A DNA stretch of 64,000 nucleotides from NCBI GenBank assembly GCA_022707885.1, contig JAKIZT010000006.1, positions 1 through 64,000 on the forward strand. Direction: 5' to 3'. The DNA comes from Caldisericales bacterium (GTDB taxonomy: Bacteria; Caldisericota; Caldisericia; JAAYUI01). Position 1 is the first letter of the stretch, and each line of letters begins with the position of its first letter. Shown here one piece after another: positions 1-64,000 of this stretch. The translations under genes were made by a program, and so were the position numbers. The notes beneath the pieces were generated by a model. It saw only the letters and a list, made by a program, of their open reading frames with translations, did no database searches and was not told where the DNA came from.

Positions 1-28
1 GTCATTGTTTCTCCAATAAAAATATACT

Positions 29-37
29 TGTTATAAT
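29..37 (+). promoter_or_regulatory. Extended -10 promoter of the serine operon
   Basis: TGTTATAAT is a perfect extended -10 box (TGn plus TATAAT at 32-37). No convincing -35 box is visible, which fits an extended -10 promoter. The predicted start near 44-45 places the hairpin at 45-60 at the very 5' end of the transcript. Confidence 0.55.
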
Positions 38-44
38 CAGTTTG

Positions 45-354
45 GCCCACTTTGGTGGGCAACGCTTGAAAACAAAAAATCGGTTATTACAATAGGAGGC
101 CCGGAAGGAGTGAAGTGATTGAAATAATATCGCTCTCAAGCGCTTTCCCTTTGGGCAGGGGTATCTTACCAGACCCAAAATGCAACCGCGATTGGCATGG
201 GAACAGCGCTTCAAACAGAAAAGGATCGCTCTGTAAGTATCCTCATATCAAAAAAATCCGGACACAAAATAACATAGAGCTTTTGACGCAAAATCATGCA
301 GTTAACCGCGGCGGAACACCGCCCCGGCCACAATAAACCGAAAGGAGTTTTTTG
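45..354 (+). promoter_or_regulatory. Structured 5' leader RNA, riboswitch or attenuator candidate
   Basis: About 310 nt of untranslated leader precede the serine operon. Visible helices: hairpin 45-60 (GCCCAC/GTGGGC); stem 84-93/118-127 with one mismatch; a three-way junction with closing helix 138-149/199-211 (12 bp, one bulge), hairpin 150-179 and hairpin 180-198 joined without linkers; hairpin 222-243; and GC-rich hairpin 306-327 just before the ribosome site. CGCTTGA at 63-69 can pair with TCAAGCG at 136-142, which would break the junction's closing helix, so two exclusive folds exist. I do not recognise it as a known riboswitch class. The ligand is unknown; serine-pathway metabolites are an inference from context. 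Confidence 0.5.
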
Positions 355-1497
355 ATGAAAACATTGTACAAATTTTTGCTCGCACCGGGTCCAACCCCGC
401 TTCCAGAAGAGGTAAGGCTTGAGGGCGCAAGGGAAATAACGCACCACAAGCATCCAGTCGCCAAGAAGATGTTCCGCAAGGTGACGGACGACATGAAATG
501 GCTCCTTGGGACCAAGTATGACTCCTATCTCCTGGCCTCATCAGGATCCGGCGCCATGGAAACAGCCGTTCAGAACCTTATCAACACCGGAGACAAAGTC
601 ATCATAATCAATGCCGGAAACTTTGGTGGAAGATGGGTAAAGATAAACAAGGCTTATGGTGCAAACGTTGTCGAGATTAAGAAAGACTGGGGAGATATGG
701 CAACTCCAGCAGAACTTGAAGCAGTATTAAAAGCAAACCCGGACACAGTTGCTGTTTTCTGCCAGCTCTCCGAAACATCGACCGGCGCATGTTCTGACAC
801 TGCAGGTTTCGCAAAAATAGTCAGCAAGACCAATGCGATCCTCGTGGTTGATGGCGTTTCAGGCATCGGCGTTGTGCCACTCAAGATGGACGAGTGGAAT
901 GTTGATGTGGTGGTTGGTGGTTCACAGAAGGGTATGATGCTTCCGCCAGGAATGGCTTTCATCTGCATGAACGAAAAAGCATGGAAGCTCGTTGAAAACA
1001 ACAAGCAGCACAAGTTCTATTTTGACCTCAAGCTGTTCCAGAAAAAGCTTGTCGATAACGAAACTCCATGGACGCCACCGATCGGGATCATCTACCAGGC
1101 TGACAAGGCGTTCGAGATGATGAAGGCAGAAGGACTTGAAAACGTCTGGGCAAGATCAACAAAGCTCGCCAAGGGCATCAGAACCGCTATGAAAGCAATG
1201 AACCTCGAGCTGTTTGCAAAATGCCCGGGCGATGCAGTAACAACAGTCAAGATCCCGGATGGCGTTGATGGCAAAAAGGTGACCTCAGTCATAAGGGACA
1301 AGTATGGCATAACAATCGCCGGTGGCCAGGGCGACTTCTCAGGCAAAATCTTCAGGCTTGGTCACATGGGATATATGGACATGTACTCCGAGCTGGCCTG
1401 CCTCGCAGCGCTGGAGCTTACATTCAAAGAGCTAGGACACAAGTTTGAAATCGGTTCTGGCGTCTCTGCCTTCATGAAGGAGATGGCGCAGGAATAA
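355..1497 (+). CDS. Class V PLP-dependent aminotransferase, probable serine-pathway transaminase
   Basis: This 380-residue protein belongs to the fold-type I class V family (alanine/serine-glyoxylate and alternative phosphoserine aminotransferases). The cofactor lysine lies in a GGSQKG motif near residue 192, preceded by the PLP-binding VDGVSG aspartate. Start: ATG at 355, seven bases after AAAGGAG; an in-frame TTG at 352 is less likely. The next gene is serA, 20 bp downstream, so it probably makes phosphoserine from phosphohydroxypyruvate. Glyoxylate aminotransferase activity cannot be excluded. The gene follows an unusually structured leader (45-354). Confidence 0.88.
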   Translation: MKTLYKFLLAPGPTPLPEEVRLEGAREITHHKHPVAKKMFRKVTDDMKWLLGTKYDSYLLASSGSGAMETAVQNLINTGDKVIIINAGNFGGRWVKINKAYGANVVEIKKDWGDMATPAELEAVLKANPDTVAVFCQLSETSTGACSDTAGFAKIVSKTNAILVVDGVSGIGVVPLKMDEWNVDVVVGGSQKGMMLPPGMAFICMNEKAWKLVENNKQHKFYFDLKLFQKKLVDNETPWTPPIGIIYQADKAFEMMKAEGLENVWARSTKLAKGIRTAMKAMNLELFAKCPGDAVTTVKIPDGVDGKKVTSVIRDKYGITIAGGQGDFSGKIFRLGHMGYMDMYSELACLAALELTFKELGHKFEIGSGVSAFMKEMAQE

Positions 1498-1517
1498 ATC
1501 CAAAAGGGGGTGTTTTT

Positions 1518-2432
1518 ATGGCCAAGATATTGATTTCTGATCCAATAGCAAAAGCAGGAGTAGACCTTCTGCAAAAAGAAGGGCATGAGGTCATTATCAA
1601 AAAAATGACACCCGAGGAGCTTGTCGGTTCAATCGGGGATTATGATGCCATCATCGTCAGGTCGGCCACAAAGGTCACTGCTGACGTAATCAAGGCCGGC
1701 TCAAAACTGAGGATCATCGGAAGAGCCGGTGTTGGTCTGGACAATGTTGACTCTGGTGCTGCAAAAGAAAAGGGGATCAAGGTTGTAAATACCCCGGCAG
1801 CAACATCAATCAGTGTTGCAGAGCTCGCCATTGGCCACATGCTTGCCGCATCCCGCTGGATTGGTTATGGAACAGCCACCATGAAAGAAGGCAAGTGGGA
1901 AAAGAAGACCATGGAAGGCGTGGAACTCTATGGAAAAACACTGGGACTCATTGGTGTTGGAAGAATCGGCAGGGAAACAGCCAAGAGGGCAATTGCATTC
2001 GGAATGGAAGTAATCGCCTTCGATCCATACGTTTCCGATCCTGGCATGCAGGGCATACGCATGGTGACCAAGGATGAATTGCTTGCAAAGGCAGATTTCA
2101 TCTCGCTCCATATCCCGCTTACCCCTGAAACAAAAAATATTCTGGACAAACAGGATTTTGACAAATGCAAAAAGGGCCTCGTCCTTGTAAACTGCGCAAG
2201 GGGTGGCACTGTCAACGAAGAGGCGCTCTATAATGCGCTGAAAGAAGGAAAACTCTTCGCGGCCGGCATTGATGTCTTCGAGAAAGAGCCACCGGAAGGA
2301 GTAAACAAGCTGGCCTCGCTGCCGAATGTTGCCCTTACCCCACACATTGGCGCCGCCACCGAAGAAGGCCAGACAAGGGCTGGTGTCCAGCTGGCAGAAA
2401 AGATTGCCGAATTTTTCAAGGAAGGAAAATAG
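1518..2432 (+). CDS. serA: D-3-phosphoglycerate dehydrogenase, short form
   Basis: NAD-dependent oxidation of 3-phosphoglycerate, the first committed step of serine synthesis in the cytoplasm. The 304 residues contain the Rossmann motif GLIGVGRIG (about 143-151), the NCARGG motif and the catalytic-region histidine in HIGAATEEG near residue 275. The protein ends after the catalytic fold, with no C-terminal ACT or ASB regulatory domain, so classical serine feedback through an ACT domain is not expected; control could instead lie in the leader RNA. AAAGGGGGTG precedes the ATG. It sits between the aminotransferase and a DUF1015 gene in one operon. Confidence 0.93.
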   Translation: MAKILISDPIAKAGVDLLQKEGHEVIIKKMTPEELVGSIGDYDAIIVRSATKVTADVIKAGSKLRIIGRAGVGLDNVDSGAAKEKGIKVVNTPAATSISVAELAIGHMLAASRWIGYGTATMKEGKWEKKTMEGVELYGKTLGLIGVGRIGRETAKRAIAFGMEVIAFDPYVSDPGMQGIRMVTKDELLAKADFISLHIPLTPETKNILDKQDFDKCKKGLVLVNCARGGTVNEEALYNALKEGKLFAAGIDVFEKEPPEGVNKLASLPNVALTPHIGAATEEGQTRAGVQLAEKIAEFFKEGK

Positions 2433-2438
2433 AAATCG

Positions 2439-3779
2439 ATGGAAATACTCCCCTTCAAAGGAGTTCACTACAGCAAACAGGCTGGCAACATACAGGACCT
2501 GATCACCCAGCCATACGACAAAATCACCCCAAAAATGCAGGAGGAATACTACAAGACCTCGCCTTACAACGCCATCCGCGTTGAGCTGGGAAAGGACCTC
2601 CAGGGGGACAACGAGAACTACAACAAGTACGTCAGGGCAGAGTGGTATACAAAGCTGTGGATGGCAGAAAATATTTTTGAGCGCGACCAGGAGCCGTGCA
2701 TCTATGTCTATAACCAGGAATACATCCATCCTGATACGGGCAAGATCGTTACCCGCATGAGCTTCATAGCACTAGGCAAACTCCACGAGTATTCGGAAAA
2801 GATTGTTTATCCGCACGAGCACACACTTTCTGGCCCAAAACAGGACAGACTCATGCTCATGAGGTCAACAAAAACAAACACTGGCCTCGTGCTGATGTTC
2901 TACAGGGACAATGAGGACGCAATCAACAAGGTGCTCTCCGGGAAAACCGGCTCGGAGCCCCTCTTTGATGCTGTGGACGAATACAGGACCCACCACAAGA
3001 TCTGGAAAATCAGCGACCCGGCAACAATAAAAAAGGTACAGGACCTGATGGATTCAAAAACAACCATCATCTGTGATGGCCACCACAGGTATGAAACCGC
3101 CCTCAACTATCGCAACGAGATGAGGGAAAAGAACCCGGGTTTCACTGGCAAAGAAGGCTGGAACTACAGGATGATCGCCTATGTCAACATGGCTGATCCA
3201 AACCTTTACGTTTTCCCAACCCACAGGCTGGTCCGTGATGTCCCGAATTTTGATGGTGCAAAACTGCTTGAACAGCTCAAGGGAAGTTTTGATGTAACAG
3301 AGGTTGAAATTTCCGGACCAGCAGTCGACGCCGCAAGGAAACTGGTCGAGATGATGGGCAAAAACGTGGACAAGCACGCCTTCGGGTATTTCCCGAAGGG
3401 CTCAAAAAAGATGTACATGCTGACCCTCAAAAACCTGTCAATCGCCGATTCCATTCCAGTTGAAAAATCCAATGACTGGAAGAGGCTGGATGTAACGATA
3501 CTACACAAGCTGATACTTGAAAAACAGCTTGGAATTGACGATGCAAAGCTTGCTGCCCAGACAAATGTTGACTATGAAAGGTATGTTCCGGAAGCAGTCG
3601 AGCCTGTGGCCAAAGGCACTCACCAATGCGTGTTCCTCATGAATCCAACACTCACAACCCAGGTTGAGGATGTAACAAAACACTTCGAGACAATGCCGCA
3701 GAAATCAACTGACTATTTCCCGAAAGTCCAGTCAGGGCTTGTGATCCAGTACTTCCCCGATAAAGAGACTGTAAAGTAA
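2439..3779 (+). CDS. DUF1015 family protein
   Basis: A 446-residue soluble protein that I place in the DUF1015 family from its opening (a FKGVHYS..-type start followed by ITQPYDKI), the central CDGHHRYETAL block and its length. The conserved CDGHHR suggests a metal or nucleotide site, but the biochemical role is not established. Members often lie next to serA and class V aminotransferases, as here, suggesting a link to serine or one-carbon metabolism. It starts 7 bases after serA stops, with AAGGAAAA as a modest ribosome site, and ends before the terminator at 3801-3830. Confidence 0.8.
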   Translation: MEILPFKGVHYSKQAGNIQDLITQPYDKITPKMQEEYYKTSPYNAIRVELGKDLQGDNENYNKYVRAEWYTKLWMAENIFERDQEPCIYVYNQEYIHPDTGKIVTRMSFIALGKLHEYSEKIVYPHEHTLSGPKQDRLMLMRSTKTNTGLVLMFYRDNEDAINKVLSGKTGSEPLFDAVDEYRTHHKIWKISDPATIKKVQDLMDSKTTIICDGHHRYETALNYRNEMREKNPGFTGKEGWNYRMIAYVNMADPNLYVFPTHRLVRDVPNFDGAKLLEQLKGSFDVTEVEISGPAVDAARKLVEMMGKNVDKHAFGYFPKGSKKMYMLTLKNLSIADSIPVEKSNDWKRLDVTILHKLILEKQLGIDDAKLAAQTNVDYERYVPEAVEPVAKGTHQCVFLMNPTLTTQVEDVTKHFETMPQKSTDYFPKVQSGLVIQYFPDKETVK

Positions 3780-3800
3780 CCGGAACTCGATCAGAAAAAT

Positions 3801-3830
3801 AAAAAACGGCCCCCAAAAAGGCCGTTTTTT
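3801..3830. terminator. Intrinsic terminator of the serine operon
   Basis: AAAAAACGGCC and GGCCGTTTTTT form an 11-bp A-tract/GC/T-tract stem with an 8-nt loop, 21 bases after the DUF1015 stop. The symmetric A and T tracts would let it work in both directions. Confidence 0.9.
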
Positions 3831-3905
3831 ATTTGGTCGCAAATTGCGATTTGTGTAAATATTTTAATCGTGAATGCCGGACTTTTTTGTAGATAATGTT
3901 CCCGT

Positions 3906-4490
3906 ATGGAAAAATGGCTCATAGCAGGACTTGGAAACCCCGGACTCAAATACGCGCACACGCGGCATAATGTTGGTTTTGACGCAGTGGATGCCCTCGC
4001 AAAATTGCTGAAAACAAGGATTTCAAGAATGTCCTGCGGGGCCAAAATAACCAGGGTGGCGCTGGAAGAGCTTGAATTTGTCATTGCGAAACCGCTTTCC
4101 TTCATGAACCTCTCCGGAGGGCCGGTCAATTGCCTTGCAAATGCGAACCAGATACCTTCCGACCACTGGATAATCATCCATGACGACATAGACCTCCCGT
4201 CAGGGGCCCTCAGGATCAGGAAAAGCGGATCAAACGGCGGGCACAAGGGAATTGCATCCATCATGCAGGAAACCGGAAAATCGGACTTCTACAGGATAAA
4301 AATAGGCGTTGGAAGGCCCGAGACAAAGAACGAGGTCGTTGATTTTGTCCTCTCGAGGACAAAGGATGAAGGACTAGAAGAGGCAATAAAAAAAGCCGCA
4401 CAGGCTTGCCTTTTTCTCATCGAGGAAGGCTACCAGGCGGCCGGCAACAAGTTCAATTTTGTGCCAAAAGACCAGGACGAGCTAGAATAG
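3906..4490 (+). CDS. pth: Peptidyl-tRNA hydrolase
   Basis: Releases tRNA from prematurely dropped peptidyl-tRNA. The 194 residues have the family landmarks: GLGNPG near the N terminus, catalytic His21 in TRHNVGF, the HDDIDLPSG loop and GSNGGHKGI. Length is normal. No Shine-Dalgarno is seen; GATAAT/TAATGT at 3892-3899 lies 6-8 bases before the ATG, which would give a leaderless mRNA, though no good -35 box is evident. Its last 9 bases overlap the convergent mrr-like gene. Confidence 0.95.
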   Translation: MEKWLIAGLGNPGLKYAHTRHNVGFDAVDALAKLLKTRISRMSCGAKITRVALEELEFVIAKPLSFMNLSGGPVNCLANANQIPSDHWIIIHDDIDLPSGALRIRKSGSNGGHKGIASIMQETGKSDFYRIKIGVGRPETKNEVVDFVLSRTKDEGLEEAIKKAAQACLFLIEEGYQAAGNKFNFVPKDQDELE

Positions 4491-5414
4491 GTCCTCAGGG
4501 AAATAATCCCTGTCGACTTTCTTGATTTCGTATGTGCTGCTCGTGCTGACGCCAAGTCCGTGGTCAATCATCAATTCAACGAGCTTTCTGCCGTCAACAA
4601 GTGAAATCCGGCTGTCAATTTTTTCTATGTATTCCCTGGCATCTTTTGTGAAATCAGAAGTAGTGATAAAAATGCCTTTTTTTGAGTGATTGCCAGCCAG
4701 GCTGCCCACAAAGGCTTGAACAACTGGTCTTCCAACGGTATTTTCCCATCTCTTGGCCTGAATATAGATCTTGTCCAGACCAAGCTTGTCTTCATCAATT
4801 ACGCCATCAATCCCGCCGTCACCCGTTTTCCCAACCGCCTTGCCAGCCTCGGCCCTTGAACCACCATAGCCCATCTTCAAGAGTAGATCAATGACAAGTT
4901 TTTCAAAAAATGACGGGTCGACCCTCTTTACTGTTTCGAGCAGCTCGTCTGAAAGGTTTTCCCTCAAATCTCTGCAGGCACGGTCTATCTCTTCTTCTGG
5001 GGTTACACTCCTGCAATTATCCAGTCCCTCCAGCACTTCTTTTTTGCCGTCATCTTTCTGTTGCTCTCTTTGAGAGTAACTTGAAACCCATTCTCTATAT
5101 TTAGGATATCGCTCCATCAGGAAATTGTTGTCTATTTTGGCTGGGTTCTCTTTCAGTAATTTTCTTCCTTCTTCGGTAATCATTACAAAAGCAGGTTTTG
5201 TTTTTACAATAAGACCAGATTTTGAAAGATATAAAAAAGACCATGCAATTCTATTTTGGTATTTTAACGAGCCAGAGGCAAGCCTTTCTCTTTTTTCTTC
5301 TTCTGTTATGCCCAATATTTTCGCCACTGGTTCATAAGTATCTTTTTTACTCCACTCTTTACCATCTGACAAAACCTTGAGAACTGGTATAAAAAAATTG
5401 GTAAATTTGACCAT
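4482..5414 (-). CDS. mrr: Mrr-type restriction endonuclease
   Basis: A 310-residue protein with an N-terminal winged-helix Mrr_N region (about 1-90) and a C-terminal PD-(D/E)XK nuclease (about 165-290): MGYGG, then GDGGIDGVI with the metal-binding aspartate, then QAK in IYIQAKRW. The catalytic D...QxK triad is intact. Mrr enzymes are type IV systems that cut methylated foreign DNA. No methyltransferase or specificity subunit lies nearby, as expected for a solitary type IV enzyme. AAGGAG lies 7 bases before the ATG. It follows the FecR-domain gene by 24 bp and may be co-transcribed. Confidence 0.85.
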   Translation of the reverse strand: MVKFTNFFIPVLKVLSDGKEWSKKDTYEPVAKILGITEEEKRERLASGSLKYQNRIAWSFLYLSKSGLIVKTKPAFVMITEEGRKLLKENPAKIDNNFLMERYPKYREWVSSYSQREQQKDDGKKEVLEGLDNCRSVTPEEEIDRACRDLRENLSDELLETVKRVDPSFFEKLVIDLLLKMGYGGSRAEAGKAVGKTGDGGIDGVIDEDKLGLDKIYIQAKRWENTVGRPVVQAFVGSLAGNHSKKGIFITTSDFTKDAREYIEKIDSRISLVDGRKLVELMIDHGLGVSTSSTYEIKKVDRDYFPEDLF

Positions 5415-5438
5415 TAGAATCTCCTTTATTCTAAACCA

Positions 5439-6368
5439 CTATTTGATTATCGTTTCGTCAGTTGTGATCTCCTCTATCTCGGATGCGACAATATCTTCTG
5501 TGCGTGGCTTCGGCTCATCAACCTTTTCAATCTCCACCTTTGGCCTCTTGTTGATTGTTCTACAGGCAATATAAACAAGCAAACCAACAATGATTGTCGC
5601 AACAACGATCAGCAAGATTGCGCCAAGCGAAAAAGCAGTCGATGGTTCAACAGCTTCTTCTGGTTTTGGCAATGTCGGATTCAGATTTGCTATGGTATCG
5701 TCCCAGAAGCGCAACGGTGATACGCCGGTTGGATCGATCTCGCCAATGCCATCCTTTGTTATTATCGCGGTGTTGCCCGCATCAATCGCATAAACAGACC
5801 CCAGCTTTTCTATTTTGAATGAAGTCGTACCTTCAACAACGCTCATCTCGGAGCTGTCCCTGGTCACCGAAAAGGTGAATGTTCCTGCAAGTCCCTGGGT
5901 TGCCCAGCCATCCTGAACAAGCTCTGTCCCTGAGGATTTTTTTGAAACAAAGAGCATATCACCTTTCAGAAGCCTTATCTTCATTTTTGTTGGTGTCGTG
6001 TCAATAAACTCGATGGCGCTGTCCGTTTTGAGATAAACTGAGGTGAACTTGTCAAAATCAATTGAGCAGGCGCTTGTTCCATCGTTGTCAACCTCGATGA
6101 CATCCCCTGCAATAAGTCCTTTTATGTTCCTGGCAGTTATTTTTGCCTCCCCCTTGGGGGTAAGCCATATCTGGCCATATTTGCCATTCAAAATCGGAAA
6201 CTGGACATAATTTCTTTTCTGGGCGGCCATTATTTCATCCGGCGTGGATGGAACACCTGTAATAGTTGTTGGCGGTAGTGAATTCTTGTTTTCCTGCGAG
6301 AAAACTGGGCCAACAAACAAAATGGCCATTGCCGATATTAAAAAGACTGCGAAGATAGCTCTTTTCAT
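5439..6368 (-). CDS. FecR-domain membrane protein
   Basis: 309 residues. An N-terminal signal segment (about 1-24) ends at VFSQ. The extracytoplasmic region (about 55-215) resembles the FecR beta-sandwich (GDVIEVDNDG.., MSVVEGTTSFKIEKLG..). A single membrane helix follows (about 250-272), then a charged cytoplasmic tail rich in E, D and T. FecR proteins can signal through membranes or act as envelope scaffolds, but no FecI-type sigma factor is adjacent, so the partner is unknown. Start ATG with AGGAGG 7 bases upstream; promoter at 6400-6428. Confidence 0.65.
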   Translation of the reverse strand: MKRAIFAVFLISAMAILFVGPVFSQENKNSLPPTTITGVPSTPDEIMAAQKRNYVQFPILNGKYGQIWLTPKGEAKITARNIKGLIAGDVIEVDNDGTSACSIDFDKFTSVYLKTDSAIEFIDTTPTKMKIRLLKGDMLFVSKKSSGTELVQDGWATQGLAGTFTFSVTRDSSEMSVVEGTTSFKIEKLGSVYAIDAGNTAIITKDGIGEIDPTGVSPLRFWDDTIANLNPTLPKPEEAVEPSTAFSLGAILLIVVATIIVGLLVYIACRTINKRPKVEIEKVDEPKPRTEDIVASEIEEITTDETIIK

Positions 6369-6399
6369 CTCGTCCTCCTGGCAATATCAGATTGTGTTT

Positions 6400-6428
6400 A
6401 AATTATTTCCAAAAGAAGGTTTTGTCAA
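6400..6428 (-). promoter_or_regulatory. Promoter of the FecR-domain gene
   Basis: Read leftward: TTGACA (6428-6423), 17-bp spacer, TAATTT (6405-6400). The predicted leader is about 25 nt and contains the AGGAGG ribosome site. Confidence 0.6.
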
Positions 6429-6491
6429 TCTTTCACCAGAAATTGGCAGGGAGCAAAAAGACCCTTTTTGGTTTTTTGTTGGCAAACTTTG

Positions 6492-7226
6492 CTATTTCCC
6501 AGCTTGAAGTCCTCTGAGAATTTCTGGCAAAACCTCTCCCGATTTGCCCTTTATCAAAACATCTGCCAACAAATCAATCTCGGAGTCTTCAGGATTTATG
6601 ATTACAACCTTTGCATCATTCTTTTTTGCTATTGCGGCAAGCCCCGCGGCAGGATAGACAGTCCCTGACGTTCCAACCACCATATACACATCAGAGTTTT
6701 TTGCGTCATCAAAAGCAGCTTCCCAAACCTCCTGTGGAAGCACCTCCCCAAACCAGACTACATCAGGTCGGGCCAAAGCACCACAATGGGGGCATCTCGG
6801 TGGAATGGTGCTTTCATCGAGTTCTTCAAGAATTTTGTTTTCATCGAAACACTTGTTCCTGAATATGTTGCCATGGAGTTCATGCACATTTTTCGAGCCA
6901 GAGAGCTTGTGAAAACCGTCTATATTTTGTGTAGCAACCGAAAAATGACCGAAAATCTTCTCAAATTCCGCCATTGCACGATGTCCATCATTTGGCTTCG
7001 AGTTTTTCACCTGGTTTCTTCTTGCTTCATACCATTCCCAGACGAGCCTGGGGTTTTCAAGATAGCCTTCTCTGGTTGCCCACTTCATTGGATCCATCTT
7101 CGTCCAGATGCCATCTTTGTCACGAAAAGTCTGTATGCCACTTTCGGCGGACATCCCGGCCCCTGTAAGCGCCGAAACCCTACGGGCTTTCAACAGCAGT
7201 TCAACAGCATTTTTTATTTCGTCCAT
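6492..7226 (-). CDS. SIR2-family NAD-dependent protein deacylase (sirtuin)
   Basis: Removes acyl groups from lysines using NAD+. The 244 residues show GAGMSAESGIQTFR, QNIDGFH with the catalytic histidine in ELHGN, the CPHCG zinc pair and the WFGE motif. The first zinc pair is incomplete: a single Cys in KCFDE where most sirtuins have CxxC, a variant I recall in a bacterial subgroup. A GTG at 7274 lies upstream of the predicted transcription start (promoter 7263-7291), so translation should begin at ATG 7235 or, as chosen, ATG 7226 behind AAAGGGTGGT. Divergent from porG, with overlapping promoters. Confidence 0.88.
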   Translation of the reverse strand: MDEIKNAVELLLKARRVSALTGAGMSAESGIQTFRDKDGIWTKMDPMKWATREGYLENPRLVWEWYEARRNQVKNSKPNDGHRAMAEFEKIFGHFSVATQNIDGFHKLSGSKNVHELHGNIFRNKCFDENKILEELDESTIPPRCPHCGALARPDVVWFGEVLPQEVWEAAFDDAKNSDVYMVVGTSGTVYPAAGLAAIAKKNDAKVVIINPEDSEIDLLADVLIKGKSGEVLPEILRGLQAGK

Positions 7227-7257
7227 GTTTACCATACCACCCTTTGATAAAGTACCT

Positions 7258-7287
7258 TTGTGTTTATAATCCACCGTGGCTCATAAT
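7258..7287 (+). promoter_or_regulatory. Promoter of the porGDAB operon
   Basis: TTGTGT (7258-7263), 18-bp spacer, CATAAT (7282-7287). The predicted start near 7294 leaves a short leader with AAAGGTGAG before ATG 7310. It interlocks with the sirtuin promoter. Confidence 0.5.
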
Positions 7288-7291
7288 ACAA
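7263..7291 (-). promoter_or_regulatory. Promoter of the sirtuin gene
   Basis: Read leftward: TTGTAT (7291-7286), exactly 17 bp, TATAAA (7268-7263). Its core boxes lie inside the promoter predicted for porG on the other strand. Confidence 0.6.
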
Positions 7292-7309
7292 TTGGAAAGG
7301 TGAGAAAAA

Positions 7310-7855
7310 ATGAAAGAGATACGCATTCACGGTCGTGGAGGCCAAGGGTGCGTCACCGCTTCGGAAATCCTTGCTGTTGCGGCATTCCTGGACGGACAGA
7401 ATTCCCAGGCATTCCCAAGCTTCGGTTCCGAGCGCAAAGGTGCGCCCATTCAGGCCTTCGCCAGAATTTCTGACAAGAAAATCAGGACAAGGGCCCAAAT
7501 CCTTCATCCAGATTTCCTGATCATCCAAGACCCAACTTTAATTGGTGTTGTTGACCTTCTGTTCGGGCTCAAGGAAGATGGCCTCGTGATCGTCAATACG
7601 GCAAAAAAACCGGAAGAGCTTGGCCTCAAGACAAAAGCCAAGGTAATAACTGTCCCGGCACTGGAAATCGCCGTAGAGGAAATTGGCAGGCCAATCCCAA
7701 ACACCGTAATGATCGGTGCATTTGCCGGAGCCACAGGGCTCATTAAAATCGAATCGGTCGAAAAAGCCGTCAAAGAAAGGTTCCCAGGCGAGCTTGGTGA
7801 AAAGAACGCCAAGGCCTGCAGGAAGGCCTACAATGCGGCAAAGGAGGCCAAATGA
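7310..7855 (+). CDS. porG: Pyruvate:ferredoxin oxidoreductase, gamma subunit
   Basis: The 181-residue gamma subunit of a 2-oxoacid:ferredoxin oxidoreductase. It shows the family opening IHGRGGQGCVTAS and the FPSFGSERKGAPIQAF block that helps bind CoA. First of four overlapping genes in the order gamma-delta-alpha-beta, the arrangement of the four-subunit pyruvate enzymes of Thermotoga and archaea, which is the basis for choosing pyruvate as substrate. The ATG of the next gene overlaps its stop. Confidence 0.88.
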   Translation: MKEIRIHGRGGQGCVTASEILAVAAFLDGQNSQAFPSFGSERKGAPIQAFARISDKKIRTRAQILHPDFLIIQDPTLIGVVDLLFGLKEDGLVIVNTAKKPEELGLKTKAKVITVPALEIAVEEIGRPIPNTVMIGAFAGATGLIKIESVEKAVKERFPGELGEKNAKACRKAYNAAKEAK

Positions 7856-8118
7856 GCAAGATGTTGAAACCAGGAATTAACGTAAAGCCCGGGTCATCAA
7901 AAGAAAACAAGACCGGTTCTTGGCGCAACTATTACCCAAAATTTGACCATGCAAAATGTATTGCATGCGGAACATGCGAAACATACTGCCCAGAAGGAAT
8001 AATTTTTGGGGATAAAGAACACAAATACGATGCAGATCTTGATTATTGCAAAGGCTGCGGAATTTGTGCAAATATTTGCCCAGTAAAATGCATTGAAATG
8101 CTCCTGGAGGTGAGATAA
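7852..8118 (+). CDS. porD: Pyruvate:ferredoxin oxidoreductase, delta (ferredoxin-like) subunit
   Basis: An 88-residue two-[4Fe-4S] ferredoxin subunit with motifs CIACGTCETYCP and CKGCGICANICP. It passes electrons from the beta-subunit cluster to soluble ferredoxin. Start ATG overlaps the porG stop (ATGA); its last base is the first base of the porA start. Confidence 0.9.
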   Translation: MSKMLKPGINVKPGSSKENKTGSWRNYYPKFDHAKCIACGTCETYCPEGIIFGDKEHKYDADLDYCKGCGICANICPVKCIEMLLEVR

Positions 8119-9290
8119 TGGCAATTGAACTCATCGAAGGAAGTTTGGCAATAGCTCACGGCGCCGCCCTTTGCAGGCCAGGCGTCATCTCTGCGTATCC
8201 AATCACCCCACAGACGCATATAGTCGAAGACCTCGCCAAAATGGTCGCCGATGGTCAGCTCAAAACTGAATTCGTCAACACCGAGTCCGAGTTCGGTGCG
8301 GCTTCAGTTGTTCTTGGCGCTCTTGCAGGCGGCTCCAGGGCCTACACTGCAACAACGTCCCAGGGCCTGGCACTCATGCTCGAAGTACTCTACAACTGCG
8401 CTGGAATGAGGCTTCCGCTTGTGATGTGCTGCGCAAACAGGTCGCTTTCAGCACCGCTTTCCATCTGGTCCGACCAGCAGGACGCAATGCTTATGCGCGA
8501 CAGCGGCTTCATCATGGGATTTGCCGAAGACGCACAGGAAGCACTCGATCTTCACATCATGGGCTACAAAATAGCCGAAGACGAGAGAGTGCAGCTCCCA
8601 TACATGGTCAACGTTGATGGCTTCCTTATCACCCACACCTTCGAACCAGTCAACATTCCAGACCAGAAGCTCGTTGACGAATACCTTGGTTCCTACAAAC
8701 CATTCCAGGTGCTCGATCCAGCCAATCCGATAACAATGGGTTGCTTCACCGAACCAGCCTACCACATGGACGTAAGGTACCAGATGCACAAGGCCAACCT
8801 CGAATCCACAAAAGTAATCGAGGAAGTTGCCGCATCATTTGAGAAGAAATTTGGAAGGCCATCGGGCGGTCTCATAAGAAACTACAAGCTTGATGATGCC
8901 GATACTGTCGTTGTTGCCATGGGCTCAATAACTGGTCTTGTTGAAGAAGCTGTTGATACCCTCAGAGGCAAAGGCCAGAAAGTCGGCCTTCTCAAGATCA
9001 AGACCCTCAGACCATTCCCAACCGACAAGGTGAGGGAAGCCCTCTCTGGAAAAAAACATGTTGTTGTCATGGACAGGGCAATGTCTGCAGGCTACGGGGA
9101 AATCCTTGGCTCAGAGATTAAGGCCGCCCTCTACGGAACACCAAATCCACCAGCAATTGACAGCTTCATCTACGGCCTCGGTGGCAGGGACATCCATGAA
9201 GACGAGATAATCGGAATGATCAACAGGCCAAACCCGGGGACCCACCGTTCCGAATGGGTCGGGCTCAGGCCGGACCTTCTGGAGGAATAA
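8118..9290 (+). CDS. porA: Pyruvate:ferredoxin oxidoreductase, alpha subunit
   Basis: The 390-residue alpha subunit, carrying the pyrimidine-binding part of the TPP site and the domain II/III region. Motifs: SAYPITPQTHIVEDL near residue 30, the NTESEFGAASV block with the TPP-activating glutamate, and a C-terminal transketolase-C-like fold. Length matches PorA of four-subunit enzymes rather than the shorter VorB type encoded at 20355-21428. Confidence 0.92.
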   Translation: MAIELIEGSLAIAHGAALCRPGVISAYPITPQTHIVEDLAKMVADGQLKTEFVNTESEFGAASVVLGALAGGSRAYTATTSQGLALMLEVLYNCAGMRLPLVMCCANRSLSAPLSIWSDQQDAMLMRDSGFIMGFAEDAQEALDLHIMGYKIAEDERVQLPYMVNVDGFLITHTFEPVNIPDQKLVDEYLGSYKPFQVLDPANPITMGCFTEPAYHMDVRYQMHKANLESTKVIEEVAASFEKKFGRPSGGLIRNYKLDDADTVVVAMGSITGLVEEAVDTLRGKGQKVGLLKIKTLRPFPTDKVREALSGKKHVVVMDRAMSAGYGEILGSEIKAALYGTPNPPAIDSFIYGLGGRDIHEDEIIGMINRPNPGTHRSEWVGLRPDLLEE

Positions 9291-10190
9291 ATGGAAGACC
9301 TTAAGCAAAAATTGATGAAAAAGCACCTTCTGGCCCCAGGCCACACCGCCTGCGCAGGCTGCGGTGAGGCGCTCGGTATGAGGCTGATTGTCGATGCAAT
9401 CGGTCCAAACTGCATAATTGCCAACGCAACAGGCTGTTCAGAAATCTTCACCTCGAAGTATCCCCAGTCTGCATGGGAAGTGCCTTGGGTGCACTCGCTT
9501 TTTGAGAACAGCTCGGCAATCGCATCAGGCGTAGAGGTAGCCCTCAAGGCAAGAGGCAAAACTGGAATCAAGGTCGTTGCAATGGGTGGCGACGGTGCAA
9601 CAGCCGACATCGGAATAGGCTGCATCTCCGGAATGTGGGAGAGAGGACACAATATTCTTTACGTCTGCCTTGACAACGAGGCATACATGAACACAGGCAT
9701 CCAGCGCTCCTCACAAACCCCGTTCAATGCAAGCACAACTACTTCCCCATCCGGCTCGGAATCCATGGGCAACCAGACCCTTAAAAAAGACATGATCGCA
9801 ATTGCAAATGCTCACAGGGTCAAATATGTCGCAACAGTGAGCCTTGCCAATCCAAAAGACCTTGAGCGCAAGGTGAAAAAAGCTGTCGAGACAGTCGGTC
9901 CATCCTATATCCATTTCCAGGCCCCATGCCCACTTGGCTGGGGTTTCGACTCGGACAAGGCAGTCGAGATCGCAAAGCTGGCCATAAATACAGGTCTTTT
10001 CCCTGTCATCGAATACGAAGACGGGCAGCTTGTAAAAGTCCAGAAGATTGCCAAAAAAGTCCCAGTAGAAGACTACCTCAAGACCCAGAGCCGTTTCAGG
10101 CACCTGCTCAAATCTGATGCTGGCAAAAAGGTCATCGCCCAGATCCAGACAATCGCCGACGCAAACATCGAAAAATTCGGACTTGTCTGA
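9291..10190 (+). CDS. porB: Pyruvate:ferredoxin oxidoreductase, beta subunit
   Basis: The 299-residue TPP-pyrophosphate-binding subunit. GGDGATADIG and NEAYMNTGIQRS form the Mg-TPP motif. Cysteines in ACAGCGEAL, ATGCSEI and PCPLGW correspond to the single [4Fe-4S] cluster of PorB. It starts directly after the porA stop and ends 20 bp before the operon terminator. Confidence 0.92.
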   Translation: MEDLKQKLMKKHLLAPGHTACAGCGEALGMRLIVDAIGPNCIIANATGCSEIFTSKYPQSAWEVPWVHSLFENSSAIASGVEVALKARGKTGIKVVAMGGDGATADIGIGCISGMWERGHNILYVCLDNEAYMNTGIQRSSQTPFNASTTTSPSGSESMGNQTLKKDMIAIANAHRVKYVATVSLANPKDLERKVKKAVETVGPSYIHFQAPCPLGWGFDSDKAVEIAKLAINTGLFPVIEYEDGQLVKVQKIAKKVPVEDYLKTQSRFRHLLKSDAGKKVIAQIQTIADANIEKFGLV

Positions 10191-10210
10191 TACTCATTCT
10201 GCAAAATGTC

Positions 10211-10242
10211 AAAAAGCCGGAGATTTTGCCTCCGGCTTTTTT
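10211..10242 (+). terminator. Intrinsic terminator of porGDAB
   Basis: GCCGGAG (10216-10222) pairs with CTCCGGC (10230-10236), flanked by an A run and followed by TTTTTT. Confidence 0.92.
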
Positions 10243-10379
10243 ATTTAAAAAACTACCTCAAAAATAGATTAATGTTGGGGATTCATACCAAATATCACTC
10301 TGTGGATATTCAAATTTAAATCGTCAAGAACGATTGAGAATAGAAACAACAAACAAGCCCAAGCCAAAATTTGAACTTG

Positions 10380-10408
10380 TTGTATTTTTAAAACATGTCA
10401 ATCATAAT
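10380..10408 (+). promoter_or_regulatory. Leaderless promoter of the 103-residue membrane protein
   Basis: TTGTAT (10380-10385), 17 bp, CATAAT (10403-10408), then six bases to ATG 10415. The transcript would start at or next to the start codon; no Shine-Dalgarno is present. Confidence 0.65.
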
Positions 10409-10414
10409 CAAAAC

Positions 10415-10726
10415 ATGAACAAAATATACTTGGGATTATTATGTGGACTGGTTTTTGGCCTCCTGGACATCATCGTCATGTTGCCAATGAAATATCCAGA
10501 TGCGCGTCGCAAAGCAGAGGCCATCTCGTCAGCCTTCATTGACCGCTTTGCAATCGGTTTTCTCATCCCGAACCTGGAACTGGGCATCAACCCAATCCTG
10601 ACAGGATTTCTGGTGGGCCTCGTGCTCAGCCTCCCATCTGCATTAATCACAAGGGTCTATGCGCCGATCATTGGAACAGGCGCAGTTGGTGGGGCAGTGA
10701 TAGGTTTTGTGGTCACCCTCATCTGA
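10415..10726 (+). CDS. Small membrane protein of unknown function
   Basis: 103 residues. Three or four hydrophobic segments are visible (about 5-24, 45-60 and 66-103, the last possibly two helices). The sequence is G, L, V and I rich and has no recognised motif. ATG 10415 was chosen because a good promoter ends six bases upstream; the in-frame extension back to 10334 would lie upstream of that transcript. It is a single-gene unit between the por terminator and a terminator-like hairpin at 10740. I do not recognise the family. Confidence 0.6.
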   Translation: MNKIYLGLLCGLVFGLLDIIVMLPMKYPDARRKAEAISSAFIDRFAIGFLIPNLELGINPILTGFLVGLVLSLPSALITRVYAPIIGTGAVGGAVIGFVVTLI

Positions 10727-10739
10727 TTTAATATAAAAA

Positions 10740-10773
10740 CCCTCTCCTTCCAGAGTAGGGCTTTTATTTTTTT
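10740..10773 (+). terminator. Probable intrinsic terminator
   Basis: CCCTCTC pairs with GAGtAGGG (one bulged T) and is followed by CTTTTATTTTTTT, 13 bases after the membrane-protein stop. It also forms part of the hairpin-repeat patch that follows. Confidence 0.65.
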
Positions 10774-10963
10774 GACCCTCTCCTTTCAGGAGAGGGTTCG
10801 GGTGAGGTGGTTTTTGGGTGGTTTTGAAGGTCTTTAAAACCCCCTCATCCTTTTCTTCTCCCAATGGGAGAAGGATTTAAATGGCTTTCCGTTTACCAGG
10901 CAAGAGAATAATTTGAATAGTCTTTCTTACTCTGATAGAGAAGTTTGATGCTGGTTTTCTGGC
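10774..10963. repeat. Dispersed hairpin-repeat patch (CCCTCTCC family)
   Basis: A perfect 10-bp hairpin ACCCTCTCCT/AGGAGAGGGT at 10775-10797 is followed by TCGGGTGAGG, and a second, CTTCTCCC/GGGAGAAG, lies at 10855-10873. Similar CCCTCTCC...GGAGAGGGTTCGGGTGAGG units are familiar as intergenic repeats in many bacterial genomes, where their translation gives spurious PHPNPL-type peptides. The rest (10880-10963) shows nothing recognisable. Confidence 0.6.
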
Positions 10964-10987
10964 AACCCCCTCAGAGGAGGGGGGGTT
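10964..10987 (-). terminator. Hairpin at the end of the ABC exporter operon
   Basis: On the minus strand AACCCCC pairs with GGGGGTT across a C/T-rich loop just after the stop codon at 10990. No strong T run follows, so termination may be weak or factor-dependent. Confidence 0.4.
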
Positions 10988-10989
10988 TA

Positions 10990-12774
10990 TTATGAGTTTC
11001 TTTCCTGAGCTTTAAACTGGAGCTCATAAAGGGTCTTGTACATTCCGCCCTTTTTCAAAAGCTCATCGTGTGATCCGCTCTCTGCAATCTTTCCATCAGA
11101 GATAACCAGCACAAGATCAGCATCCTTAATGGTTGAGAGCCTGTGGGCCACAACAATCGAGGTCCTGCCAGCCATCATGTTTTTCATGGCCTCCTGGATC
11201 AGCGTTTCAGAGGCCGTATCGATAGAGCTTGTTGCCTCGTCCAGGACAAGTATCCTTGGGTCGTGGGCAATTGCTCTGGCGAACGAAAGGAGCTGGCGCT
11301 GGCCAACAGAGAGCGTTGCTCCCCTTTCGGTCAGAACATAGTCGTATCCTTCAGGCAATTTCAGGATGAAGTCTTCGGCACCAACAAGTCTGGCTGCTTC
11401 TCTGGCTTTTTCTCTGCTGATGGGTGAAAGGAGGGTTATATTGTCAATGATTGGGCCTGAAAAGATGAACGGGTCTTGAAGCACAACAGAAATCTGGCTT
11501 CTCAGATAGCCTAGTTTGAGGTCATATATTGAGTGGCCATCGATCTTTATGTCTCCGCCCTGGATGTCATACAATCTTGAGAGGAGGCTAATTATACTGG
11601 ACTTACCGGCACCAGTTGGCCCAACCACAGCCACTTTCTGGCCTGGTTTTACTTCAAACGAAACACCCTTAAGCACAGGCTGACCGGGTTGATATTCCAG
11701 TTGCACATTCTGGAATTCAACATGGCCGTTGATTGGCTCTTCCGGCCAGATGGCATCAATTTTTTCCTTAATGACAACGGGCTCATCAAGGAGCTTGAAT
11801 ATTCTCTCGGAGGAGGTCATTGCTTCCTGCATGGTGTTAAAATGGTCTGATATGTCATACATCGAAGCATAAAATTCCTTCAGGTATGATGTAAAAGCAA
11901 CAAGAAGCCCGACAGTTATTGCCACCTTAAGCACCAGCAAGCTCCCGTACCAGACAACAAAACCTGTTGCAACTGTTTCGAACAGGTCAATCGCCTGGAA
12001 GAAAACTGTATAATTGAGAACGGCCTTGAGCTGGCTACCCTTAAGCTCTCCGGAAATCTTGGCGAACATCCCTTTATTGATGTCTTCCCTGCCACTCCAC
12101 TGGATGGTACGAACACCAGTGATGCTCTCCTGGAGGAAAGCATTGACCTTTGCGGTTTTGACCCTGACCTCCCTGTAAAACTTGGTTGCCAGATTTTTGA
12201 ACACCACCGCCGCAACCATCATTGGAGGCATAATTGAAACAGCGATCAGTGCAAGTGTTGGCTGGAGGATGAAGAGCATTATTGTAGAACCGATAACAAT
12301 TGTCACGTCTGTTATGAGGGTTATTATACCCTGGGTCAGGAACTCATAAATTGCATCGACATCTGATGTTATCCTGGTGATGAGCCTTCCAACCGGATTG
12401 TGGTCAAAAAATGACATCTGGATGTCCTGCAATTTATCAAAAATCTGGCGCCTCATGTCCCTCATGAGATACTGGCCAATGAAAGACATGATAAGGATCT
12501 GGTAGTACCTGACAATGGACTGGAAGATAATCAGGGTAAACATCGCAAGCATAAGAATCCCCAGGCCTTTGATGTCCCCTTTGCTAATGTATTTATCAAG
12601 AGCAAGCTTCATAATTATCGGCGAAGCAAGTCTTAGGGCCGTCCAGAAAATGAGCATCAGCAAGGAAAGGGTTGTCTTGCCGACGTACGGTTTCAGGTAT
12701 TTTAGAAGTCTTTTTATGAGCCTTGAATCATAGGCTTTTCCAAGGGCCTCTTCTTCGTGTATATACTCAGGCAT
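10990..12774 (-). CDS. ABC exporter half-transporter, second subunit
   Basis: 594 residues: a six-helix type I exporter membrane domain (about 30-325) fused to an ATPase domain (about 350-590). Walker A is GPTGAGKSS, the signature is LSVGQRQLLSFARA, Walker B is ILVLDEATSSID and the switch histidine is in VAHRLSTI. All catalytic residues look intact. It overlaps the preceding half-transporter by 8 bases, so the pair is a probable heterodimer of the YheH/YheI or TmrAB type. Substrate (drug, lipid or peptide) cannot be told from sequence. Confidence 0.9.
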   Translation of the reverse strand: MPEYIHEEEALGKAYDSRLIKRLLKYLKPYVGKTTLSLLMLIFWTALRLASPIIMKLALDKYISKGDIKGLGILMLAMFTLIIFQSIVRYYQILIMSFIGQYLMRDMRRQIFDKLQDIQMSFFDHNPVGRLITRITSDVDAIYEFLTQGIITLITDVTIVIGSTIMLFILQPTLALIAVSIMPPMMVAAVVFKNLATKFYREVRVKTAKVNAFLQESITGVRTIQWSGREDINKGMFAKISGELKGSQLKAVLNYTVFFQAIDLFETVATGFVVWYGSLLVLKVAITVGLLVAFTSYLKEFYASMYDISDHFNTMQEAMTSSERIFKLLDEPVVIKEKIDAIWPEEPINGHVEFQNVQLEYQPGQPVLKGVSFEVKPGQKVAVVGPTGAGKSSIISLLSRLYDIQGGDIKIDGHSIYDLKLGYLRSQISVVLQDPFIFSGPIIDNITLLSPISREKAREAARLVGAEDFILKLPEGYDYVLTERGATLSVGQRQLLSFARAIAHDPRILVLDEATSSIDTASETLIQEAMKNMMAGRTSIVVAHRLSTIKDADLVLVISDGKIAESGSHDELLKKGGMYKTLYELQFKAQERNS

Positions 12775-14521
12775 CGATGCCCTCCTGGCCTATCTGAGTG
12801 GCCAGTTTCTGTTTTTCAACAAGGTCAGCGTAATAACCACCTTTTGCCATCAGCTCCTGATGGGTGCCATCCTCCACAATCCTTCCCTTGTCGAGGACAA
12901 TAATCCTGTCGGCAAGCCTCATTGCGCTTACCCTGTGGGCAATTATTATTGTTGTTCTGCCCTTTATTATCGGTTTTAGCGTATCAATGATCGCATCCTC
13001 GGTTGAAGTATCAACCGCAGACAAGGGATCGTCCAGAAGCATCATGGGCGGATCAAGGAGCAGTGCCCTTGCAATGGCGACTCTTTGCCTTTGTCCACCG
13101 GAAAGCGTGACACCCCTTTCACCAACCACGGTATCAAAACTTTGTGGGAATTTCTCGATCTCGTCCTTTATCTGGACCATCTCTGCCACCTTTTCGATTT
13201 CTTCCCTGGTAGCATCAGGTTTTGCAAAGGCTATGTTTTCTCCAATTGAAGTGGAGAAAAGGAAGTTGTCTTGCGGAACATAGCCGAATGACTTCCTGAG
13301 CATCTTGAGGTCCCATTTTTTTATATCAACACCATCAATGCTCACTTCGCCAGAATCAGAGTCCCAGACTCTAAGCAAAAGTTTTCCAAAAGAGCTTTTC
13401 CCCGAACCAACCGGGCCAACAACACCCACAACCTGCCCTTTTGGAATAGTGATGGAAATTCCGTCTATGGAGTTGATGTTCGTACCATAAGACAATTTGA
13501 CATCTTTCAGCTCTATGTTTCCCTCAATGGCTTCTGGTCTGTATGGATTTTGTGGAGTTTTGATATCAGGAACAACTTCTGTGATCTCAACAATCCTCTT
13601 GAGCGAAGCATTTGACCTCTGGTAAAGATTTGTCACCCATCCAAGATTGATGATTGGCCAGATCATGAGGCTGACATAGGCGACAAAGGCAGACAGACCA
13701 CCGAGAGTTAGCTGGCCCTTCATATATAAAGCACCACCATACCAGAGGATCACCAGTATTGGCATCCAGCTTGCCATGTTCAGGACAGGCCAGAAGAGGG
13801 CATCCATTATATTGAGAGGTTTGATGGTCTGAATGTATTTGTCCATCATTCCCTTATACATCCTCTTTTCATGATCTCCCTGGTTGTACGATCTTACGGT
13901 CCTTGCACCTGAGTAATTTTCCTGGACCCTGCTTACAACCTTGTCAGAATAATCTTGAAGAACTCTGTAAAGCTTGAATATCTTTTTTCCAAAAAGATAT
14001 TCGATGAAGAAGAGCACTGGCACAAAAAGTAAAATTGGTATGGCAAGCTTCCACGATATTGATATCATCAATATCGTACCAAGTACTGTCCTCAAAACAG
14101 CATTTGGAAAGAGGTTTCCACCCATACCAAGAAACATGGTGACTGATTGGACATCAGAAGATGCCCTGTTCATTATTTCACCAGTAGACATCCCGACAAA
14201 AAACTTGTCAGGTAATTTCAGGATTTTGTCATAGATGGTGTTTCTCAAGTCATAGGCCGTGTGCCTCGATACGCCAACAAGGGTGTATCTGCTGGCCACA
14301 AAGGTAAAAGTCCTCACAATGGCAATGCCAACAACCCAAAGCAGAGCCGACAAGATTATGTATTTTGCATCTGGTTTCTTGAGGTATGCAGCATCAATAC
14401 TTGTTGAAATAAACATTGGAACAAGCATGTCTGAAGTGTTCACCAAAACACCAACCATGGCCAAAACATATTTCCATCTATATGGTTTAAGCAATCTAGA
14501 ATAATATTGGAATGTAGTCAC
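12767..14521 (-). CDS. ABC exporter half-transporter, first subunit
   Basis: 584 residues with the same TMD-NBD layout: Walker A GPVGSGKSS, signature LSGGQRQRVAIARA and Walker B MMLLDDPLSAVD. The residue after the Walker B aspartate is D, not the catalytic glutamate, so this is the degenerate site typical of heterodimeric exporters, while the partner carries LDEATS. The start is set at GTG 14521 because TTGATA-N17-CAATAT ends seven bases upstream; an in-frame TTG at 14557 would lie inside the -35 box. Divergent from pspA. Confidence 0.88.
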   Translation of the reverse strand: MTTFQYYSRLLKPYRWKYVLAMVGVLVNTSDMLVPMFISTSIDAAYLKKPDAKYIILSALLWVVGIAIVRTFTFVASRYTLVGVSRHTAYDLRNTIYDKILKLPDKFFVGMSTGEIMNRASSDVQSVTMFLGMGGNLFPNAVLRTVLGTILMISISWKLAIPILLFVPVLFFIEYLFGKKIFKLYRVLQDYSDKVVSRVQENYSGARTVRSYNQGDHEKRMYKGMMDKYIQTIKPLNIMDALFWPVLNMASWMPILVILWYGGALYMKGQLTLGGLSAFVAYVSLMIWPIINLGWVTNLYQRSNASLKRIVEITEVVPDIKTPQNPYRPEAIEGNIELKDVKLSYGTNINSIDGISITIPKGQVVGVVGPVGSGKSSFGKLLLRVWDSDSGEVSIDGVDIKKWDLKMLRKSFGYVPQDNFLFSTSIGENIAFAKPDATREEIEKVAEMVQIKDEIEKFPQSFDTVVGERGVTLSGGQRQRVAIARALLLDPPMMLLDDPLSAVDTSTEDAIIDTLKPIIKGRTTIIIAHRVSAMRLADRIIVLDKGRIVEDGTHQELMAKGGYYADLVEKQKLATQIGQEGIDA

Positions 14522-14528
14522 GGGGCAA

Positions 14529-14557
14529 ATATTGCCACAAATACTTTTTGGTATCAA
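14529..14557 (-). promoter_or_regulatory. Leaderless promoter of the ABC exporter operon
   Basis: Read leftward: TTGATA (14557-14552), 17 bp, CAATAT (14534-14529), then seven bases to GTG 14521. No ribosome-binding site lies upstream of the GTG. Confidence 0.6.
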
Positions 14558-14566
14558 GTGTATAAG

Positions 14567-14607
14567 GGTATTGATTGTAACCAGCTTATTACGTTACAAT
14601 CAATACC
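14567..14607. promoter_or_regulatory. Perfect inverted repeat forming a symmetric two-way promoter
   Basis: GGTATTGATTGTAAC (14567-14581) and its exact reverse complement (14593-14607) flank 11 bp. On each strand TTGATT in one arm and TACAAT in the other are separated by 18 bp, so the same promoter reads both ways. The plus-strand copy predicts a start at about 14607, just before the AAGGAGGTG of pspA. The arms could also be one operator bound by a dimer, or a hairpin in either RNA. Confidence 0.65.
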
Positions 14608-14620
14608 AAGGAGGTGTTAA

Positions 14621-15280
14621 ATGGCAGGTTTTTGGCAAAGAATCAGCGATATATTGCAATCAAACGTTAACGATTGGTTGACCAAGATGGAAGACCCGGA
14701 GAAAATGCTTCCCCTCAAAATCGACCAGATGAAGCAGGACCTGGTGGAAGCCACTGATGCGGCCGCCGAGTCGATGGCTGTTTCAAAACAGACCGAAATG
14801 AGACTCGCTGATATCAAGTTCGATCTCAAAAAGTACAATGATGCAGCACAACAGGCACTTTCCGCAAGCAAGGAGGAGCTTGCAAAAAAATGCATGGCCA
14901 GAGTATTGACGCTTGAGAAACAGCAAAAGAGCGCAGAAGAGTCACACGTCAGACAAGTTGAGCTGAATACAAAACTCAAAGATGTCATCGCCGCCCTCAA
15001 GGCCAAAATCGAAGAGGCTGAGGTAAAAATGGACGAGCTGATAGCCAGGAACAAGGCAGCAAAGGCCCAGGAGAAGGTCGTCAAAACAATGGGGAACATC
15101 AATGTTGCCGATATTGGCACAACATTCAACGAGCTTGAGCAGAGGGTCATTAAAAAAGAAAACAAGGTTGCGGCCCTGGCAGAACTCGGTTCCGCAGCCG
15201 ATTCGCTTGATGACGAGATCGCCTCGATAAACGAGGAAGACGAAATCAACAAGAGGCTCCAGCAGCTGAAAGGCAAATAA
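14621..15280 (+). CDS. pspA: PspA/IM30 family membrane-stress protein
   Basis: 219 residues, almost entirely alpha-helical and charged, opening with the amphipathic membrane-binding helix MAGFWQRISDILQSN and continuing as a long coiled coil with the QMKQDL block. This is the ESCRT-III-like PspA/Vipp1 fold, which coats and repairs stressed inner membranes. AAGGAGGTG precedes the ATG. It overlaps the next gene by one base. Expression probably responds to the symmetric repeat at 14567-14607. No PspF-like activator is nearby. Confidence 0.88.
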   Translation: MAGFWQRISDILQSNVNDWLTKMEDPEKMLPLKIDQMKQDLVEATDAAAESMAVSKQTEMRLADIKFDLKKYNDAAQQALSASKEELAKKCMARVLTLEKQQKSAEESHVRQVELNTKLKDVIAALKAKIEEAEVKMDELIARNKAAKAQEKVVKTMGNINVADIGTTFNELEQRVIKKENKVAALAELGSAADSLDDEIASINEEDEINKRLQQLKGK

Positions 15281-15669
15281 TGAATGTATTGCTGTTTTTA
15301 CTCGGCGCTGTTATTGCAGGCATTCTACTTGGAGTGATACTTTATTTCGCTAAAAAGTCTGTGATGGACAGGATCCAGAAAGAAAAAAGATCGGCGATGG
15401 GTGACCTGGACAAAAGGTATTTTGCCATCAGCGATGATCTGAAGCTCATACAGGACATGGGCGATTCACTATCTGGAAAGTATAAAAATGCCACACCGGA
15501 AAAAATTGCCAGGATAAAAGAGCTTGCGTCTTCGTTTGAATCCGGATGGATTGCCAGAAGAAAAATGGTCCAGGACCCTTCCAGCCAGACTGAAGCAACA
15601 ACAACCTATGAGCTGGACAAGATGATGGATGAACTTGAGGTGCTTGTAAGAGAGGTTTTTACTCCCTGA
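15280..15669 (+). CDS. Membrane-anchored helical protein in the pspA operon
   Basis: 129 residues. A single N-terminal membrane helix (about 2-25) is followed by a charged, mostly helical cytoplasmic region with a likely coiled coil (about 30-75 and 105-125). No family recognised. Its ATG overlaps the pspA stop (TAATG), so the two are translationally coupled; a role as membrane partner or anchor for PspA is an inference. The last 11 bases overlap the convergent SCIFF maturase gene. Confidence 0.65.
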   Translation: MNVLLFLLGAVIAGILLGVILYFAKKSVMDRIQKEKRSAMGDLDKRYFAISDDLKLIQDMGDSLSGKYKNATPEKIARIKELASSFESGWIARRKMVQDPSSQTEATTTYELDKMMDELEVLVREVFTP

Positions 15670-16888
15670 GTTCGGAATAAACCCAGAGGGCGGCTTCCAG
15701 CCTTATCTTTTGGATGAGGCAACCCATTTTGTAGGGCAAGAGAATGTCGCCCTCTTGCAATTTGTTTGAGGCAATGCAACCGCCAGAACAAAAATATGAG
15801 GCCCAACAATCAGGGCATTCTCTTTTTCCAGTCAGATGATTTTTGATGGTGTATTTGTCATAAACAGTCTGCGTCGGAGGATCACCGAGCGTTCCAAGAC
15901 AAAAATCTTTTTCAGTGTCAAATTGGTGGCATGGCCAAATCTTTTCATCAGGTGATACTGCCAGGTATTCTGCGCCTGCACCGCAACCACCGGCAGATTT
16001 TCTCGCGCAGGGACCATTCTCCAGGTCCATTTCGAAGTGATAGAATTTTATTGGCACGCCAGTTTTTTTGCACTCAACATAATATCTGGCCAGTTTTTCA
16101 TATTCTTCTCTGATTACCGGAATGTCTTCTTTTGAAAAGGCAACTCCGGAAACATTGCTTACAACCGGCTCAAAAGCCAGGTTGTTAATACCCATTTTGT
16201 GAAGAGCGATTACAGAATCAGAAAAATTGATGGTCCCTTTTGAATAGGTACCCCTTACATACCACCCTCTTTGCCTTCTTTGGGCGACCTTCATGATATT
16301 GGGCAAGACGGCATCAAAAGATGGTCTTCCATCTTTTAGCACTCTGCATCTGTCATTTTCAGCCTTTGGACCATCAAGACTGAGGATGAGCGATATGTAA
16401 TTTTCATCGCAATAGTCAAGCATTTCATCAGTAAGACCAAGCGCATTTGTGGACATGGAAAAGCGGACCGTTTTATTCTTGGTTTTTGAATATTCTTTGG
16501 AAAAATCAACCGCCGCTTTGACAGTGTTCCAGGCAAGCGTGGGCTCTCCACCAAAAAAATCCACATCAACCTTGATTCCAGGGGCGTTATCAATCAGCCA
16601 TTTCATGGCCCTGATTGCCGTTTCAGGAGACATCAGTTTGCCCTCAACGGTGGCCTTGGAGAGGGAGCAATAGGTGCACGCCATGTTGCAGGCATGAGAA
16701 ACTATCAGGCACAGAGATTTTGGAGACAGTTTTTGCGGCCTGGGATAATCAACCTTGGAGAGGATTATCCCTTCGCTGATTAGTCCTAAAACCATTTCCC
16801 TGGCCTCGCCGGGAGGCAAGCTAAACGGATCGAGACCTTCTTCTATTTTTGTAAAAAGATCGTGGGCTTCACTGTCCAATAAAAGCAA
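15659..16888 (-). CDS. SCIFF-type ranthipeptide radical SAM/SPASM maturase
   Basis: The radical SAM motif CNMACTYC lies near residue 68, and SPASM-type cysteines lie in the CGAG..., PCHQF, CLGTL and CPDCWASYFCSGGC blocks. The last block is the hallmark of maturases that form thioether links in SCIFF peptides. The recognisable N-terminal domain (KIHTFKFNEKTLLYDCQAGS) continues about 19 codons upstream of this TTG, to about 16948, in the same frame. Between the in-frame stop at 16985-16987 and this TTG there is no ATG, GTG or TTG, so translation may start at ATC 16945 or CTG 16963, or a base differs. A SCIFF-like peptide gene lies directly upstream. Confidence 0.82.
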   Translation of the reverse strand: MLLLDSEAHDLFTKIEEGLDPFSLPPGEAREMVLGLISEGIILSKVDYPRPQKLSPKSLCLIVSHACNMACTYCSLSKATVEGKLMSPETAIRAMKWLIDNAPGIKVDVDFFGGEPTLAWNTVKAAVDFSKEYSKTKNKTVRFSMSTNALGLTDEMLDYCDENYISLILSLDGPKAENDRCRVLKDGRPSFDAVLPNIMKVAQRRQRGWYVRGTYSKGTINFSDSVIALHKMGINNLAFEPVVSNVSGVAFSKEDIPVIREEYEKLARYYVECKKTGVPIKFYHFEMDLENGPCARKSAGGCGAGAEYLAVSPDEKIWPCHQFDTEKDFCLGTLGDPPTQTVYDKYTIKNHLTGKRECPDCWASYFCSGGCIASNKLQEGDILLPYKMGCLIQKIRLEAALWVYSELRE

Positions 16889-16922
16889 AGACCCCGCTTG
16901 GCAATCATAAAGCAGGGTCTTT
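16887..16922 (-). terminator. Terminator-like hairpin between SCIFF peptide and maturase
   Basis: AAAGACCC pairs with GGGTCTTT and, past one mismatch, GCTT with AAGC, enclosing a 10-nt loop; GCTTTTATT follows on the minus strand. It lies inside the maturase reading frame (codons for EKTLLYDCQAGS), so it could cut maturase transcription relative to the peptide, or hide the TTG start. Confidence 0.5.
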
Positions 16923-16950
16923 TCGTTAAACTTGAAAGTGTGGATTTTAC

Positions 16951-17112
16951 CTAGAGTATCCAGGGAGAATTTGCCCCCTTGGCCTCACAAATCTGGTTTG
17001 AAATTGTGTTTGCAGTTTTTGCTGCTGACTTGCACGGGGTCTGGCATTCCCTGCAGTTTTCGTCATCAATGTTGCTGCAGGCAGGTTTCTTTGCAATTAT
17101 TTTAATACGCAT
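16951..17112 (-). CDS. SCIFF-like RiPP precursor peptide, divergent
   Basis: A 53-residue peptide. The core ECQTPCKSAAKTANTISNQIC aligns by eye with the SCIFF consensus ECQTSCQSACKTSCTVGNQVC, but two central cysteines are replaced (SAC to SAA and SC to AN), leaving five cysteines in all. The maturase follows directly. The start at ATG 17112 lies eight bases after GGAGG; an upstream ATG at 17133 falls within the -10 box of the promoter. Expected product: a thioether-linked ranthipeptide of unknown function. Confidence 0.8.
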   Translation of the reverse strand: MRIKIIAKKPACSNIDDENCRECQTPCKSAAKTANTISNQICEAKGANSPWIL

Positions 17113-17131
17113 TCTCGTTACCTCCGGAAGC

Positions 17132-17159
17132 ATTGTAAATGCCCCCTTTATGCTGTCAA
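17132..17159 (-). promoter_or_regulatory. Promoter of the SCIFF peptide gene
   Basis: Read leftward: TTGACA (17159-17154), 16 bp, TACAAT (17137-17132), close to consensus. The leader is about 12 nt and holds GGAGG, which suggests strong expression of the peptide. Confidence 0.7.
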
Positions 17160-17192
17160 GGATTGTGTTATATTTGGCGATGGAGGTGCCTT

Positions 17193-17846
17193 ATGGGTCT
17201 TCAGGTTGCAGTGTTCGGGCTTGGCCGGTTTGGAATGGCCCTTGCCACAGAGGTCGAAAGAAAAGGTTACGGGGTGCTTGCAGTTGATATTGATCCCGAA
17301 AAGGTAAACCAGATTGAAGGACTCGTTTCCAGCGCAATCAGACTGCACACAATCAACGAGCAGGAACTCAGGGACTCAGGTGTGACCCAATGCGATGTTG
17401 CTGTAATCGGTTTCGCAAAAAACATTGAATCAAACATCCTTCTGACACAAATGCTAAAAGATCTTGGAGTAGGCTTCATTATTGCCAGAGCGGAAAGTGC
17501 CGTCCATGCCAGGGTCCTGCAAAAAATTGGAGCGGATGACATCTTCTTCCCGGAGCAGGACATGGCCGTCAGGATAGCCAACAGGATAACAGGAACTTCG
17601 TTCCTGGATTTCATAGAAATCTCCTACGAGTATGCAATATATGAATTTCAGGCACCAAACTATATGGTAGGGAAGAAAATCCTTGACCTGGATTTAAGGA
17701 AAGAGAAACAAACTACGATAATAGCAATCAGAAGGGGAGATGAGGTACTCATCCCCCCCGATCCAATGCAAATCCTTGATAGTGAAGACCTGCTTATTGC
17801 GATAGGTCCGAGAAAAACACTGCAAGAAATCTCAAAAAACCGTTAG
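17193..17846 (+). CDS. ktrA: KtrA/TrkA-type potassium channel regulatory protein
   Basis: 217 residues: an RCK/TrkA-N Rossmann domain with GLGRFGMALA near residue 8 and the acidic DIDPEK after beta-2 (NAD(H)/ATP binding), followed by a TrkA-C domain (about 135-217). It gates a KtrB/TrkH-type K+ channel whose gene is not in this window. ATG 17193 lies after GGAGGTG. It is divergent from the SCIFF gene and overlaps the convergent lipoprotein gene by four bases. Confidence 0.88.
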   Translation: MGLQVAVFGLGRFGMALATEVERKGYGVLAVDIDPEKVNQIEGLVSSAIRLHTINEQELRDSGVTQCDVAVIGFAKNIESNILLTQMLKDLGVGFIIARAESAVHARVLQKIGADDIFFPEQDMAVRIANRITGTSFLDFIEISYEYAIYEFQAPNYMVGKKILDLDLRKEKQTTIIAIRRGDEVLIPPDPMQILDSEDLLIAIGPRKTLQEISKNR

Positions 17847-19120
17847 GGATTGTTTTTTGGTTGCTTTATCTCTTTTGGCTGATTGTTGCTGGGAATTGTT
17901 GTGCTCCCATCCTCAATCTTTGTTGGCTCAAAACCCTTGGGTACGAACATGTAAAGCTTGGATGCACCATCGGATATAAAGAGCCTTCCTTGTATGATGC
18001 ATGGGTCTCCAAACTTTCTGTACCTATTGTCGGCACCCTTTGTTCCAAAATCAAATGATTCTATGGCCTGTTTTTTTGCAGCATCAACAGTATAGACTTT
18101 CCCGTCTTCCGTGGTGAAACAGACCATCTCGCCTGCTGCCACAAGCCCTGATGATGGCCATGGAACCTTTACTTCCGAATCCACAATCCCACTGGACAAC
18201 CTGACAAAAACTATCTTCCCTGTTTTTTTATCAGGAATAGCCATCAATCCACTTTTTGTGAGGCATGGTGAATAGGCTATTGTCTCGCAAGCTTTTATTT
18301 TCCAGGCCTCTTTGCCATCGGCGACATCAAATGCGGAGACTATGCCAAAAGCTTGTGGAGCAAATACCAGTTTTCCATCCGAAATAAGCGTGGTTGTAAC
18401 AGGGCTTTCCACCTTTGAGTTCCAAAGCTCGTTGCCATTACCAGGATCAAGGGCAACGACGTTCATCTCGTAAGTTGAAAGAATAATCTTGTCCTCAACT
18501 ACAACTGGAGAGCACTGTATTGAGTCCTTGAAAACTTTTTTCCACAGCTCGGTTCCCTTGTTTGCATCAAAGCAGAAGAGCACACCATTTGAGTGGGCAC
18601 AATACAGCTTCCCAGAATAGACCACAGGTGTTGCATTGTCTGGTCTTTCAAGCTCTTTTTCAGAATACCTTGCCGACCATATCTCGTCCCCTGTCCATGC
18701 ACTGAGGCAATACCAGAAGCCCTTTGTGGTCGAGATAAAGACTTTGCCACTGTAGTAGAGGGGGTTACCCGTCATGCCCTCAACCCTCTTTTCCCACATC
18801 TTCATGCCAGTGTCAAAATCGATACCATAGACAGCACCATCATTTCCTGAGGCAATTACCAGTCTGTAGACTGCGGTCAGGCGACCCTTTTCTTCCTCAG
18901 GTGGGACAAGCGCCACAGCAACAGAGCTCACTCCAAGCCCGTTGATTTCTGTCTCCCACATCTTGCCAAAGGGAGCCACAATTTCACCTGCCGCGAGGGA
19001 CGATCTCATGGTGTCTCCACCAGAGCCTGCCCACAGCGTAGTATCTATCTTTTCTTCAACCTCTCCGCCACATGAGGCGAGAATAGCGACCAAGGACACA
19101 AAGCACAAAAACCTTTTCAT
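17843..19120 (-). CDS. PQQ-repeat beta-propeller lipoprotein
   Basis: 425 residues. A lipoprotein signal peptide with lipobox LASC (Cys16 by eye) precedes seven or eight PQQ-like propeller blades, recognisable by recurring GKVY-type strands and A.D..TG...W motifs such as FDANKGTELWKK and LDPGNGNELWNS. It resembles BamB-type scaffolds more than quinoprotein enzymes, and no PQQ biosynthesis genes are present. Located outside the cytoplasmic membrane. AGGAGG precedes the ATG. Function unknown. Confidence 0.75.
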   Translation of the reverse strand: MKRFLCFVSLVAILASCGGEVEEKIDTTLWAGSGGDTMRSSLAAGEIVAPFGKMWETEINGLGVSSVAVALVPPEEEKGRLTAVYRLVIASGNDGAVYGIDFDTGMKMWEKRVEGMTGNPLYYSGKVFISTTKGFWYCLSAWTGDEIWSARYSEKELERPDNATPVVYSGKLYCAHSNGVLFCFDANKGTELWKKVFKDSIQCSPVVVEDKIILSTYEMNVVALDPGNGNELWNSKVESPVTTTLISDGKLVFAPQAFGIVSAFDVADGKEAWKIKACETIAYSPCLTKSGLMAIPDKKTGKIVFVRLSSGIVDSEVKVPWPSSGLVAAGEMVCFTTEDGKVYTVDAAKKQAIESFDFGTKGADNRYRKFGDPCIIQGRLFISDGASKLYMFVPKGFEPTKIEDGSTTIPSNNQPKEIKQPKNNP

Positions 19121-19183
19121 TTTTAAACCTCCTGCATTATTGAAATTATGTTAAACCTTTGTATTGTCAAGCCAGAAGGCTCC

Positions 19184-19212
19184 TTGACTCTTATTTTTCT
19201 GCGTGATAAAAA
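19184..19212 (+). promoter_or_regulatory. Promoter of the haem-domain lipoprotein/VOR operon
   Basis: TTGACT (19184-19189), 17 bp, TAAAAA (19207-19212), giving a leader of about 75 nt before ATG 19293 with AAAGGAGAGG. The -10 match is modest. Confidence 0.4.
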
Positions 19213-19292
19213 ATTGATGTGAGAAACATAAGCCTTCTTCTTAATGATATTTTATGGAGAGGGCTTTTTTAATGTAACCAAAGGAGAGGTCA

Positions 19293-20345
19293 ATGAGGAA
19301 AACCAGCATTATCATTTCATGCATCGCCCTTGTAGCAATCGCCTTTTCCGCAGGTTGTGGCGGTTCTGTGCCGATCAGCGTTTCATCAAGCGTTCCGGCA
19401 CCCTATGAATCAGCCCCAACAGGCACTGTTGTGACTGCAGAGTACACAGAGCTGGCGCCAAGGATTGACGGAGTTGCTTCAGAACTCGACGAGGCCTGGA
19501 CAAATGCCCAATCAACCATCGTCAAGGTCTCAGACAGCGCGAACACCTATGAAGTTACTCTCAAAGCAGCTTTTGATGATGAAAACTTTTTCCTTCTTGC
19601 AACATGGAAGGACGAGTCCATGGACATCGGCGGAAAACCATGGGAAGTCAGGGAAGGTGGAACATTCAAGTCAGGAACTTCACTTCCAAAACAAGACATG
19701 TTCGCTCTCGGTTTTGAAGCATCACCAATAAAAGAATTTACAAAACAGGGTTGCTCGGTGCTTTGTCATGACAACTCCTACATGGCCACCAATGACAAAG
19801 GTGAATTCATCGACATCTGGACATGGATGTCGGCAGAATCAGGTCAGCTCGGCACTGCAAATGATTACGTGGTGGGCCCACTGGCGAACTCTGTTGATCC
19901 AAAGGGAGAAACCTTCGAAACTACAAGCGCTTACTCATATTTTCCAGGTTCGCTCTATTTAAACAAACGCAATGCCAGGTCTCCTGAATTTATGCAGAGA
20001 CTTACAATCCCGTATTCACTGATGACCATCGGCGATCTTTCAAAAATGGTCGAGGTACCGGCTGACACCACAGGACTGCCAGCGGGTCTCATGGTTCCAT
20101 ATTACATAAAAAATCCCGGCACAGGCGATGTTGCTTGCCAGGCAAAATACGATGAACAGGCTAAAACCTGGACAGTCGAGTTTAAAAGGAAACTTGTGAC
20201 AGCAAATCCGACTCAGGTCCAGTTTGCGCACAAACTTGAAGACGGAGGCTTTTATCTGTTCGGTCTCTCACTCTTCGACAACCAGAAAGGCGTCTCCCAT
20301 GTTTACACTACAGAGCCAGTCTCTCTGGAATTCTCAGGAAAGTAG
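19293..20345 (+). CDS. Lipoprotein with ethylbenzene-dehydrogenase/cytochrome c-552-like haem-binding domain
   Basis: 350 residues with a lipobox (AFSAGC, Cys22). The body resembles the EB_dh haem-binding beta-sandwich of DMSO-reductase-type gamma subunits: a DG..SELDEAW..A opening, ATWKD, and CSVLCH at 154-159, a CxxxCH motif that could hold covalent haem or a disulfide. No molybdenum catalytic subunit is adjacent; instead vorB begins nine bases downstream. An extracytoplasmic electron carrier is possible but unproven. Confidence 0.68.
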   Translation: MRKTSIIISCIALVAIAFSAGCGGSVPISVSSSVPAPYESAPTGTVVTAEYTELAPRIDGVASELDEAWTNAQSTIVKVSDSANTYEVTLKAAFDDENFFLLATWKDESMDIGGKPWEVREGGTFKSGTSLPKQDMFALGFEASPIKEFTKQGCSVLCHDNSYMATNDKGEFIDIWTWMSAESGQLGTANDYVVGPLANSVDPKGETFETTSAYSYFPGSLYLNKRNARSPEFMQRLTIPYSLMTIGDLSKMVEVPADTTGLPAGLMVPYYIKNPGTGDVACQAKYDEQAKTWTVEFKRKLVTANPTQVQFAHKLEDGGFYLFGLSLFDNQKGVSHVYTTEPVSLEFSGK

Positions 20346-20354
20346 GTTTTATAA

Positions 20355-21428
20355 ATGGGCGAAAAACTCTTAATGAAGGGTGCCGAAGCTATCGGCGAAG
20401 CTGCCATAAGGGCAGGTTGCCGTCATTTTTTTGGCTATCCAATCACCCCACAAAATGAAGCGCCAGCATACATGGCAAGGCGTCTTCCAGAGGTAAATGG
20501 AACATTTTTGCAGGCAGAATCAGAAGTTGCAGCCATTAATATGCTCTATGGATGCGCAGCTGCAGGCAAAAGAGTAATCACAACATCATCCTCACCAGGC
20601 ATCTCACTCATGCAGGAAGGACTTTCTTACATAGCTGGCTCAGAACTACCAGTGGTAGTGATGAATGTTGTCAGAGGCGGCCCAGGTCTTGGTGATATTG
20701 CCCCAGCACAGGGCGACTATTTCCAAGCCGTAAAAGGTGGCGGACATGGAGACTATCATCTCATAGTCCTCGCACCATCAACCGTCCAGGAAAGCATTGA
20801 TCTGATGCAATTAGCTTTCGATCTTGCCGACAAGTATCGCAACCCGGTGATGATGCTCTCTGATGGTCTCTTGGGACAGATGATGGAAGCAGTGGAATTT
20901 CCAGGTTTTGTTGACATCGAAAAGCTCCCCAAGAAGCCATGGGCGGCTGACAGCATGCAGGGCAAGAGGTCCAGGAACCTTGTCAATTCATTCGACCTTC
21001 TCCCAGAAGGCCTGGAAGTGATGAACAAAAAGATGTGGGCAAAATACGCCGATGTCGAAAAGAACGAAGTAAAGTTTGAAGAGGTCGAAACGGCCGATGC
21101 AGAATACATTTTTGTGGCTTATGGCACCGTTGCCCGTATCATCAAGACTGTAATCAAGGACCTCCGTTCAAAGGGACACAAAGTTGGTCTTATAAGACCA
21201 ATCACCCTTTATCCATTCCCAAAGAAACAGCTTCTTGCCCTGGCCGAAAACCCAAGAGTAAAGTTCTTCCTTGATATCGAACTGAGCTTTGGCCAGATGA
21301 TCGAAGATGTTAAACTCTCAACAGAATTCAAGAAACCGGTCCATTTCTATGGTCGCCAGGGTGGCATGCTGCCAGAGCCAAACGAGATCTCCGAAGTAAT
21401 GCTTAAACTTATGAAGGAGGCAAAGTAA
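20355..21428 (+). CDS. vorB: 2-Oxoacid:ferredoxin oxidoreductase, alpha subunit (VorB type)
   Basis: 357 residues, the length of VorB/KorA alpha subunits. It shows FGYPITPQNE near residue 27, the QAESEVAAINM block with the activating glutamate, and GGPGLGDIAPAQGDYFQ. It probably oxidises branched-chain 2-oxoacids or 2-oxoglutarate, with electrons to ferredoxin. No delta ferredoxin subunit is encoded, so a three-subunit enzyme or a ferredoxin supplied in trans is expected. It overlaps the beta gene by one base. Confidence 0.85.
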   Translation: MGEKLLMKGAEAIGEAAIRAGCRHFFGYPITPQNEAPAYMARRLPEVNGTFLQAESEVAAINMLYGCAAAGKRVITTSSSPGISLMQEGLSYIAGSELPVVVMNVVRGGPGLGDIAPAQGDYFQAVKGGGHGDYHLIVLAPSTVQESIDLMQLAFDLADKYRNPVMMLSDGLLGQMMEAVEFPGFVDIEKLPKKPWAADSMQGKRSRNLVNSFDLLPEGLEVMNKKMWAKYADVEKNEVKFEEVETADAEYIFVAYGTVARIIKTVIKDLRSKGHKVGLIRPITLYPFPKKQLLALAENPRVKFFLDIELSFGQMIEDVKLSTEFKKPVHFYGRQGGMLPEPNEISEVMLKLMKEAK

Positions 21429-22171
21429 TGGAACAGCTCAATCACATGCCAACTCCACTCATGGACATCCCGAGGAGTTATTGCCCAGGATGCACACATG
21501 GCATCATCCACAGGCTCGTTGCCGAAGTAATCGAAGAGATGGATCTTCTCCAGAAGGCAATCATTGTCCTTCCAGTCGGTTGCTCCACACTTGCAGTTGA
21601 CTACTTTGCGTTTGACTCGGTACAGTCGGCCCATGGTCGTGCACCGGCCGTTGCCACTGGCGTCAAAAGGGCCCTCCCGGACAGATTTGTAATGACCTAT
21701 CAGGGAGATGGCGACCTCGCTTCAATCGGCGCCGCCGAGATGGTCCACGCAGCCACCAGGGGTGAACTCATCACCACCATTTTCGTCAACAACGGCATTT
21801 ATGGAATGACCGGTGGACAGATGGCACCGACCTCGCTGATGGGCTGGAAAACCGAGACTTCCCCATACGGAAGAACGGCACAGGCAAACGGTTATCCAAT
21901 CAGGGTCTCCGAGATGCTTGCCCAGCTCAATGGTCCAGCTTACATAGCCAGAACAGATGTTGTTTCTGTTCCTGGAATCAACAAAACAAAAGCTGCGATC
22001 AAGAAAGCCTTTACCGCACAAATCAAAGGCCTTGGCTATTCGATAGTTGAAATTCTCTCCACCTGCCCGACAAACTGGGGAATGACCCCAGTTGATGCAC
22101 TCAAGAGGGTCAAAGAGGAAACAATGAAGTATTATCCTCTCGGTGAATTCAAAGTTGCGGAGGGACTCTGA
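21428..22171 (+). CDS. vorA: 2-Oxoacid:ferredoxin oxidoreductase, beta subunit
   Basis: 247 residues. The TPP motif is GDGDLASIG ... NNGIYGMTGGQM; the cluster-type cysteine pair is in YCPGCTHGI near the N terminus, with GCST after it. The YGMTGGQ context is typical of VOR/KOR-type beta subunits and differs from the PorB at 9291-10190. Start and stop each overlap their neighbours by one base. Confidence 0.85.
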   Translation: MEQLNHMPTPLMDIPRSYCPGCTHGIIHRLVAEVIEEMDLLQKAIIVLPVGCSTLAVDYFAFDSVQSAHGRAPAVATGVKRALPDRFVMTYQGDGDLASIGAAEMVHAATRGELITTIFVNNGIYGMTGGQMAPTSLMGWKTETSPYGRTAQANGYPIRVSEMLAQLNGPAYIARTDVVSVPGINKTKAAIKKAFTAQIKGLGYSIVEILSTCPTNWGMTPVDALKRVKEETMKYYPLGEFKVAEGL

Positions 22172-22716
22172 TGGCACAACACGAACTTGTCGCCGCCGGA
22201 TTTGGCGGACAGGGAATCATGATGCTTGGCAAGCTCTTTGCCGAAGCGGGCGTTCTTGAAGGCAATTATGCCACATTTCTTCCGTCTTATGGCCCAGCCA
22301 TGAGGGGTGGAACGGCAAATTGTGCAATAGTTATTTCCAATGAACCAATTGCCTCCCCGGTGCTTCCACATCCAAAGGTGTGTGTGGTAATGAACCTTCC
22401 ATCACTCAAGACCTTTGAACCCCTCGTTGCCCCAGGCGGAATCCTTATCATCAACTCATCCCTCATAAAAGAAAAAGCCAAAAGGACCGACATAAAGACA
22501 ATCTATGTTCCAGCAAACGAAATAGCAGAAAAAGCAGGTATGACAAAAGCCGCAAACATAGTTATTCTTGGCATTGTGGTCAAGGCAACTGGTGCAGTCA
22601 AAGTGGAATCAACAAAAGAAGCCATCAAGCAAACCCTTGGCGAAGCAAAGGCAAAATATCTGCCAATCAACCTGCAAGTTCTCGATGCAGGCCTCAATTT
22701 TGACATCAATGGATAG
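22171..22716 (+). CDS. vorC: 2-Oxoacid:ferredoxin oxidoreductase, gamma subunit
   Basis: 181 residues, opening with the gamma-family motif AGFGGQGIMMLGKLFAEAG and the PSYGPAMRGGTANC block. It completes the alpha-beta-gamma enzyme. The next gene starts eight bases before its stop, so the peptidase is read from the same mRNA. Confidence 0.87.
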   Translation: MAQHELVAAGFGGQGIMMLGKLFAEAGVLEGNYATFLPSYGPAMRGGTANCAIVISNEPIASPVLPHPKVCVVMNLPSLKTFEPLVAPGGILIINSSLIKEKAKRTDIKTIYVPANEIAEKAGMTKAANIVILGIVVKATGAVKVESTKEAIKQTLGEAKAKYLPINLQVLDAGLNFDING

Positions 22717-23809
22717 TAAGAGACTCCTCAAAACTTTTCTCGACCTTGTCCAGATTCCGTCTGAATCAGGAAAAGAAAAGCCGGTAACTGACTATCTAGT
22801 GGCCAAGTTGAAATCGCTGGGCCTTGAAGTATGGGTAGATGATGCCGGAAGCAAAATCGGGTCCAATAGTGGAAATATCATGGGCAGGCTCAAAGGGAGC
22901 CTGCCTGGTTCCATAGCGTTCTCATCACACCAGGACACAGTTGTTCCTGGCATTGGCATAAAACCACAAATTGCTGATGGAATAATACGCTCAGACGGAA
23001 CAACAATCCTCGGTGCCGATGACAAGGCTGGTTTGGCCTGCATCCTGGAAATGTTTGAATGCATCAAGGACAAACCACACCCAACAATAGAGGTTGTCTT
23101 TGACATTTGCGAAGAGGTAGGCCTCAGGGGCGCCGCACAGTTTGATACATCAAAATTGGAAAGCAAATATTCAATAATCCTGGATGTTGATGGCGCACCT
23201 GGAAGAATAAACATTGCTGCCCCGTACCAGGATGTCTGCAAGATTGCAATCAAGGGCAAACCATCACATGCAGGCATAGCCCCAGACAAAGGTATTTCGG
23301 CCATTGAAGTTGCCTCAAAGGCAATCGCATCAATGAAGCTCGGCAAAATTGATGACGAAACAACTTCAAATGTTGGCATTATAAGCGGTGGCAAGGCCAC
23401 AAATATTGTCCCCGAAGAATGCAGGATCGAAATGGAAGCAAGATCAAGGGACGAAGCCAAACTGAACGCCCAGACCAAACACATGCTTGACAGGTTTGAA
23501 GAAGAGGCCAAAAAAGCGGGCGCTGCAATAGAAGTCTCAAAGGAACGGGTTTTTATGGGGTATAAATTCAGCGAAACAGACCCGCTTCCATCCCTTGTCG
23601 CCCAAGCAGCCAAGGATGTTGGTCTGAAACCCCAATTTGTGCGTTCTGGTGGCGGATCAGTCTCCAATATCTTCAATGCCAAAGGGCTTGCATCCGTTGT
23701 TGTTGGTGTCGGTTTTGAAAATCCCCACTCAAAAGATGAATTTTTACGAATTTCAGACCTTGAGGCATCAGCAAATTGGGTCATCAGGATGGTTGAGCTG
23801 GTTAAATGA
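22709..23809 (+). CDS. M20-family metallopeptidase, PepT-like
   Basis: 366 residues. Di-zinc ligands are visible in SSHQDTVVPG (His), GADDKAGLA (bridging Asp) and the catalytic-base motif DICEEVGLRGA (Glu-Glu). A dimerisation domain lies in the middle (about 175-285). It resembles peptidase T-like tripeptidases, and amino acids it releases could feed the 2-oxoacid oxidoreductase upstream. ATG 22709 was chosen because homology starts there; an in-frame extension to 22568 lies inside vorC. Confidence 0.85.
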   Translation: MDSKRLLKTFLDLVQIPSESGKEKPVTDYLVAKLKSLGLEVWVDDAGSKIGSNSGNIMGRLKGSLPGSIAFSSHQDTVVPGIGIKPQIADGIIRSDGTTILGADDKAGLACILEMFECIKDKPHPTIEVVFDICEEVGLRGAAQFDTSKLESKYSIILDVDGAPGRINIAAPYQDVCKIAIKGKPSHAGIAPDKGISAIEVASKAIASMKLGKIDDETTSNVGIISGGKATNIVPEECRIEMEARSRDEAKLNAQTKHMLDRFEEEAKKAGAAIEVSKERVFMGYKFSETDPLPSLVAQAAKDVGLKPQFVRSGGGSVSNIFNAKGLASVVVGVGFENPHSKDEFLRISDLEASANWVIRMVELVK

Positions 23810-25014
23810 TGAGAAAAGCAGTATCGGCTTTGATTGCGTTTTTTGTAGTATCAATCCCGTTTTCGGGTGTATTCGCACTCAAAGATATACAAGTGTCTTT
23901 TTCGAGTGGATTTTCAACCACTGGATACCAGAAAACAACGATCGAGGCCGATATTGTAACTCAATTCAAATTGATCCAGGACAACCTTGGACGCTCCCCA
24001 AGCACCCGGCTGAATGTTGAAGTTTTCCCAAGCTACCAATCTATTTTGGCCAAACAGGCCAGATTTATTGACTCTGACACAATAAGGGTTGTCGTCACAC
24101 CAGATTACCTCAAAAAAACAGGCTCCACAAAACCCATTTTTTATGAAATTCTTTCAGTGCTCTATCCAAACTGTCTGGAGCAGACAAAAAGGATACTTTC
24201 TTTCTATTTTTCATCAATTTACCAAAAAATAAACCTGCAATCTTTTGCGTCACTTTGCAGGATAGTTTTTGCTGAAGAAGAAATCCCTGTTTCTGCGGAA
24301 GGGAAAGAAATATCGCTTCAGGTCATGGCAAGAGCGGCCGCAAGAATTCAAAATATTGGACAAAATGAATCCCAGGCAAGACTTTTAGAATTTCTCCAGA
24401 TATGCGTCAAGGACGACATGGGCAAGGCAATAACACAGTTTTATGGAGACAACCTGCGGAGTTTTGTAAGATCGGCACAGCTTCCGTTGCCCCCCAAAAC
24501 AGGCAGGGAAGAACTTGTCAGCCTCGTTAAAGACTACTCCGAATACTCCTGCATGCCCCCCAAAAATAAAGTCCCAGGCGACCAGGTGAGTCTGCAATCC
24601 CACATGGATGAAGTCAACATTGCGATTTTCCAGATCGCAAGAGGCAACACAAGTGAGCTAAAAACAACGCTTGGTGAGCTCTCCGGAGAGTTGAGGGTTT
24701 GCAGAATAAGAGACATGGCCTGGTGGATACTTTGTTTAATAAGTGTTTTTGTTGTTATAGCTTTCCTCATGCTCCTTGTACGCCTCTCCAAAGAATATGG
24801 AACCCAAAGACACCAGAAACACGAAACCACGAAAATCATCAAACCAGTCAAAAAAATGGTTGATTCTGCATCTACTGTTTCAGAAAATATCGAAGAAAAA
24901 AACATTGAAAACCCGGAAGTGAAAAAAAGATTTAGGGGCAAAAGGGCCACAAGGGTTGGGGAAGAACCCAGAACCACAGGCAAAAAATCCAAAAAAAGGG
25001 TGGACAACCAATGA
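23806..25014 (+). CDS. Secreted/membrane protein of unknown function
   Basis: 402 residues: a signal segment (about 1-24), an extracytoplasmic region (about 25-300) with a TRLNVEVFPSYQSI... stretch, one membrane helix (about 307-330) and a strongly basic, K/R-rich cytoplasmic tail (about 335-402). No family recognised. Overlaps both neighbours by four bases (ATGA), so it is co-translated with the peptidase and the CPBP-like gene. The tail could bind nucleic acid or phospholipid. Confidence 0.6.
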   Translation: MMRKAVSALIAFFVVSIPFSGVFALKDIQVSFSSGFSTTGYQKTTIEADIVTQFKLIQDNLGRSPSTRLNVEVFPSYQSILAKQARFIDSDTIRVVVTPDYLKKTGSTKPIFYEILSVLYPNCLEQTKRILSFYFSSIYQKINLQSFASLCRIVFAEEEIPVSAEGKEISLQVMARAAARIQNIGQNESQARLLEFLQICVKDDMGKAITQFYGDNLRSFVRSAQLPLPPKTGREELVSLVKDYSEYSCMPPKNKVPGDQVSLQSHMDEVNIAIFQIARGNTSELKTTLGELSGELRVCRIRDMAWWILCLISVFVVIAFLMLLVRLSKEYGTQRHQKHETTKIIKPVKKMVDSASTVSENIEEKNIENPEVKKRFRGKRATRVGEEPRTTGKKSKKRVDNQ

Positions 25015-25979
25015 GTTTTGCTCCTGAAAGAAGACTCAAGTCATCCTTTTTGGTTTTCACTCTTGCATCAGTTCTTGCCCTGCTGGTGTCTTTTTCCAGA
25101 AATGAATGGATAAGCATTCTCTTTTCCTACTCGGTCCTGTTGGGAAGCGCATATCTGGTTTATGCGCAATCTGCATTCATGACGCTTGTGGGATTCAAGC
25201 CCAGCCAAAACATTAGACAAATCGTTTTTATAAGTTTCTATTTTCTGATAATTCTCATACAAAGAACGGCGATAAAATGGTTCTCTGGCGGTGAATGGGG
25301 TGATGCAGTAACAGCCTCGTTTATCATCCTGATCATTGCCTTGTATGAAAGATATTCACTTAGATCATTTGGTCTCACAATAAGGAATTTCGGAAGGCAA
25401 ATCTTTGGTTCAGCCATATCAATAGCAACTTTCTGGGGTTGCTTCATACTTGCTGGTATTTTTGGCCCGATCATAATGGGCGCAAGGGTCATGGGTTTTG
25501 AAATGTCTTTTCCCGCACTTGATATTGGCTTGTTGTTCTCTTTGCTTTACCTGGTACTAATTAGTTTTGCATCTGAAATCCTTTTCAGAGGTTATATACA
25601 GACAAAAATCAAAGGGCTTTTTGGCACCCCTGTTTCAATAATCATCCAGGCCGTTCTCTTCATGCTCTTTAATGTCACCACACTGATCTGGATCTGGCAC
25701 CCGATTGGAATTGGTCAGACATTGATGCTTTTGCTCCAGTGGTTCCTTTTTGGCATCACATTGGGACTTCTGTTTAAATCATCAGGAAGCCTCGTTGTAA
25801 CAACCCTGACAAGCCTTTTTATCAGGCTGTTCCTTTTTGGTGGCAGCCTTGTCCCAATAGCACAAACATCTTCAGGAGTATACATGCTGCCCTTTAGCGA
25901 GATATGGTCCCTGTTACTTGTAAATATTGTCCTCATGATTTATATTGCCACGACAAAAACAAAGGACAATATCGAATGA
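25011..25979 (+). CDS. CPBP-family membrane protein, degenerate active site
   Basis: 322 residues with about eight hydrophobic helices. The region around 180-215 resembles the Abi/CPBP intramembrane glutamic protease core, but the usual EExxxR reads SEILFR and the FxxxH motif reads FMLFN. The first catalytic glutamate and the histidine therefore appear replaced, suggesting a non-proteolytic member. It overlaps pfkA by four bases. Confidence 0.62.
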   Translation: MSFAPERRLKSSFLVFTLASVLALLVSFSRNEWISILFSYSVLLGSAYLVYAQSAFMTLVGFKPSQNIRQIVFISFYFLIILIQRTAIKWFSGGEWGDAVTASFIILIIALYERYSLRSFGLTIRNFGRQIFGSAISIATFWGCFILAGIFGPIIMGARVMGFEMSFPALDIGLLFSLLYLVLISFASEILFRGYIQTKIKGLFGTPVSIIIQAVLFMLFNVTTLIWIWHPIGIGQTLMLLLQWFLFGITLGLLFKSSGSLVVTTLTSLFIRLFLFGGSLVPIAQTSSGVYMLPFSEIWSLLLVNIVLMIYIATTKTKDNIE

Positions 25980-26932
25980 AGATTGCCATTTTAACATCGG
26001 GCGGGGACGCCCCGGGTATGAACGCTGCAGTAAGAGCGGTTACAAGAAAGGCCCTTTCTCTTGGCCATGATGTTTTTGGAATAAAGTATGGTTACAAGGG
26101 CCTGCTTGATGGGTGTATCGAGCCACTGCAGGCAAGGGACGTCGGTGGAATACTCGAGATGGGCGGAACAATATTGCGTTCCAGCCGTTCCGAAGAATTC
26201 AAGTCAGAAGAATTTCAAAAAAAGGCCGCCAGCAACATTATGGAAAGAGGCATCGACTACGTGTTTGCTGTCGGTGGAAATGGCACCCAAACTGGCCTCC
26301 ATGCGTTGGCAATGCAGGGTGTAAAAACAATTGGCATACCTTCAACAATCGACAATGACCTCGTGGGGACAGATTTTACCATTGGTTTCGACACCGCAGT
26401 AAACACCGCTGTTTGGGCAATAGACAAGATCAGAATTACAGCCACATCCCACGAAAGAACCTTTATCGTTGAAGTCATGGGAAGAGATTCTGGCTTCCTG
26501 GCACTTTACAGCGGTCTTTCCTGTGGCGCAGACACCATCCTTGTTCCAGAGTACAAGGTTGACCTGAACGAAGTGGCGCTGAGGGTCATAAGAAGCAGGG
26601 ACAAAAAGAAACATCACCATATAATCGTGCTCGCCGAGGGAGCAGGCCATGCAAAATGGCTCGCGCTGGAAATCGCTGAAAGAACTGGCATAGATCCCTA
26701 TGTTTCAATCCTTGGCTACATCCAGAGAGGCGGCAGTCCAACATCATTCGATAGATTGCATGCCTCAAAACTTGGCTCACTGGCCGTTGATGCCGCGTTG
26801 GAGGGGCGCACTGATTGTGTCGTCGGTTTTATTGATGGCAAACCGACTTTCACTCCTTCCAACCTGGTCATTGGCAAATTGAAAAAACCTGACGAAGAAT
26901 TGCTCAAACTGGCCTACCAGCTTCACGATTGA
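25976..26932 (+). CDS. pfkA: 6-Phosphofructokinase
   Basis: Phosphorylates fructose 6-phosphate in glycolysis. 318 residues, the normal bacterial size, opening IAILTSGGDAPGMN. The catalytic TIDND motif is present. At the Mg/phosphate site GGNG replaces the usual GGDG; the following glycine is kept (ATP type), and PSTIDND lacks the lysine of PPi-dependent enzymes, so ATP is the likelier donor. ATG overlaps the stop of the upstream gene (ATGA). Confidence 0.9.
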   Translation: MKIAILTSGGDAPGMNAAVRAVTRKALSLGHDVFGIKYGYKGLLDGCIEPLQARDVGGILEMGGTILRSSRSEEFKSEEFQKKAASNIMERGIDYVFAVGGNGTQTGLHALAMQGVKTIGIPSTIDNDLVGTDFTIGFDTAVNTAVWAIDKIRITATSHERTFIVEVMGRDSGFLALYSGLSCGADTILVPEYKVDLNEVALRVIRSRDKKKHHHIIVLAEGAGHAKWLALEIAERTGIDPYVSILGYIQRGGSPTSFDRLHASKLGSLAVDAALEGRTDCVVGFIDGKPTFTPSNLVIGKLKKPDEELLKLAYQLHD

Positions 26933-26990
26933 TCGTAATACTCAGGGCGCAACACCACCAGCAGTTGAACCCAATTTCAACTATAAAACC

Positions 26991-27018
26991 TTGTGAACAT
27001 TCTTCTAATGATTAGCCT
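26991..27018 (+). promoter_or_regulatory. Possible leaderless promoter of the DUF4097-like gene
   Basis: TTGTGA (26991-26996), 16 bp, TAGCCT (27013-27018), six bases before ATG 27025. The -10 match is weak, but no Shine-Dalgarno exists for this gene. Confidence 0.3.
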
Positions 27019-27024
27019 TAAATT

Positions 27025-27762
27025 ATGGAACAGCTGGAAAAATTCCCCTTCAACAAAGAAATACACATAAAACTTGACTCCGGGAAACTTCACATCCAGG
27101 GTGAGAACAGACAGGACATAGAAGCATCTGGAAATTTCAGGAACATGGTTTTCAAATCCTCGCAGGAAGATGAAAAACTCATATTGTCCTACTCATACAA
27201 GGTAAACTGGTTCCAGTGGATATATGCATGGATAGGCTACTCCCTTAAAAAAGGCTGGCCAACTGGCAATATTCTTCTAAAAGTTCCACAAAAATGCGAT
27301 CTAAAAGCAAATGTATATTCAGGCTCCCTATCTGTGGAGGGCACCAATGGTTCTGCCAGCTTACAGGTTGGATCTGGCAAAGCGATCGTTTCGCAATGCG
27401 TAGGTAAAATAAAAATGCTTCTTTCAGGAGCCGAGTGCATTGTAAAAGATTTTTGCGGCTCCGTGTCCATATACAGCTATACTGGAGATATCGATTTTTT
27501 AGGGGTTTTGTCCACAGACTCGCCAAACAAAATAGAATCACTCACCGGAACGATAAAGGCAACGCTCACAAACCCAGACCTTAAATTCAACGCAGCAGCC
27601 TCAACCGGACAAATAACCCTGGAATCAGAGGACGGTACCAAGCAGGACGCAAGAACCAGGGCTTATGGAACCCTTGGCAACGGAACAGGCTTCCTTCAAT
27701 TGGTGACCAAGATTGGCAATATAGCTATCAAAACCATCTCAACCAAGAAGCATCAACTCTGA
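27025..27762 (+). CDS. DUF4097-like beta-helix protein
   Basis: 245 residues, mostly short beta strands with S/G turns (SGSLSVEGTNGSASLQVGSG and similar), as in the DUF4097/putative adhesin repeats that form a right-handed beta-helix. There is no signal peptide; an aromatic, hydrophobic stretch (NWFQWIYAWIGY, about 62-73) interrupts the repeats. Function unknown. The last ten bases overlap the convergent membrane-protein gene. Confidence 0.6.
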   Translation: MEQLEKFPFNKEIHIKLDSGKLHIQGENRQDIEASGNFRNMVFKSSQEDEKLILSYSYKVNWFQWIYAWIGYSLKKGWPTGNILLKVPQKCDLKANVYSGSLSVEGTNGSASLQVGSGKAIVSQCVGKIKMLLSGAECIVKDFCGSVSIYSYTGDIDFLGVLSTDSPNKIESLTGTIKATLTNPDLKFNAAASTGQITLESEDGTKQDARTRAYGTLGNGTGFLQLVTKIGNIAIKTISTKKHQL

Positions 27763-28178
27763 GGTTTCTGCATATCAATCTTGAAAAATCTGTTGGCAAT
27801 CGGATAGACCCATGGCACAAAAGGTATTTTACCAAGGGATGCGATGATCGCTGAATAAAGGGCCCCTCCAAATGATGCTATCACAAATAACATCATGCCC
27901 ATTGTGTACCATTCGTAGACTGCTTGCTGGCCCATGAGCGCACCGAGACCCAAAAAAAGATAGTACCAGGAAAACATCACAACAAGAGTCAAAACACCAT
28001 TTATAACTGAAAGCACAGAGTGGTCGTGGGCAAATTTGCCGTCCTTGACCGAGGCAATCATGCCTGATAACACCGCAATACCCACAATGCCAAGGGATAT
28101 GTGGGCGATCACGCTATAAAGAACTTCATTTTCTTCTGGTGCCTGTTTGGCTGTTTGTTTCCGGGCATTCTCTTCCAT
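27753..28178 (-). CDS. Small integral membrane protein of unknown function
   Basis: 141 residues with a short acidic N-terminal region and four hydrophobic segments (about 17-38, 49-70, 82-104 and 110-130). Start ATG 28178 was chosen because TTGACC-N16-TAAGAT ends seven bases upstream; the in-frame GTG at 28286 would precede that promoter. No family recognised. Divergent from the hdr-mvh operon. Confidence 0.6.
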   Translation of the reverse strand: MEENARKQTAKQAPEENEVLYSVIAHISLGIVGIAVLSGMIASVKDGKFAHDHSVLSVINGVLTLVVMFSWYYLFLGLGALMGQQAVYEWYTMGMMLFVIASFGGALYSAIIASLGKIPFVPWVYPIANRFFKIDMQKPQS

Positions 28179-28185
28179 GTGAACC

Positions 28186-28213
28186 ATCTTAGAAGAATTG
28201 GACAGAAGGTCAA
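28186..28213 (-). promoter_or_regulatory. Leaderless promoter of the 141-residue membrane protein
   Basis: Read leftward: TTGACC (28213-28208), 16 bp, TAAGAT (28191-28186), then seven bases to ATG 28178. Confidence 0.55.
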
Positions 28214-28338
28214 CTTCGCTCCCTTTAGAATGGGTATTTAATCTTTGGTTTACTTTGAAGTTTTTAACAGTTTTTTTGTCAACCACTCAAAAATCAATGT
28301 GAAATTGTACACATCATGTTGGATATTGAGTATCACAA

Positions 28339-28391
28339 ATTCACAATGAATTTTCATGACTTATTGACTTAGTTCCCAAGGAACCTAGACT
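28339..28391 (+). promoter_or_regulatory. Promoter and paired operator candidates of the hdr-mvh operon
   Basis: TTGACT (28364-28369), 16 bp, TAGACT (28386-28391). The palindrome GTTCC-CAA-GGAAC (28372-28384) fills the spacer, and a second one with the same CAA centre, ATTCA-CAA-TGAAT (28339-28351), lies 33 bp upstream, about three helical turns. The shared pattern RTTCM-CAA-KGAAY suggests one dimeric regulator bound at two sites. Confidence 0.5.
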
Positions 28392-28455
28392 ATCAAGTGA
28401 AAGATGTTTCCAATCAATCTTATTTATCTTTATCAATCCGAAAGGGGGCTTTGGT

Positions 28456-28968
28456 GTGAGTCAAAACGCTGACAGACCAACCCTACCAATCTCCAAGCTT
28501 GATCCCAGTTTCAAATATCAGGTCGCAAAAGAGGTAGGCGGTGAAAGAATCAAGAGTTGTTTCCAATGTGGAACATGCACTGCTTCGTGCCCGATAAGGG
28601 CAGTTGACGAAGATTACAATCCAAGAAAAATAATCAGAATGGTCATTCTTGGTATGAAGGAAGAGGTTTTGAAATCTGAGGCAATCTGGCTTTGCACCTA
28701 TTGCTACACCTGCCAGGAGAGGTGCCCGCAAGACGTTGGAATTACAGACCTCATGTTTGCACTTAAAAACATGGCAACAAGAGAAGGTCACATGCATCCT
28801 TCATACAACGCACAGATTGGTGTTCTTTCAAATTTTGGCAGAATGTACGAAATCACGGATTTTGACAACAAAAAACGTGAAAAGATAGGTCTTCCACCAG
28901 TTTCCAATTCAAAAGAAGTTGTAAATGTAATCCTGGAGAAGGAAGAACTGAAAGGGGCTGCACAATGA
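28456..28968 (+). CDS. hdrC: Heterodisulfide reductase subunit C-like iron-sulfur protein
   Basis: 170 residues with two [4Fe-4S] motifs, CFQCGTCTASCP and CTYCYTCQERCP. HdrC carries electrons between HdrA and the non-cubane clusters of HdrB. GTG start at 28456, eight bases after AAAGGGGG; no ATG gives a better N terminus. First gene of the Hdr-Mvh operon; overlaps hdrB by four bases. Confidence 0.9.
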   Translation: MSQNADRPTLPISKLDPSFKYQVAKEVGGERIKSCFQCGTCTASCPIRAVDEDYNPRKIIRMVILGMKEEVLKSEAIWLCTYCYTCQERCPQDVGITDLMFALKNMATREGHMHPSYNAQIGVLSNFGRMYEITDFDNKKREKIGLPPVSNSKEVVNVILEKEELKGAAQ

Positions 28969-29861
28969 AATATGCCCTTTTTACAGGTTGTACAATTCCC
29001 GCAAGGGCTCTCAACTACGAGCTTTCCGCAAGGAAAGTCGCCGAAGCCTTTGGAATAGAGTTTATTGACATCAACGAACCGTCCTGCTGTGGAATGCCAA
29101 TGCGCAATGTCAACAGGGACGCTTGTCTTGCGATGTCTGCAAACACCCTGGCAAAAGCTTCGGAAATGGGTCTCGAACTGGTGACTCTCTGTTCGGCATG
29201 CAACTCAACACTCTCCGAGGCCTCTGTAGAGCTTTCGCACGACAGGGAGCTAAGGAAAAGAATCAACGCAAAACTTGAGGTGACAGGTTCAGGGTTATAC
29301 ACTGGCGACACAAAGGTATGGCACTTTACAAGACTGCTCCATGAAAAAATTGGTCCTGAGAAAATCTCACAGGCAGTAAAAAGGCCCCTCACTGGCATAA
29401 ATTTTGTAAGCCACGCAGGTTGCCATTACCTCAAGCCAAGCGAAACATTCAAACGTTTTGATGATCCCGAGGCGCCAACAACCCTTGATGCACTGATAAA
29501 AGCGACAGGCGCAAACAGCGTAACCATTATGAACAGGAACGAATGTTGCGGAGGCGGAATCCTTGGCATCAGGGAAACCACTTCAATCAAGGTTGCGTCA
29601 GGAAAACTACAGAGAATTAAAGCCAGAGGCAATGTCGATGCAATGGTTCTCCACTGCCCATTCTGCAACATCCAGTATGAAGGAAACCAGAAGAAGGCCG
29701 AGAAAGAGATAGGCGAACCAATTGATCTACCTGTCCTTTACCTCCCGCAAATCATAGGGCTGGCGATAGGAATTGATGAAAAGGACCTCGGCTTCAACCT
29801 GAACAGGGTCAAACCAAAAACGATACTGGACAGGCTGGCCGCTGGAGTCAAGGAGGCCTGA
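28965..29861 (+). CDS. hdrB: Heterodisulfide reductase subunit B-like protein
   Basis: 298 residues with two CCG domains: PSCCGMPMRN with LCSACNSTL, and NECCGGGILG with HCPFCNIQYE, plus HAGCHYLKPS. These bind the non-cubane [4Fe-4S] clusters that reduce disulfides in methanogens. Here the acceptor is unknown, since CoM-S-S-CoB is not expected in bacteria; a thiol, disulfide or other small acceptor is possible. Overlaps both neighbours. Confidence 0.9.
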   Translation: MKYALFTGCTIPARALNYELSARKVAEAFGIEFIDINEPSCCGMPMRNVNRDACLAMSANTLAKASEMGLELVTLCSACNSTLSEASVELSHDRELRKRINAKLEVTGSGLYTGDTKVWHFTRLLHEKIGPEKISQAVKRPLTGINFVSHAGCHYLKPSETFKRFDDPEAPTTLDALIKATGANSVTIMNRNECCGGGILGIRETTSIKVASGKLQRIKARGNVDAMVLHCPFCNIQYEGNQKKAEKEIGEPIDLPVLYLPQIIGLAIGIDEKDLGFNLNRVKPKTILDRLAAGVKEA

Positions 29862-31090
29862 TGGAACACTACAAATATGTGATAGTCGGTAATGGTATAG
29901 CCGGGCTAAGGGCCGCTGACACCATAAGGTCTGAAGACAGGGACGGCACTATCTGCATGGTCAGCGAAGAACCCTTCCTCAGCTACTCAAGGCCCCTCAT
30001 TTCATACTACATCGGTGGCGAGACAACCTTTGAAAAGATGTTCTACCACGAGCAGGACTGGTATGACAAAAGGGACATCAAGCTTGAGCTTGGGAATGCA
30101 GTTGTCAGGTTCGAGCCAATCTCAAACAGGCTGACGCTCAAGGATGGCAAAGAAATCTCTTACGACAAGCTCCTGATAGCCACAGGAGGCAAGTCCCAGG
30201 TTCCAGACATGCCGGGAAAAGATCTTGATGGCATATACACATTCACTGATCTTGGAACAACACAAAAAATAAAAGAGAAAATAAAAGATGCAAGAAGGGC
30301 CTTTGTCATCGGTGGTGGCCTTGTTGGCCTGAAAGCCGCGCAAGGTCTTGTCGATGCTGGGCTCGATGTGACAGTTGTCATAGCATCAAACCAGATCATG
30401 TCCCAACTGCTCGACGAAACAGCGGCCTCCATTGTAAAAAGGAGACTGGACCGCAAGGGAATCAGGGTCATCCTGAACACATCGATAAGCGAAGTCCTTG
30501 GAAAGGACAAAGTCGAAGGTGTTGTTCTTGAGTCAGGTGACGAGCACGAATGCGACATACTGATATTTGCAAAGGGCGTCAAGCCTGACCTAAAGTTCCT
30601 CAAAAACACCGAGATCAAGACCGGTGAGGGCATAATCGTTGACAATCACATGAGGACAAACATCCCGAACGTCTGGGCCGCTGGCGACTGCACAGAGACC
30701 TTCGAGGAGTCGTTCGGAAGATCAACAACAAATCTCGTCTGGCCAAGGGCCTCCGAACAGGGTCGCATCGCCGGTTTCAACATGGTTGGAATACCAAGGG
30801 AATACAGGGGCTGGTTCTGGATGAATTCGTTCCAGTTCTACGGTCTCTCCTGCATCTCCATAGGCAACATAAAGCCAACAGGCGGCCAGTTTGAGGTGAT
30901 GATAAACCAGAACATCAGGGAAGGTCTGTACAGAAAGGTCATCCTGATGGATGACAAGGTCATAGGCGCCCTGTTCGTTGGCAAGATAACAACGATAGGG
31001 ACCCTCAATGGTCTCATCAAAAAACAGGTTTCCGTGAAAGGCCACAAGGAAGATGTCCTCGAAGACAAGCTTGCCTTGCTGGTTTTCTAG
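29861..31090 (+). CDS. NAD(P)/FAD-dependent oxidoreductase of the Hdr operon
   Basis: 409 residues. FAD motif IVGNGIAGLRAA near the N terminus, NAD(P)-binding GGGLVGLKAAQ near residue 150 and the second FAD motif AAGDCTE near 270: the layout of rubredoxin/NADH-oxidase and NirB N-terminal reductases. Located between hdrB and a polyferredoxin, it may connect the complex to NAD(P)H, which standard MvhADG-HdrABC complexes do not do. Overlaps hdrB by one base. Confidence 0.82.
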   Translation: MEHYKYVIVGNGIAGLRAADTIRSEDRDGTICMVSEEPFLSYSRPLISYYIGGETTFEKMFYHEQDWYDKRDIKLELGNAVVRFEPISNRLTLKDGKEISYDKLLIATGGKSQVPDMPGKDLDGIYTFTDLGTTQKIKEKIKDARRAFVIGGGLVGLKAAQGLVDAGLDVTVVIASNQIMSQLLDETAASIVKRRLDRKGIRVILNTSISEVLGKDKVEGVVLESGDEHECDILIFAKGVKPDLKFLKNTEIKTGEGIIVDNHMRTNIPNVWAAGDCTETFEESFGRSTTNLVWPRASEQGRIAGFNMVGIPREYRGWFWMNSFQFYGLSCISIGNIKPTGGQFEVMINQNIREGLYRKVILMDDKVIGALFVGKITTIGTLNGLIKKQVSVKGHKEDVLEDKLALLVF

Positions 31091-31099
31091 GAGGTCGCA

Positions 31100-31765
31100 A
31101 TGAAAACAATCCTTGTGGACTTCGAAAAATGTGTTGGTTGCAGGCTTTGTGAAAGAGCTTGCCTCAAAAAACACACCCCTGAAGACTCCGAGATACCGCA
31201 TGAGATCGACAAACAGCTTTCAAAACAGAGGGTCCATGTAGAGCTTGCAGGAACCAGGCCTTACCCATTAAGGTGCAGGCATTGTGATGATGCTCCATGC
31301 GTAACAGCCTGCATGACCGGCGCGATGCACTTTGACCCGGAAACAGGAATGGTCAACGTCGATTACGACAGATGCATCGCATGCTGGATGTGTGTCATGA
31401 ACTGCCCATACGGCGGAGTGCTTCCCAATGAGGACTACACCAAGGTGCTCAAATGTGACAGGTGCCTTGATGTTCCAATACCGGCCTGCGTGGACGCCTG
31501 CCCAAAAGATGCGCTTGTCTACGAAGAAGTCGAGATGAGGGATGACAATCTTTGTGTTGGTTGTGGACTTTGCGTCGAGGTGTGCCCGTTTGATGCCATT
31601 ACCATGGTGCAAACAGAGAGGGGCTTGAAAGCAAGAACAAACTCCGAGCTTTGCAGGGGTTGCTCACTCTGTTCGACAAGTTGTCCTTACGGGGCAATAT
31701 TCATGAATTATCACACTACAGACAAACTCTCTGACCAGATAAAAGAAGTCATCAGGTCATACTAG
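31100..31765 (+). CDS. Polyferredoxin-like electron-transfer subunit
   Basis: 221 residues with six cysteine quartets (CVGCRLCERAC; CRHCDDAPCVTAC; CIACWMCVMNC; CDRCLDVPIPACVDAC; CVGCGLCVEVC; CRGCSLCSTSC), enough for up to six [4Fe-4S] clusters. The first four follow the HycB/CooF/DmsB pattern and the last two a bacterial-ferredoxin pattern, so this looks like a fusion of the two types. Probably links the flavoprotein to HdrA or MvhD. AGGAGG precedes the ATG. Confidence 0.82.
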   Translation: MKTILVDFEKCVGCRLCERACLKKHTPEDSEIPHEIDKQLSKQRVHVELAGTRPYPLRCRHCDDAPCVTACMTGAMHFDPETGMVNVDYDRCIACWMCVMNCPYGGVLPNEDYTKVLKCDRCLDVPIPACVDACPKDALVYEEVEMRDDNLCVGCGLCVEVCPFDAITMVQTERGLKARTNSELCRGCSLCSTSCPYGAIFMNYHTTDKLSDQIKEVIRSY

Positions 31766-31773
31766 GGGGACAA

Positions 31774-32559
31774 ATGGAACAACAACCAGCAAAAAGAGGA
31801 ATATTCAATCCAAAGATTGTCGCTTTTGTCTGTAACTGGTGCTCATCAGCTTCAGGAGACCTTGTCGGTCCAATAAGAGCACCTTACAGGGGCGTACCAA
31901 GAATACTAAGGGTGCTCTGCTCGGGAAGGATCATGGCAGACAACGTCCTTGAAGCCATGGAGATGGGCGCAGACGGCGTTTTTGTGGCCGGGTGCGACTC
32001 ATACGAGTGCAACTACAGGGATGGAAACTTCATAGCAAAAAGAAGGATGCACTTCGCAAAAAACCTTCTTAAATTTGCAGATTTTGACCCAGGCAGGGTG
32101 GAAATTTCGCTTGGTTTCCTCCAGCTCATCAGCGACCCGCTTGAACAATTCAGGAAAAAGATTCTGAAACTCGGGCCGCTTGGCCAGTCAGAAACCGAGA
32201 ATTTCACTCCAGAGGATGTCAGGGAAAAACTCATGATGGCAAGAAAAGTCACCCAGGACCCTGAAATAGGATGGATGGTGGGCAAAGAAAACCAGCTCAC
32301 CGAAATAGGAAACACCTATGATCTCAAGATATCCCAGGAAGAATTTGACGAGATGATCATTGACAAGATCAAGCACAAATATCGTCTCTACGCCGTGCTT
32401 GGCAAAATTGACAAGATACCGATGACAATACCGGAAATCGCAAAACAGTCGAATTTTCCGGAACCTGAAGTGTTCAATCTCATACAGGAACTTGAACACT
32501 CAGGAATGGTGAACGAGGCAGGGTTGTCCGGCAGATATTTCCAGTACATCCAGGCCTGA
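31774..32559 (+). CDS. mvhD: MvhD-like hydrogenase iron-sulfur subunit with C-terminal winged helix
   Basis: 261 residues. Residues about 14-140 are an MvhD/FrhD-type [2Fe-2S] domain: FVCNWCSSASGD, the LCSGRI cysteine and VAGCDSYECNY. The C-terminal part (about 195-261) looks like a winged helix-turn-helix (MTIPEIAKQSNFPEPEVFNLI followed by a wing with GRYFQYI). Standard MvhD is about 140 residues, as is the second copy at 35611. The HTH may be a protein-protein or DNA-binding module. Confidence 0.78.
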   Translation: MEQQPAKRGIFNPKIVAFVCNWCSSASGDLVGPIRAPYRGVPRILRVLCSGRIMADNVLEAMEMGADGVFVAGCDSYECNYRDGNFIAKRRMHFAKNLLKFADFDPGRVEISLGFLQLISDPLEQFRKKILKLGPLGQSETENFTPEDVREKLMMARKVTQDPEIGWMVGKENQLTEIGNTYDLKISQEEFDEMIIDKIKHKYRLYAVLGKIDKIPMTIPEIAKQSNFPEPEVFNLIQELEHSGMVNEAGLSGRYFQYIQA

Positions 32560-32569
32560 AAGGAGCACC

Positions 32570-35500
32570 ATGACAACAACAGGAAAAACTGACAAAACAT
32601 TTGGTTCGGTGCTCGTTGTGGGTGGTGGCATCGGAGGAATCCAGACATCCCTTGACCTCGTAGAGGCAGGCTTCAAGGTCTACATGGTGGAGAGTTCACC
32701 GGCAATTGGCGGCGTAATGGCCCAGCTGGACAAGACGTTCCCGACCAACGACTGCTCGATGTGCATCCTTTCTCCAAAACTGGTCTCATGCGGCAGAAAT
32801 CAAAACATCGAAATAATCACCAATGCCGAGGTGACCCACGTTACGGGGCGCCCTGGCAACTTCAAGGCCAACATAAATGTCTACCCGAGATATGTTGACC
32901 CAAAACTCTGCACAGGTTGCGGAACATGCATGCAGTATTGCCCAGTCCACTGCATATCGGGGTTCAACGAAGGGCTGGCTGGCAAAAAGGCCATCTTCAT
33001 CGAGTTCCCGCAGGCCATACCGCTCGTGGCAACAATCGACAGAAACGCATGCATAGGTTGCCAGATGTGCGAAAATGTCTGCCTTGCCAAAGCTGTAAAA
33101 TACTCCGACAAGCAAGAGGAGAGAACACTTGATGTCGGGGCTGTCATACTGGCCCCTGGTTTTGAAGAATTCAGGCCAGAGTTGAAATCCGAATACGGCT
33201 ACGGCAGGTATCCAAACGTCATCAGCTCGATACAGTTCGAGCGCGTCCTGAACGCCTCTGGCCCATATCAGGGCCACGTTTTGAGACCATCAGACGGCAA
33301 GATACCAAAAAAGATCGCCTGGCTCCAGTGTATCGGCTCCAGGGACCCCAAAGCTGGAAAGCCCTACTGTTCAGCCGTTTGCTGCATGTACGCCACCAAA
33401 GAAGCAATCATGACAAGGGAACACGTTCCGGACATCGAGCAGACGATCTTCATCATGGACATGAGGGCGGTAGGCAAAGGGTTCGAGCAGTACTACAACA
33501 GGGCACAAAACGAATACGGGATCCGCTACATACGCTCCCGCATCCCTGAGGTAATGGAAGATCCTGTAACACATGACCTCACGCTCAGGTACGAGGCGGA
33601 AGACGGCACTGAAAAAACCGAAACCTTTGATCTTGTTGTGCTGTCAGTCGGTCTCCAGACCTCGGAAGCAGTAAAAAAACTTGCAGACAACCTTGGGCTG
33701 GAACTGTCCGAAGACGGATTTGCCAAAACCGACTACACAAACCCGCTTTCGACAAGCAGGAGTGGAATCTATGTGGCTGGCGCTTTCTCTGGTCCCAAAG
33801 ACATCCCGGAGACCGTGGCGCAGGCAATCGGTGCTTCAGCCAAGGCCGGTGCAGATTGTGCCGCAGGAAGGGCAACATCGCTGGTGGAGAAAGAGTATCC
33901 ACCACAAACAGATGTCCTTGGCGAAGAGCCAAGGATCGGAGTTTTTATCTGCCACTGCGGCATCAACATAGCAAACACGGTCGACGTTGTCGATGTGATG
34001 GACTACGCAAAGACATTGCCAAACGTTATCGTTGCAGAGCACAACCTTTACACATGCTCCCAGGACACCCAGAAACTGATTTCCAAATCAATAAAAGACA
34101 ACAACCTGAACAGGGTCGTTGTGGCGTCCTGCACACCGAGGACCCACGAACCACTTTTCCAGGAAACGCTCAGGGAATCAGGATTAAACCCATATCTGGT
34201 TGAGATGGCAAACATCAGGGAGCATTGCTCGTGGATACATCAGGGTGATCCGGCCAATGCGACAGAAAAAGCAAGAGACCTGGTAAGGGTCGCGGTTGCA
34301 AAGGCCAGAATGCTCCAGCCGCTTGCCAGAAGATCATTGCCAGTCACTCAATCCGCGCTTGTCATTGGTGGTGGTGCGGCTGGAATGAATGCCGCGCTGG
34401 ACATAGCCAGAAATGGCTATCCAGTCACGCTCATTGAAAAAACAGGTGAGCTGGGCGGAAACCTCAAATATGCCAGATACACCAACGAAGTTGGCGACAT
34501 GCAGGCATATCTCAAATCGCTCATTTTTGAGGCCACCAGAAACAAGCTCATAACAATCAAGACAAATACCATCCTTGGCGATCTGTCCGGCTCTGTTGGC
34601 AGCTTCAAGCCAGTTCTCAAAAACACGGCCACAGGAGAAAAAGAAGAAATAAGCGCGGGTGCAATAGTCGTTGCAACAGGCGCCAACCAGCACAAGCCAA
34701 AAGAATACCTCTACGGCGAAGATCCAAGGGTCCTTACCCAGCTTGAGTTCGAGAAAAAGCTCATAGAGGGGAATGGCGTCAAAAACGCAAAATCCATCGT
34801 AATGATACAGTGCGTCGGCTCCAGAAACGACGAGCATCAATACTGCTCGCGCATATGTTGTTCAACGGCAGTGGCAAACGCCAATCTCGCAAAAGAGGAA
34901 AACCCGAACACAGAAGTTTATGTTCTTTACAGGGACATACGCACCTACGGGTTCAGGGAACACTACTACAACAAGGCAAGAGAAAAGGGTGTAATTTTTG
35001 TCAGATGGGACCCGGACCATAAACCAGAGGTCATCAAGCACGATGGCAAGCTCTTTGTCAGGGTGAATGATCCAGTACTCAAAACAACCCTTGAGATACC
35101 AGCAGACCTCCTGATCCTGTCATCCGGTGTCGAGCCAAATCCCGACAACAAGGACATCGGGACCATCCTCAAGGTGCCAATCAACGATGAAGGGTTCTTC
35201 CTTGAGGCCCACGTCAAGCTCCGCCCGGTGGACTTCGCAACAGACGGCGTTTACCTTGCAGGAATGGCCTACCATCCAAGGATGCTCGACGAAACGCTTG
35301 CCCAGGCAAGTGCCGCCGCAGGAAGGGCACTCACCGTAATATCAAAGGACAAGCTCCTTTCCGAAGCAGCAATTGCCAATGTAAACGAGGACATCTGCGA
35401 TGCCTGCAGGATATGCCTTCCAATGTGTCCATACAGCGCAATAAACTTGAAGAATGTTGGCGAGAAACAGGTTGCAAATGTCGATGAGGCACTGTGCAAG

Positions 35501-35614
35501 GGCTGTGGCGCCTGTGCGGCGGCCTGCCCATCTGGAGCCATGGAGCAACTCGGCTTCACAACAAAACAGCTTGCATCCATGATTGATGCAGTTTTGGAGG
35601 AGGCGGTAAAGTGA
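32570..35614 (+). CDS. hdrA: Heterodisulfide reductase subunit A-like, double-length flavoprotein
   Basis: 1014 residues carrying two HdrA-type flavin units: GGGIGGIQTSLDL near residue 18 and GGGAAGMNAALD near 600. Cluster motifs include CSMCILSPKLVSCG, CTGCGTCMQYCP, CIGCQMCENVC, CCMYATKEAIM, a CHCGINI block, and at the C terminus CDACRICLPMCP and CKGCGACAAACP. HdrA holds the bifurcating FAD in MvhADG-HdrABC complexes. The fused two-unit form is known from sulfate reducers and related anaerobes. Overlaps the second mvhD by four bases. Confidence 0.9.
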   Translation: MTTTGKTDKTFGSVLVVGGGIGGIQTSLDLVEAGFKVYMVESSPAIGGVMAQLDKTFPTNDCSMCILSPKLVSCGRNQNIEIITNAEVTHVTGRPGNFKANINVYPRYVDPKLCTGCGTCMQYCPVHCISGFNEGLAGKKAIFIEFPQAIPLVATIDRNACIGCQMCENVCLAKAVKYSDKQEERTLDVGAVILAPGFEEFRPELKSEYGYGRYPNVISSIQFERVLNASGPYQGHVLRPSDGKIPKKIAWLQCIGSRDPKAGKPYCSAVCCMYATKEAIMTREHVPDIEQTIFIMDMRAVGKGFEQYYNRAQNEYGIRYIRSRIPEVMEDPVTHDLTLRYEAEDGTEKTETFDLVVLSVGLQTSEAVKKLADNLGLELSEDGFAKTDYTNPLSTSRSGIYVAGAFSGPKDIPETVAQAIGASAKAGADCAAGRATSLVEKEYPPQTDVLGEEPRIGVFICHCGINIANTVDVVDVMDYAKTLPNVIVAEHNLYTCSQDTQKLISKSIKDNNLNRVVVASCTPRTHEPLFQETLRESGLNPYLVEMANIREHCSWIHQGDPANATEKARDLVRVAVAKARMLQPLARRSLPVTQSALVIGGGAAGMNAALDIARNGYPVTLIEKTGELGGNLKYARYTNEVGDMQAYLKSLIFEATRNKLITIKTNTILGDLSGSVGSFKPVLKNTATGEKEEISAGAIVVATGANQHKPKEYLYGEDPRVLTQLEFEKKLIEGNGVKNAKSIVMIQCVGSRNDEHQYCSRICCSTAVANANLAKEENPNTEVYVLYRDIRTYGFREHYYNKAREKGVIFVRWDPDHKPEVIKHDGKLFVRVNDPVLKTTLEIPADLLILSSGVEPNPDNKDIGTILKVPINDEGFFLEAHVKLRPVDFATDGVYLAGMAYHPRMLDETLAQASAAAGRALTVISKDKLLSEAAIANVNEDICDACRICLPMCPYSAINLKNVGEKQVANVDEALCKGCGACAAACPSGAMEQLGFTTKQLASMIDAVLEEAVK

Positions 35615-36069
35615 GCGCGGACAAAAACAAACCCCTGATTGTCGTTCTTTCATGCAACTGGTGCACTTATGCCGGTGCCGACCTTGCAGGCGTATCAAGG
35701 TTCCAGATGCCGACAAATTTCAGGCTGATCCGGACAATGTGCAGCGCAAGAATCGACCCGGAACTCGTCCTGAAAGCCTTTGCGAAGGGCGCCGATGGCG
35801 TGATAGTGGCCGGGTGCCATCCTGGAGATTGCCATTACATATCCGGGAATTACAGGGAGAGGAGAAGAATAAAACTCCTCGAGATGATGCTCAAGCAAAT
35901 CGGCATATCCCCAAAAAGATTTGCCCTGGAATGGATTTCAGCGTCTGAAGGCCAGAAATTCGCCGACACAATGAGAAACTTCTCCGCCCAGATTGACAGG
36001 CTTGGGATGTCACCAATAAGAATCAAGCTCATGGAAGAGAACGAAAGAAAGGAAGTGGCCCATGTCTGA
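35611..36069 (+). CDS. mvhD: MvhD-like hydrogenase iron-sulfur subunit, short form
   Basis: 152 residues, the usual MvhD length. SCNWCTYAGADLAG, MCSARIDP and VAGCHPGDCHY supply the [2Fe-2S] ligands. It bridges the hydrogenase small subunit and HdrA. GTG start overlapping the hdrA stop (GTGA); overlaps mvhG by eight bases. A second, longer MvhD lies upstream of hdrA. Confidence 0.88.
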   Translation: MSADKNKPLIVVLSCNWCTYAGADLAGVSRFQMPTNFRLIRTMCSARIDPELVLKAFAKGADGVIVAGCHPGDCHYISGNYRERRRIKLLEMMLKQIGISPKRFALEWISASEGQKFADTMRNFSAQIDRLGMSPIRIKLMEENERKEVAHV

Positions 36070-37081
36070 AAAAATTAGACTTGCCATTGCCACTGCCGCC
36101 ACATGTGATGGCTGCGACATGGCCATAATCGACATCGACGGGATGCTCCTCGACCTTTTCGACATAGCCGACATAGTGTTCTCACAGACCTACGTCGACA
36201 CCAAATATGAAGACCTCGAAAAGATGCCTGACGGATACATTACCGCTTCCCTGGTGCACGGTTCCATGAGAGATGAAGAAAATGTCCACCTTGCAAAACT
36301 GCTCAGGAAGAAATCAAAACTGATGGTGGCTTTTGGTGCCTGTTCGGCATTCGGTGGAATACCATCACTTGCCAATTCCGTAAAAGGTGGAATGGGCAAG
36401 ATATGGCAAACTGTCTACGGAAAAGACACAGCATCAACAGTCAATCCCGAGGGCACAACACCGCAGCACAAGTGGAAAACGCCCCTTGGAAGGACTCTCA
36501 CGCTGCCAGAGGCAGAGCAAAAGATAGTCCCGATGGACAAAATCATTGATGTTGACTACTATCTTCCGGGTTGCCCGCCTGCCGTATCAACCATAAAAAC
36601 CTTTGTCGGGGCAGTGCACAGCCACGTCACAAAAGGAACGCCACTCCCACCAAAAGGTGCAATAATCGCTTCGGAAAAAACCCTTTGCGAAGAGTGCCCG
36701 AGGGTAAAGCCTGAAAAATACAACATCAAGAAGATAAACAGACCCTACGAAATCGAGCTCGATCCTGAAAAATGCTTCCTTGAGCAGGGCGTAATCTGCC
36801 TTGGTGTTGCGACAAGGGCCGGTTGTGGCGCCCAGTGCACAAAAGTCGGCAATATGCCATGCAGGGGTTGTTATGGCCCGACCGGGCTCGTCCTGGACCA
36901 GGGGGCTTCAATGCTTTCGGCCCTTGGGTCTATACTGGACATGACCGACCACGAGCTGGACATGACTGATGATGAGCTGGAAAAAATCGTAGCGCAGGTT
37001 CCCGACCCACTGGGCACCTTCTACAGATACACCTTTGGAAATGCAATCATCAACGAGGCCGTTGAGGACGCGGAGGAATAA
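36062..37081 (+). CDS. mvhG: F420-non-reducing [NiFe] hydrogenase small subunit
   Basis: 339 residues. Proximal-cluster cysteines in ATCDGCDMA and GACSAFGG, then LPGCPPA; further cysteines in CEECP, CFLEQGVICLG and MPCRGCYGP hold the medial and distal clusters. Group 3-type small subunit without a Tat signal, so the enzyme is cytoplasmic. Passes electrons between the Ni-Fe site and MvhD. Confidence 0.9.
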   Translation: MSEKIRLAIATAATCDGCDMAIIDIDGMLLDLFDIADIVFSQTYVDTKYEDLEKMPDGYITASLVHGSMRDEENVHLAKLLRKKSKLMVAFGACSAFGGIPSLANSVKGGMGKIWQTVYGKDTASTVNPEGTTPQHKWKTPLGRTLTLPEAEQKIVPMDKIIDVDYYLPGCPPAVSTIKTFVGAVHSHVTKGTPLPPKGAIIASEKTLCEECPRVKPEKYNIKKINRPYEIELDPEKCFLEQGVICLGVATRAGCGAQCTKVGNMPCRGCYGPTGLVLDQGASMLSALGSILDMTDHELDMTDDELEKIVAQVPDPLGTFYRYTFGNAIINEAVEDAEE

Positions 37082-37086
37082 GGAAA

Positions 37087-38589
37087 ATGGCAGAACCAAT
37101 AATCTTTGATGAAAAGCACAGAGCTGAAACCAACCAGATAACAATTTCCCCGGGAACAAGGCTCGACGGACACGTAAAGATAGAAATTTTCCTCGACAGC
37201 TTCGGCAATGTTGACGAGTGCTTCTTCCAGATCGTGGAGTTAAGGGGTTTCGAGGAGTTTTGCAAGGGCAGGCCGGTTGAAGAACTGCCACGCATAGTGA
37301 CCCAGCTTTGCGGAATATGTCCATGGGCGCACCATCTTGCATCATCAAAAGCCCTGGACATGATGTTTGATGTCGACCCTCCAAAAACGGCCAAGATGCT
37401 CAGGGAGGCCGCATACTGCGGGCACTACATACACTCCCACATCTCCCATTTCTACGCCCTTGGCGCACCAGACTTTGTTCGCGGCCCGGGAGCACCGGCA
37501 TCAAAAAGGAACGTTGTCGGCGTAATCGAAGCCGTTGGCAGGGAGCTTGGCGCAGAAGTCCTTCATGCAAGGGTCATGGCCCAGGACATCCAGGCCAGGA
37601 TCGGCGGAAGGGCGACCCATCCAGTCTTTGGGCTTCCAGGCGGAATCAGCAAGCCGATTTCCAAGGAAGACCGCGCCGAAATGCTCTCACAGGCAAAAAC
37701 ACTGCTGGAATTTGCCAAAAAAACTGTCAAAATCCTCGAAGCAGTAGTTCTCTCCAACAAGGCATACCTCGACATCATAACCAATAAAGATTTGTACTAC
37801 CACGAAAGCTACCATATGGGCCTTGTGGATGAAAACAACCACGCAAATTTCTACGACGGAAAAGTCAGGGTAATTGATCCAAAGGGCAAGGAATTCACCA
37901 AATTTGAGGCCAAAAACTACCTGGAGGAAGTGGCAGAACAGGTAATGCCATGGAGCTACCTCAAATTCCCATATCTGAGAAAAGTTGGATGGAAAGGCCT
38001 GACAGATGGCCCGGAATCAGGGTTGACAAGAGTTGCGCCCCTCTCCAGACTCAATGTGTCAAAAGGAATGGCAACACCACTCGCAAACGCAGAGTGGCAG
38101 AGATTCATGGACACGCTGGGCGGTGCGCCGGTGCACTTCAGCCTTGCAAACCACTGGGCAAGGGTCATCGAGCTGGTCTATGCCTGCGAGAGGCTGGTCG
38201 AGCTGCTCTCTGACGACCAGATATTAGATCCAAAAGTCAGGAACATACCGACCGCGAACAAGAGGGTTGGAATGGGTATTGTCGAGGCCCCAAGGGGAAC
38301 GCTCATCCACCACTACGAGTCCGACGAAAACGCCATGGTCACAAAAGTAAACATGATCGTTGCAACAGCCTTCAACCACGGCGCAATATGCATCGACACG
38401 GCAAAGGCGGCAAGAGGACTCATAAAGGACGGCATGATCTCCGACGGCATCCTCAACATGGTGGAAATGGCCTTCAGGGCTTACGATCCATGCTTCTCAT
38501 GTGCCACGCACTCGCTCCCTGGCCAGATGCCACTGGAGGTCAGGGTTCATAACAGCAGCGGCGAAATCACACAAACGCTGAGGAAATAA
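37087..38589 (+). CDS. mvhA: F420-non-reducing [NiFe] hydrogenase large subunit
   Basis: 500 residues. Nickel ligands lie in QLCGICPWAHH (the usual RxCGxC arginine position reads Q) and DPCFSCATH near the C terminus. A 25-residue tail follows the final histidine and should be removed by the protease encoded next. Catalyses reversible H2 oxidation in the cytoplasm. Starts five bases after mvhG. Confidence 0.9.
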   Translation: MAEPIIFDEKHRAETNQITISPGTRLDGHVKIEIFLDSFGNVDECFFQIVELRGFEEFCKGRPVEELPRIVTQLCGICPWAHHLASSKALDMMFDVDPPKTAKMLREAAYCGHYIHSHISHFYALGAPDFVRGPGAPASKRNVVGVIEAVGRELGAEVLHARVMAQDIQARIGGRATHPVFGLPGGISKPISKEDRAEMLSQAKTLLEFAKKTVKILEAVVLSNKAYLDIITNKDLYYHESYHMGLVDENNHANFYDGKVRVIDPKGKEFTKFEAKNYLEEVAEQVMPWSYLKFPYLRKVGWKGLTDGPESGLTRVAPLSRLNVSKGMATPLANAEWQRFMDTLGGAPVHFSLANHWARVIELVYACERLVELLSDDQILDPKVRNIPTANKRVGMGIVEAPRGTLIHHYESDENAMVTKVNMIVATAFNHGAICIDTAKAARGLIKDGMISDGILNMVEMAFRAYDPCFSCATHSLPGQMPLEVRVHNSSGEITQTLRK

Positions 38590-39048
38590 TTGTCAAAAAT
38601 TGTCATAGGACTCGGCAACCCGATCCTTTCGGATGATGCAGTCGGGTTGAGGATCCTTGAAGCTTTAAGATCAAAAAATGAGGGCAGGGCCACTTTCATG
38701 GAGGCAAACTCCGGTGGTCTTGCCCTTCTTGATATGGTGCAGGGCTTTGACGAGGCAGTACTCATCGACTCAATCATGACCGGCCAGGTGCCACCAGGCA
38801 CGCTAATGGTTTTTTCGCTCAAGGATTTTTCGGAAACAAGACACGCAAGCAACCTGCACGACGTGAATTTTGCAACAGCACTTGAAATTGGCAAAAACCA
38901 CGGGCTGAAGATACCTGACAGATTCACAATCTACGCGGTGGAGGTCAGTGAAGTACTGACATTTTCGGCCACAATGACGCCCGAAGTTGAGGCGTCCCTC
39001 CAAAAAATCATTTCAGAAATAGCTGCAAGAGAAGATCTTCTATATTGA
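38590..39048 (+). CDS. Hydrogenase maturation protease
   Basis: 152 residues of the HycI/HoxW/FrhD endopeptidase family, with GLGNPILSDDAVG at the N terminus (nickel-sensing Asp/Glu) and ANSGGLALLDM. It trims the C-terminal tail of the preceding large subunit once nickel is inserted. TTG start at 38590 directly after the mvhA stop; last gene of the operon. Confidence 0.85.
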   Translation: MSKIVIGLGNPILSDDAVGLRILEALRSKNEGRATFMEANSGGLALLDMVQGFDEAVLIDSIMTGQVPPGTLMVFSLKDFSETRHASNLHDVNFATALEIGKNHGLKIPDRFTIYAVEVSEVLTFSATMTPEVEASLQKIISEIAAREDLLY

Positions 39049-39076
39049 CTTTGCAGGCCAATCCTGGCAACAAAAA

Positions 39077-39107
39077 ATAATCTCGCAAATTAAACCCGCG
39101 AGATTAT
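39077..39107. terminator. Hairpin after the hdr-mvh operon
   Basis: ATAATCTCGC and GCGAGATTAT form a 10-bp stem with an 11-nt loop, 28 bases after the last stop codon. No T run follows, so it may be a weak terminator or an mRNA-stabilising hairpin. Confidence 0.4.
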
Positions 39108-39130
39108 AAAACCGACAAAAAACCCTTTTT

Positions 39131-39152
39131 GTGTGACAAAATGATGTCACAC
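39131..39152. promoter_or_regulatory. Palindromic operator candidate GTGTGACA-N6-TGTCACAC
   Basis: Perfect 8-bp inverted repeat with a 6-bp spacer, centred about 32 bases before ATG 39174. The half-site GTGTGACA recurs in the 40-bp palindrome at 55537-55576. A CRP/FNR-like site is the alternative reading, although its spacing (TGTGA-N10-TCACA) is wider than the usual N6. Confidence 0.45.
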
Positions 39153-39173
39153 GTGATGCATATCATTTGCCAC

Positions 39174-40052
39174 ATGGAAAAACTTTCAAACCTATTTGAG
39201 TTTGAATACGTCCTGAATGGCAGGGTAGCTTCACACTGTCTTTCAGTTTTGCGGAGGGGCCTCTCAAAAGACCCGGTGCATGGGGAAAAAATAATTAGTG
39301 CAGAAGGTTTTTTTGACAGCATCGTGGCGGGTAACAACAGGGAATGTGGCAAAAAAGGAAACATGGTGCATGACGACGGAGGCAGGTGGGCAACAGTCCA
39401 CCAGGAAAGGCTGGGGCGATGGAAAGTGAGGGTCAGGGTGAGCCAGAAGGAAGGCCTTGAAATCACACAGGCTTACCTTGACTCCTCGGGGACAATGTTT
39501 GGTTACCACAGAATGCTGTCACAAAACTATATTCTGGCAAGGTCAAGGTGCAAGCTTGGGCCATTTATAGTGCCATTTTCAAGAGGTTTTGCCATCGGAG
39601 GGCTCTTTGTTCCGCACCATTCATTCTCTGTCCTGCAAACATGCTGGTTTTATGAAGACGGGACTGTTGTTTCAAAAGTGACAGAGTCTGAAGGTCTGCC
39701 CTCTTTTTACAGGTTTGATTATTTCATTGATGTCTACGAGGCGATGTCGCTGGACAAAAACAAAAAATGGTGCAATTTGCTAAAATTGCCAGTCTACGGC
39801 GAATACTGCGGGACAGACAGGGAGGGCAATTCCATGATGGTACAGGTTGATGATATTGGAGTGATGAGGTGTGGACAGATAGAGGGCTTGCCATGGGAGT
39901 GCACGCTGTCCAGAAAAAAGATACCAATGAAGGGTCCTCTTCCACCAAAAATAGGCATTCCGCTTGGCGAAAAAATATGGCTCAATTTTTTGATAAAGTG
40001 CGAAAAACCTGTCCTCTCGGTGCTTGGGCCAAAAATGACCTTTGAAATCTAG
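39174..40052 (+). CDS. Protein of unknown function
   Basis: 292 residues, soluble, with no signal peptide or membrane helix and unusual richness in aromatic, Cys, Met and His residues (RWATVHQERLGRWKVRV, CWFYEDGT, YGEYCGTD). No family recognised. ATG 39174 was chosen because TATCAT lies seven bases upstream, as in the leaderless genes of this window; an in-frame upstream start at 39129 would encode the operator itself. Four bases overlap the convergent 505-residue gene. Confidence 0.55.
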   Translation: MEKLSNLFEFEYVLNGRVASHCLSVLRRGLSKDPVHGEKIISAEGFFDSIVAGNNRECGKKGNMVHDDGGRWATVHQERLGRWKVRVRVSQKEGLEITQAYLDSSGTMFGYHRMLSQNYILARSRCKLGPFIVPFSRGFAIGGLFVPHHSFSVLQTCWFYEDGTVVSKVTESEGLPSFYRFDYFIDVYEAMSLDKNKKWCNLLKLPVYGEYCGTDREGNSMMVQVDDIGVMRCGQIEGLPWECTLSRKKIPMKGPLPPKIGIPLGEKIWLNFLIKCEKPVLSVLGPKMTFEI

Positions 40053-41566
40053 AGCTTCAAGCCCCTCCTAACATCAAGGACAAAAGCACTGGATGTAAGA
40101 GGATCATAAACTATTTCGCCTGATTCTGGCAGTTCCATATCGAGTTTCAATGCCCCGTCTTTAATCTCTGCCCTGTAGGACTTTCCAGCAACAACATCAA
40201 TTGCCACATCCTCAAACACTTCCAGTTTTGTGGTTCTGGGTGATGCAATCATTCTTACTGGCACAATTTCCCTGAAAATGCCGGATTCAATTATGATGTC
40301 AGCCTCATATTCCTCAAAAGAGATGAGGTCATTTGTCTTGGCAACCAGATTGATTGCGTAATATCCTTCTTTTTTCTCGATTGAATCGAGTTTTACAAAA
40401 TCACCTTTTATGACAAGGTTTGGAGTATCCCTGACTTCAACGCCTATCCTGAAGCGTGCTTCTCCAGCAACATTCCCCAAATCAACCATTCTTGGCCATA
40501 TCCGATTTTGTGCGCTCTTTTGCGTGACGGCAATTGATAACAGCGAATCTGGGGATAGAACATAGATAGTTTCGCCAACTGAGATCATGTCCAGCGGTGA
40601 ACCGCAAACCTTTTCGTTAAAAAGCGAAAACCCCTCTTTGTTGTAGAACGAGAGCAATCCATCATCAAAAAGAACGACAATCATCCCGGAGCAGAAACCT
40701 ATGGACACTGGCTTTGATCCAGATGACGCCACCAGCTCGCCCTTCCACTTGTAGTCTCTGGCATCATACGCCTGTACCCAGAAAGAGGGGCTAGATCCAT
40801 AAATGGCCCTTGTCATGGCATAAATTGTTTCCCCATCAGTGACAATTTTTGCCGGTACAATATCAAGGCCGAGATTCGCGCGATCAATGATACCCTCTTC
40901 CTTGCCATCGGCCGTTATGGAAATCCTGCCATCTTTTGTGGGCATAAAAATATTTTTCCCAACTACAACACCCCTCAGCTCCCCATCATCACTCAGGGGT
41001 GGGGAGAAAACCTTGTTCTGGCTGTTTCTGCCATCTGCAATTTCAAATTTTTTGCTCTGGATCTGAAAAAACACCTTCTCCTTTTCAATTTTTTCAATAT
41101 GGCCGCTGCCCGGCCTTCCTATGACAATTCCCGATTCTCCACCAATTTTTACTGTCCCGTCTTCAATTTCCCAGCCTTCACTTATTCCCACATCTTCCGT
41201 TTGCTCAAAGGGTGTCCATTGGCCCCTTGAATACCTCAAAAATCCGTTCTTGAGCTGCAAGACAGGCTCACCATCGTAAACGCTCATGGACAGGATATTC
41301 GGTTTTCCCCAGGACAACCCCTGAGGGAGTTCGGGCTGCACCGGATAATCGATCCTTTGGAAGGTGTCACCATCAATTTTGTAAACCGCCTTTTCGGTGG
41401 CAATGAAAGGTTTTGCCGAAGCAAGAACAGTTTCTGCCGGCCATCTGGCCCTCCAGATGGCATCCACTGAAAGCCTGAGCGGTTTCTGGCTCTGGGGGAA
41501 ATAGATCGCATAAACGGTAGTAAAAACTACAAGCCCAATGAGCAGGACCCACCAGTTTTTTTTCAT
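40049..41566 (-). CDS. Membrane-anchored beta-propeller-like protein in the sigma-factor operon
   Basis: 505 residues: an N-terminal membrane anchor (about 5-22), then an extracytoplasmic, strand-rich body with repeated GETIYAMT/GETIYVLS-type segments suggestive of propeller blades, and a C-terminal beta domain. No enzyme motif seen. ATG 41566 overlaps the stop of the upstream Yip1-like gene. A longer in-frame reading to 42037 lies inside that gene and is rejected. Function unknown; envelope sensing is an inference from the sigma-factor context. Confidence 0.6.
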   Translation of the reverse strand: MKKNWWVLLIGLVVFTTVYAIYFPQSQKPLRLSVDAIWRARWPAETVLASAKPFIATEKAVYKIDGDTFQRIDYPVQPELPQGLSWGKPNILSMSVYDGEPVLQLKNGFLRYSRGQWTPFEQTEDVGISEGWEIEDGTVKIGGESGIVIGRPGSGHIEKIEKEKVFFQIQSKKFEIADGRNSQNKVFSPPLSDDGELRGVVVGKNIFMPTKDGRISITADGKEEGIIDRANLGLDIVPAKIVTDGETIYAMTRAIYGSSPSFWVQAYDARDYKWKGELVASSGSKPVSIGFCSGMIVVLFDDGLLSFYNKEGFSLFNEKVCGSPLDMISVGETIYVLSPDSLLSIAVTQKSAQNRIWPRMVDLGNVAGEARFRIGVEVRDTPNLVIKGDFVKLDSIEKKEGYYAINLVAKTNDLISFEEYEADIIIESGIFREIVPVRMIASPRTTKLEVFEDVAIDVVAGKSYRAEIKDGALKLDMELPESGEIVYDPLTSSAFVLDVRRGLKL

Positions 41567-42150
41567 ATCAGGCCTCCGACAAACGACATCACGGCCGCAA
41601 TCAACAGGTATGACCCGGCAAGGAGAAATATCCGGGAGGTACTGGCACCGGTTTTTTTGGCAAGCATCCACAGCAGGACATACCTGAAAATGAACAAAAC
41701 CAGGACAGGATAGACGAGGAAAACCGACTCGTAAATCGCTTTTGCAAGAATGCCTGTCAAAGGCAACAATTTGTATATTGGCCAAAAAACCGACTGGTAA
41801 ATGAAGCCGACAACACAGGCACAAAAACCGACAAAATTTATCAGCGCCAGATTTTCTGCAAACAGCAGCAGTCCTTTTTTTCCAAGAAAAACCAGCACTG
41901 GCAACAATATCGACAAAATCTGCATGAGAAAAGAAAAAGCGACCCTGGCAGGTAAAGAAAAGGCTACCGGGCTGGGAAACGGCGAAACCGATGTTGCATC
42001 GGGGCCAAGCGCATTCTGCACAAGCAAAACAAGGCAAAAAATCTGGAGCAAAATTGTTATGACAATTGACCCGCCGATCGAAGGCGGACTGGATATCGCA
42101 GATGCCAAATCAGTGAAAGCTGCCCTTGTCTGGCCAATAAACTTCCTCAC
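41563..42150 (-). CDS. Yip1-like integral membrane protein
   Basis: 195 residues with five hydrophobic helices (about 25-47, 65-90, 98-125, 135-160 and 170-192), resembling the bacterial YIP1/DUF1282 group. Overlaps both neighbours by four bases, so it is part of a tightly coupled sigma-factor operon. Function unknown. Confidence 0.6.
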   Translation of the reverse strand: MRKFIGQTRAAFTDLASAISSPPSIGGSIVITILLQIFCLVLLVQNALGPDATSVSPFPSPVAFSLPARVAFSFLMQILSILLPVLVFLGKKGLLLFAENLALINFVGFCACVVGFIYQSVFWPIYKLLPLTGILAKAIYESVFLVYPVLVLFIFRYVLLWMLAKKTGASTSRIFLLAGSYLLIAAVMSFVGGLI

Positions 42151-42398
42151 GATACCCCCACCACATTTCCAATCGTCCTGACAAGGTCGGGAACAAGATC
42201 AAGGCGACCTATTGCCGCAAGAAAAGCAAACGCAACCAATATTGTTGCCATTGCCCACCCGGCACATGCCCCCAGAGGGTTGGCAACTGTTTCGTCAGCA
42301 ATCTTTCCCAGCGCGGCCCTCAACCTGGGGATAAAAAACGGGCCTGGAATATCAATTCCCGGCCTGGCCCTGCCTACCTCGTTCTCAAAATTGTCCAC
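42147..42398 (-). CDS. Small single-pass membrane protein, possible anti-sigma partner
   Basis: 83 residues: a cytoplasmic stretch of about 45 residues, one membrane helix (about 48-66) and a short tail. Its start overlaps the end of the ECF sigma gene by 14 bases. Position and layout would suit a minimal membrane anti-sigma factor, but no zinc motif or known anti-sigma domain is visible, so this is only a hypothesis. Confidence 0.55.
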   Translation of the reverse strand: MDNFENEVGRARPGIDIPGPFFIPRLRAALGKIADETVANPLGACAGWAMATILVAFAFLAAIGRLDLVPDLVRTIGNVVGVS

Positions 42399-42891
42399 CT
42401 AATCTCCTTTTTATCATCTCCTTGGCCTTGTGTATCCTTGACTTTACGGTTCCCTGCGGGACACCAAGGATCCTCGCAATCGCGTCTGTTGGCATGTCGT
42501 CAAAATAAAGCATCGTCAACGGGAGCCTGAATAGTGCCGGAAGTTCCATGATCGCCTCTCTTATGTCCAGGATAGTCTCCGGCTCGTTTTCTTTGCTCCA
42601 CTCCTCAACAGGGTCAGCCTGTGGCCTTCTTTTTCTGAGTCTGTCAATCGAAAGGTTCCTGGAGATTTTGGAAACCCAGAGGTCAAAAGGCACCCCGTCC
42701 TTGAGACCCCGGATTCCGACAAAGGCCCTGAGAAAAGCCTCCTGGGCCACATCCTCAGCCTCGTCCCTGTTTCCAAGGACATAAAAGGCAATTTTTGCGA
42801 CCCTCTCCTTGCAGGAGTCGGCAAGCCTGATAAAAGCCTCCTGGTCGCCATTTTTTGCCAGATGAACGAGTTTGTTGTATTCATCTTCCAT
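42385..42891 (-). CDS. ECF-type RNA polymerase sigma factor
   Basis: 168 residues. Region 2 (NRDEAEDVAQEAFLRAF, about 40-56) and region 4 with its helix-turn-helix (PTDAIARILGVPQGTVKSRIHKAKE, about 130-155) are clear; no region 3. RpoE/SigW-like. ATG 42891 is preceded in frame by GTG 42897; both lie near GAAGG. Follows dnaB by 50 bp and heads a series of membrane-protein genes, its probable signalling partners. Confidence 0.88.
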   Translation of the reverse strand: MEDEYNKLVHLAKNGDQEAFIRLADSCKERVAKIAFYVLGNRDEAEDVAQEAFLRAFVGIRGLKDGVPFDLWVSKISRNLSIDRLRKRRPQADPVEEWSKENEPETILDIREAIMELPALFRLPLTMLYFDDMPTDAIARILGVPQGTVKSRIHKAKEMIKRRLGGQF

Positions 42892-42941
42892 CCCCACAGT
42901 GCCTTCAACAACTCAAACGCAAAAGTGGGGTGTGCGGTTCA

Positions 42942-44282
42942 TCAGATTTCGAAATCGTTGCCGTCGGGTGCGGCAAGGCTCTCGAACCTCGTAAACTGGC
43001 GAAGAAACTTCAGCTTGATGACACCCACCGGGCCGTTTCTCTGCTTCGCAAGCACAAGGTCGATAATGTTGAGGTCGCGCTCTTTTTGTGCTTCAGGGTG
43101 CGAGAGGAACATTACAACATCGGCGTCCTGCTCGATTGAACCAGATTCCCTGAGGTCTGAAAGAACAGGGCGACGGTCCTGCCTCTGCTCTACCGACCTT
43201 GAAAGCTGGGACTGGACAACAACCGGTATGTTGAGTTCCCTTGCCAGTGCCTTGAGTGAACGCGTCATCTGGGAGATTTCCTGCACCCTGTTTTCAGTTT
43301 TCTGCGGCGTCCTGAGCAGCTGGAGGTAGTCCACAATTATCATGCCTATATTGGCCTCTTTTGCCAGTTTTCTGGCTTTTGCCCTAAGCTCCAGCACCGA
43401 AAGATCAAACGAATCGTCAATATATATCGGGGCATTGTAGAGTTCGCTCATGACATGGCCAATGCGCGGCCAGGCATCATCACCAAGCATGCCCCTTCTC
43501 ATGTCGGAAGCATTCACTCTGGCCTCGCTGGCGATCATGCGCTCCACAAGCTGTTCCTTTGACATTTCAAGCGAGAAGATGGCCACGGGTTTGCCAGAGC
43601 GTAATGCGGCATTGCACGCCATATTCAGACCCAAGCTGGATTTTCCGACAGAAGGCCTTGCGGCAAGGATGATAAGATCAGATGTCTGGAACCCTGCAGT
43701 CAGCTTGTCCAGATCATAGAATCCAGAAGCAAGCCCTGTTATGCCGGCTTTTGTTTTTGAGAGTGCCTCAAGCCTCTTCAATACTGGGCCCAGCAAGTCC
43801 CTGATATGCGAAAAAGTGCTCTTGTGAGCAGCCGCTTCAAAGAGGAGTTTCTCGGCGCTGTCAATGAGTTCATCTGCCTTTACGCCATCCTGATAGGCAT
43901 TCGACGTGAGTATTCCACCAACCTCGATGACCTTTCTTAGAAGCGATTTTTCCCTGACTATCTGGGAGTAGTACCCAAGATCGGCGGCAGTTGGCAGGGC
44001 TGTTGTGAGCTCTGACAGATATTCAATTCCACCGGCCTTTTCAAGTTTTTTGTCCTGCTTGAGCTTCTCTGCAATGGCAAGGTAGTCAACAGGCTTGCCG
44101 CCTTCGTACTGCTCAAGGATCGCCCCGTACAAAATTTTATGGCGTGGTTCATAGAAATCTTCAGGCGAAGTTATCCAGTCGGTCACCTGGGGGATCGCCG
44201 AAGCGTCCATCATGATGCCCGAGAGTATCGCCTGTTCCATATCAAGCGCGAATGGCGGGAGTCTGGGTTCAACTGAAAGCAT
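42942..44282 (-). CDS. dnaB: Replicative DNA helicase
   Basis: Unwinds DNA at the replication fork. 446 residues: N-terminal DnaB domain (about 8-110, with the MEQAILSGIM opening) and RecA-like domain with Walker A ARPSVGKSS near residue 208 and the MIIVDYLQLL Walker B near 310. No intein. ATG 44282 lies ten bases after TATAAT (promoter 44293-44319), so the mRNA has almost no leader and no Shine-Dalgarno. Confidence 0.95.
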   Translation of the reverse strand: MLSVEPRLPPFALDMEQAILSGIMMDASAIPQVTDWITSPEDFYEPRHKILYGAILEQYEGGKPVDYLAIAEKLKQDKKLEKAGGIEYLSELTTALPTAADLGYYSQIVREKSLLRKVIEVGGILTSNAYQDGVKADELIDSAEKLLFEAAAHKSTFSHIRDLLGPVLKRLEALSKTKAGITGLASGFYDLDKLTAGFQTSDLIILAARPSVGKSSLGLNMACNAALRSGKPVAIFSLEMSKEQLVERMIASEARVNASDMRRGMLGDDAWPRIGHVMSELYNAPIYIDDSFDLSVLELRAKARKLAKEANIGMIIVDYLQLLRTPQKTENRVQEISQMTRSLKALARELNIPVVVQSQLSRSVEQRQDRRPVLSDLRESGSIEQDADVVMFLSHPEAQKERDLNIIDLVLAKQRNGPVGVIKLKFLRQFTRFESLAAPDGNDFEI

Positions 44283-44292
44283 AATATAAGAT

Positions 44293-44319
44293 ATTATAGC
44301 TTGTGGTCTCCCTTTTCAA
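44293..44319 (-). promoter_or_regulatory. Promoter of dnaB
   Basis: Read leftward: TTGAAA (44319-44314), 15 bp, TATAAT (44298-44293), ten bases before the ATG. It is back-to-back with the methyltransferase promoter. Confidence 0.55.
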
Positions 44320-44331
44320 CCAGCCTGTTCG

Positions 44332-44360
44332 TTGCATTTAGCAATGCAAGGAATTACATT
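44332..44360 (+). promoter_or_regulatory. Leaderless promoter of the methyltransferase gene
   Basis: TTGCAT (44332-44337), exactly 17 bp, TACATT (44355-44360), five bases before ATG 44366. Confidence 0.65.
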
Positions 44361-44365
44361 AGAAC

Positions 44366-45109
44366 ATGAAAATGGACTGGATAAATAACTACTTTGATGA
44401 AACATACGCGAAATATTTTCTAGAATCTGTTGATGAGGAAAGGACTTCTTCACAGGTCGCCTTCATAGAGAACGTCCTTGGCATATCGCCTCCCTGTGAA
44501 GTTGCAGATTTCTGCTGTGGCATTGGAAGACACACGATAGAATTTGCAAAGAGGGGATACCTCTCTGTTGGCTACGATTTCAACGACTACTATGTAAATC
44601 GTGCCTCCCAGCAGGCGCTGGACTGTGGGCTTGTGTCTGCGTTCTTTTTCAAGCAGGACATGAGAAATTTTCAGGAAGAGGGCCTGTTTGATGTCGCATG
44701 CTGCCTTTGGGTTTCATTCGGATACTTTGATGACGAGACAAACAGGGACATTTTCTTCAGGATGGTAAGATCGCTACGGTCTGGCGGAAAATTTTTCATG
44801 GACCTGGAAAACAGGGAATACATCCTGAAAAACTTCATCCACGAGAAGTGGAGGACAAAAGACGAGACAGTCATCCTTGAGAGAAACAAGTTTGATCCGG
44901 AAACAAGCAGGATAAAGTGCAACAGGACAATCATTGAAAACGGCACGAAGAAAATCTATACACGCCATGTCAGGATGTACACTGCAACAGAGATAATCCA
45001 GCTTGCAAAAGCAAGCGGCCTCCAGGAAATAAAACTTCTTGGGGACTGGGACGGAAAACCATACGGACTCCAGACCCAGCGCATGATACTCACAGGGAGA
45101 CTGCCATGA
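44366..45109 (+). CDS. Class I SAM-dependent methyltransferase
   Basis: 247 residues. The SAM-binding motif I is VADFCCGIGRHTIEFAKRG (about 46-64), followed by GYDFNDYYV (motif II acidic residue) and DVACCLWVSFGYF (motif IV). A C-terminal segment resembles small-molecule methyltransferases. Substrate unknown. Leaderless start at ATG 44366; overlaps the next gene by four bases. Confidence 0.82.
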   Translation: MKMDWINNYFDETYAKYFLESVDEERTSSQVAFIENVLGISPPCEVADFCCGIGRHTIEFAKRGYLSVGYDFNDYYVNRASQQALDCGLVSAFFFKQDMRNFQEEGLFDVACCLWVSFGYFDDETNRDIFFRMVRSLRSGGKFFMDLENREYILKNFIHEKWRTKDETVILERNKFDPETSRIKCNRTIIENGTKKIYTRHVRMYTATEIIQLAKASGLQEIKLLGDWDGKPYGLQTQRMILTGRLP

Positions 45110-47658
45110 AACGAATACTTGCCATTGCCACTGCTCTGGTAACAATCTTTCCATATTGTCCATCCAGCTTCAGCTCGTCATCGGGTACAAATGGTGTCTG
45201 GGTGGAAGATGCCCAGATGTCCTGCGCAGGGACTTATGATTCATACTGCACCTTTGCCTCTGGTTTTGATCCTGAAGCCTCAAACTCGACTTGTCTCTCT
45301 ATCGACTACAAACCAGGCGGGCAAGGAACAAAACTCACACCAGATTCGAAATATCTGCCCATAGAATTCATAGTCGATTCAAAAAACATCTGCTCTTTCG
45401 AGGAACTCTGGCTTTCATGGTCAGTTGTTGGCGAGAAACCAGAAGTTGTCTTTGAGACGGAAAACCTCAACATCCAGTCGCCAAAAACACAAAACAGGCG
45501 ATCAACTTTCATTGAAAAAGGCAATTCGTACGGAAACGGTTTCCAGTGGGAACGCTTCGGGGTTCCGGAAGGAATGGATTATGGGCTGCCAGCCAGGTAC
45601 AAACTGAGGATGCTCATTGACGCATCAAAACCTTTCAAAATAAAAATCGATGCCCTTTACATCGGCAACGGCAAATGGAGGCCACAGGATTCTAAACCGG
45701 AGTTTGCACCTGAAACTTTTTATACCGAAAAGGTAATGTTCTGGACATTGCCGATTACATCAACTTTCAAAAATACCCTGCAACCACCAAAATCCTCCAT
45801 CATTTCCGAAATCGACATAAATGTAATAAAGGACCAATCAGAACCATTCGTCCTTGCCATCACTGGTGGAGTAAACCTGGGTGATGTGGAGATTTCCCTC
45901 AACAAACCGCTGGTTTCAGGAAATATACAGGCAAATGTTGAATTCTTCACCATCTCCTACATGAAAAAACGGTTCAATATCAACGGGCCGGTCAGCGAAA
46001 AAGTTGAAGTGGCCGAGTATGTCTCAAAAGGGTCAAAGCTTGTGATACCAGAAGGCAGGACAGGCTTTTTCTGGCTAAAATTCAGCTTGCCAGAGGAATT
46101 TAAGGAAGGAACATTCAAGGGGCTCATGAAGATCAAGAATACTGCAACTGAAGACCTCTACCTGCCCATCAACCTGAGGGCATGGAATTTTGATCTCCCC
46201 AAAAATCCTGAATGCCTTATGTTCCAGGCCACAAACCACATCAAGCTGGTCCAAAAAGGAAAAGTTTCCCCTGATGATGGCTGGAAACGCTACAAATCGG
46301 ACTTTGATGAAATGGCATCAAGGGGCGTAAATTCAGTTGTTTTGCCGGTACCACTTGTCTCCGATCCGCCATACATGCCAGACCTGCCAAGACTGGAAAA
46401 TCTTGCAAAAATGGCCTCATCATCGGGATTCAACAGGTTCTTCATGGACATCACCGAGGCCTACGGGTTGGCAAAAAAATCGATTCCAAAAGAGCTTAAA
46501 TCCGAGCTTTCAAGGTCGCTTGAAGAGTCGCTGTCGGCCATAAGGAAGATTGGTCTTGAACCTGTAATCTACATGGGGAAAACCACAAGCGAACTCGATG
46601 AAAACCAGAAAGAAATGTTTTCCATAGCCACATCCATCAACGCCCCGCCAAGAACTGCCTGCCACTTCACATTGTGGCCGGGCCAGCCCCAGGTTGACTT
46701 CCCGATAATTGACTGGACAGTCATTGACTATACAGTCACCCAACAGCAGGGGAAACTCCCCGAAGGTGTGATCGTCAATTTCCAGCCATCGCCCCACTGG
46801 GGAATGGGGCACCAGTCGAGAATTTTTGCCGGTGCCTACGCTTATGCCCATGACCTGAAATATCTTTCTTTCGGCAACTACCAGCAATATTACGGAGACC
46901 CCTTCAACGATTTTGACCAGATGCTTGGCGATGGCTCCTACACGCCAGGCGACTCGATGTGGACTTATGTCAACGAATCGTACAACGTCTTCCATTCCAT
47001 CAGGTGGGAGTGTCTGCTGGAGGGCCTTAAAGACAGACAGTTGCTTGATTTATTGAATGCAAAAATGATGGTGTCCAGGGGTGATCCAGCAGTCAAAGCG
47101 GGTTCTCTCATGGCAGAAGCCCTTGAAACCGGAAACTGGCAATCATTGAGACTGCTTTCGCTTGTCCTTGATCCTGCAAAAATGGCATTGTTCAGAGAAA
47201 AAGTGATTGGATTCATTTCATGGCTCTCCGGCGGTGAAAAAGTTGCGCCTTTCAAGACATCATATAAAATAGATTTTGTGGTCGGCTCCAAAGAATTGAG
47301 GTTTGGGGAAGAAAAGCTCCAGATGACTGTCGGGCCCAAAATAATCGGCGGCTCAACATACATACCGGCAAGGTATCTGGTTGAGCCCCTGGGCGGAAAA
47401 GCTTTATGGGATGCCAAAACAAAAACAGTTTCGCTGGTTGCAGTTTCAAAACATGTGAATCTCGTGATAAATTCAAAAAAAGCCATTGTTGATACGGAGG
47501 AGGTCACTTTGACAAATGCTCCGCTCATTGTCGACGGAAGGACCCTCATCCCACTCAGGGCAGCTTCAACCCTGCTTGGATTTGGGGTCGAGTGGGACGC
47601 ACAAACCAGAACAGCCACAATAATTGCAGGATCAAAAGAAATCTATCTGGGGCAATGA
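45106..47658 (+). CDS. Secreted DUF4091-like protein with copper-amine-oxidase-N domain
   Basis: 850 residues. Signal peptide (about 1-26), beta-rich N-terminal half, a central TIM-barrel-like region (about 380-690) that resembles DUF4091/GH123-type glycosidases (including the late EGLKDRQLLDLL motif), and a C-terminal copper amine oxidase N-like domain (about 735-850; YIPARYLVEPLGG and LIPLRAASTLLGF repeats) that usually acts as a wall- or polymer-binding module. Substrate unknown. Overlaps both neighbours. Confidence 0.65.
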   Translation: MKRILAIATALVTIFPYCPSSFSSSSGTNGVWVEDAQMSCAGTYDSYCTFASGFDPEASNSTCLSIDYKPGGQGTKLTPDSKYLPIEFIVDSKNICSFEELWLSWSVVGEKPEVVFETENLNIQSPKTQNRRSTFIEKGNSYGNGFQWERFGVPEGMDYGLPARYKLRMLIDASKPFKIKIDALYIGNGKWRPQDSKPEFAPETFYTEKVMFWTLPITSTFKNTLQPPKSSIISEIDINVIKDQSEPFVLAITGGVNLGDVEISLNKPLVSGNIQANVEFFTISYMKKRFNINGPVSEKVEVAEYVSKGSKLVIPEGRTGFFWLKFSLPEEFKEGTFKGLMKIKNTATEDLYLPINLRAWNFDLPKNPECLMFQATNHIKLVQKGKVSPDDGWKRYKSDFDEMASRGVNSVVLPVPLVSDPPYMPDLPRLENLAKMASSSGFNRFFMDITEAYGLAKKSIPKELKSELSRSLEESLSAIRKIGLEPVIYMGKTTSELDENQKEMFSIATSINAPPRTACHFTLWPGQPQVDFPIIDWTVIDYTVTQQQGKLPEGVIVNFQPSPHWGMGHQSRIFAGAYAYAHDLKYLSFGNYQQYYGDPFNDFDQMLGDGSYTPGDSMWTYVNESYNVFHSIRWECLLEGLKDRQLLDLLNAKMMVSRGDPAVKAGSLMAEALETGNWQSLRLLSLVLDPAKMALFREKVIGFISWLSGGEKVAPFKTSYKIDFVVGSKELRFGEEKLQMTVGPKIIGGSTYIPARYLVEPLGGKALWDAKTKTVSLVAVSKHVNLVINSKKAIVDTEEVTLTNAPLIVDGRTLIPLRAASTLLGFGVEWDAQTRTATIIAGSKEIYLGQ

Positions 47659-50600
47659 TAGACTTCTACAAAACCATATCTGCAATTGATCCATCACTCG
47701 AAATTGACAAGTTTGTCGCCAAGACGCTTGAAGTGGCCTGTTCCACAATGGGTTTCATGTCAGGTGTTGTCATTCCAACAAGTCCAGAAATCGGGCCAGT
47801 TGTCCATTACAACATACCCAATGATGCCATGGAGATAATTCGCTCATGGCAAAATGAGTCCCAGAGGGACGAGAATTTCGATTTTTGGGACGAACCGATG
47901 ATCCGAAGGCCAATGGACAAACTGGCAAAGCTCTACGGAATCAAGGGTGCTGTAATACTTCCCCTGAGTGTCTCCAATCTGATTCTTGGAGACCTCATAA
48001 TGTTCGACACAAGAAGACGCACTCCCACCAACGATGAAAAGATAATGCTGGAACACATTAGAACACTGCTTTCCATAACAATGGCCAACGAATCCAGGAG
48101 ATACAAAACCAGGTTTGATCCTGACATACACGAAAGGCTCTTCAGGGGTGTTGCAAACGCCACCAACAGGCTAATGACAAAGGGCCCGCTCGAAGAGGCA
48201 CTCTCCCAGACAATAGGCGTACTCGGTGAATCAACAGATATAGGCATGGTAAATCTTAGCCAGCTCACAAAAGATGAAGAATCTGGCAAAATAGTTATTT
48301 CTGTGCTGGGTGAATGGCGAAAGAACAAGCCAAATAATACACAACAAAATAAACGCATTGCCATAATCCAGCCTGACTTTGAGCAATTTTTTAATAGCCT
48401 GTCTCAAGGGAAGACAATAAAAAGACTAGTCAGGGAGCTGCCTGACAGGGAAAAGCTATTTTTTGAAGAAAGGGAAATCTCTTCTTTTATTGTAGTGCCA
48501 ATATTTGTTGATAAAAAGTTTTGGGGTGGAATAAGTTTCAGTGACTTCAACTATGAGAGGACCTGGAGAAAAAGCGACGAATCAATACTGGAAACCATGG
48601 CTGCAACAATTGGGACCTTCATTGACAACAAACGCAATGAAGAAAAGCTGGAAAGAAGGGAATCCGAGAACAGGGCAATTCTAAGGGCAATTCCAGAAAT
48701 GATCTTCAGGGTGGATTTTTCAGGAAAGCTCATTGATTATAAGGCAGACAATGCAAGTGATCTGATAATGCCCATTGATGCAAAAGGAAAGGCCCTTGAA
48801 GAAATCCTGCCAGAAGACATTGCTAAAATAACGAGGGAGAACCTTGAAAAAGCGATAGTTGAAGGTGCCACAAAAATCTACCAGTACTCGGTGGACACAA
48901 ACAACAAAACAATATACAGGGAAGCCAGGGCTGTTCCTTACAGCAATGACCAGGTGCTTATTTTGGCCCACGATATCACAGAACAAAAAGAATTTATGGC
49001 CCAACTCGAAGAGGCCAAAAAAATGGCCGAGGAAGCAAACAGGGCAAAAAGCGAATTTCTGGCAAACATGTCGCATGAAATCAGAACCCCGCTGAACGCA
49101 CTGCTTGGTTTTGTCGAGCTCCTTGAGAGGAATGCAAATTCACCTGAATCTGGCAACTACCTCTCGGCTATCACAACGGCAGCAAACGCCATCAACACAA
49201 TCACCGCAGACATTTTGGATATTACAAAAATAGAGGCGGGGAAACTGAAACTTTCACTTGTTCCAGGTAGTATCAAGAATGTTGTGGAAGAATCTGTTTT
49301 GTTGGTAAAACCAAAAGCTGAACTCTCAAAAAATTCAATAGAAGTAGAATTTGGAGCTGGCTCTGACAAGATCTGCCTCATTGATTCGCCAAAGCTAAGA
49401 CAAGTAATGGTGAATCTGCTTGACAATGCAGCAAAATTCACAAAAAAGGGTCACATTGAAATCAAGGTGGCGGTAAAGAAAGAGACTAAATCAAAAATTG
49501 ATTACGAGATTTCAGTAAGCGATACCGGCATAGGAATCCCTGGGGAGATGAGGGAAAAAATATTCCAGGCATTCATGCAAGTTGATGGGTCATATTCCAG
49601 GCGTTTTGGCGGAACAGGGCTCGGCCTTGCGATCACAAGAGGAATCCTGGATGCAATGGGCGGAACGATAAAGGCAATAGAAAATGAAAAAAATGGAACC
49701 ACGTTCATAATAGGCCTCTCACTATCAAAAGCTGAAGGTGCCACTATACAAAATATTCAAACACCGGTCAGGGCATTCTTGCACATCGGCTCCCCGGAAT
49801 TGAAAGAGCTTGTTGCAAATCTCCTAACAAAAATCGGTATAACAGTTGAGGAGTCAATTTGGGCCGAGGGATCAGGATTAATCATTACAGAAAACGCCCA
49901 AAATGATGAACAGTCTGAGAAATGGTCAAAAGAGTGCAACGTGCTAATAGTAGGAAAAGATATTCCATATTTCACCAGTGATGGATCAAACAAAGATGAT
50001 TTCATAAAATCAATCTATTTTTCTCTCGCAAAATTCTACCCATGGAACTATGAAACAGCATTAAAGATTATCGAGGATAAAAAAATTCTGCTGGTCGAAG
50101 ACAACAAGATGAACATTGCCCTCCTGGAAGAAATTTCCAAAACAATCCATTGCGAAATGGTTTCTGCAACTTCTAGCCTTGCTGCTGTCAATCTGGCACT
50201 CAAAAACCATTTTGATATTTGCCTGATGGACATCCAGATGCCCGACTTGTCCGGGCTGGACGCAACAATGCAGATAAGATACAACGAAGACAAGGAGCAT
50301 GGACCCAGATTGCCAATCATAGCTTTGACAGCTTTTGCCACCGAAGACGACAAAAAGAAATGCCTCGAAGGCGGGATGGACGGTTACCTGTCAAAACCAA
50401 TAAAAATAGCGGACTTGGTTACAGGAATGGCACAGGCAATCTCAAAAATCAGCCCTGAATCAAAAAAAGATGCCCTGTCATGTTTATCTGAAAAGCTGTT
50501 GATAGAAAAAACCAGATTAAAAGAGATGATGGCGGAATATATCACAGGAAGCCTAAAAAACATCAAAGAAATAAAACAACACATACAGGAAAACGATCTC

Positions 50601-50789
50601 AAAAAAGCATCGAAATGCGCCCATGAAATAAAAGGGATGGCTTATGATGAAAATCTTTTTAGAATAATCACTGATCTTGAATCATCATTGAGACTGGAAG
50701 ACAAAACAGAATCGTCAGAAAATACTGAAATACTCGAAAAGGAGCTAAAAAACTTCAGCAATCGTTTGGGAATCAAAACCGAGAGCTAA
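47655..50789 (+). CDS. Hybrid sensor histidine kinase with GAF, PAS, REC and HPt domains
   Basis: 1044 residues, no membrane helices, so a cytoplasmic sensor. In order: GAF-like (about 10-150), second GAF (about 165-325), PAS (about 335-455), HisKA with the phospho-accepting H in MSHEIRTPLN (about 474), HATPase with DTGIGIP and GTGLGLAI, a degenerate receiver-like stretch (about 710-795), a receiver with CLMDIQMP aspartate (about 857), and HPt with AHEIKG (about 989). No cognate DNA-binding regulator is adjacent. ATG 47655 overlaps the upstream stop. Confidence 0.88.
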   Translation: MIDFYKTISAIDPSLEIDKFVAKTLEVACSTMGFMSGVVIPTSPEIGPVVHYNIPNDAMEIIRSWQNESQRDENFDFWDEPMIRRPMDKLAKLYGIKGAVILPLSVSNLILGDLIMFDTRRRTPTNDEKIMLEHIRTLLSITMANESRRYKTRFDPDIHERLFRGVANATNRLMTKGPLEEALSQTIGVLGESTDIGMVNLSQLTKDEESGKIVISVLGEWRKNKPNNTQQNKRIAIIQPDFEQFFNSLSQGKTIKRLVRELPDREKLFFEEREISSFIVVPIFVDKKFWGGISFSDFNYERTWRKSDESILETMAATIGTFIDNKRNEEKLERRESENRAILRAIPEMIFRVDFSGKLIDYKADNASDLIMPIDAKGKALEEILPEDIAKITRENLEKAIVEGATKIYQYSVDTNNKTIYREARAVPYSNDQVLILAHDITEQKEFMAQLEEAKKMAEEANRAKSEFLANMSHEIRTPLNALLGFVELLERNANSPESGNYLSAITTAANAINTITADILDITKIEAGKLKLSLVPGSIKNVVEESVLLVKPKAELSKNSIEVEFGAGSDKICLIDSPKLRQVMVNLLDNAAKFTKKGHIEIKVAVKKETKSKIDYEISVSDTGIGIPGEMREKIFQAFMQVDGSYSRRFGGTGLGLAITRGILDAMGGTIKAIENEKNGTTFIIGLSLSKAEGATIQNIQTPVRAFLHIGSPELKELVANLLTKIGITVEESIWAEGSGLIITENAQNDEQSEKWSKECNVLIVGKDIPYFTSDGSNKDDFIKSIYFSLAKFYPWNYETALKIIEDKKILLVEDNKMNIALLEEISKTIHCEMVSATSSLAAVNLALKNHFDICLMDIQMPDLSGLDATMQIRYNEDKEHGPRLPIIALTAFATEDDKKKCLEGGMDGYLSKPIKIADLVTGMAQAISKISPESKKDALSCLSEKLLIEKTRLKEMMAEYITGSLKNIKEIKQHIQENDLKKASKCAHEIKGMAYDENLFRIITDLESSLRLEDKTESSENTEILEKELKNFSNRLGIKTES

Positions 50790-51170
50790 TCAGCCTATTG
50801 ACTGGATCAGGTCGTAGACTGCCTCAATCGTCTGGCTGGAAATTTTGGAGTTTTGTATAAGCTCCACTAGTTCTTCTTTTCCAATCGACTGATTTTGGTA
50901 GATCTCTTCTGCGGCCCTTCTTGTTCTTCTCTTGGTGGACGGGTAGCGGGTTTTGTCCCTTATCCTGAATAGTTCCTGCAAAGGAATGTTCAGCGATTCA
51001 GAAAGCGCCTGGAGCGTCAAGTCCTTGGGTCTTGCCTTGTCTTTTATTACTTTCCATATTGTTGGCGTAGCCATACTGCAAGACTTGGCAAGTTCTGCAA
51101 AGGTGACTTTCTTTTGCAACCGCTGCTGATTAAGAAACTCTCCTAAAGTCGTCATTGTTTGTTTTGCCAT
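50790..51170 (-). CDS. XRE-family transcriptional regulator
   Basis: 126 residues with an N-terminal Cro/C1-type helix-turn-helix (about 5-65: FAELAKSCSMATPTIWKVIKD) and a helical C-terminal part for oligomerisation. The in-frame TTG at 51179 abuts the -10 box, so ATG 51170 is preferred. It directly follows the convergent kinase gene with no gap. Target unknown. Similar in size and layout to the XRE gene at 55201-55545. Confidence 0.8.
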   Translation of the reverse strand: MAKQTMTTLGEFLNQQRLQKKVTFAELAKSCSMATPTIWKVIKDKARPKDLTLQALSESLNIPLQELFRIRDKTRYPSTKRRTRRAAEEIYQNQSIGKEELVELIQNSKISSQTIEAVYDLIQSIG

Positions 51171-51179
51171 CTTGTTCAA

Positions 51180-51208
51180 ATCCTATACTAACAATTAAAA
51201 AAATGCAA
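51180..51208 (-). promoter_or_regulatory. Near-leaderless promoter of the XRE gene
   Basis: Read leftward: TTGCAT (51208-51203), 17 bp, TAGGAT (51185-51180), nine bases to ATG 51170. Confidence 0.5.
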
Positions 51209-51262
51209 TAGCTAGATATGAACAAAAAAACGACAATCCAATGACAGAATCACCCAGACAAA

Positions 51263-51338
51263 TGGTGGCGAGGGTGGGAATCGGACCCACGACACCGCGG
51301 GTATGAGCCGCGTGCTCTGACCGCTGAGCTACCTCGCC
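51263..51338 (-). tRNA. tRNA with anticodon CAT (Met, elongator type)
   Basis: 76 nt including an encoded CCA. Acceptor GGCGAGG/CCTCGCC, anticodon stem CGCGG/CCGCG with loop CTCATAC, T stem GTGGG/CCCAC. The fully paired first acceptor base pair argues against initiator tRNA; the Ile2 (lysidine) type cannot be excluded. The T loop reads TCCGATT, so the position usually T55 is C, which is unusual. Confidence 0.93.
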
Positions 51339-51355
51339 CTAATGCACTCCAAAAA

Positions 51356-51383
51356 ATGTTAATGAAATCTATGCGAAACACAA
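51356..51383 (-). promoter_or_regulatory. Promoter of the tRNA gene
   Basis: Read leftward: TTGTGT (51383-51378), 16 bp, TAACAT (51361-51356); predicted start about 10 bases before the mature 5' end. Confidence 0.45.
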
Positions 51384-51388
51384 GGGCT

Positions 51389-51796
51389 TTATCTAAATAA
51401 AGATAAAATCCAGTTCCAAAGCATCACAAATGGATTGGGCTTTTTTTGCTCAGTTCTTTCCCTGAATACAAGGTTGGATTGCGACAGGATATTGTTGCCT
51501 TCATCATCCTTGCAGATGTATATCATTTCACCAGGATGAACCATTTGCCACTGCTCCCTAGCCAACCGTTCGTAAACACCCGGATTAATGTCAAGCTCAT
51601 TTTTAGCAGTATTTATGTCGTTTTTAAGTGAACTAATAGATTCATCGAGGGTCTTTGCTTCTGTAAGCAGGTTTGCGACCCTGTAATCAATCTGGGCTAT
51701 TGGCCTTAGCAAAAAATACAACACTGCAAGCACAGCCAGAAAAACCATTATCCTTCCGGTGGCGATAGTAATTTTTTTTGCCTTGCTTTTTGGCAC
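51389..51796 (-). CDS. DivIC/FtsB-like septum formation protein
   Basis: 135 residues: a basic N terminus, one membrane helix (about 14-32), a short coiled coil (about 40-75) and the family's YERLAREQWQMVHPGEMIY motif. Membrane component of the divisome that links FtsL/FtsQ-type partners. GTG 51796 lies seven bases after TTGATT-N16-TAGAAT; the in-frame TTG at 51826 falls in the -35 box. Confidence 0.8.
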   Translation of the reverse strand: MPKSKAKKITIATGRIMVFLAVLAVLYFLLRPIAQIDYRVANLLTEAKTLDESISSLKNDINTAKNELDINPGVYERLAREQWQMVHPGEMIYICKDDEGNNILSQSNLVFRERTEQKKPNPFVMLWNWILSLFR

Positions 51797-51803
51797 AAGA
51801 AAG

Positions 51804-51831
51804 ATTCTAGACCCTGGCCAGGTCAAATCAA
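51804..51831 (-). promoter_or_regulatory. Leaderless promoter of the DivIC-like gene
   Basis: Read leftward: TTGATT (51831-51826), 16 bp, TAGAAT (51809-51804), seven bases to GTG 51796. Confidence 0.6.
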
Positions 51832-51839
51832 GTATTGAG

Positions 51840-51867
51840 TTGACAGGTGCATTTGTGGGCCTATGAT
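51840..51867 (+). promoter_or_regulatory. Leaderless promoter of the cobO-meaB-mcmA2-pckA operon
   Basis: TTGACA (51840-51845), 16 bp, TATGAT (51862-51867), eight bases to ATG 51876. Its -35 box lies eight bp from the divergent -35 box of the DivIC-like gene. Confidence 0.65.
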
Positions 51868-51875
51868 TGGAACCA

Positions 51876-52397
51876 ATGAGCCTTGGAAAAATTCAAGTTT
51901 ACACCGGCTGTGGCAAAGGCAAGACAACGTGTGCCTTCGGGCTGGCGATGAGAGCAAGAGGACACAAAAAAAGTGTCTTGTTTGTCCAATTCATGAAAGG
52001 ATCAGAGGACTACGGTGAGCTTGAATCTTCGCGGGTGCTGGGCATCAAGGTCATGCAATTTGGAAGGCCATCATTTGTCGATCCCAAAAATCCTGACCCT
52101 GTAGATGTCGAGCTCGCGAAAGAAGGACTTTCCTTTCTGAAAAAAGCGGCTACTTCCGGGGAATGGGACATCATAGTTGCCGATGAGATAAACGTCGCCA
52201 TTTATTTTGGCCTGATAAGCCTCGAAGAAACCAGAAAAATGTTGCTTGATAAATATTCTGAAACCGAGATGGTCCTGACTGGAAGGTATGCTCATCAAGA
52301 AATCATTGAAATGGCAGATCTTGTTACTGAAATGAAAGAAATAAAACATTACTTCAATACACAAAATCTTGAGGCGAGGGAAGGCATTGAATACTGA
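51876..52397 (+). CDS. cobO: Cob(I)alamin adenosyltransferase, CobO/BtuR type
   Basis: Makes adenosylcobalamin from cob(I)alamin and ATP. 173 residues with the characteristic P-loop GCGKGKTT (residues 11-18), VQFMKG and the DEIN Walker B-like motif. In this operon it supplies the cofactor of methylmalonyl-CoA mutase. ATG 51876 chosen from the promoter position; an in-frame TTG at 51867 falls in the -10 box. Overlaps meaB by 11 bases. Confidence 0.92.
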   Translation: MSLGKIQVYTGCGKGKTTCAFGLAMRARGHKKSVLFVQFMKGSEDYGELESSRVLGIKVMQFGRPSFVDPKNPDPVDVELAKEGLSFLKKAATSGEWDIIVADEINVAIYFGLISLEETRKMLLDKYSETEMVLTGRYAHQEIIEMADLVTEMKEIKHYFNTQNLEAREGIEY

Positions 52398-53319
52398 AAC
52401 TGTTGAGAGGGCAAAAGCTGGCAATCATCAGGCCCAGGCTGAGATAATAACATATCTTGAAAATGGCAAAAACCCCGAGATTATTTTTGGTGATTCCTAC
52501 CATTGCATTGGCAATGCCCACAGAATCGGCATTACGGGACCACCAGGAGCAGGCAAGAGCACTGTAGTTTCAAAGCTCATAACGGAAGTCAGGAGGACTG
52601 GCTCAAAGTGCGCCGTTGTTGCTTGTGATCCAAGCTCCCCCTACACCCATGGCGCGCTCCTTGGCGACAGGACAAGGATGGTTGATCATTTCACCGATCC
52701 CGGTGTGTTCATCAGATCGATGGCAACAAGGGGCAACCTTGGTGGTCTGGCACCAACAACCTCCATCGTTGCTGACTTCCTGGATTTCTGTGGCTATCCG
52801 GTGATTCTCATAGAAACTGTCGGCGTTGGCCAGACAGAAGTTGATGTTGTCTCAAAAACCGACACGGTTGTCGTGATAATAACACCTGAATCTGGTGATT
52901 CCATACAGATGATGAAAGCCGGGCTCCTTGAGGGCGCAGACATTTTTTGCATCAATAAAACAGACCGGCCTGGTGGTGATGTCATGGAGGCCGATCTGAC
53001 ATTTGGACTTGGTCTGTCATCAAGAGACTGGGCGCCTCCAATAGTTAAAACAATAGCCAAAGAAAGTATTGGTATATCAGAACTCTATACCCAAATAAAA
53101 AAACACATGGAGCATCTGATAAAAAACGACGAGAGAAACAATAAATGTATAGAAAGGTATTTTTCAGAAATAGATTTCTGGCTTGAAAGTTTTGTTTTTG
53201 ACAAAGCACTTGAGCCGGAAAGAAAAAAATATATCCAAAAGTCTTTCGGCGAGGATACCCCACCGTGGACTGTTGCCAAAACTTTATGGAAAAATAAAAT
53301 GGAGGAACCATGGCAATAA
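52387..53319 (+). CDS. meaB: Methylmalonyl-CoA mutase-associated GTPase MeaB
   Basis: 310 residues. A G3E GTPase that protects and reloads adenosylcobalamin mutases: P-loop [35 protein letters not shown] (switch) and NKTDRPG (guanine recognition). TTG start at 52387, six bases after GAGGG. Overlaps the mutase gene by ten bases, as often seen for this chaperone. Confidence 0.93.
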
Positions 53320-53705
53320 AGGTCATAATTGCTAAACCTGGTCTCGACGGCCACGACAGGGGCGCCAAGGTAATCGCCCAAGCTCTTCGCAATGCCGGGA
53401 TGGAGGTTGTTTACACCGGTCTTCACCAGACACCTGAAATGATCATAAGAGCGGCAATACAGGAAGATGTTGATGTCATAGGTGTATCAATCCTTTCCGG
53501 CGCTCACATGTCCATTGTGCCAAGAATCATTGAAAAGATGAAAGAAAACGGCATTTGGGGCAAACCGCTTTTCGTGGGTGGAATCATACCCGCCGATGAT
53601 GCCGAGGAATTGAAGAAAATTGGTGTTTCGGCAGTTTTTGGCCCTGGAACGCCAACCTCAAAAGTAGTCGAATTCATCAATTCTGTTGTGAAAGACAAAA
53701 AATAG
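53310..53705 (+). CDS. mcmA2: Methylmalonyl-CoA mutase B12-binding subunit
   Basis: 131 residues forming the stand-alone cobalamin domain, with DGHDRG (His15 is the lower cobalt ligand), SILSGAHM and VGGIIPADD. The catalytic TIM-barrel subunit is not encoded in this window and must lie elsewhere. Isomerises methylmalonyl-CoA and succinyl-CoA with that partner. Confidence 0.92.
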
Positions 53706-53719
53706 ATTTAGGAGGAACG

Positions 53720-55204
53720 ATGGACATTTTTACTAAACCCCTTCAAGTGGGGCATCTAATTGCCGGACTGGGTCCGGACGAGCTGAGGGAAATGGCCAGG
53801 AAAGATGAGAGAACCACCGAATTCGGTTCCGCTTCCTATGTTACAAAAATCAGGAACAGGTCGGCAAAATTCACTGAAATAGTTGGAATTGAGCCAACCA
53901 AATCTCAGGTGGAGACCATCCTGAAAGTAAGAGAGTATCTTAAAGACAAGGAAGTCATCTATACCGAGCGAACGATGTGCCAGACACCAGGTTATCAGAT
54001 TCCATGCAGGCTCTATATCACAAAACCATACGCCAGAATCCCATATATGTGGCAGAATCTGCTCTTCCCGCCAACAAAACTCGATCGTCCTTTCCTTACA
54101 ACAATTGATGTCCCGGAATGGCCTGAAAGAAAGGTCATAGTAAACGCGCTTGACGGCGTGACCTATGTTTTGGGGACAGATTACTTTGGAGAGGTCAAAA
54201 AATCGTTCCTAAGGATGACAATGTATCGCGGCAAGCAGGATGGTGGACTTGGTCTCCATGCAGGCTCAAAGATGATCAAGGTCAAAGACGTCAACGGGAA
54301 GCTCGTCGAAAAGGGAATAATCCTCTTCGGTCTTTCTGGAACAGGCAAAACAACCCTCACTTGCCATCACCATTTCCTTGAGGGTGAAGAGGGTGTGGCA
54401 ATACGCCAGGATGACGTCGTAATTATTTATCCAGACACAAAGTGTGTTGGAACGGAAAAAAACTTCTACATCAAAACAGAAGGTCTTGAGCCGGTTGGCC
54501 AGCCCGTCCTTTACAACGCGGCCGTAGCAAAAACTGCTGTCCTGGAAAACGTTCATGTCGCGGAAAACGGCAAAGTCGATTTCCTCAGCTACGAAGACGT
54601 AGGGACAAATGGAAGAGCAGTCGTGCAACGCTCTGACATAAAATTCACAGACAACAGCATCGATATTCCAAAAACCGACATGGTAGTCTTCATCACCCGC
54701 AGGGACGACATTGTCCCTCCGGTGGCAAAGCTGTCTCCAGAACAGGCAGCAGCCTTCTTCATGCTTGGCGAATCAATCGAAACATCGGCCGGAGACCCAA
54801 CAAAAGCTGGCCAGTCAAAGCGCGAAGTCGGGACAAACCCATTTATTGTCGGACCACTCGATGATGAAGGCAACTATATCATGGACCTTCTCAGAAAAAA
54901 CCCTCACATGGAATGCTTCCTTCTCAACACTGGCAAGATTGGCAACAAAGAGAAGATCAGAATACCGGACTCGGTTGGAATTCTCAAGCAGATCGCAAGA
55001 GGCGCTGTAAAGTGGCGCAAGGACGATTATTGGGGATATGAAGTTCTTTCAGAGTGCGAAGGTGTTGATATAAACAGGCTTGATCCAAGAAACTATTTCA
55101 CACCTGAAGAGCTGAAGGCAAAGAACGACTCTCTCAGAAAAGAGCGCAGGGCCTGGCTCGACCAGTTTCTTTCCCTTGATCCGGACATCCAGAAGGTGAT
55201 CTAG
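53720..55204 (+). CDS. pckA: Phosphoenolpyruvate carboxykinase, ATP type, divergent
   Basis: 494 residues, somewhat shorter than typical ATP-type enzymes (about 530). The P-loop LFGLSGTGKTTL, the preceding YFGEVKKSFLRM block and LENVHV are recognisable, while the region after the P-loop (DDVVIIYPDTKCVGTEKN) departs from the common GDDEHGW-type motif. Interconverts oxaloacetate and PEP. Sharing an operon with B12 genes suggests a route between succinyl-CoA/C4 acids and PEP. AGGAGG precedes the ATG. Confidence 0.85.
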   Translation: MDIFTKPLQVGHLIAGLGPDELREMARKDERTTEFGSASYVTKIRNRSAKFTEIVGIEPTKSQVETILKVREYLKDKEVIYTERTMCQTPGYQIPCRLYITKPYARIPYMWQNLLFPPTKLDRPFLTTIDVPEWPERKVIVNALDGVTYVLGTDYFGEVKKSFLRMTMYRGKQDGGLGLHAGSKMIKVKDVNGKLVEKGIILFGLSGTGKTTLTCHHHFLEGEEGVAIRQDDVVIIYPDTKCVGTEKNFYIKTEGLEPVGQPVLYNAAVAKTAVLENVHVAENGKVDFLSYEDVGTNGRAVVQRSDIKFTDNSIDIPKTDMVVFITRRDDIVPPVAKLSPEQAAAFFMLGESIETSAGDPTKAGQSKREVGTNPFIVGPLDDEGNYIMDLLRKNPHMECFLLNTGKIGNKEKIRIPDSVGILKQIARGAVKWRKDDYWGYEVLSECEGVDINRLDPRNYFTPEELKAKNDSLRKERRAWLDQFLSLDPDIQKVI

Positions 55205-55545
55205 TCCATTTCAGACAAGACCATTGCGGCCTTAAATAGCGCCTCCTTCTTGTCGGCGCTTAACGTGGGGTCCTCGAGCGCAAGTTGCTCGAGGACCTTT
55301 TTTGTTCTGGAGAGATCAAACCCTTCTGATGTTTTATACTGCGTCTGAACGCATGTTTTTATGAGAAATTCAGATGGAAGATCAAGGTTTTCAGCCATCC
55401 CCAGAAGAACGTCCTGCCTTGGCTTGACCAGATCGTTACATATCCGGTAAACACTCATAGAAGAAAGGCCCAGCTTTGATGCAAGCCAGGCCTGTGTTTT
55501 ACCTTTGCGGACCAATGCTGTTTTTATAATCACTCCCAATGTCAT
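55201..55545 (-). CDS. XRE-family regulator with palindromic promoter
   Basis: 114 residues with a Cro/C1-type helix-turn-helix (about 1-60: TQAWLASKLGLSSMSVYRICN). ATG 55545 lies seven bases after TAAAAT, the -10 of a near-consensus promoter (TTGACA-N16-TAAAAT); an in-frame ATG at 55569 lies upstream of that transcript. A perfect 16-bp inverted repeat covers the promoter and start codon, so negative autoregulation is likely. Its 3' end overlaps pckA by four bases. Confidence 0.8.
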   Translation of the reverse strand: MTLGVIIKTALVRKGKTQAWLASKLGLSSMSVYRICNDLVKPRQDVLLGMAENLDLPSEFLIKTCVQTQYKTSEGFDLSRTKKVLEQLALEDPTLSADKKEALFKAAMVLSEMD

Positions 55546-55580
55546 GTCACACATTTTATTGTGTGACATGACATTGTCAA
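55537..55580 (-). promoter_or_regulatory. Autoregulated leaderless promoter inside a 40-bp palindrome
   Basis: CAATGTCATGTCACAC (55537-55552) and its exact reverse complement (55561-55576) flank 8 bp that contain the -10 box; the -35 box TTGACA (55580-55575) overlaps the outer edge. A bound dimer would block polymerase completely. Confidence 0.7.
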
Positions 55581-55607
55581 ACGGTTTTTTGTCGCTTTTA
55601 GACTATT

Positions 55608-58600
55608 TTACTTCCCCAGGTAGCTCACTATCCTCTTGAAAAGGTCCTGGCTTTCCTTGGTGTCTGCATACATATTTTCAAAACCGAACGGAATTACAAG
55701 CGTCTTTTGTTTGTCGGTTCCAACCCTCACTCCGGCCGATGCCCCGCCAAGATAATCAAAGCAGGACACTCCGGAACCAACAGGCTTCATCGATGGCGCA
55801 ACCGAAAGAAGCCCCATTCTAAGGAACGGATGATAGAGGGAGAATATCAGGCCATCGCCAATCGGGTCACCTTTCACACCTTTGACAGCGTAGATGCTGG
55901 TATTGGATTCGAGCAATTCAAATCCAAGTGTTTTTGCAAGCTCGGGCCTTGAGCTGATTGCCTGCGGTACATTCTGGCCTATTATCGCTATTGAACCACC
56001 TTCATTGACGTATCTTGCAAGGTTGTCCAGCCACCATGAGGCTCCTATCTCATCATTGAAGCCACAATACCAGATTATCTTGCTGAACTGCTGCATGTCT
56101 TCATAATCCACAATATTGCCCGGAGGCACTATAATGTTGTCAAAGTCAGTTCCAGAACCTCTTGCAACCCTCTCATATATCTGGGCAATTCCTGCAAAAC
56201 TCCTCGTGTCCCAGCTTGGAGCTATCTGCTGGAACAGCGCAACGGCTCTCTTCGGTTTCTCCATTTTGACCTTGAGATCTTCGGCATTATCAAGGATGTC
56301 CATCCAGTAATTCAGATAGCCTTTTTTGAAGATCTTGAGTGAATATTTGTACTTTGGCAGGGTCAGCGAGAAATTGCCAGCATCGTCCGTTGAATACTGC
56401 TTTGTTTCAAAACCTGTGATCTTGAAATCGCATTTCATCGGTGTTCCAGTTGCTGAATCAACAACTTTTCCAGAGATCTTTACTGAAGTTGGGTTTGAGA
56501 GGCCAAGGCTTATCCTGGTTGTTTTTCCTGGCGTGACAGTGGCCGTGAAGCTCTGCTCCGCAAAACCAAACGGGACAACTTTCAAGGAAATCTTGCCCTG
56601 TGGCAGATATGAGAGAACCAGATGACCTTCGTCATTTGTTTCAACATCGCCGATGCCATCTATCTTTGCTTTTGCATAAACAGGATTGCCCTTGTCGTCC
56701 TCGAAAGTAATATCGACACCACCAAAACTGGTGAACCATTTTTCGACCCTGGAGAGCAACATCTGCCTGGCTTCTTTGCTATTGATTCCTTCAAAACCAA
56801 ACGCAAGGAAGATCGAAAGGAAGTTTTGGGTCTGGAGTTTTAGGCCGGTATAGCCGAGATCTGCAGGCGAAGTTTCCTTTGGGCCAAGGTAATACATGAA
56901 AGGCTTGGCATTTCCCTTGTTTACAACAAAGCCATCCGCACCAAGCTGGTTGGATGCACCATCACCGCCGCTAAACGAGAAGACAAGACCATCGCCTATG
57001 TCATCGTCCTTCACACCCATCATTGTTGTAAGCGGTGTCGGTGAATTTTTAAGGATAACGCCATAATTATCCGTGAAGAACGAGTTGTCCCTTCTGTAGC
57101 TTTCAAAGTAGAGAAGATTGGAGCCCGAAATAAGGAGTTTTCCACCTTCCCCAAGGTAATCCTCAAGGATCTCGACATCTTCAGAATAAAGGCCATTCTC
57201 GCCGGCAAACCAGTACACCCTGTCGAACATCTTCATTTGATCGCTTGTGAGATCAAACTTGTATGGATTGACCGGGCAATACTTTATTCCCATCTCATCA
57301 AAAGCCCTGAAACAGTACTTGTCAAACCTTCTGCTGTAATACTGGCTTGGGGTGGTATACTGCAATGCGACAACGAGCACATCTGCTTTCTCAAGCTGTA
57401 TTTTCTTTGGCAGGTCTTTTGAGAAATCAATCTTTATGGTTTTTGGCACATAGCCAATGGACCAGAATTCAACATCATACTCGTCCGTTGGAACCTCTGT
57501 GTCAAAACTTCCATTTTCATCGCTATCGACGCTGAAGCTAGTTCCATTAATTCTCATCTGCCCGACATTTGCAGGATTTCCATCTGCACCGTACATTGTT
57601 GCCTTGAAAGAAGTTTTTGGCAGTTCAGACATTTCATAGCTTATGGAAGACGATTTTCCTGCAACAACATTGACTTCCTGTGCGAGCTTTTTAAATCCAA
57701 AAGAACTCAGTTCTATGTTTGTTTTTCCAGGTGGAAGGTGGAGTGCGAAGCTCTTGTCCACTCTGTAATGATTGTCGCCGATTACAAGGTTTGCCACTTT
57801 TTTGTCCGGAAGGTTGATGCCAACCTGTACTTTTCCGGTTTTCTTGAGATAGTCAAGCGCAGCCTTTGGATTGATTGCGCCAGTACCATATCTGGTGTCC
57901 CATCCTTTTGAGCCCAGATCATCAGCTGTCGCCTTGATTGCCATCCTCAAATCAATGGCTGAATAGGACTTGTCGGTTGACATGAGCAATGCACAAACGC
58001 CAGCCACATGGGGGGTAGCCATTGATGTTCCGCTTGCTATTGCATACTTGCCCTTTGGGAAGGTTGAATATATTGAAACACCAGGTGCAGACACATCTGG
58101 TTTTATGACCGATTCGTGGTATGGCTCTATTTCCCAGTCGATTTTGTTGCCGCTTGAGAAACTCGCTGGCTGGCGATTCTTGTCATAAGCACCAACAGAT
58201 GTTACTGATGGTATGTTGCCTGGTGAACCAGTCGAGCCATCTCCGCTGTTACCGATCGAGGCGACAAGAAGAATACCCTTTCTTTCAAATGCATCCGTAG
58301 CAGCAACCATGTCTTCATCTGGAATTGAACCGCCAAGAGACATTGAAACCACCCTTGGAGCATCATCGGTGTTTGGATCCCCGTCCGGGTCAATGATCCA
58401 TTCCATGCCGCCGATGACCTGTGCAAGCGTTCCGTTTCCACCAGGGATTACAGAACCAACTATGAGCTCGCAGTCAGGGGCAACGCCAACGCCGTCCTGG
58501 CCACTCTTCCCACCAGCGATTATTCCAGCACAATGGGTGCCATGTCCGACCCTGTCAAAGGGTTCTGTCACATCTGGAACGATCTTGCCAGATGTATCGA

Positions 58601-59141
58601 ATGTTGCGAATTTTGTTACTTTTCCGGCCAGCTCTGGATGTTTTGCATCAACGCCAGTGTCAAGCAAACCAACCTTGACGCCCTGGCCCCTGATGCCCTG
58701 CTTCCAGAGGTCCTTGACTTTCAGGTCGTCGAGACCCCAATTGACTTTTGTATTCTTTGTATCAGCCATTTTGATGTCGGGTGCTTTTATGGAATAATTC
58801 TCCTGAACCCTTAGTGTTTCAGGCATGGATGCGATGGTTTTGAGGGCCTGGCTGGTTGCGCTGACATAATAGCAGGACATGGACTTGAATGGTTCAAATC
58901 TCAGCAGGCCTTCATTCTGACCCATTCTCTCCAATGATTTGTCTATTGGTGTCGATGTCCACACCATGGCATCTATTGGATCATCGATTGATCCTTCACC
59001 CATCTGTGCAATGATGCCTGGTGAAACATAGGCCATTCTCGACTGGTGGGCCGGATCGGATTTTTGCAAGGCAAAACCAACATTGCCAAACGATACCAGG
59101 ACCATCAGCAATGCTAGTGTCAAAGTCAAATATTTTTTCAT
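55608..59141 (-). CDS. Large secreted subtilisin-like (S8) serine protease
   Basis: 1177 residues. Signal peptide (about 1-25), a pro-domain-like region (about 35-140), and an S8 catalytic domain with Asp161 in LLDTGVD, His200 in GHGTHCAG, SIGNSGDG near the oxyanion asparagine, and Ser373 in GTSMATPHVAG. The long C-terminal part contains several beta-sandwich, carboxypeptidase-regulatory-like units (about 500-570, 790-850 and 865-940) alternating with two regions that look like Rossmann/GATase-like folds (about 575-780 and 960-1177). Exported, probably feeding peptides to the cell. AAGGAG precedes the ATG. Confidence 0.88.
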   Translation of the reverse strand: MKKYLTLTLALLMVLVSFGNVGFALQKSDPAHQSRMAYVSPGIIAQMGEGSIDDPIDAMVWTSTPIDKSLERMGQNEGLLRFEPFKSMSCYYVSATSQALKTIASMPETLRVQENYSIKAPDIKMADTKNTKVNWGLDDLKVKDLWKQGIRGQGVKVGLLDTGVDAKHPELAGKVTKFATFDTSGKIVPDVTEPFDRVGHGTHCAGIIAGGKSGQDGVGVAPDCELIVGSVIPGGNGTLAQVIGGMEWIIDPDGDPNTDDAPRVVSMSLGGSIPDEDMVAATDAFERKGILLVASIGNSGDGSTGSPGNIPSVTSVGAYDKNRQPASFSSGNKIDWEIEPYHESVIKPDVSAPGVSIYSTFPKGKYAIASGTSMATPHVAGVCALLMSTDKSYSAIDLRMAIKATADDLGSKGWDTRYGTGAINPKAALDYLKKTGKVQVGINLPDKKVANLVIGDNHYRVDKSFALHLPPGKTNIELSSFGFKKLAQEVNVVAGKSSSISYEMSELPKTSFKATMYGADGNPANVGQMRINGTSFSVDSDENGSFDTEVPTDEYDVEFWSIGYVPKTIKIDFSKDLPKKIQLEKADVLVVALQYTTPSQYYSRRFDKYCFRAFDEMGIKYCPVNPYKFDLTSDQMKMFDRVYWFAGENGLYSEDVEILEDYLGEGGKLLISGSNLLYFESYRRDNSFFTDNYGVILKNSPTPLTTMMGVKDDDIGDGLVFSFSGGDGASNQLGADGFVVNKGNAKPFMYYLGPKETSPADLGYTGLKLQTQNFLSIFLAFGFEGINSKEARQMLLSRVEKWFTSFGGVDITFEDDKGNPVYAKAKIDGIGDVETNDEGHLVLSYLPQGKISLKVVPFGFAEQSFTATVTPGKTTRISLGLSNPTSVKISGKVVDSATGTPMKCDFKITGFETKQYSTDDAGNFSLTLPKYKYSLKIFKKGYLNYWMDILDNAEDLKVKMEKPKRAVALFQQIAPSWDTRSFAGIAQIYERVARGSGTDFDNIIVPPGNIVDYEDMQQFSKIIWYCGFNDEIGASWWLDNLARYVNEGGSIAIIGQNVPQAISSRPELAKTLGFELLESNTSIYAVKGVKGDPIGDGLIFSLYHPFLRMGLLSVAPSMKPVGSGVSCFDYLGGASAGVRVGTDKQKTLVIPFGFENMYADTKESQDLFKRIVSYLGK

Positions 59142-59193
59142 CTAATCACTCCTTTTCGGATCATTATTTTACAACGCATGGATTTCGTTCTGG

Positions 59194-60282
59194 CTAAACT
59201 TTGAGGGCAAAAAGGTTTTGTGATAATTTGCCCAGAAGCATATCAAGCCCCCTTCTTTCAAGGGCTGAAACAAAAACTACGTCATCAAGATGACTTGATA
59301 TTTCTTTTTGTTTTTCTTCGGATACAAGGTCGCTCTTGTTTGCAACATACAGCATTGGGATGTTGCTTGCTCCAAGATCATCGAGGATGCCTTGTGCCAC
59401 TTCGATGTGACGTTCCCAGTCAGGATTTGTGGCATCAAACACATGCAGTATGACATCTGAAGACAGCACCTCTTCAAGTGTTGACCTGAATGCTGCAACG
59501 AGATCGACAGGAAGGTTTCTTATGAAACCAACGGTGTCTGCAAACAATATTTTTTGCCCCTCATAAATTCTCGCCCTGACAGTTGTGTCAAGTGTTGAGA
59601 AGAGCTTGTTCTGCGTGAGGACATTTGCCCCAGTGAGACTGTTCAGGAGTGTTGACTTGCCAGCATTGGTATATCCAACAAGTGAAACCAGCGGAACATC
59701 ACTCTTTTCGCGCCTTCTGGACTTTATTTCCCTATGTCTGGCCACCAGTTCTATCTTCTTCTCGAGTACCCTGATTCTGGAGCGGATCTGCCTTCTTGCG
59801 ATATCTATTGCCCTTTCACCGGCACCTCTAAGGTATGCTGAACCTCCACCACCCGTTTGCTGGTCATAGGCAAGGTTTCTGCCAGACAGCCTGGGGAGTT
59901 TGTATTTAAGAAGCGCAAGCTCAACCTGAAGTTTTCCTTCGGATGTGGTTGCGTGCTTTGAGAACACTTCAATTATCAAGCCATGCCTGTCGAGGACCGG
60001 CCTTCCCCATGACTCCTCCAGGTTTCTGCACTGGAGTGGCGAGAGCTCAAAATCAACAAGGACCCTCTCCGGGTTTAGGGATGCAATTTCTTGCGCCAGT
60101 TCTTCAACTTTGCCCTTGCCCAGAAGGTGTGAATGGGTGGGTTCCCTGATTACCTGAAAACCTTTTCCAACTATTTCCATGTCCAGCGTCCTGGCAAGCT
60201 GCATCAGTTCGCTAAACGATTCAAGGGCCTCGTGCTGATCATCTTTATTCATTCTGAGACCCACTATAAAAACCTTGCTCAA
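59194..60282 (-). CDS. hflX: GTPase HflX
   Basis: 362 residues: N-terminal HflX domain (GKGKVEELA and VDFELSPLQCRNLE), the glycine-rich TGGGGSAYLRGAGE segment and a G domain with GYTNAGKST, DTVGFI and NKSD. Splits or rescues stalled ribosomes. TTG start at 60282, overlapping the ispG stop by four bases. Confidence 0.93.
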   Translation of the reverse strand: MSKVFIVGLRMNKDDQHEALESFSELMQLARTLDMEIVGKGFQVIREPTHSHLLGKGKVEELAQEIASLNPERVLVDFELSPLQCRNLEESWGRPVLDRHGLIIEVFSKHATTSEGKLQVELALLKYKLPRLSGRNLAYDQQTGGGGSAYLRGAGERAIDIARRQIRSRIRVLEKKIELVARHREIKSRRREKSDVPLVSLVGYTNAGKSTLLNSLTGANVLTQNKLFSTLDTTVRARIYEGQKILFADTVGFIRNLPVDLVAAFRSTLEEVLSSDVILHVFDATNPDWERHIEVAQGILDDLGASNIPMLYVANKSDLVSEEKQKEISSHLDDVVFVSALERRGLDMLLGKLSQNLFALKV

Positions 60283-61298
60283 TTATCCTCCTTGGCCATT
60301 TCTATCAATATCCTTACGGCCTCGTCGGTGTCAAAAGTTCCAATCATGTTGCCGCCTCTGAAAACAACACATTTTGTTGCTCCAAAGGCAATCCCCATAT
60401 CAGCGTCCTTGGCTTCACCAGGCCCATTTACCTCGCAGCCCATGACAGCTATTTTTTTACCTTTGACCCCTTTTAGTGCCATACGGATCTCCGACAGCTT
60501 CCCGCGCAGGTTTTGCCTTGTCCTTCCACAGGTGGGGCAGGATATTATTGTTGGCCCAAACGACCTGACGCCCACAGTCTCAAGCATTGACCACGCCGCT
60601 TCCACTTCTGCTTCCGGGTCTTCAGTCAGCGAGACCCTTATCGTGTCACCTATGCCTTCTTCAAGCATGGGCAGAAGTGCGGCGCTTGACCTCACGAGGC
60701 CCTGTATCAACGGGCCAGATTCGGTCAAACCCATATGTATCGGGTAGTCACACGCCTTTCTTAAAAGACGGTTTGCTTCAATGGTCGTTTTTATGTCGGA
60801 TGTTTTTACAGATACGACAATGTCTCTAAAATCCTCATCTTCAAGTATTTTTACCTCCTCGAGTGCAATTTGAACCACTTCATTGGACACATTGTTCGTG
60901 TGTTTGATTGAGCCGGCATTGACACCAACCCTTATGGGAACGCTTCTGGACTTGGCTTCTCTTGCAACAAGCCTTATTTTTTCTTTGTCCTTTATGTTGC
61001 CAGGATTGAGCCTGAGTTTGTGGCAACCGGCTTCAAGGGACACAAGCGCCAGCCTGTAATCGAAATGGATGTCTGCAACAACAGGGATGGGGCTTCCTTT
61101 TACAATTTCGGAGAGTGCTTTTGCCGCTTCCATGTCAGGAATGGCGCACCTGACTATTTCACAACCAGCCCCATAAACACGCCATATCTGCTCGATTGTT
61201 TTCTTCGCGTCCCTGGTGTCGGTCTTTGTCATCGTCTGGACGGCAATGGGTGCACCACCACCAATCCTGACGTTGCCAACCAAGACGCTTTTGCTCAT
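60279..61298 (-). CDS. ispG: 4-Hydroxy-3-methylbut-2-enyl diphosphate synthase
   Basis: The iron-sulfur enzyme of the MEP isoprenoid pathway. 339 residues: TIM-barrel domain opening GGGAPIAVQTMTKTDT and a C-terminal cluster domain with SCPTCGR and MGCEVNGPGEAKDAD. Size is the short bacterial form. Same operon as dxr, an earlier enzyme of the pathway; overlaps rseP and hflX by four bases each. Confidence 0.95.
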   Translation of the reverse strand: MSKSVLVGNVRIGGGAPIAVQTMTKTDTRDAKKTIEQIWRVYGAGCEIVRCAIPDMEAAKALSEIVKGSPIPVVADIHFDYRLALVSLEAGCHKLRLNPGNIKDKEKIRLVAREAKSRSVPIRVGVNAGSIKHTNNVSNEVVQIALEEVKILEDEDFRDIVVSVKTSDIKTTIEANRLLRKACDYPIHMGLTESGPLIQGLVRSSAALLPMLEEGIGDTIRVSLTEDPEAEVEAAWSMLETVGVRSFGPTIISCPTCGRTRQNLRGKLSEIRMALKGVKGKKIAVMGCEVNGPGEAKDADMGIAFGATKCVVFRGGNMIGTFDTDEAVRILIEMAKEDN

Positions 61299-62611
61299 TT
61301 TCTGAATATCCCGAACAGGTCGTTAGCAGTTACGAGCAGTATCAATCCTATCAGGATGATAAAACCGACTGCATGGATGACATTTTCAACGGCTCTTGGC
61401 AACTTCTTGCCAGTGACGCCTTCGACAACTGAGAACAGGAATCTTGCACCATCAAGCCCCGGGAATGGGATAAGGTTCAGGAACCCGAGGTTCATGGACA
61501 GCATGGCGGCAAAACCAAGTATGACGGCCCAGCCCATGCTGGCCATCTGGCCTGTTATCTTTATGATACCAACGGGGCCGGCAACATCGCCAACACCCTT
61601 GCCAGAGAACAAACCAACAAAGAAATTGAAGAACGCAACAAGGAAAAGCCAGAATTTCTCCAGCGAAATCCATATCGCCTCTATAATATTGTATCTTTTG
61701 TATTTGACTCCCTGGGATGCCGTTATGCCAAGCTTTCCAACCTTGACCAGTCCATTCTCCTGCTCTTCTTCAACACCTGCGATGGTCACTTTGACATTCT
61801 GGACTTCCAGTGATGATCCGAACGTGATCTTGCTCGTCGAAGTAATTGCCTTCAGAAGATCTTTTGTTCTGTTCCAGTTTCCCGTCTTTTCATCCCCGAC
61901 CGATTCGATTGAATTGAGCCTGAAATACTTGCCGTCCATTCCAATAAAAATGTCATCGCTTGGGTACTCTTCCGGGAATTTGAACTCTGAAAGTCTGGCT
62001 TCCTGGCTGCCTGTTAGCCAGACTGGTGTGTCCGGGGAAACTTCTGCTTCGGCCTTGCCGGATTCCCTTCCGACAAGAACTGGCACTTCCTTGTCCGGTC
62101 TTGATCTTATCTCGGCCACAACAGCATCCCACATCGGGGTCTGTGTGCCGTCTATTTCAAGGATCCAGTCACCAGACTGAATGCCTGCCTTTGCGGCCGG
62201 CATGTTTGGATCGACTGTGCCTATTCTGTTGAAAAGATAGACCGGATCACCAAAAGCAAGCGCCACAACCACAAAGACAATGAAAGCAAAAACAAAATTT
62301 GTCAGGGCACCTGAAACAGAAAACCAGGCCCTTTGCCAGGGGCTTTTTCTGTAGAGACTGTTTGGATCATCTGAATCTTCAGCTTCGCCGGAAACCATGA
62401 CATAGCCACCAACCGGGAAAAGCGATATTCTGAACTCTGTATCACCAAAGTATCTGAATTTTTTTCTTGCAATGACCGGGCCCATGCCGATTGAGAAACT
62501 CAGTGCCGGCACACCAATTGACCTGGCGGCAAAGAGGTGTCCAAATTCATGGGCGATCACAAGAACATCAAGGATCAGGAGTGCATATATTATGTTCAGT
62601 ATTGTTGACAT
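61295..62611 (-). CDS. rseP: Site-2 membrane metalloprotease RseP
   Basis: 438 residues. Zinc motif HEFGH in the first membrane helix, a second metal-ligand region LNLIPFPGLDGAR near 385, a PDZ domain (about 140-200) and at least four membrane helices. Cuts membrane anti-sigma factors and signal-peptide remnants. ATG 62611 follows AGGAAAG and overlaps dxr by 16 bases; the in-frame TTG-type extension to 62647 is not supported by homology. Confidence 0.92.
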   Translation of the reverse strand: MSTILNIIYALLILDVLVIAHEFGHLFAARSIGVPALSFSIGMGPVIARKKFRYFGDTEFRISLFPVGGYVMVSGEAEDSDDPNSLYRKSPWQRAWFSVSGALTNFVFAFIVFVVVALAFGDPVYLFNRIGTVDPNMPAAKAGIQSGDWILEIDGTQTPMWDAVVAEIRSRPDKEVPVLVGRESGKAEAEVSPDTPVWLTGSQEARLSEFKFPEEYPSDDIFIGMDGKYFRLNSIESVGDEKTGNWNRTKDLLKAITSTSKITFGSSLEVQNVKVTIAGVEEEQENGLVKVGKLGITASQGVKYKRYNIIEAIWISLEKFWLFLVAFFNFFVGLFSGKGVGDVAGPVGIIKITGQMASMGWAVILGFAAMLSMNLGFLNLIPFPGLDGARFLFSVVEGVTGKKLPRAVENVIHAVGFIILIGLILLVTANDLFGIFRK

Positions 62612-63747
62612 AGCTTCTTTCCTATCTCCAATGCAATCTGCCTGCAATTGGCATAGTGGGAGATTATTTTTTGTGTGGTTGAAAGGTCGATATTTTCTAT
62701 CCGGCTCATAGTTTTTGAAATCACTTCCGGGATCAGCCCAAAAGACAGGGACCTTGAAAGGAAGAGTTCAATCGCCGCTTCATCGGCCGCAGTGTAGGCA
62801 ACCAGCCACGATGGGCCTTTTGAAAAAGCCGATTTGGCAAGGGCGACTGATTTTGATGCGTCACCAGTCAGCTCGCCAAATGACCAGTTTGCCGGAAATT
62901 TGAGCCCGTCAAGATCGGACACCGTCCTGCCCGGAAAATGGAGTGCATAGGATATCGGATAACGCATGTCTGATGGAGAAGCCTGCAGTTTAGCAGAACC
63001 ATCGACCATCATGACCCCTGAATGCACTTCTGCCTGTGGATGCACAAGCACCCGCACTTTTTCTGGCGGAACATCAAACATCCTGCAAACTTCAATGAGT
63101 TCAAGACCCTTGTTTACAAGTGTTGCTGAATCTATGGTTATTCTCTTGCCCATCTTCCATTTTGGGTGGTTCATGGCGTCCTCTGGCCTTATATGCGAAA
63201 GCTGGTTCCAGGTCATCCCCTTGCTAAAAAACGGGCCACCGGAGGCCGTGAGCAATATCTCTTTTATCCTGCACCTGTCTTCACCAATAAGGCTCTGGAA
63301 TATTGCCGAGGGCTCGGAATCGACAGGGATGATTTTCTCTTCATAATTTGAAGGCTCAATCAGGTGGCCTGCACAAACAACGACCTCTTTTGTGGCAAGC
63401 GCAACCCTTGTTCCGTTCCTCAGGGCCTCAAAGGTCGGTTCTATCATTGATGGGCCATTGCCTGCCACAAGGAGAAGATCTATGTCAAGGTTCGCAATTT
63501 CAACCAGCCCCTGGTCGCCGGAAAGCACAGTAACTCCTCTTTCCCTGGCTTTCAGCCTTGACGAGGCCTCCCTGTCATACAAACAGGCCATTTTGACGCC
63601 AAACATGGACAACTGCTCCGAGAGCAGGGCATCATTCTTGTGTGAGGCAAGGGCAACAACCCTGAAATTGGCATAATTGGATTTGATCACATCAAGCGCC
63701 TGCGTGCCTATGGAGCCAGTGGAACCAATTATGGCAATTCTTTTCAC
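62596..63747 (-). CDS. dxr: 1-Deoxy-D-xylulose 5-phosphate reductoisomerase
   Basis: First committed enzyme of the MEP pathway, NADPH-dependent. 383 residues with GSTGSIGTQALDVI at the N terminus, the TKEVVV motif, the metal-site PVDSEPSAIFQ and the active-site loop TASGGPF. The usual NKE and SEH triplets read TKE and SEP here. GTG start at 63747 with AAAGGTG, overlapping the cdsA stop by three bases. Confidence 0.94.
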   Translation of the reverse strand: MKRIAIIGSTGSIGTQALDVIKSNYANFRVVALASHKNDALLSEQLSMFGVKMACLYDREASSRLKARERGVTVLSGDQGLVEIANLDIDLLLVAGNGPSMIEPTFEALRNGTRVALATKEVVVCAGHLIEPSNYEEKIIPVDSEPSAIFQSLIGEDRCRIKEILLTASGGPFFSKGMTWNQLSHIRPEDAMNHPKWKMGKRITIDSATLVNKGLELIEVCRMFDVPPEKVRVLVHPQAEVHSGVMMVDGSAKLQASPSDMRYPISYALHFPGRTVSDLDGLKFPANWSFGELTGDASKSVALAKSAFSKGPSWLVAYTAADEAAIELFLSRSLSFGLIPEVISKTMSRIENIDLSTTQKIISHYANCRQIALEIGKKLCQQY

Positions 63748-64000
63748 AAAAACACCTTTCCGGAACTCAAAAAGAAATATGCCAGTATAAAAAAGAACCC
63801 TGGTGCGGCAACAAGGAGCGAATCCAGCCTGTCAAGCACGCCGCCATGGCCAGCAAGGATGCTGCCAGAATCTTTCATTCTGGAATCCCTCTTCAGGAGC
63901 GATTCTCCAAGATCACCGATGGTACCTAGCAGAACAATGCAAATCCCGCTGGCAGTTAGCTTTAGCCAGCCAAACCACGGATGTGCATTTCTGAGGAGCA
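63744..64000 (-). CDS. cdsA: Phosphatidate cytidylyltransferase, C-terminal part
   Basis: Partial gene cut by the window edge. The last 85 residues show GTIGDLGESLLKRDSRMKDSG and the CDP-alcohol signature GHGGVLDRLDSLL followed by a final membrane helix. It makes CDP-diacylglycerol for phospholipid synthesis. The stop overlaps the dxr start (GTGA). Confidence 0.93.
   Translation of the reverse strand, partial: LLRNAHPWFGWLKLTASGICIVLLGTIGDLGESLLKRDSRMKDSGSILAGHGGVLDRLDSLLVAAPGFFFILAYFFLSSGKVFL

Follow-up and report, generated by a model that had tools for sequence, protein, structure and literature searches.

An operon for an aminotransferase, SerA, and a DUF1015 protein appears, from sequence comparison, to be preceded in a single genus of uncultured Caldisericia by a genus-specific, cis-acting 5' leader of about 255 nt. 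The leader would be transcribed from a promoter at positions 66 to 93 of the window, the 64,000-nucleotide stretch of contig sequence analyzed here. The leader RNA proposed in an earlier note on this DNA is upheld as a structured and strongly conserved 5' leader, with the fold itself being a prediction, but not as the switch proposed there. Across all RNA-level readings taken together, a regulatory leader that acts as RNA is quite probable. The single most likely mechanism is ribosome-mediated control by serine, which we put forward tentatively. Feature coordinates are collected in Table 1.

A conserved leader upstream of a serine operon

The window starts at a contig end (base 1 of contig G000:C66 of a Caldisericia MAG). 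Serine is the product of the operon, in which the genes follow the order aminotransferase-serA-DUF1015 and which probably ends at an inverted repeat followed by a T-run, read from the sequence at about 3807 to 3830. By sequence, the closest solved chain to the aminotransferase is a serine-glyoxylate aminotransferase. SerA (304 amino acids) aligns to positions 1 to 303 of the 525-position PGDH model and contains dehydrogenase domains only in a domain search, in keeping with the earlier statement that it lacks an ACT domain. SerB was not found over the cut-off in the genus, and the DUF1015 protein may provide the final step in making serine. This protein carries a DGHHR motif at residues 213 to 217, which we take to be reminiscent of ParB/sulfiredoxin-type free serine kinases. 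It has no solved relative by sequence, and its structure model (pLDDT, 48.8) is too poor for a fold search; "DU1015" is found among ParB-CTPase-fold fusions (PMC12704722). Another contig of the same MAG (G000:C29, locus L085; 4,205 bp) is 93.2% identical to window positions 466 to 4670 and represents either a co-binned strain or a duplicated operon; the leader is cut off there.

We compared the orthologous leaders of the window and of loci L031, L032, and L033, which represent one species each of the same genus. Fourfold-degenerate sites in the aminotransferase gene differ by 18 to 35% among these four species, whereas no other invariant run in the first 4,490 bases is as long as block A or block B. 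Block A contains the promoter, the putative RNA start, a Shine-Dalgarno (SD)-like site, serine codons, and the 5' strands of helices P1 and P2. Elsewhere, the invariant share is 46% at positions 1 to 59, 47% at 155 to 171, 88% at 172 to 235, and 64% at 236 to 294. Because another promoter region of the genus (3841 to 3905) is also well conserved, at 92%, conservation up to about position 105 can be a promoter effect. That of 105 to 154 and 295 to 354 needs a reason other than a promoter. Just upstream of the conserved block, the window has a hairpin at 43 to 61 (GCCCAC-TTTG-GTGGGC); L032 has one of different sequence at the same place (CTGCCA...TGGCAG, about 4690 to 4711), in a region otherwise diverged.

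Of 101 genomes searched at the DNA level, only 4 proved to contain the leader, that of the window and three of the same genus, with one copy per genome. A covariance model of positions 60 to 240 recovered the same four and nothing convincing otherwise among 54 genomes of the phylum. The leader is absent from the sister genus (G004), in which the aminotransferase gene lies directly 3' of another, transporter-like gene, and from other families, in which that gene has a short upstream region. By these searches, the leader is therefore a genus-level feature. A plasmid search returned no homologue of the leader, and a 30-mer from block A matched no viral contig; five viral contigs matched a 17-mer taken from P1/P2. 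A second copy of the element near serS, suggested by an 11-base match plus AGCGCTT, was rejected, as its fold is different and chance alone should give about 0.2 pairs of this kind in each genome (an estimate). In L097 and L099, an AGCGCTT...TGGCATGGGAA pair in common with the serine leader lies upstream of serS on the opposite strand, and the secreted-protein gene divergent from serS starts 265 nt downstream of this pair.

Table 1. Features of the leader and operon, in window coordinates
Feature	Position	Strand	Basis or conservation
Extended -10 (TGTTATAAT), promoter of the earlier note	29..37	+	Kept in window and L031; TATAAC in L033; absent in L032
Block A, 97 nt	58..154	+	Invariant in 4/4 species; longest invariant run in window 1-4490
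Sigma70-like promoter, TTGAAA-16-TACAAT	66..93	+	10/12 consensus; invariant; one per genome
SD-like AAGGAG of leader ORF	105..110	+	Sequence; invariant
Hairpin P0 (107-113/130-136), covers SD-like site	107..136	+	Folding; invariant
Leader ORF, GTG start, 73 codons, begins VIEIISLSSAFPLG	115..336	+	Frameshifted in L032 (63 codons)
Codons TCG CTC TCA AGC (Ser-Leu-Ser-Ser)	130..141	+	Sequence
Zero-linker three-way junction: P1 138-149/199-211, P2 150-179, P3 180-198	138..211	+	Folding, pairs checked
Possible hairpin P4	223..242	+	Two double changes in L032; mismatches in other rows
Block B, 69 nt; hairpin, SD, first-gene start	295..363	+	Invariant in alignment of four species
GC-rich hairpin, no T-run after	306..327	+	-13.1 kcal/mol; invariant
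SD AAGGAG, first operon gene	342..347	+	Sequence
Class V aminotransferase, serine/alanine-glyoxylate type; first operon gene	355..1497	+	Profile/sequence match
SerA (phosphoglycerate dehydrogenase), no ACT domain	1518..2432	+	Domain match
DUF1015 protein; third operon gene	2439..3779	+	Domain match

The promoter and an open reading frame with serine codons

The extended -10 element that the earlier note took as the promoter is present in the window and L031 but is not conserved across the genus (Table 1). It lies in a region that evolves like neutral sequence (positions 1 to 59) and is probably not the operon's conserved promoter. The sigma70-like promoter at 66 to 93 is a stronger candidate; 0.6 matches of this quality are expected in shuffles, and the upstream edge of conservation, at 58 to 60, falls 6 to 8 bases upstream of its -35 box. 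Transcription from this promoter would start at about 98 to 101.

An SD-preceded open reading frame (ORF), which the earlier note had missed, begins at a GTG at position 115, with both SD and GTG within about 20 nt of the putative transcript start. Its N terminus would read VIEIISLSS, and its serine codons run into the 5' strand of P1. Among 5,000 shuffles of positions 94 to 330, 0.28% contained an SD-preceded ORF having serine at three of four codons within the first 20, an SD-preceded ORF of at least 63 codons occurred in 1%, and both properties in one ORF occurred in none (0/5,000); the serine-cluster test was chosen after the ORF had been seen. There is no early stop codon, and the frame is open to 334 to 336. 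The ORF ends 18 nt short of the operon start codon in three species; in L032, where a one-base deletion shifts the frame, the gap is about 49 nt. That frameshift and the lack of codon-position bias among substitutions in the four species led us to reject a real gene at 115 to 336; the ORF does not encode a conserved protein. The leader SD-like site and the operon SD each lie within a copy of the 11-mer CCGRAAGGAGT (101 to 111 and 338 to 348, respectively) in 4/4 species. A scan of 420 nt upstream of serS or glyA turned up no comparable serine ORF; the L098 entry in that scan is not upstream sequence, since its contig ends early.

The predicted fold and the proposed switch

The zero-linker three-way junction described in the earlier note is predicted in all four species. 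P1 has 12 bp with one bulged base at 204, the P2 stem pairs 150 to 155 with 174 to 179, the P3 stem pairs 180 to 183 with 195 to 198, and zero unpaired bases separate the helices. P1 is part of the minimum-energy fold of the window, L031, L032, and L033 from either assumed start, and the pair probabilities of its 7-bp base add up to 5.7 to 6.6 of 7 across the four species; the P2/P3 part refolds in the prediction for L033. The local folding energy of the junction gives z scores of -2.3 to -2.9 (four species), with P3 alone being weak (-1.6 kcal/mol), and the leader as a whole is only a little more stable when folded than shuffled sequence (z, -1.9). Substitutions avoid the stems: the 12 variable positions of the junction comprise 2 of 44 paired and 10 of 30 unpaired bases (P = 0.0024; four species). 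One of the two stem substitutions retains a wobble pair, and the other breaks its pair. No pair in P1, P2, or P3 shows a double (compensatory) change among the four species, and overall covariation does not exceed that of shuffles, a comparison that cannot decide the matter because it has only four species with nearly invariant stems. The GC-rich hairpin near the ribosome site, also described earlier, is borne out by its invariance and predicted energy (Table 1; z, about -2.7 to -3.0).

According to the earlier note, a helix of 63-69 with 136-142 competes with P1, giving the leader two states. The complement does exist and is invariant (CGCTTGA/TCAAGCG). However, a 7-bp match to the 5' region of P1 arises in 6.7% of shuffles (41% for a match anywhere in the junction), and forcing the helix costs 2.7 to 9.4 kcal/mol. 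In addition, the 63-69 arm coincides in part with the -35 box of the sole promoter that is conserved, and it is probably not transcribed, because that promoter puts the start at about 98 to 101. The folding prediction leaves the operon SD equally accessible with the junction free, covered, or removed, and no intrinsic terminator occurs in positions 1 to 420. Given constant SD access, the lack of a terminator, and the cost of the helix, no switch is visible in the thermodynamics. The proposed switch could still be argued for an RNA started from the promoter at 29 to 37, in which the helix could form before P1 is complete, and, provided that 68 to 85 is transcribed, RNAalifold pairs part of it with the SD region. 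With that promoter not conserved and the 5' arm accounted for by a -35 box, we consider such a switch very improbable. Thus, of the riboswitch or attenuator proposed earlier, the conserved structured leader, the serine operon, and the SerA without an ACT domain are supported, and the two-state switch is not. As this case illustrates, what is put forward as a "competing helix" may turn out to be promoter DNA. An anti-SD element (247-259/344-356) was also considered and rejected; it costs 1.9 to 6.0 kcal/mol relative to the best fold, and the run of conservation there is unexceptional (P = 0.15).

Mechanistic readings and relation to known systems

In the mechanism that we tentatively favor, a ribosome would load at the SD close to the 5' end of the transcript, start at GTG 115, and read the serine codons, which lie beside the 5' strand of P1 and partly inside it. 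With little charged tRNA-Ser available, slow decoding would hold P1 open and would also keep ribosomes from moving along the leader ORF toward the operon start. Serine supply would in this way set operon translation or Rho-sensitive transcription. Ribosome-mediated serine control is consistent with the two invariant blocks, with the fit of the conservation edge to the promoter at 66 to 93, with an SD and GTG close to the putative start, and with a serine ORF that is rare in shuffles and precedes an operon whose product is serine. The junction predicted in 4/4 species, with stems spared by substitutions, points the same way. No match to the T-box (RF00230) was found in the leader or the four genomes, nor does the leader contain the T-box sequence AGGGTGGNACCGCG with up to 3 mismatches; charged tRNA would thus need another sensor, as there is no T-box in the genus. 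Against serine control stand the post hoc serine test, the missing early stop, the L032 frameshift, the absence of codon-position bias, the lack of a terminator, a predicted SD access independent of the junction, and the lack of a serine ORF in the 420 nt upstream of serS or glyA. We consider doubtful a serine-specific, ribosome-sensed leader in which a serine-codon ORF begins a few bases from the 5' end of the transcript and runs through the junction to near the operon start, so that serA expression depends on the passage of ribosomes and not on a terminator. For a Leu leader, which could have served to cross-check attenuation in the genus, no LeuA was found over the cut-off, and a literature search found no account of amino-acid control in Caldisericota. 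We know of no serine leader-peptide family of this kind, and Rfam has no match to one. If serine control is true, serine joins the amino acids sensed through leader ORFs.

Somewhat less likely than serine control, and on its own rather improbable, is that the leader is a binding site for a protein or small RNA or shields the mRNA against decay, with the serine codons being coincidental and the junction and 306-327 hairpin serving as binding or stabilizing elements. Two independent invariant folded blocks suit such a role, which needs no coupling between them; folding predicts none. It has no candidate protein, however, and does not explain the SD-preceded serine ORF; CsrA control was rejected because no CsrA gene occurs in the four genomes (69 to 95% complete). 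It is unlikely that the junction is the aptamer of a metabolite riboswitch, in a class not yet described, that controls operon translation. Such a riboswitch would account for a zero-linker junction with conserved loops before a metabolic operon whose SerA lacks an ACT domain. A covariance-model check of the window leader and its most diverged orthologue against all 4,227 Rfam families gave no credible match at an E value of ≤10, in agreement with the earlier description of an unnamed class. On the other side, nothing in the leader can be identified as an expression platform, since a terminator is lacking and the ribosome site shows no predicted change; the element also occurs once per genome in one genus and lacks covariation above shuffles among four species with invariant stems. 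If it holds, the leader is a new orphan riboswitch candidate before a serA gene without an ACT domain. Less likely still is control at the DNA level, in which block A would combine a promoter and operators, among them the palindrome AAGCGCTT and related sites, and the RNA fold would be a by-product. Block A does start at the promoter, ANCGNTT-type sites lie at 61, 139, and 205, and the other conserved promoter region of the genus is in line with this reading. It does not explain block B or the stem-avoiding substitutions, and a LacI operator was rejected since no LacI-family helix-turn-helix regulator was found over the cut-off in the same four genomes (69 to 95% complete). In descending order of probability, we thus rank serine control, protein binding or mRNA stability, a riboswitch, DNA operators, and the earlier two-state switch.

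Known systems resemble the leader in part. The serC motif is an orphan riboswitch candidate of alphaproteobacteria (PMC1273637, PMC7266159) and likewise an RNA that precedes an operon for serine synthesis containing serA and an aminotransferase gene. Its structure has covariation support (PMC7266159), unlike the leader described here, which has no match to it at an E value of ≤10 and belongs to another phylum. In Paenibacillus polymyxa, a T-box controls serine biosynthesis (PMC8002221). There, too, a long structured leader precedes a serine operon and would sense tRNA-Ser, but our leader has neither a T-box match nor the T-box sequence. In leader-peptide attenuation, regulatory codons occupy just such a place by the 5' strand of a stem. 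The leader ORF differs from those of such attenuators in having no early stop and no intrinsic terminator and in losing its frame in L032. Like the Trp, His, Thr, Leu, and Phe leader attenuators, it has an SD and a start codon just after the putative transcript start, and codons for the operon product cluster where a stable stem has its 5' strand.
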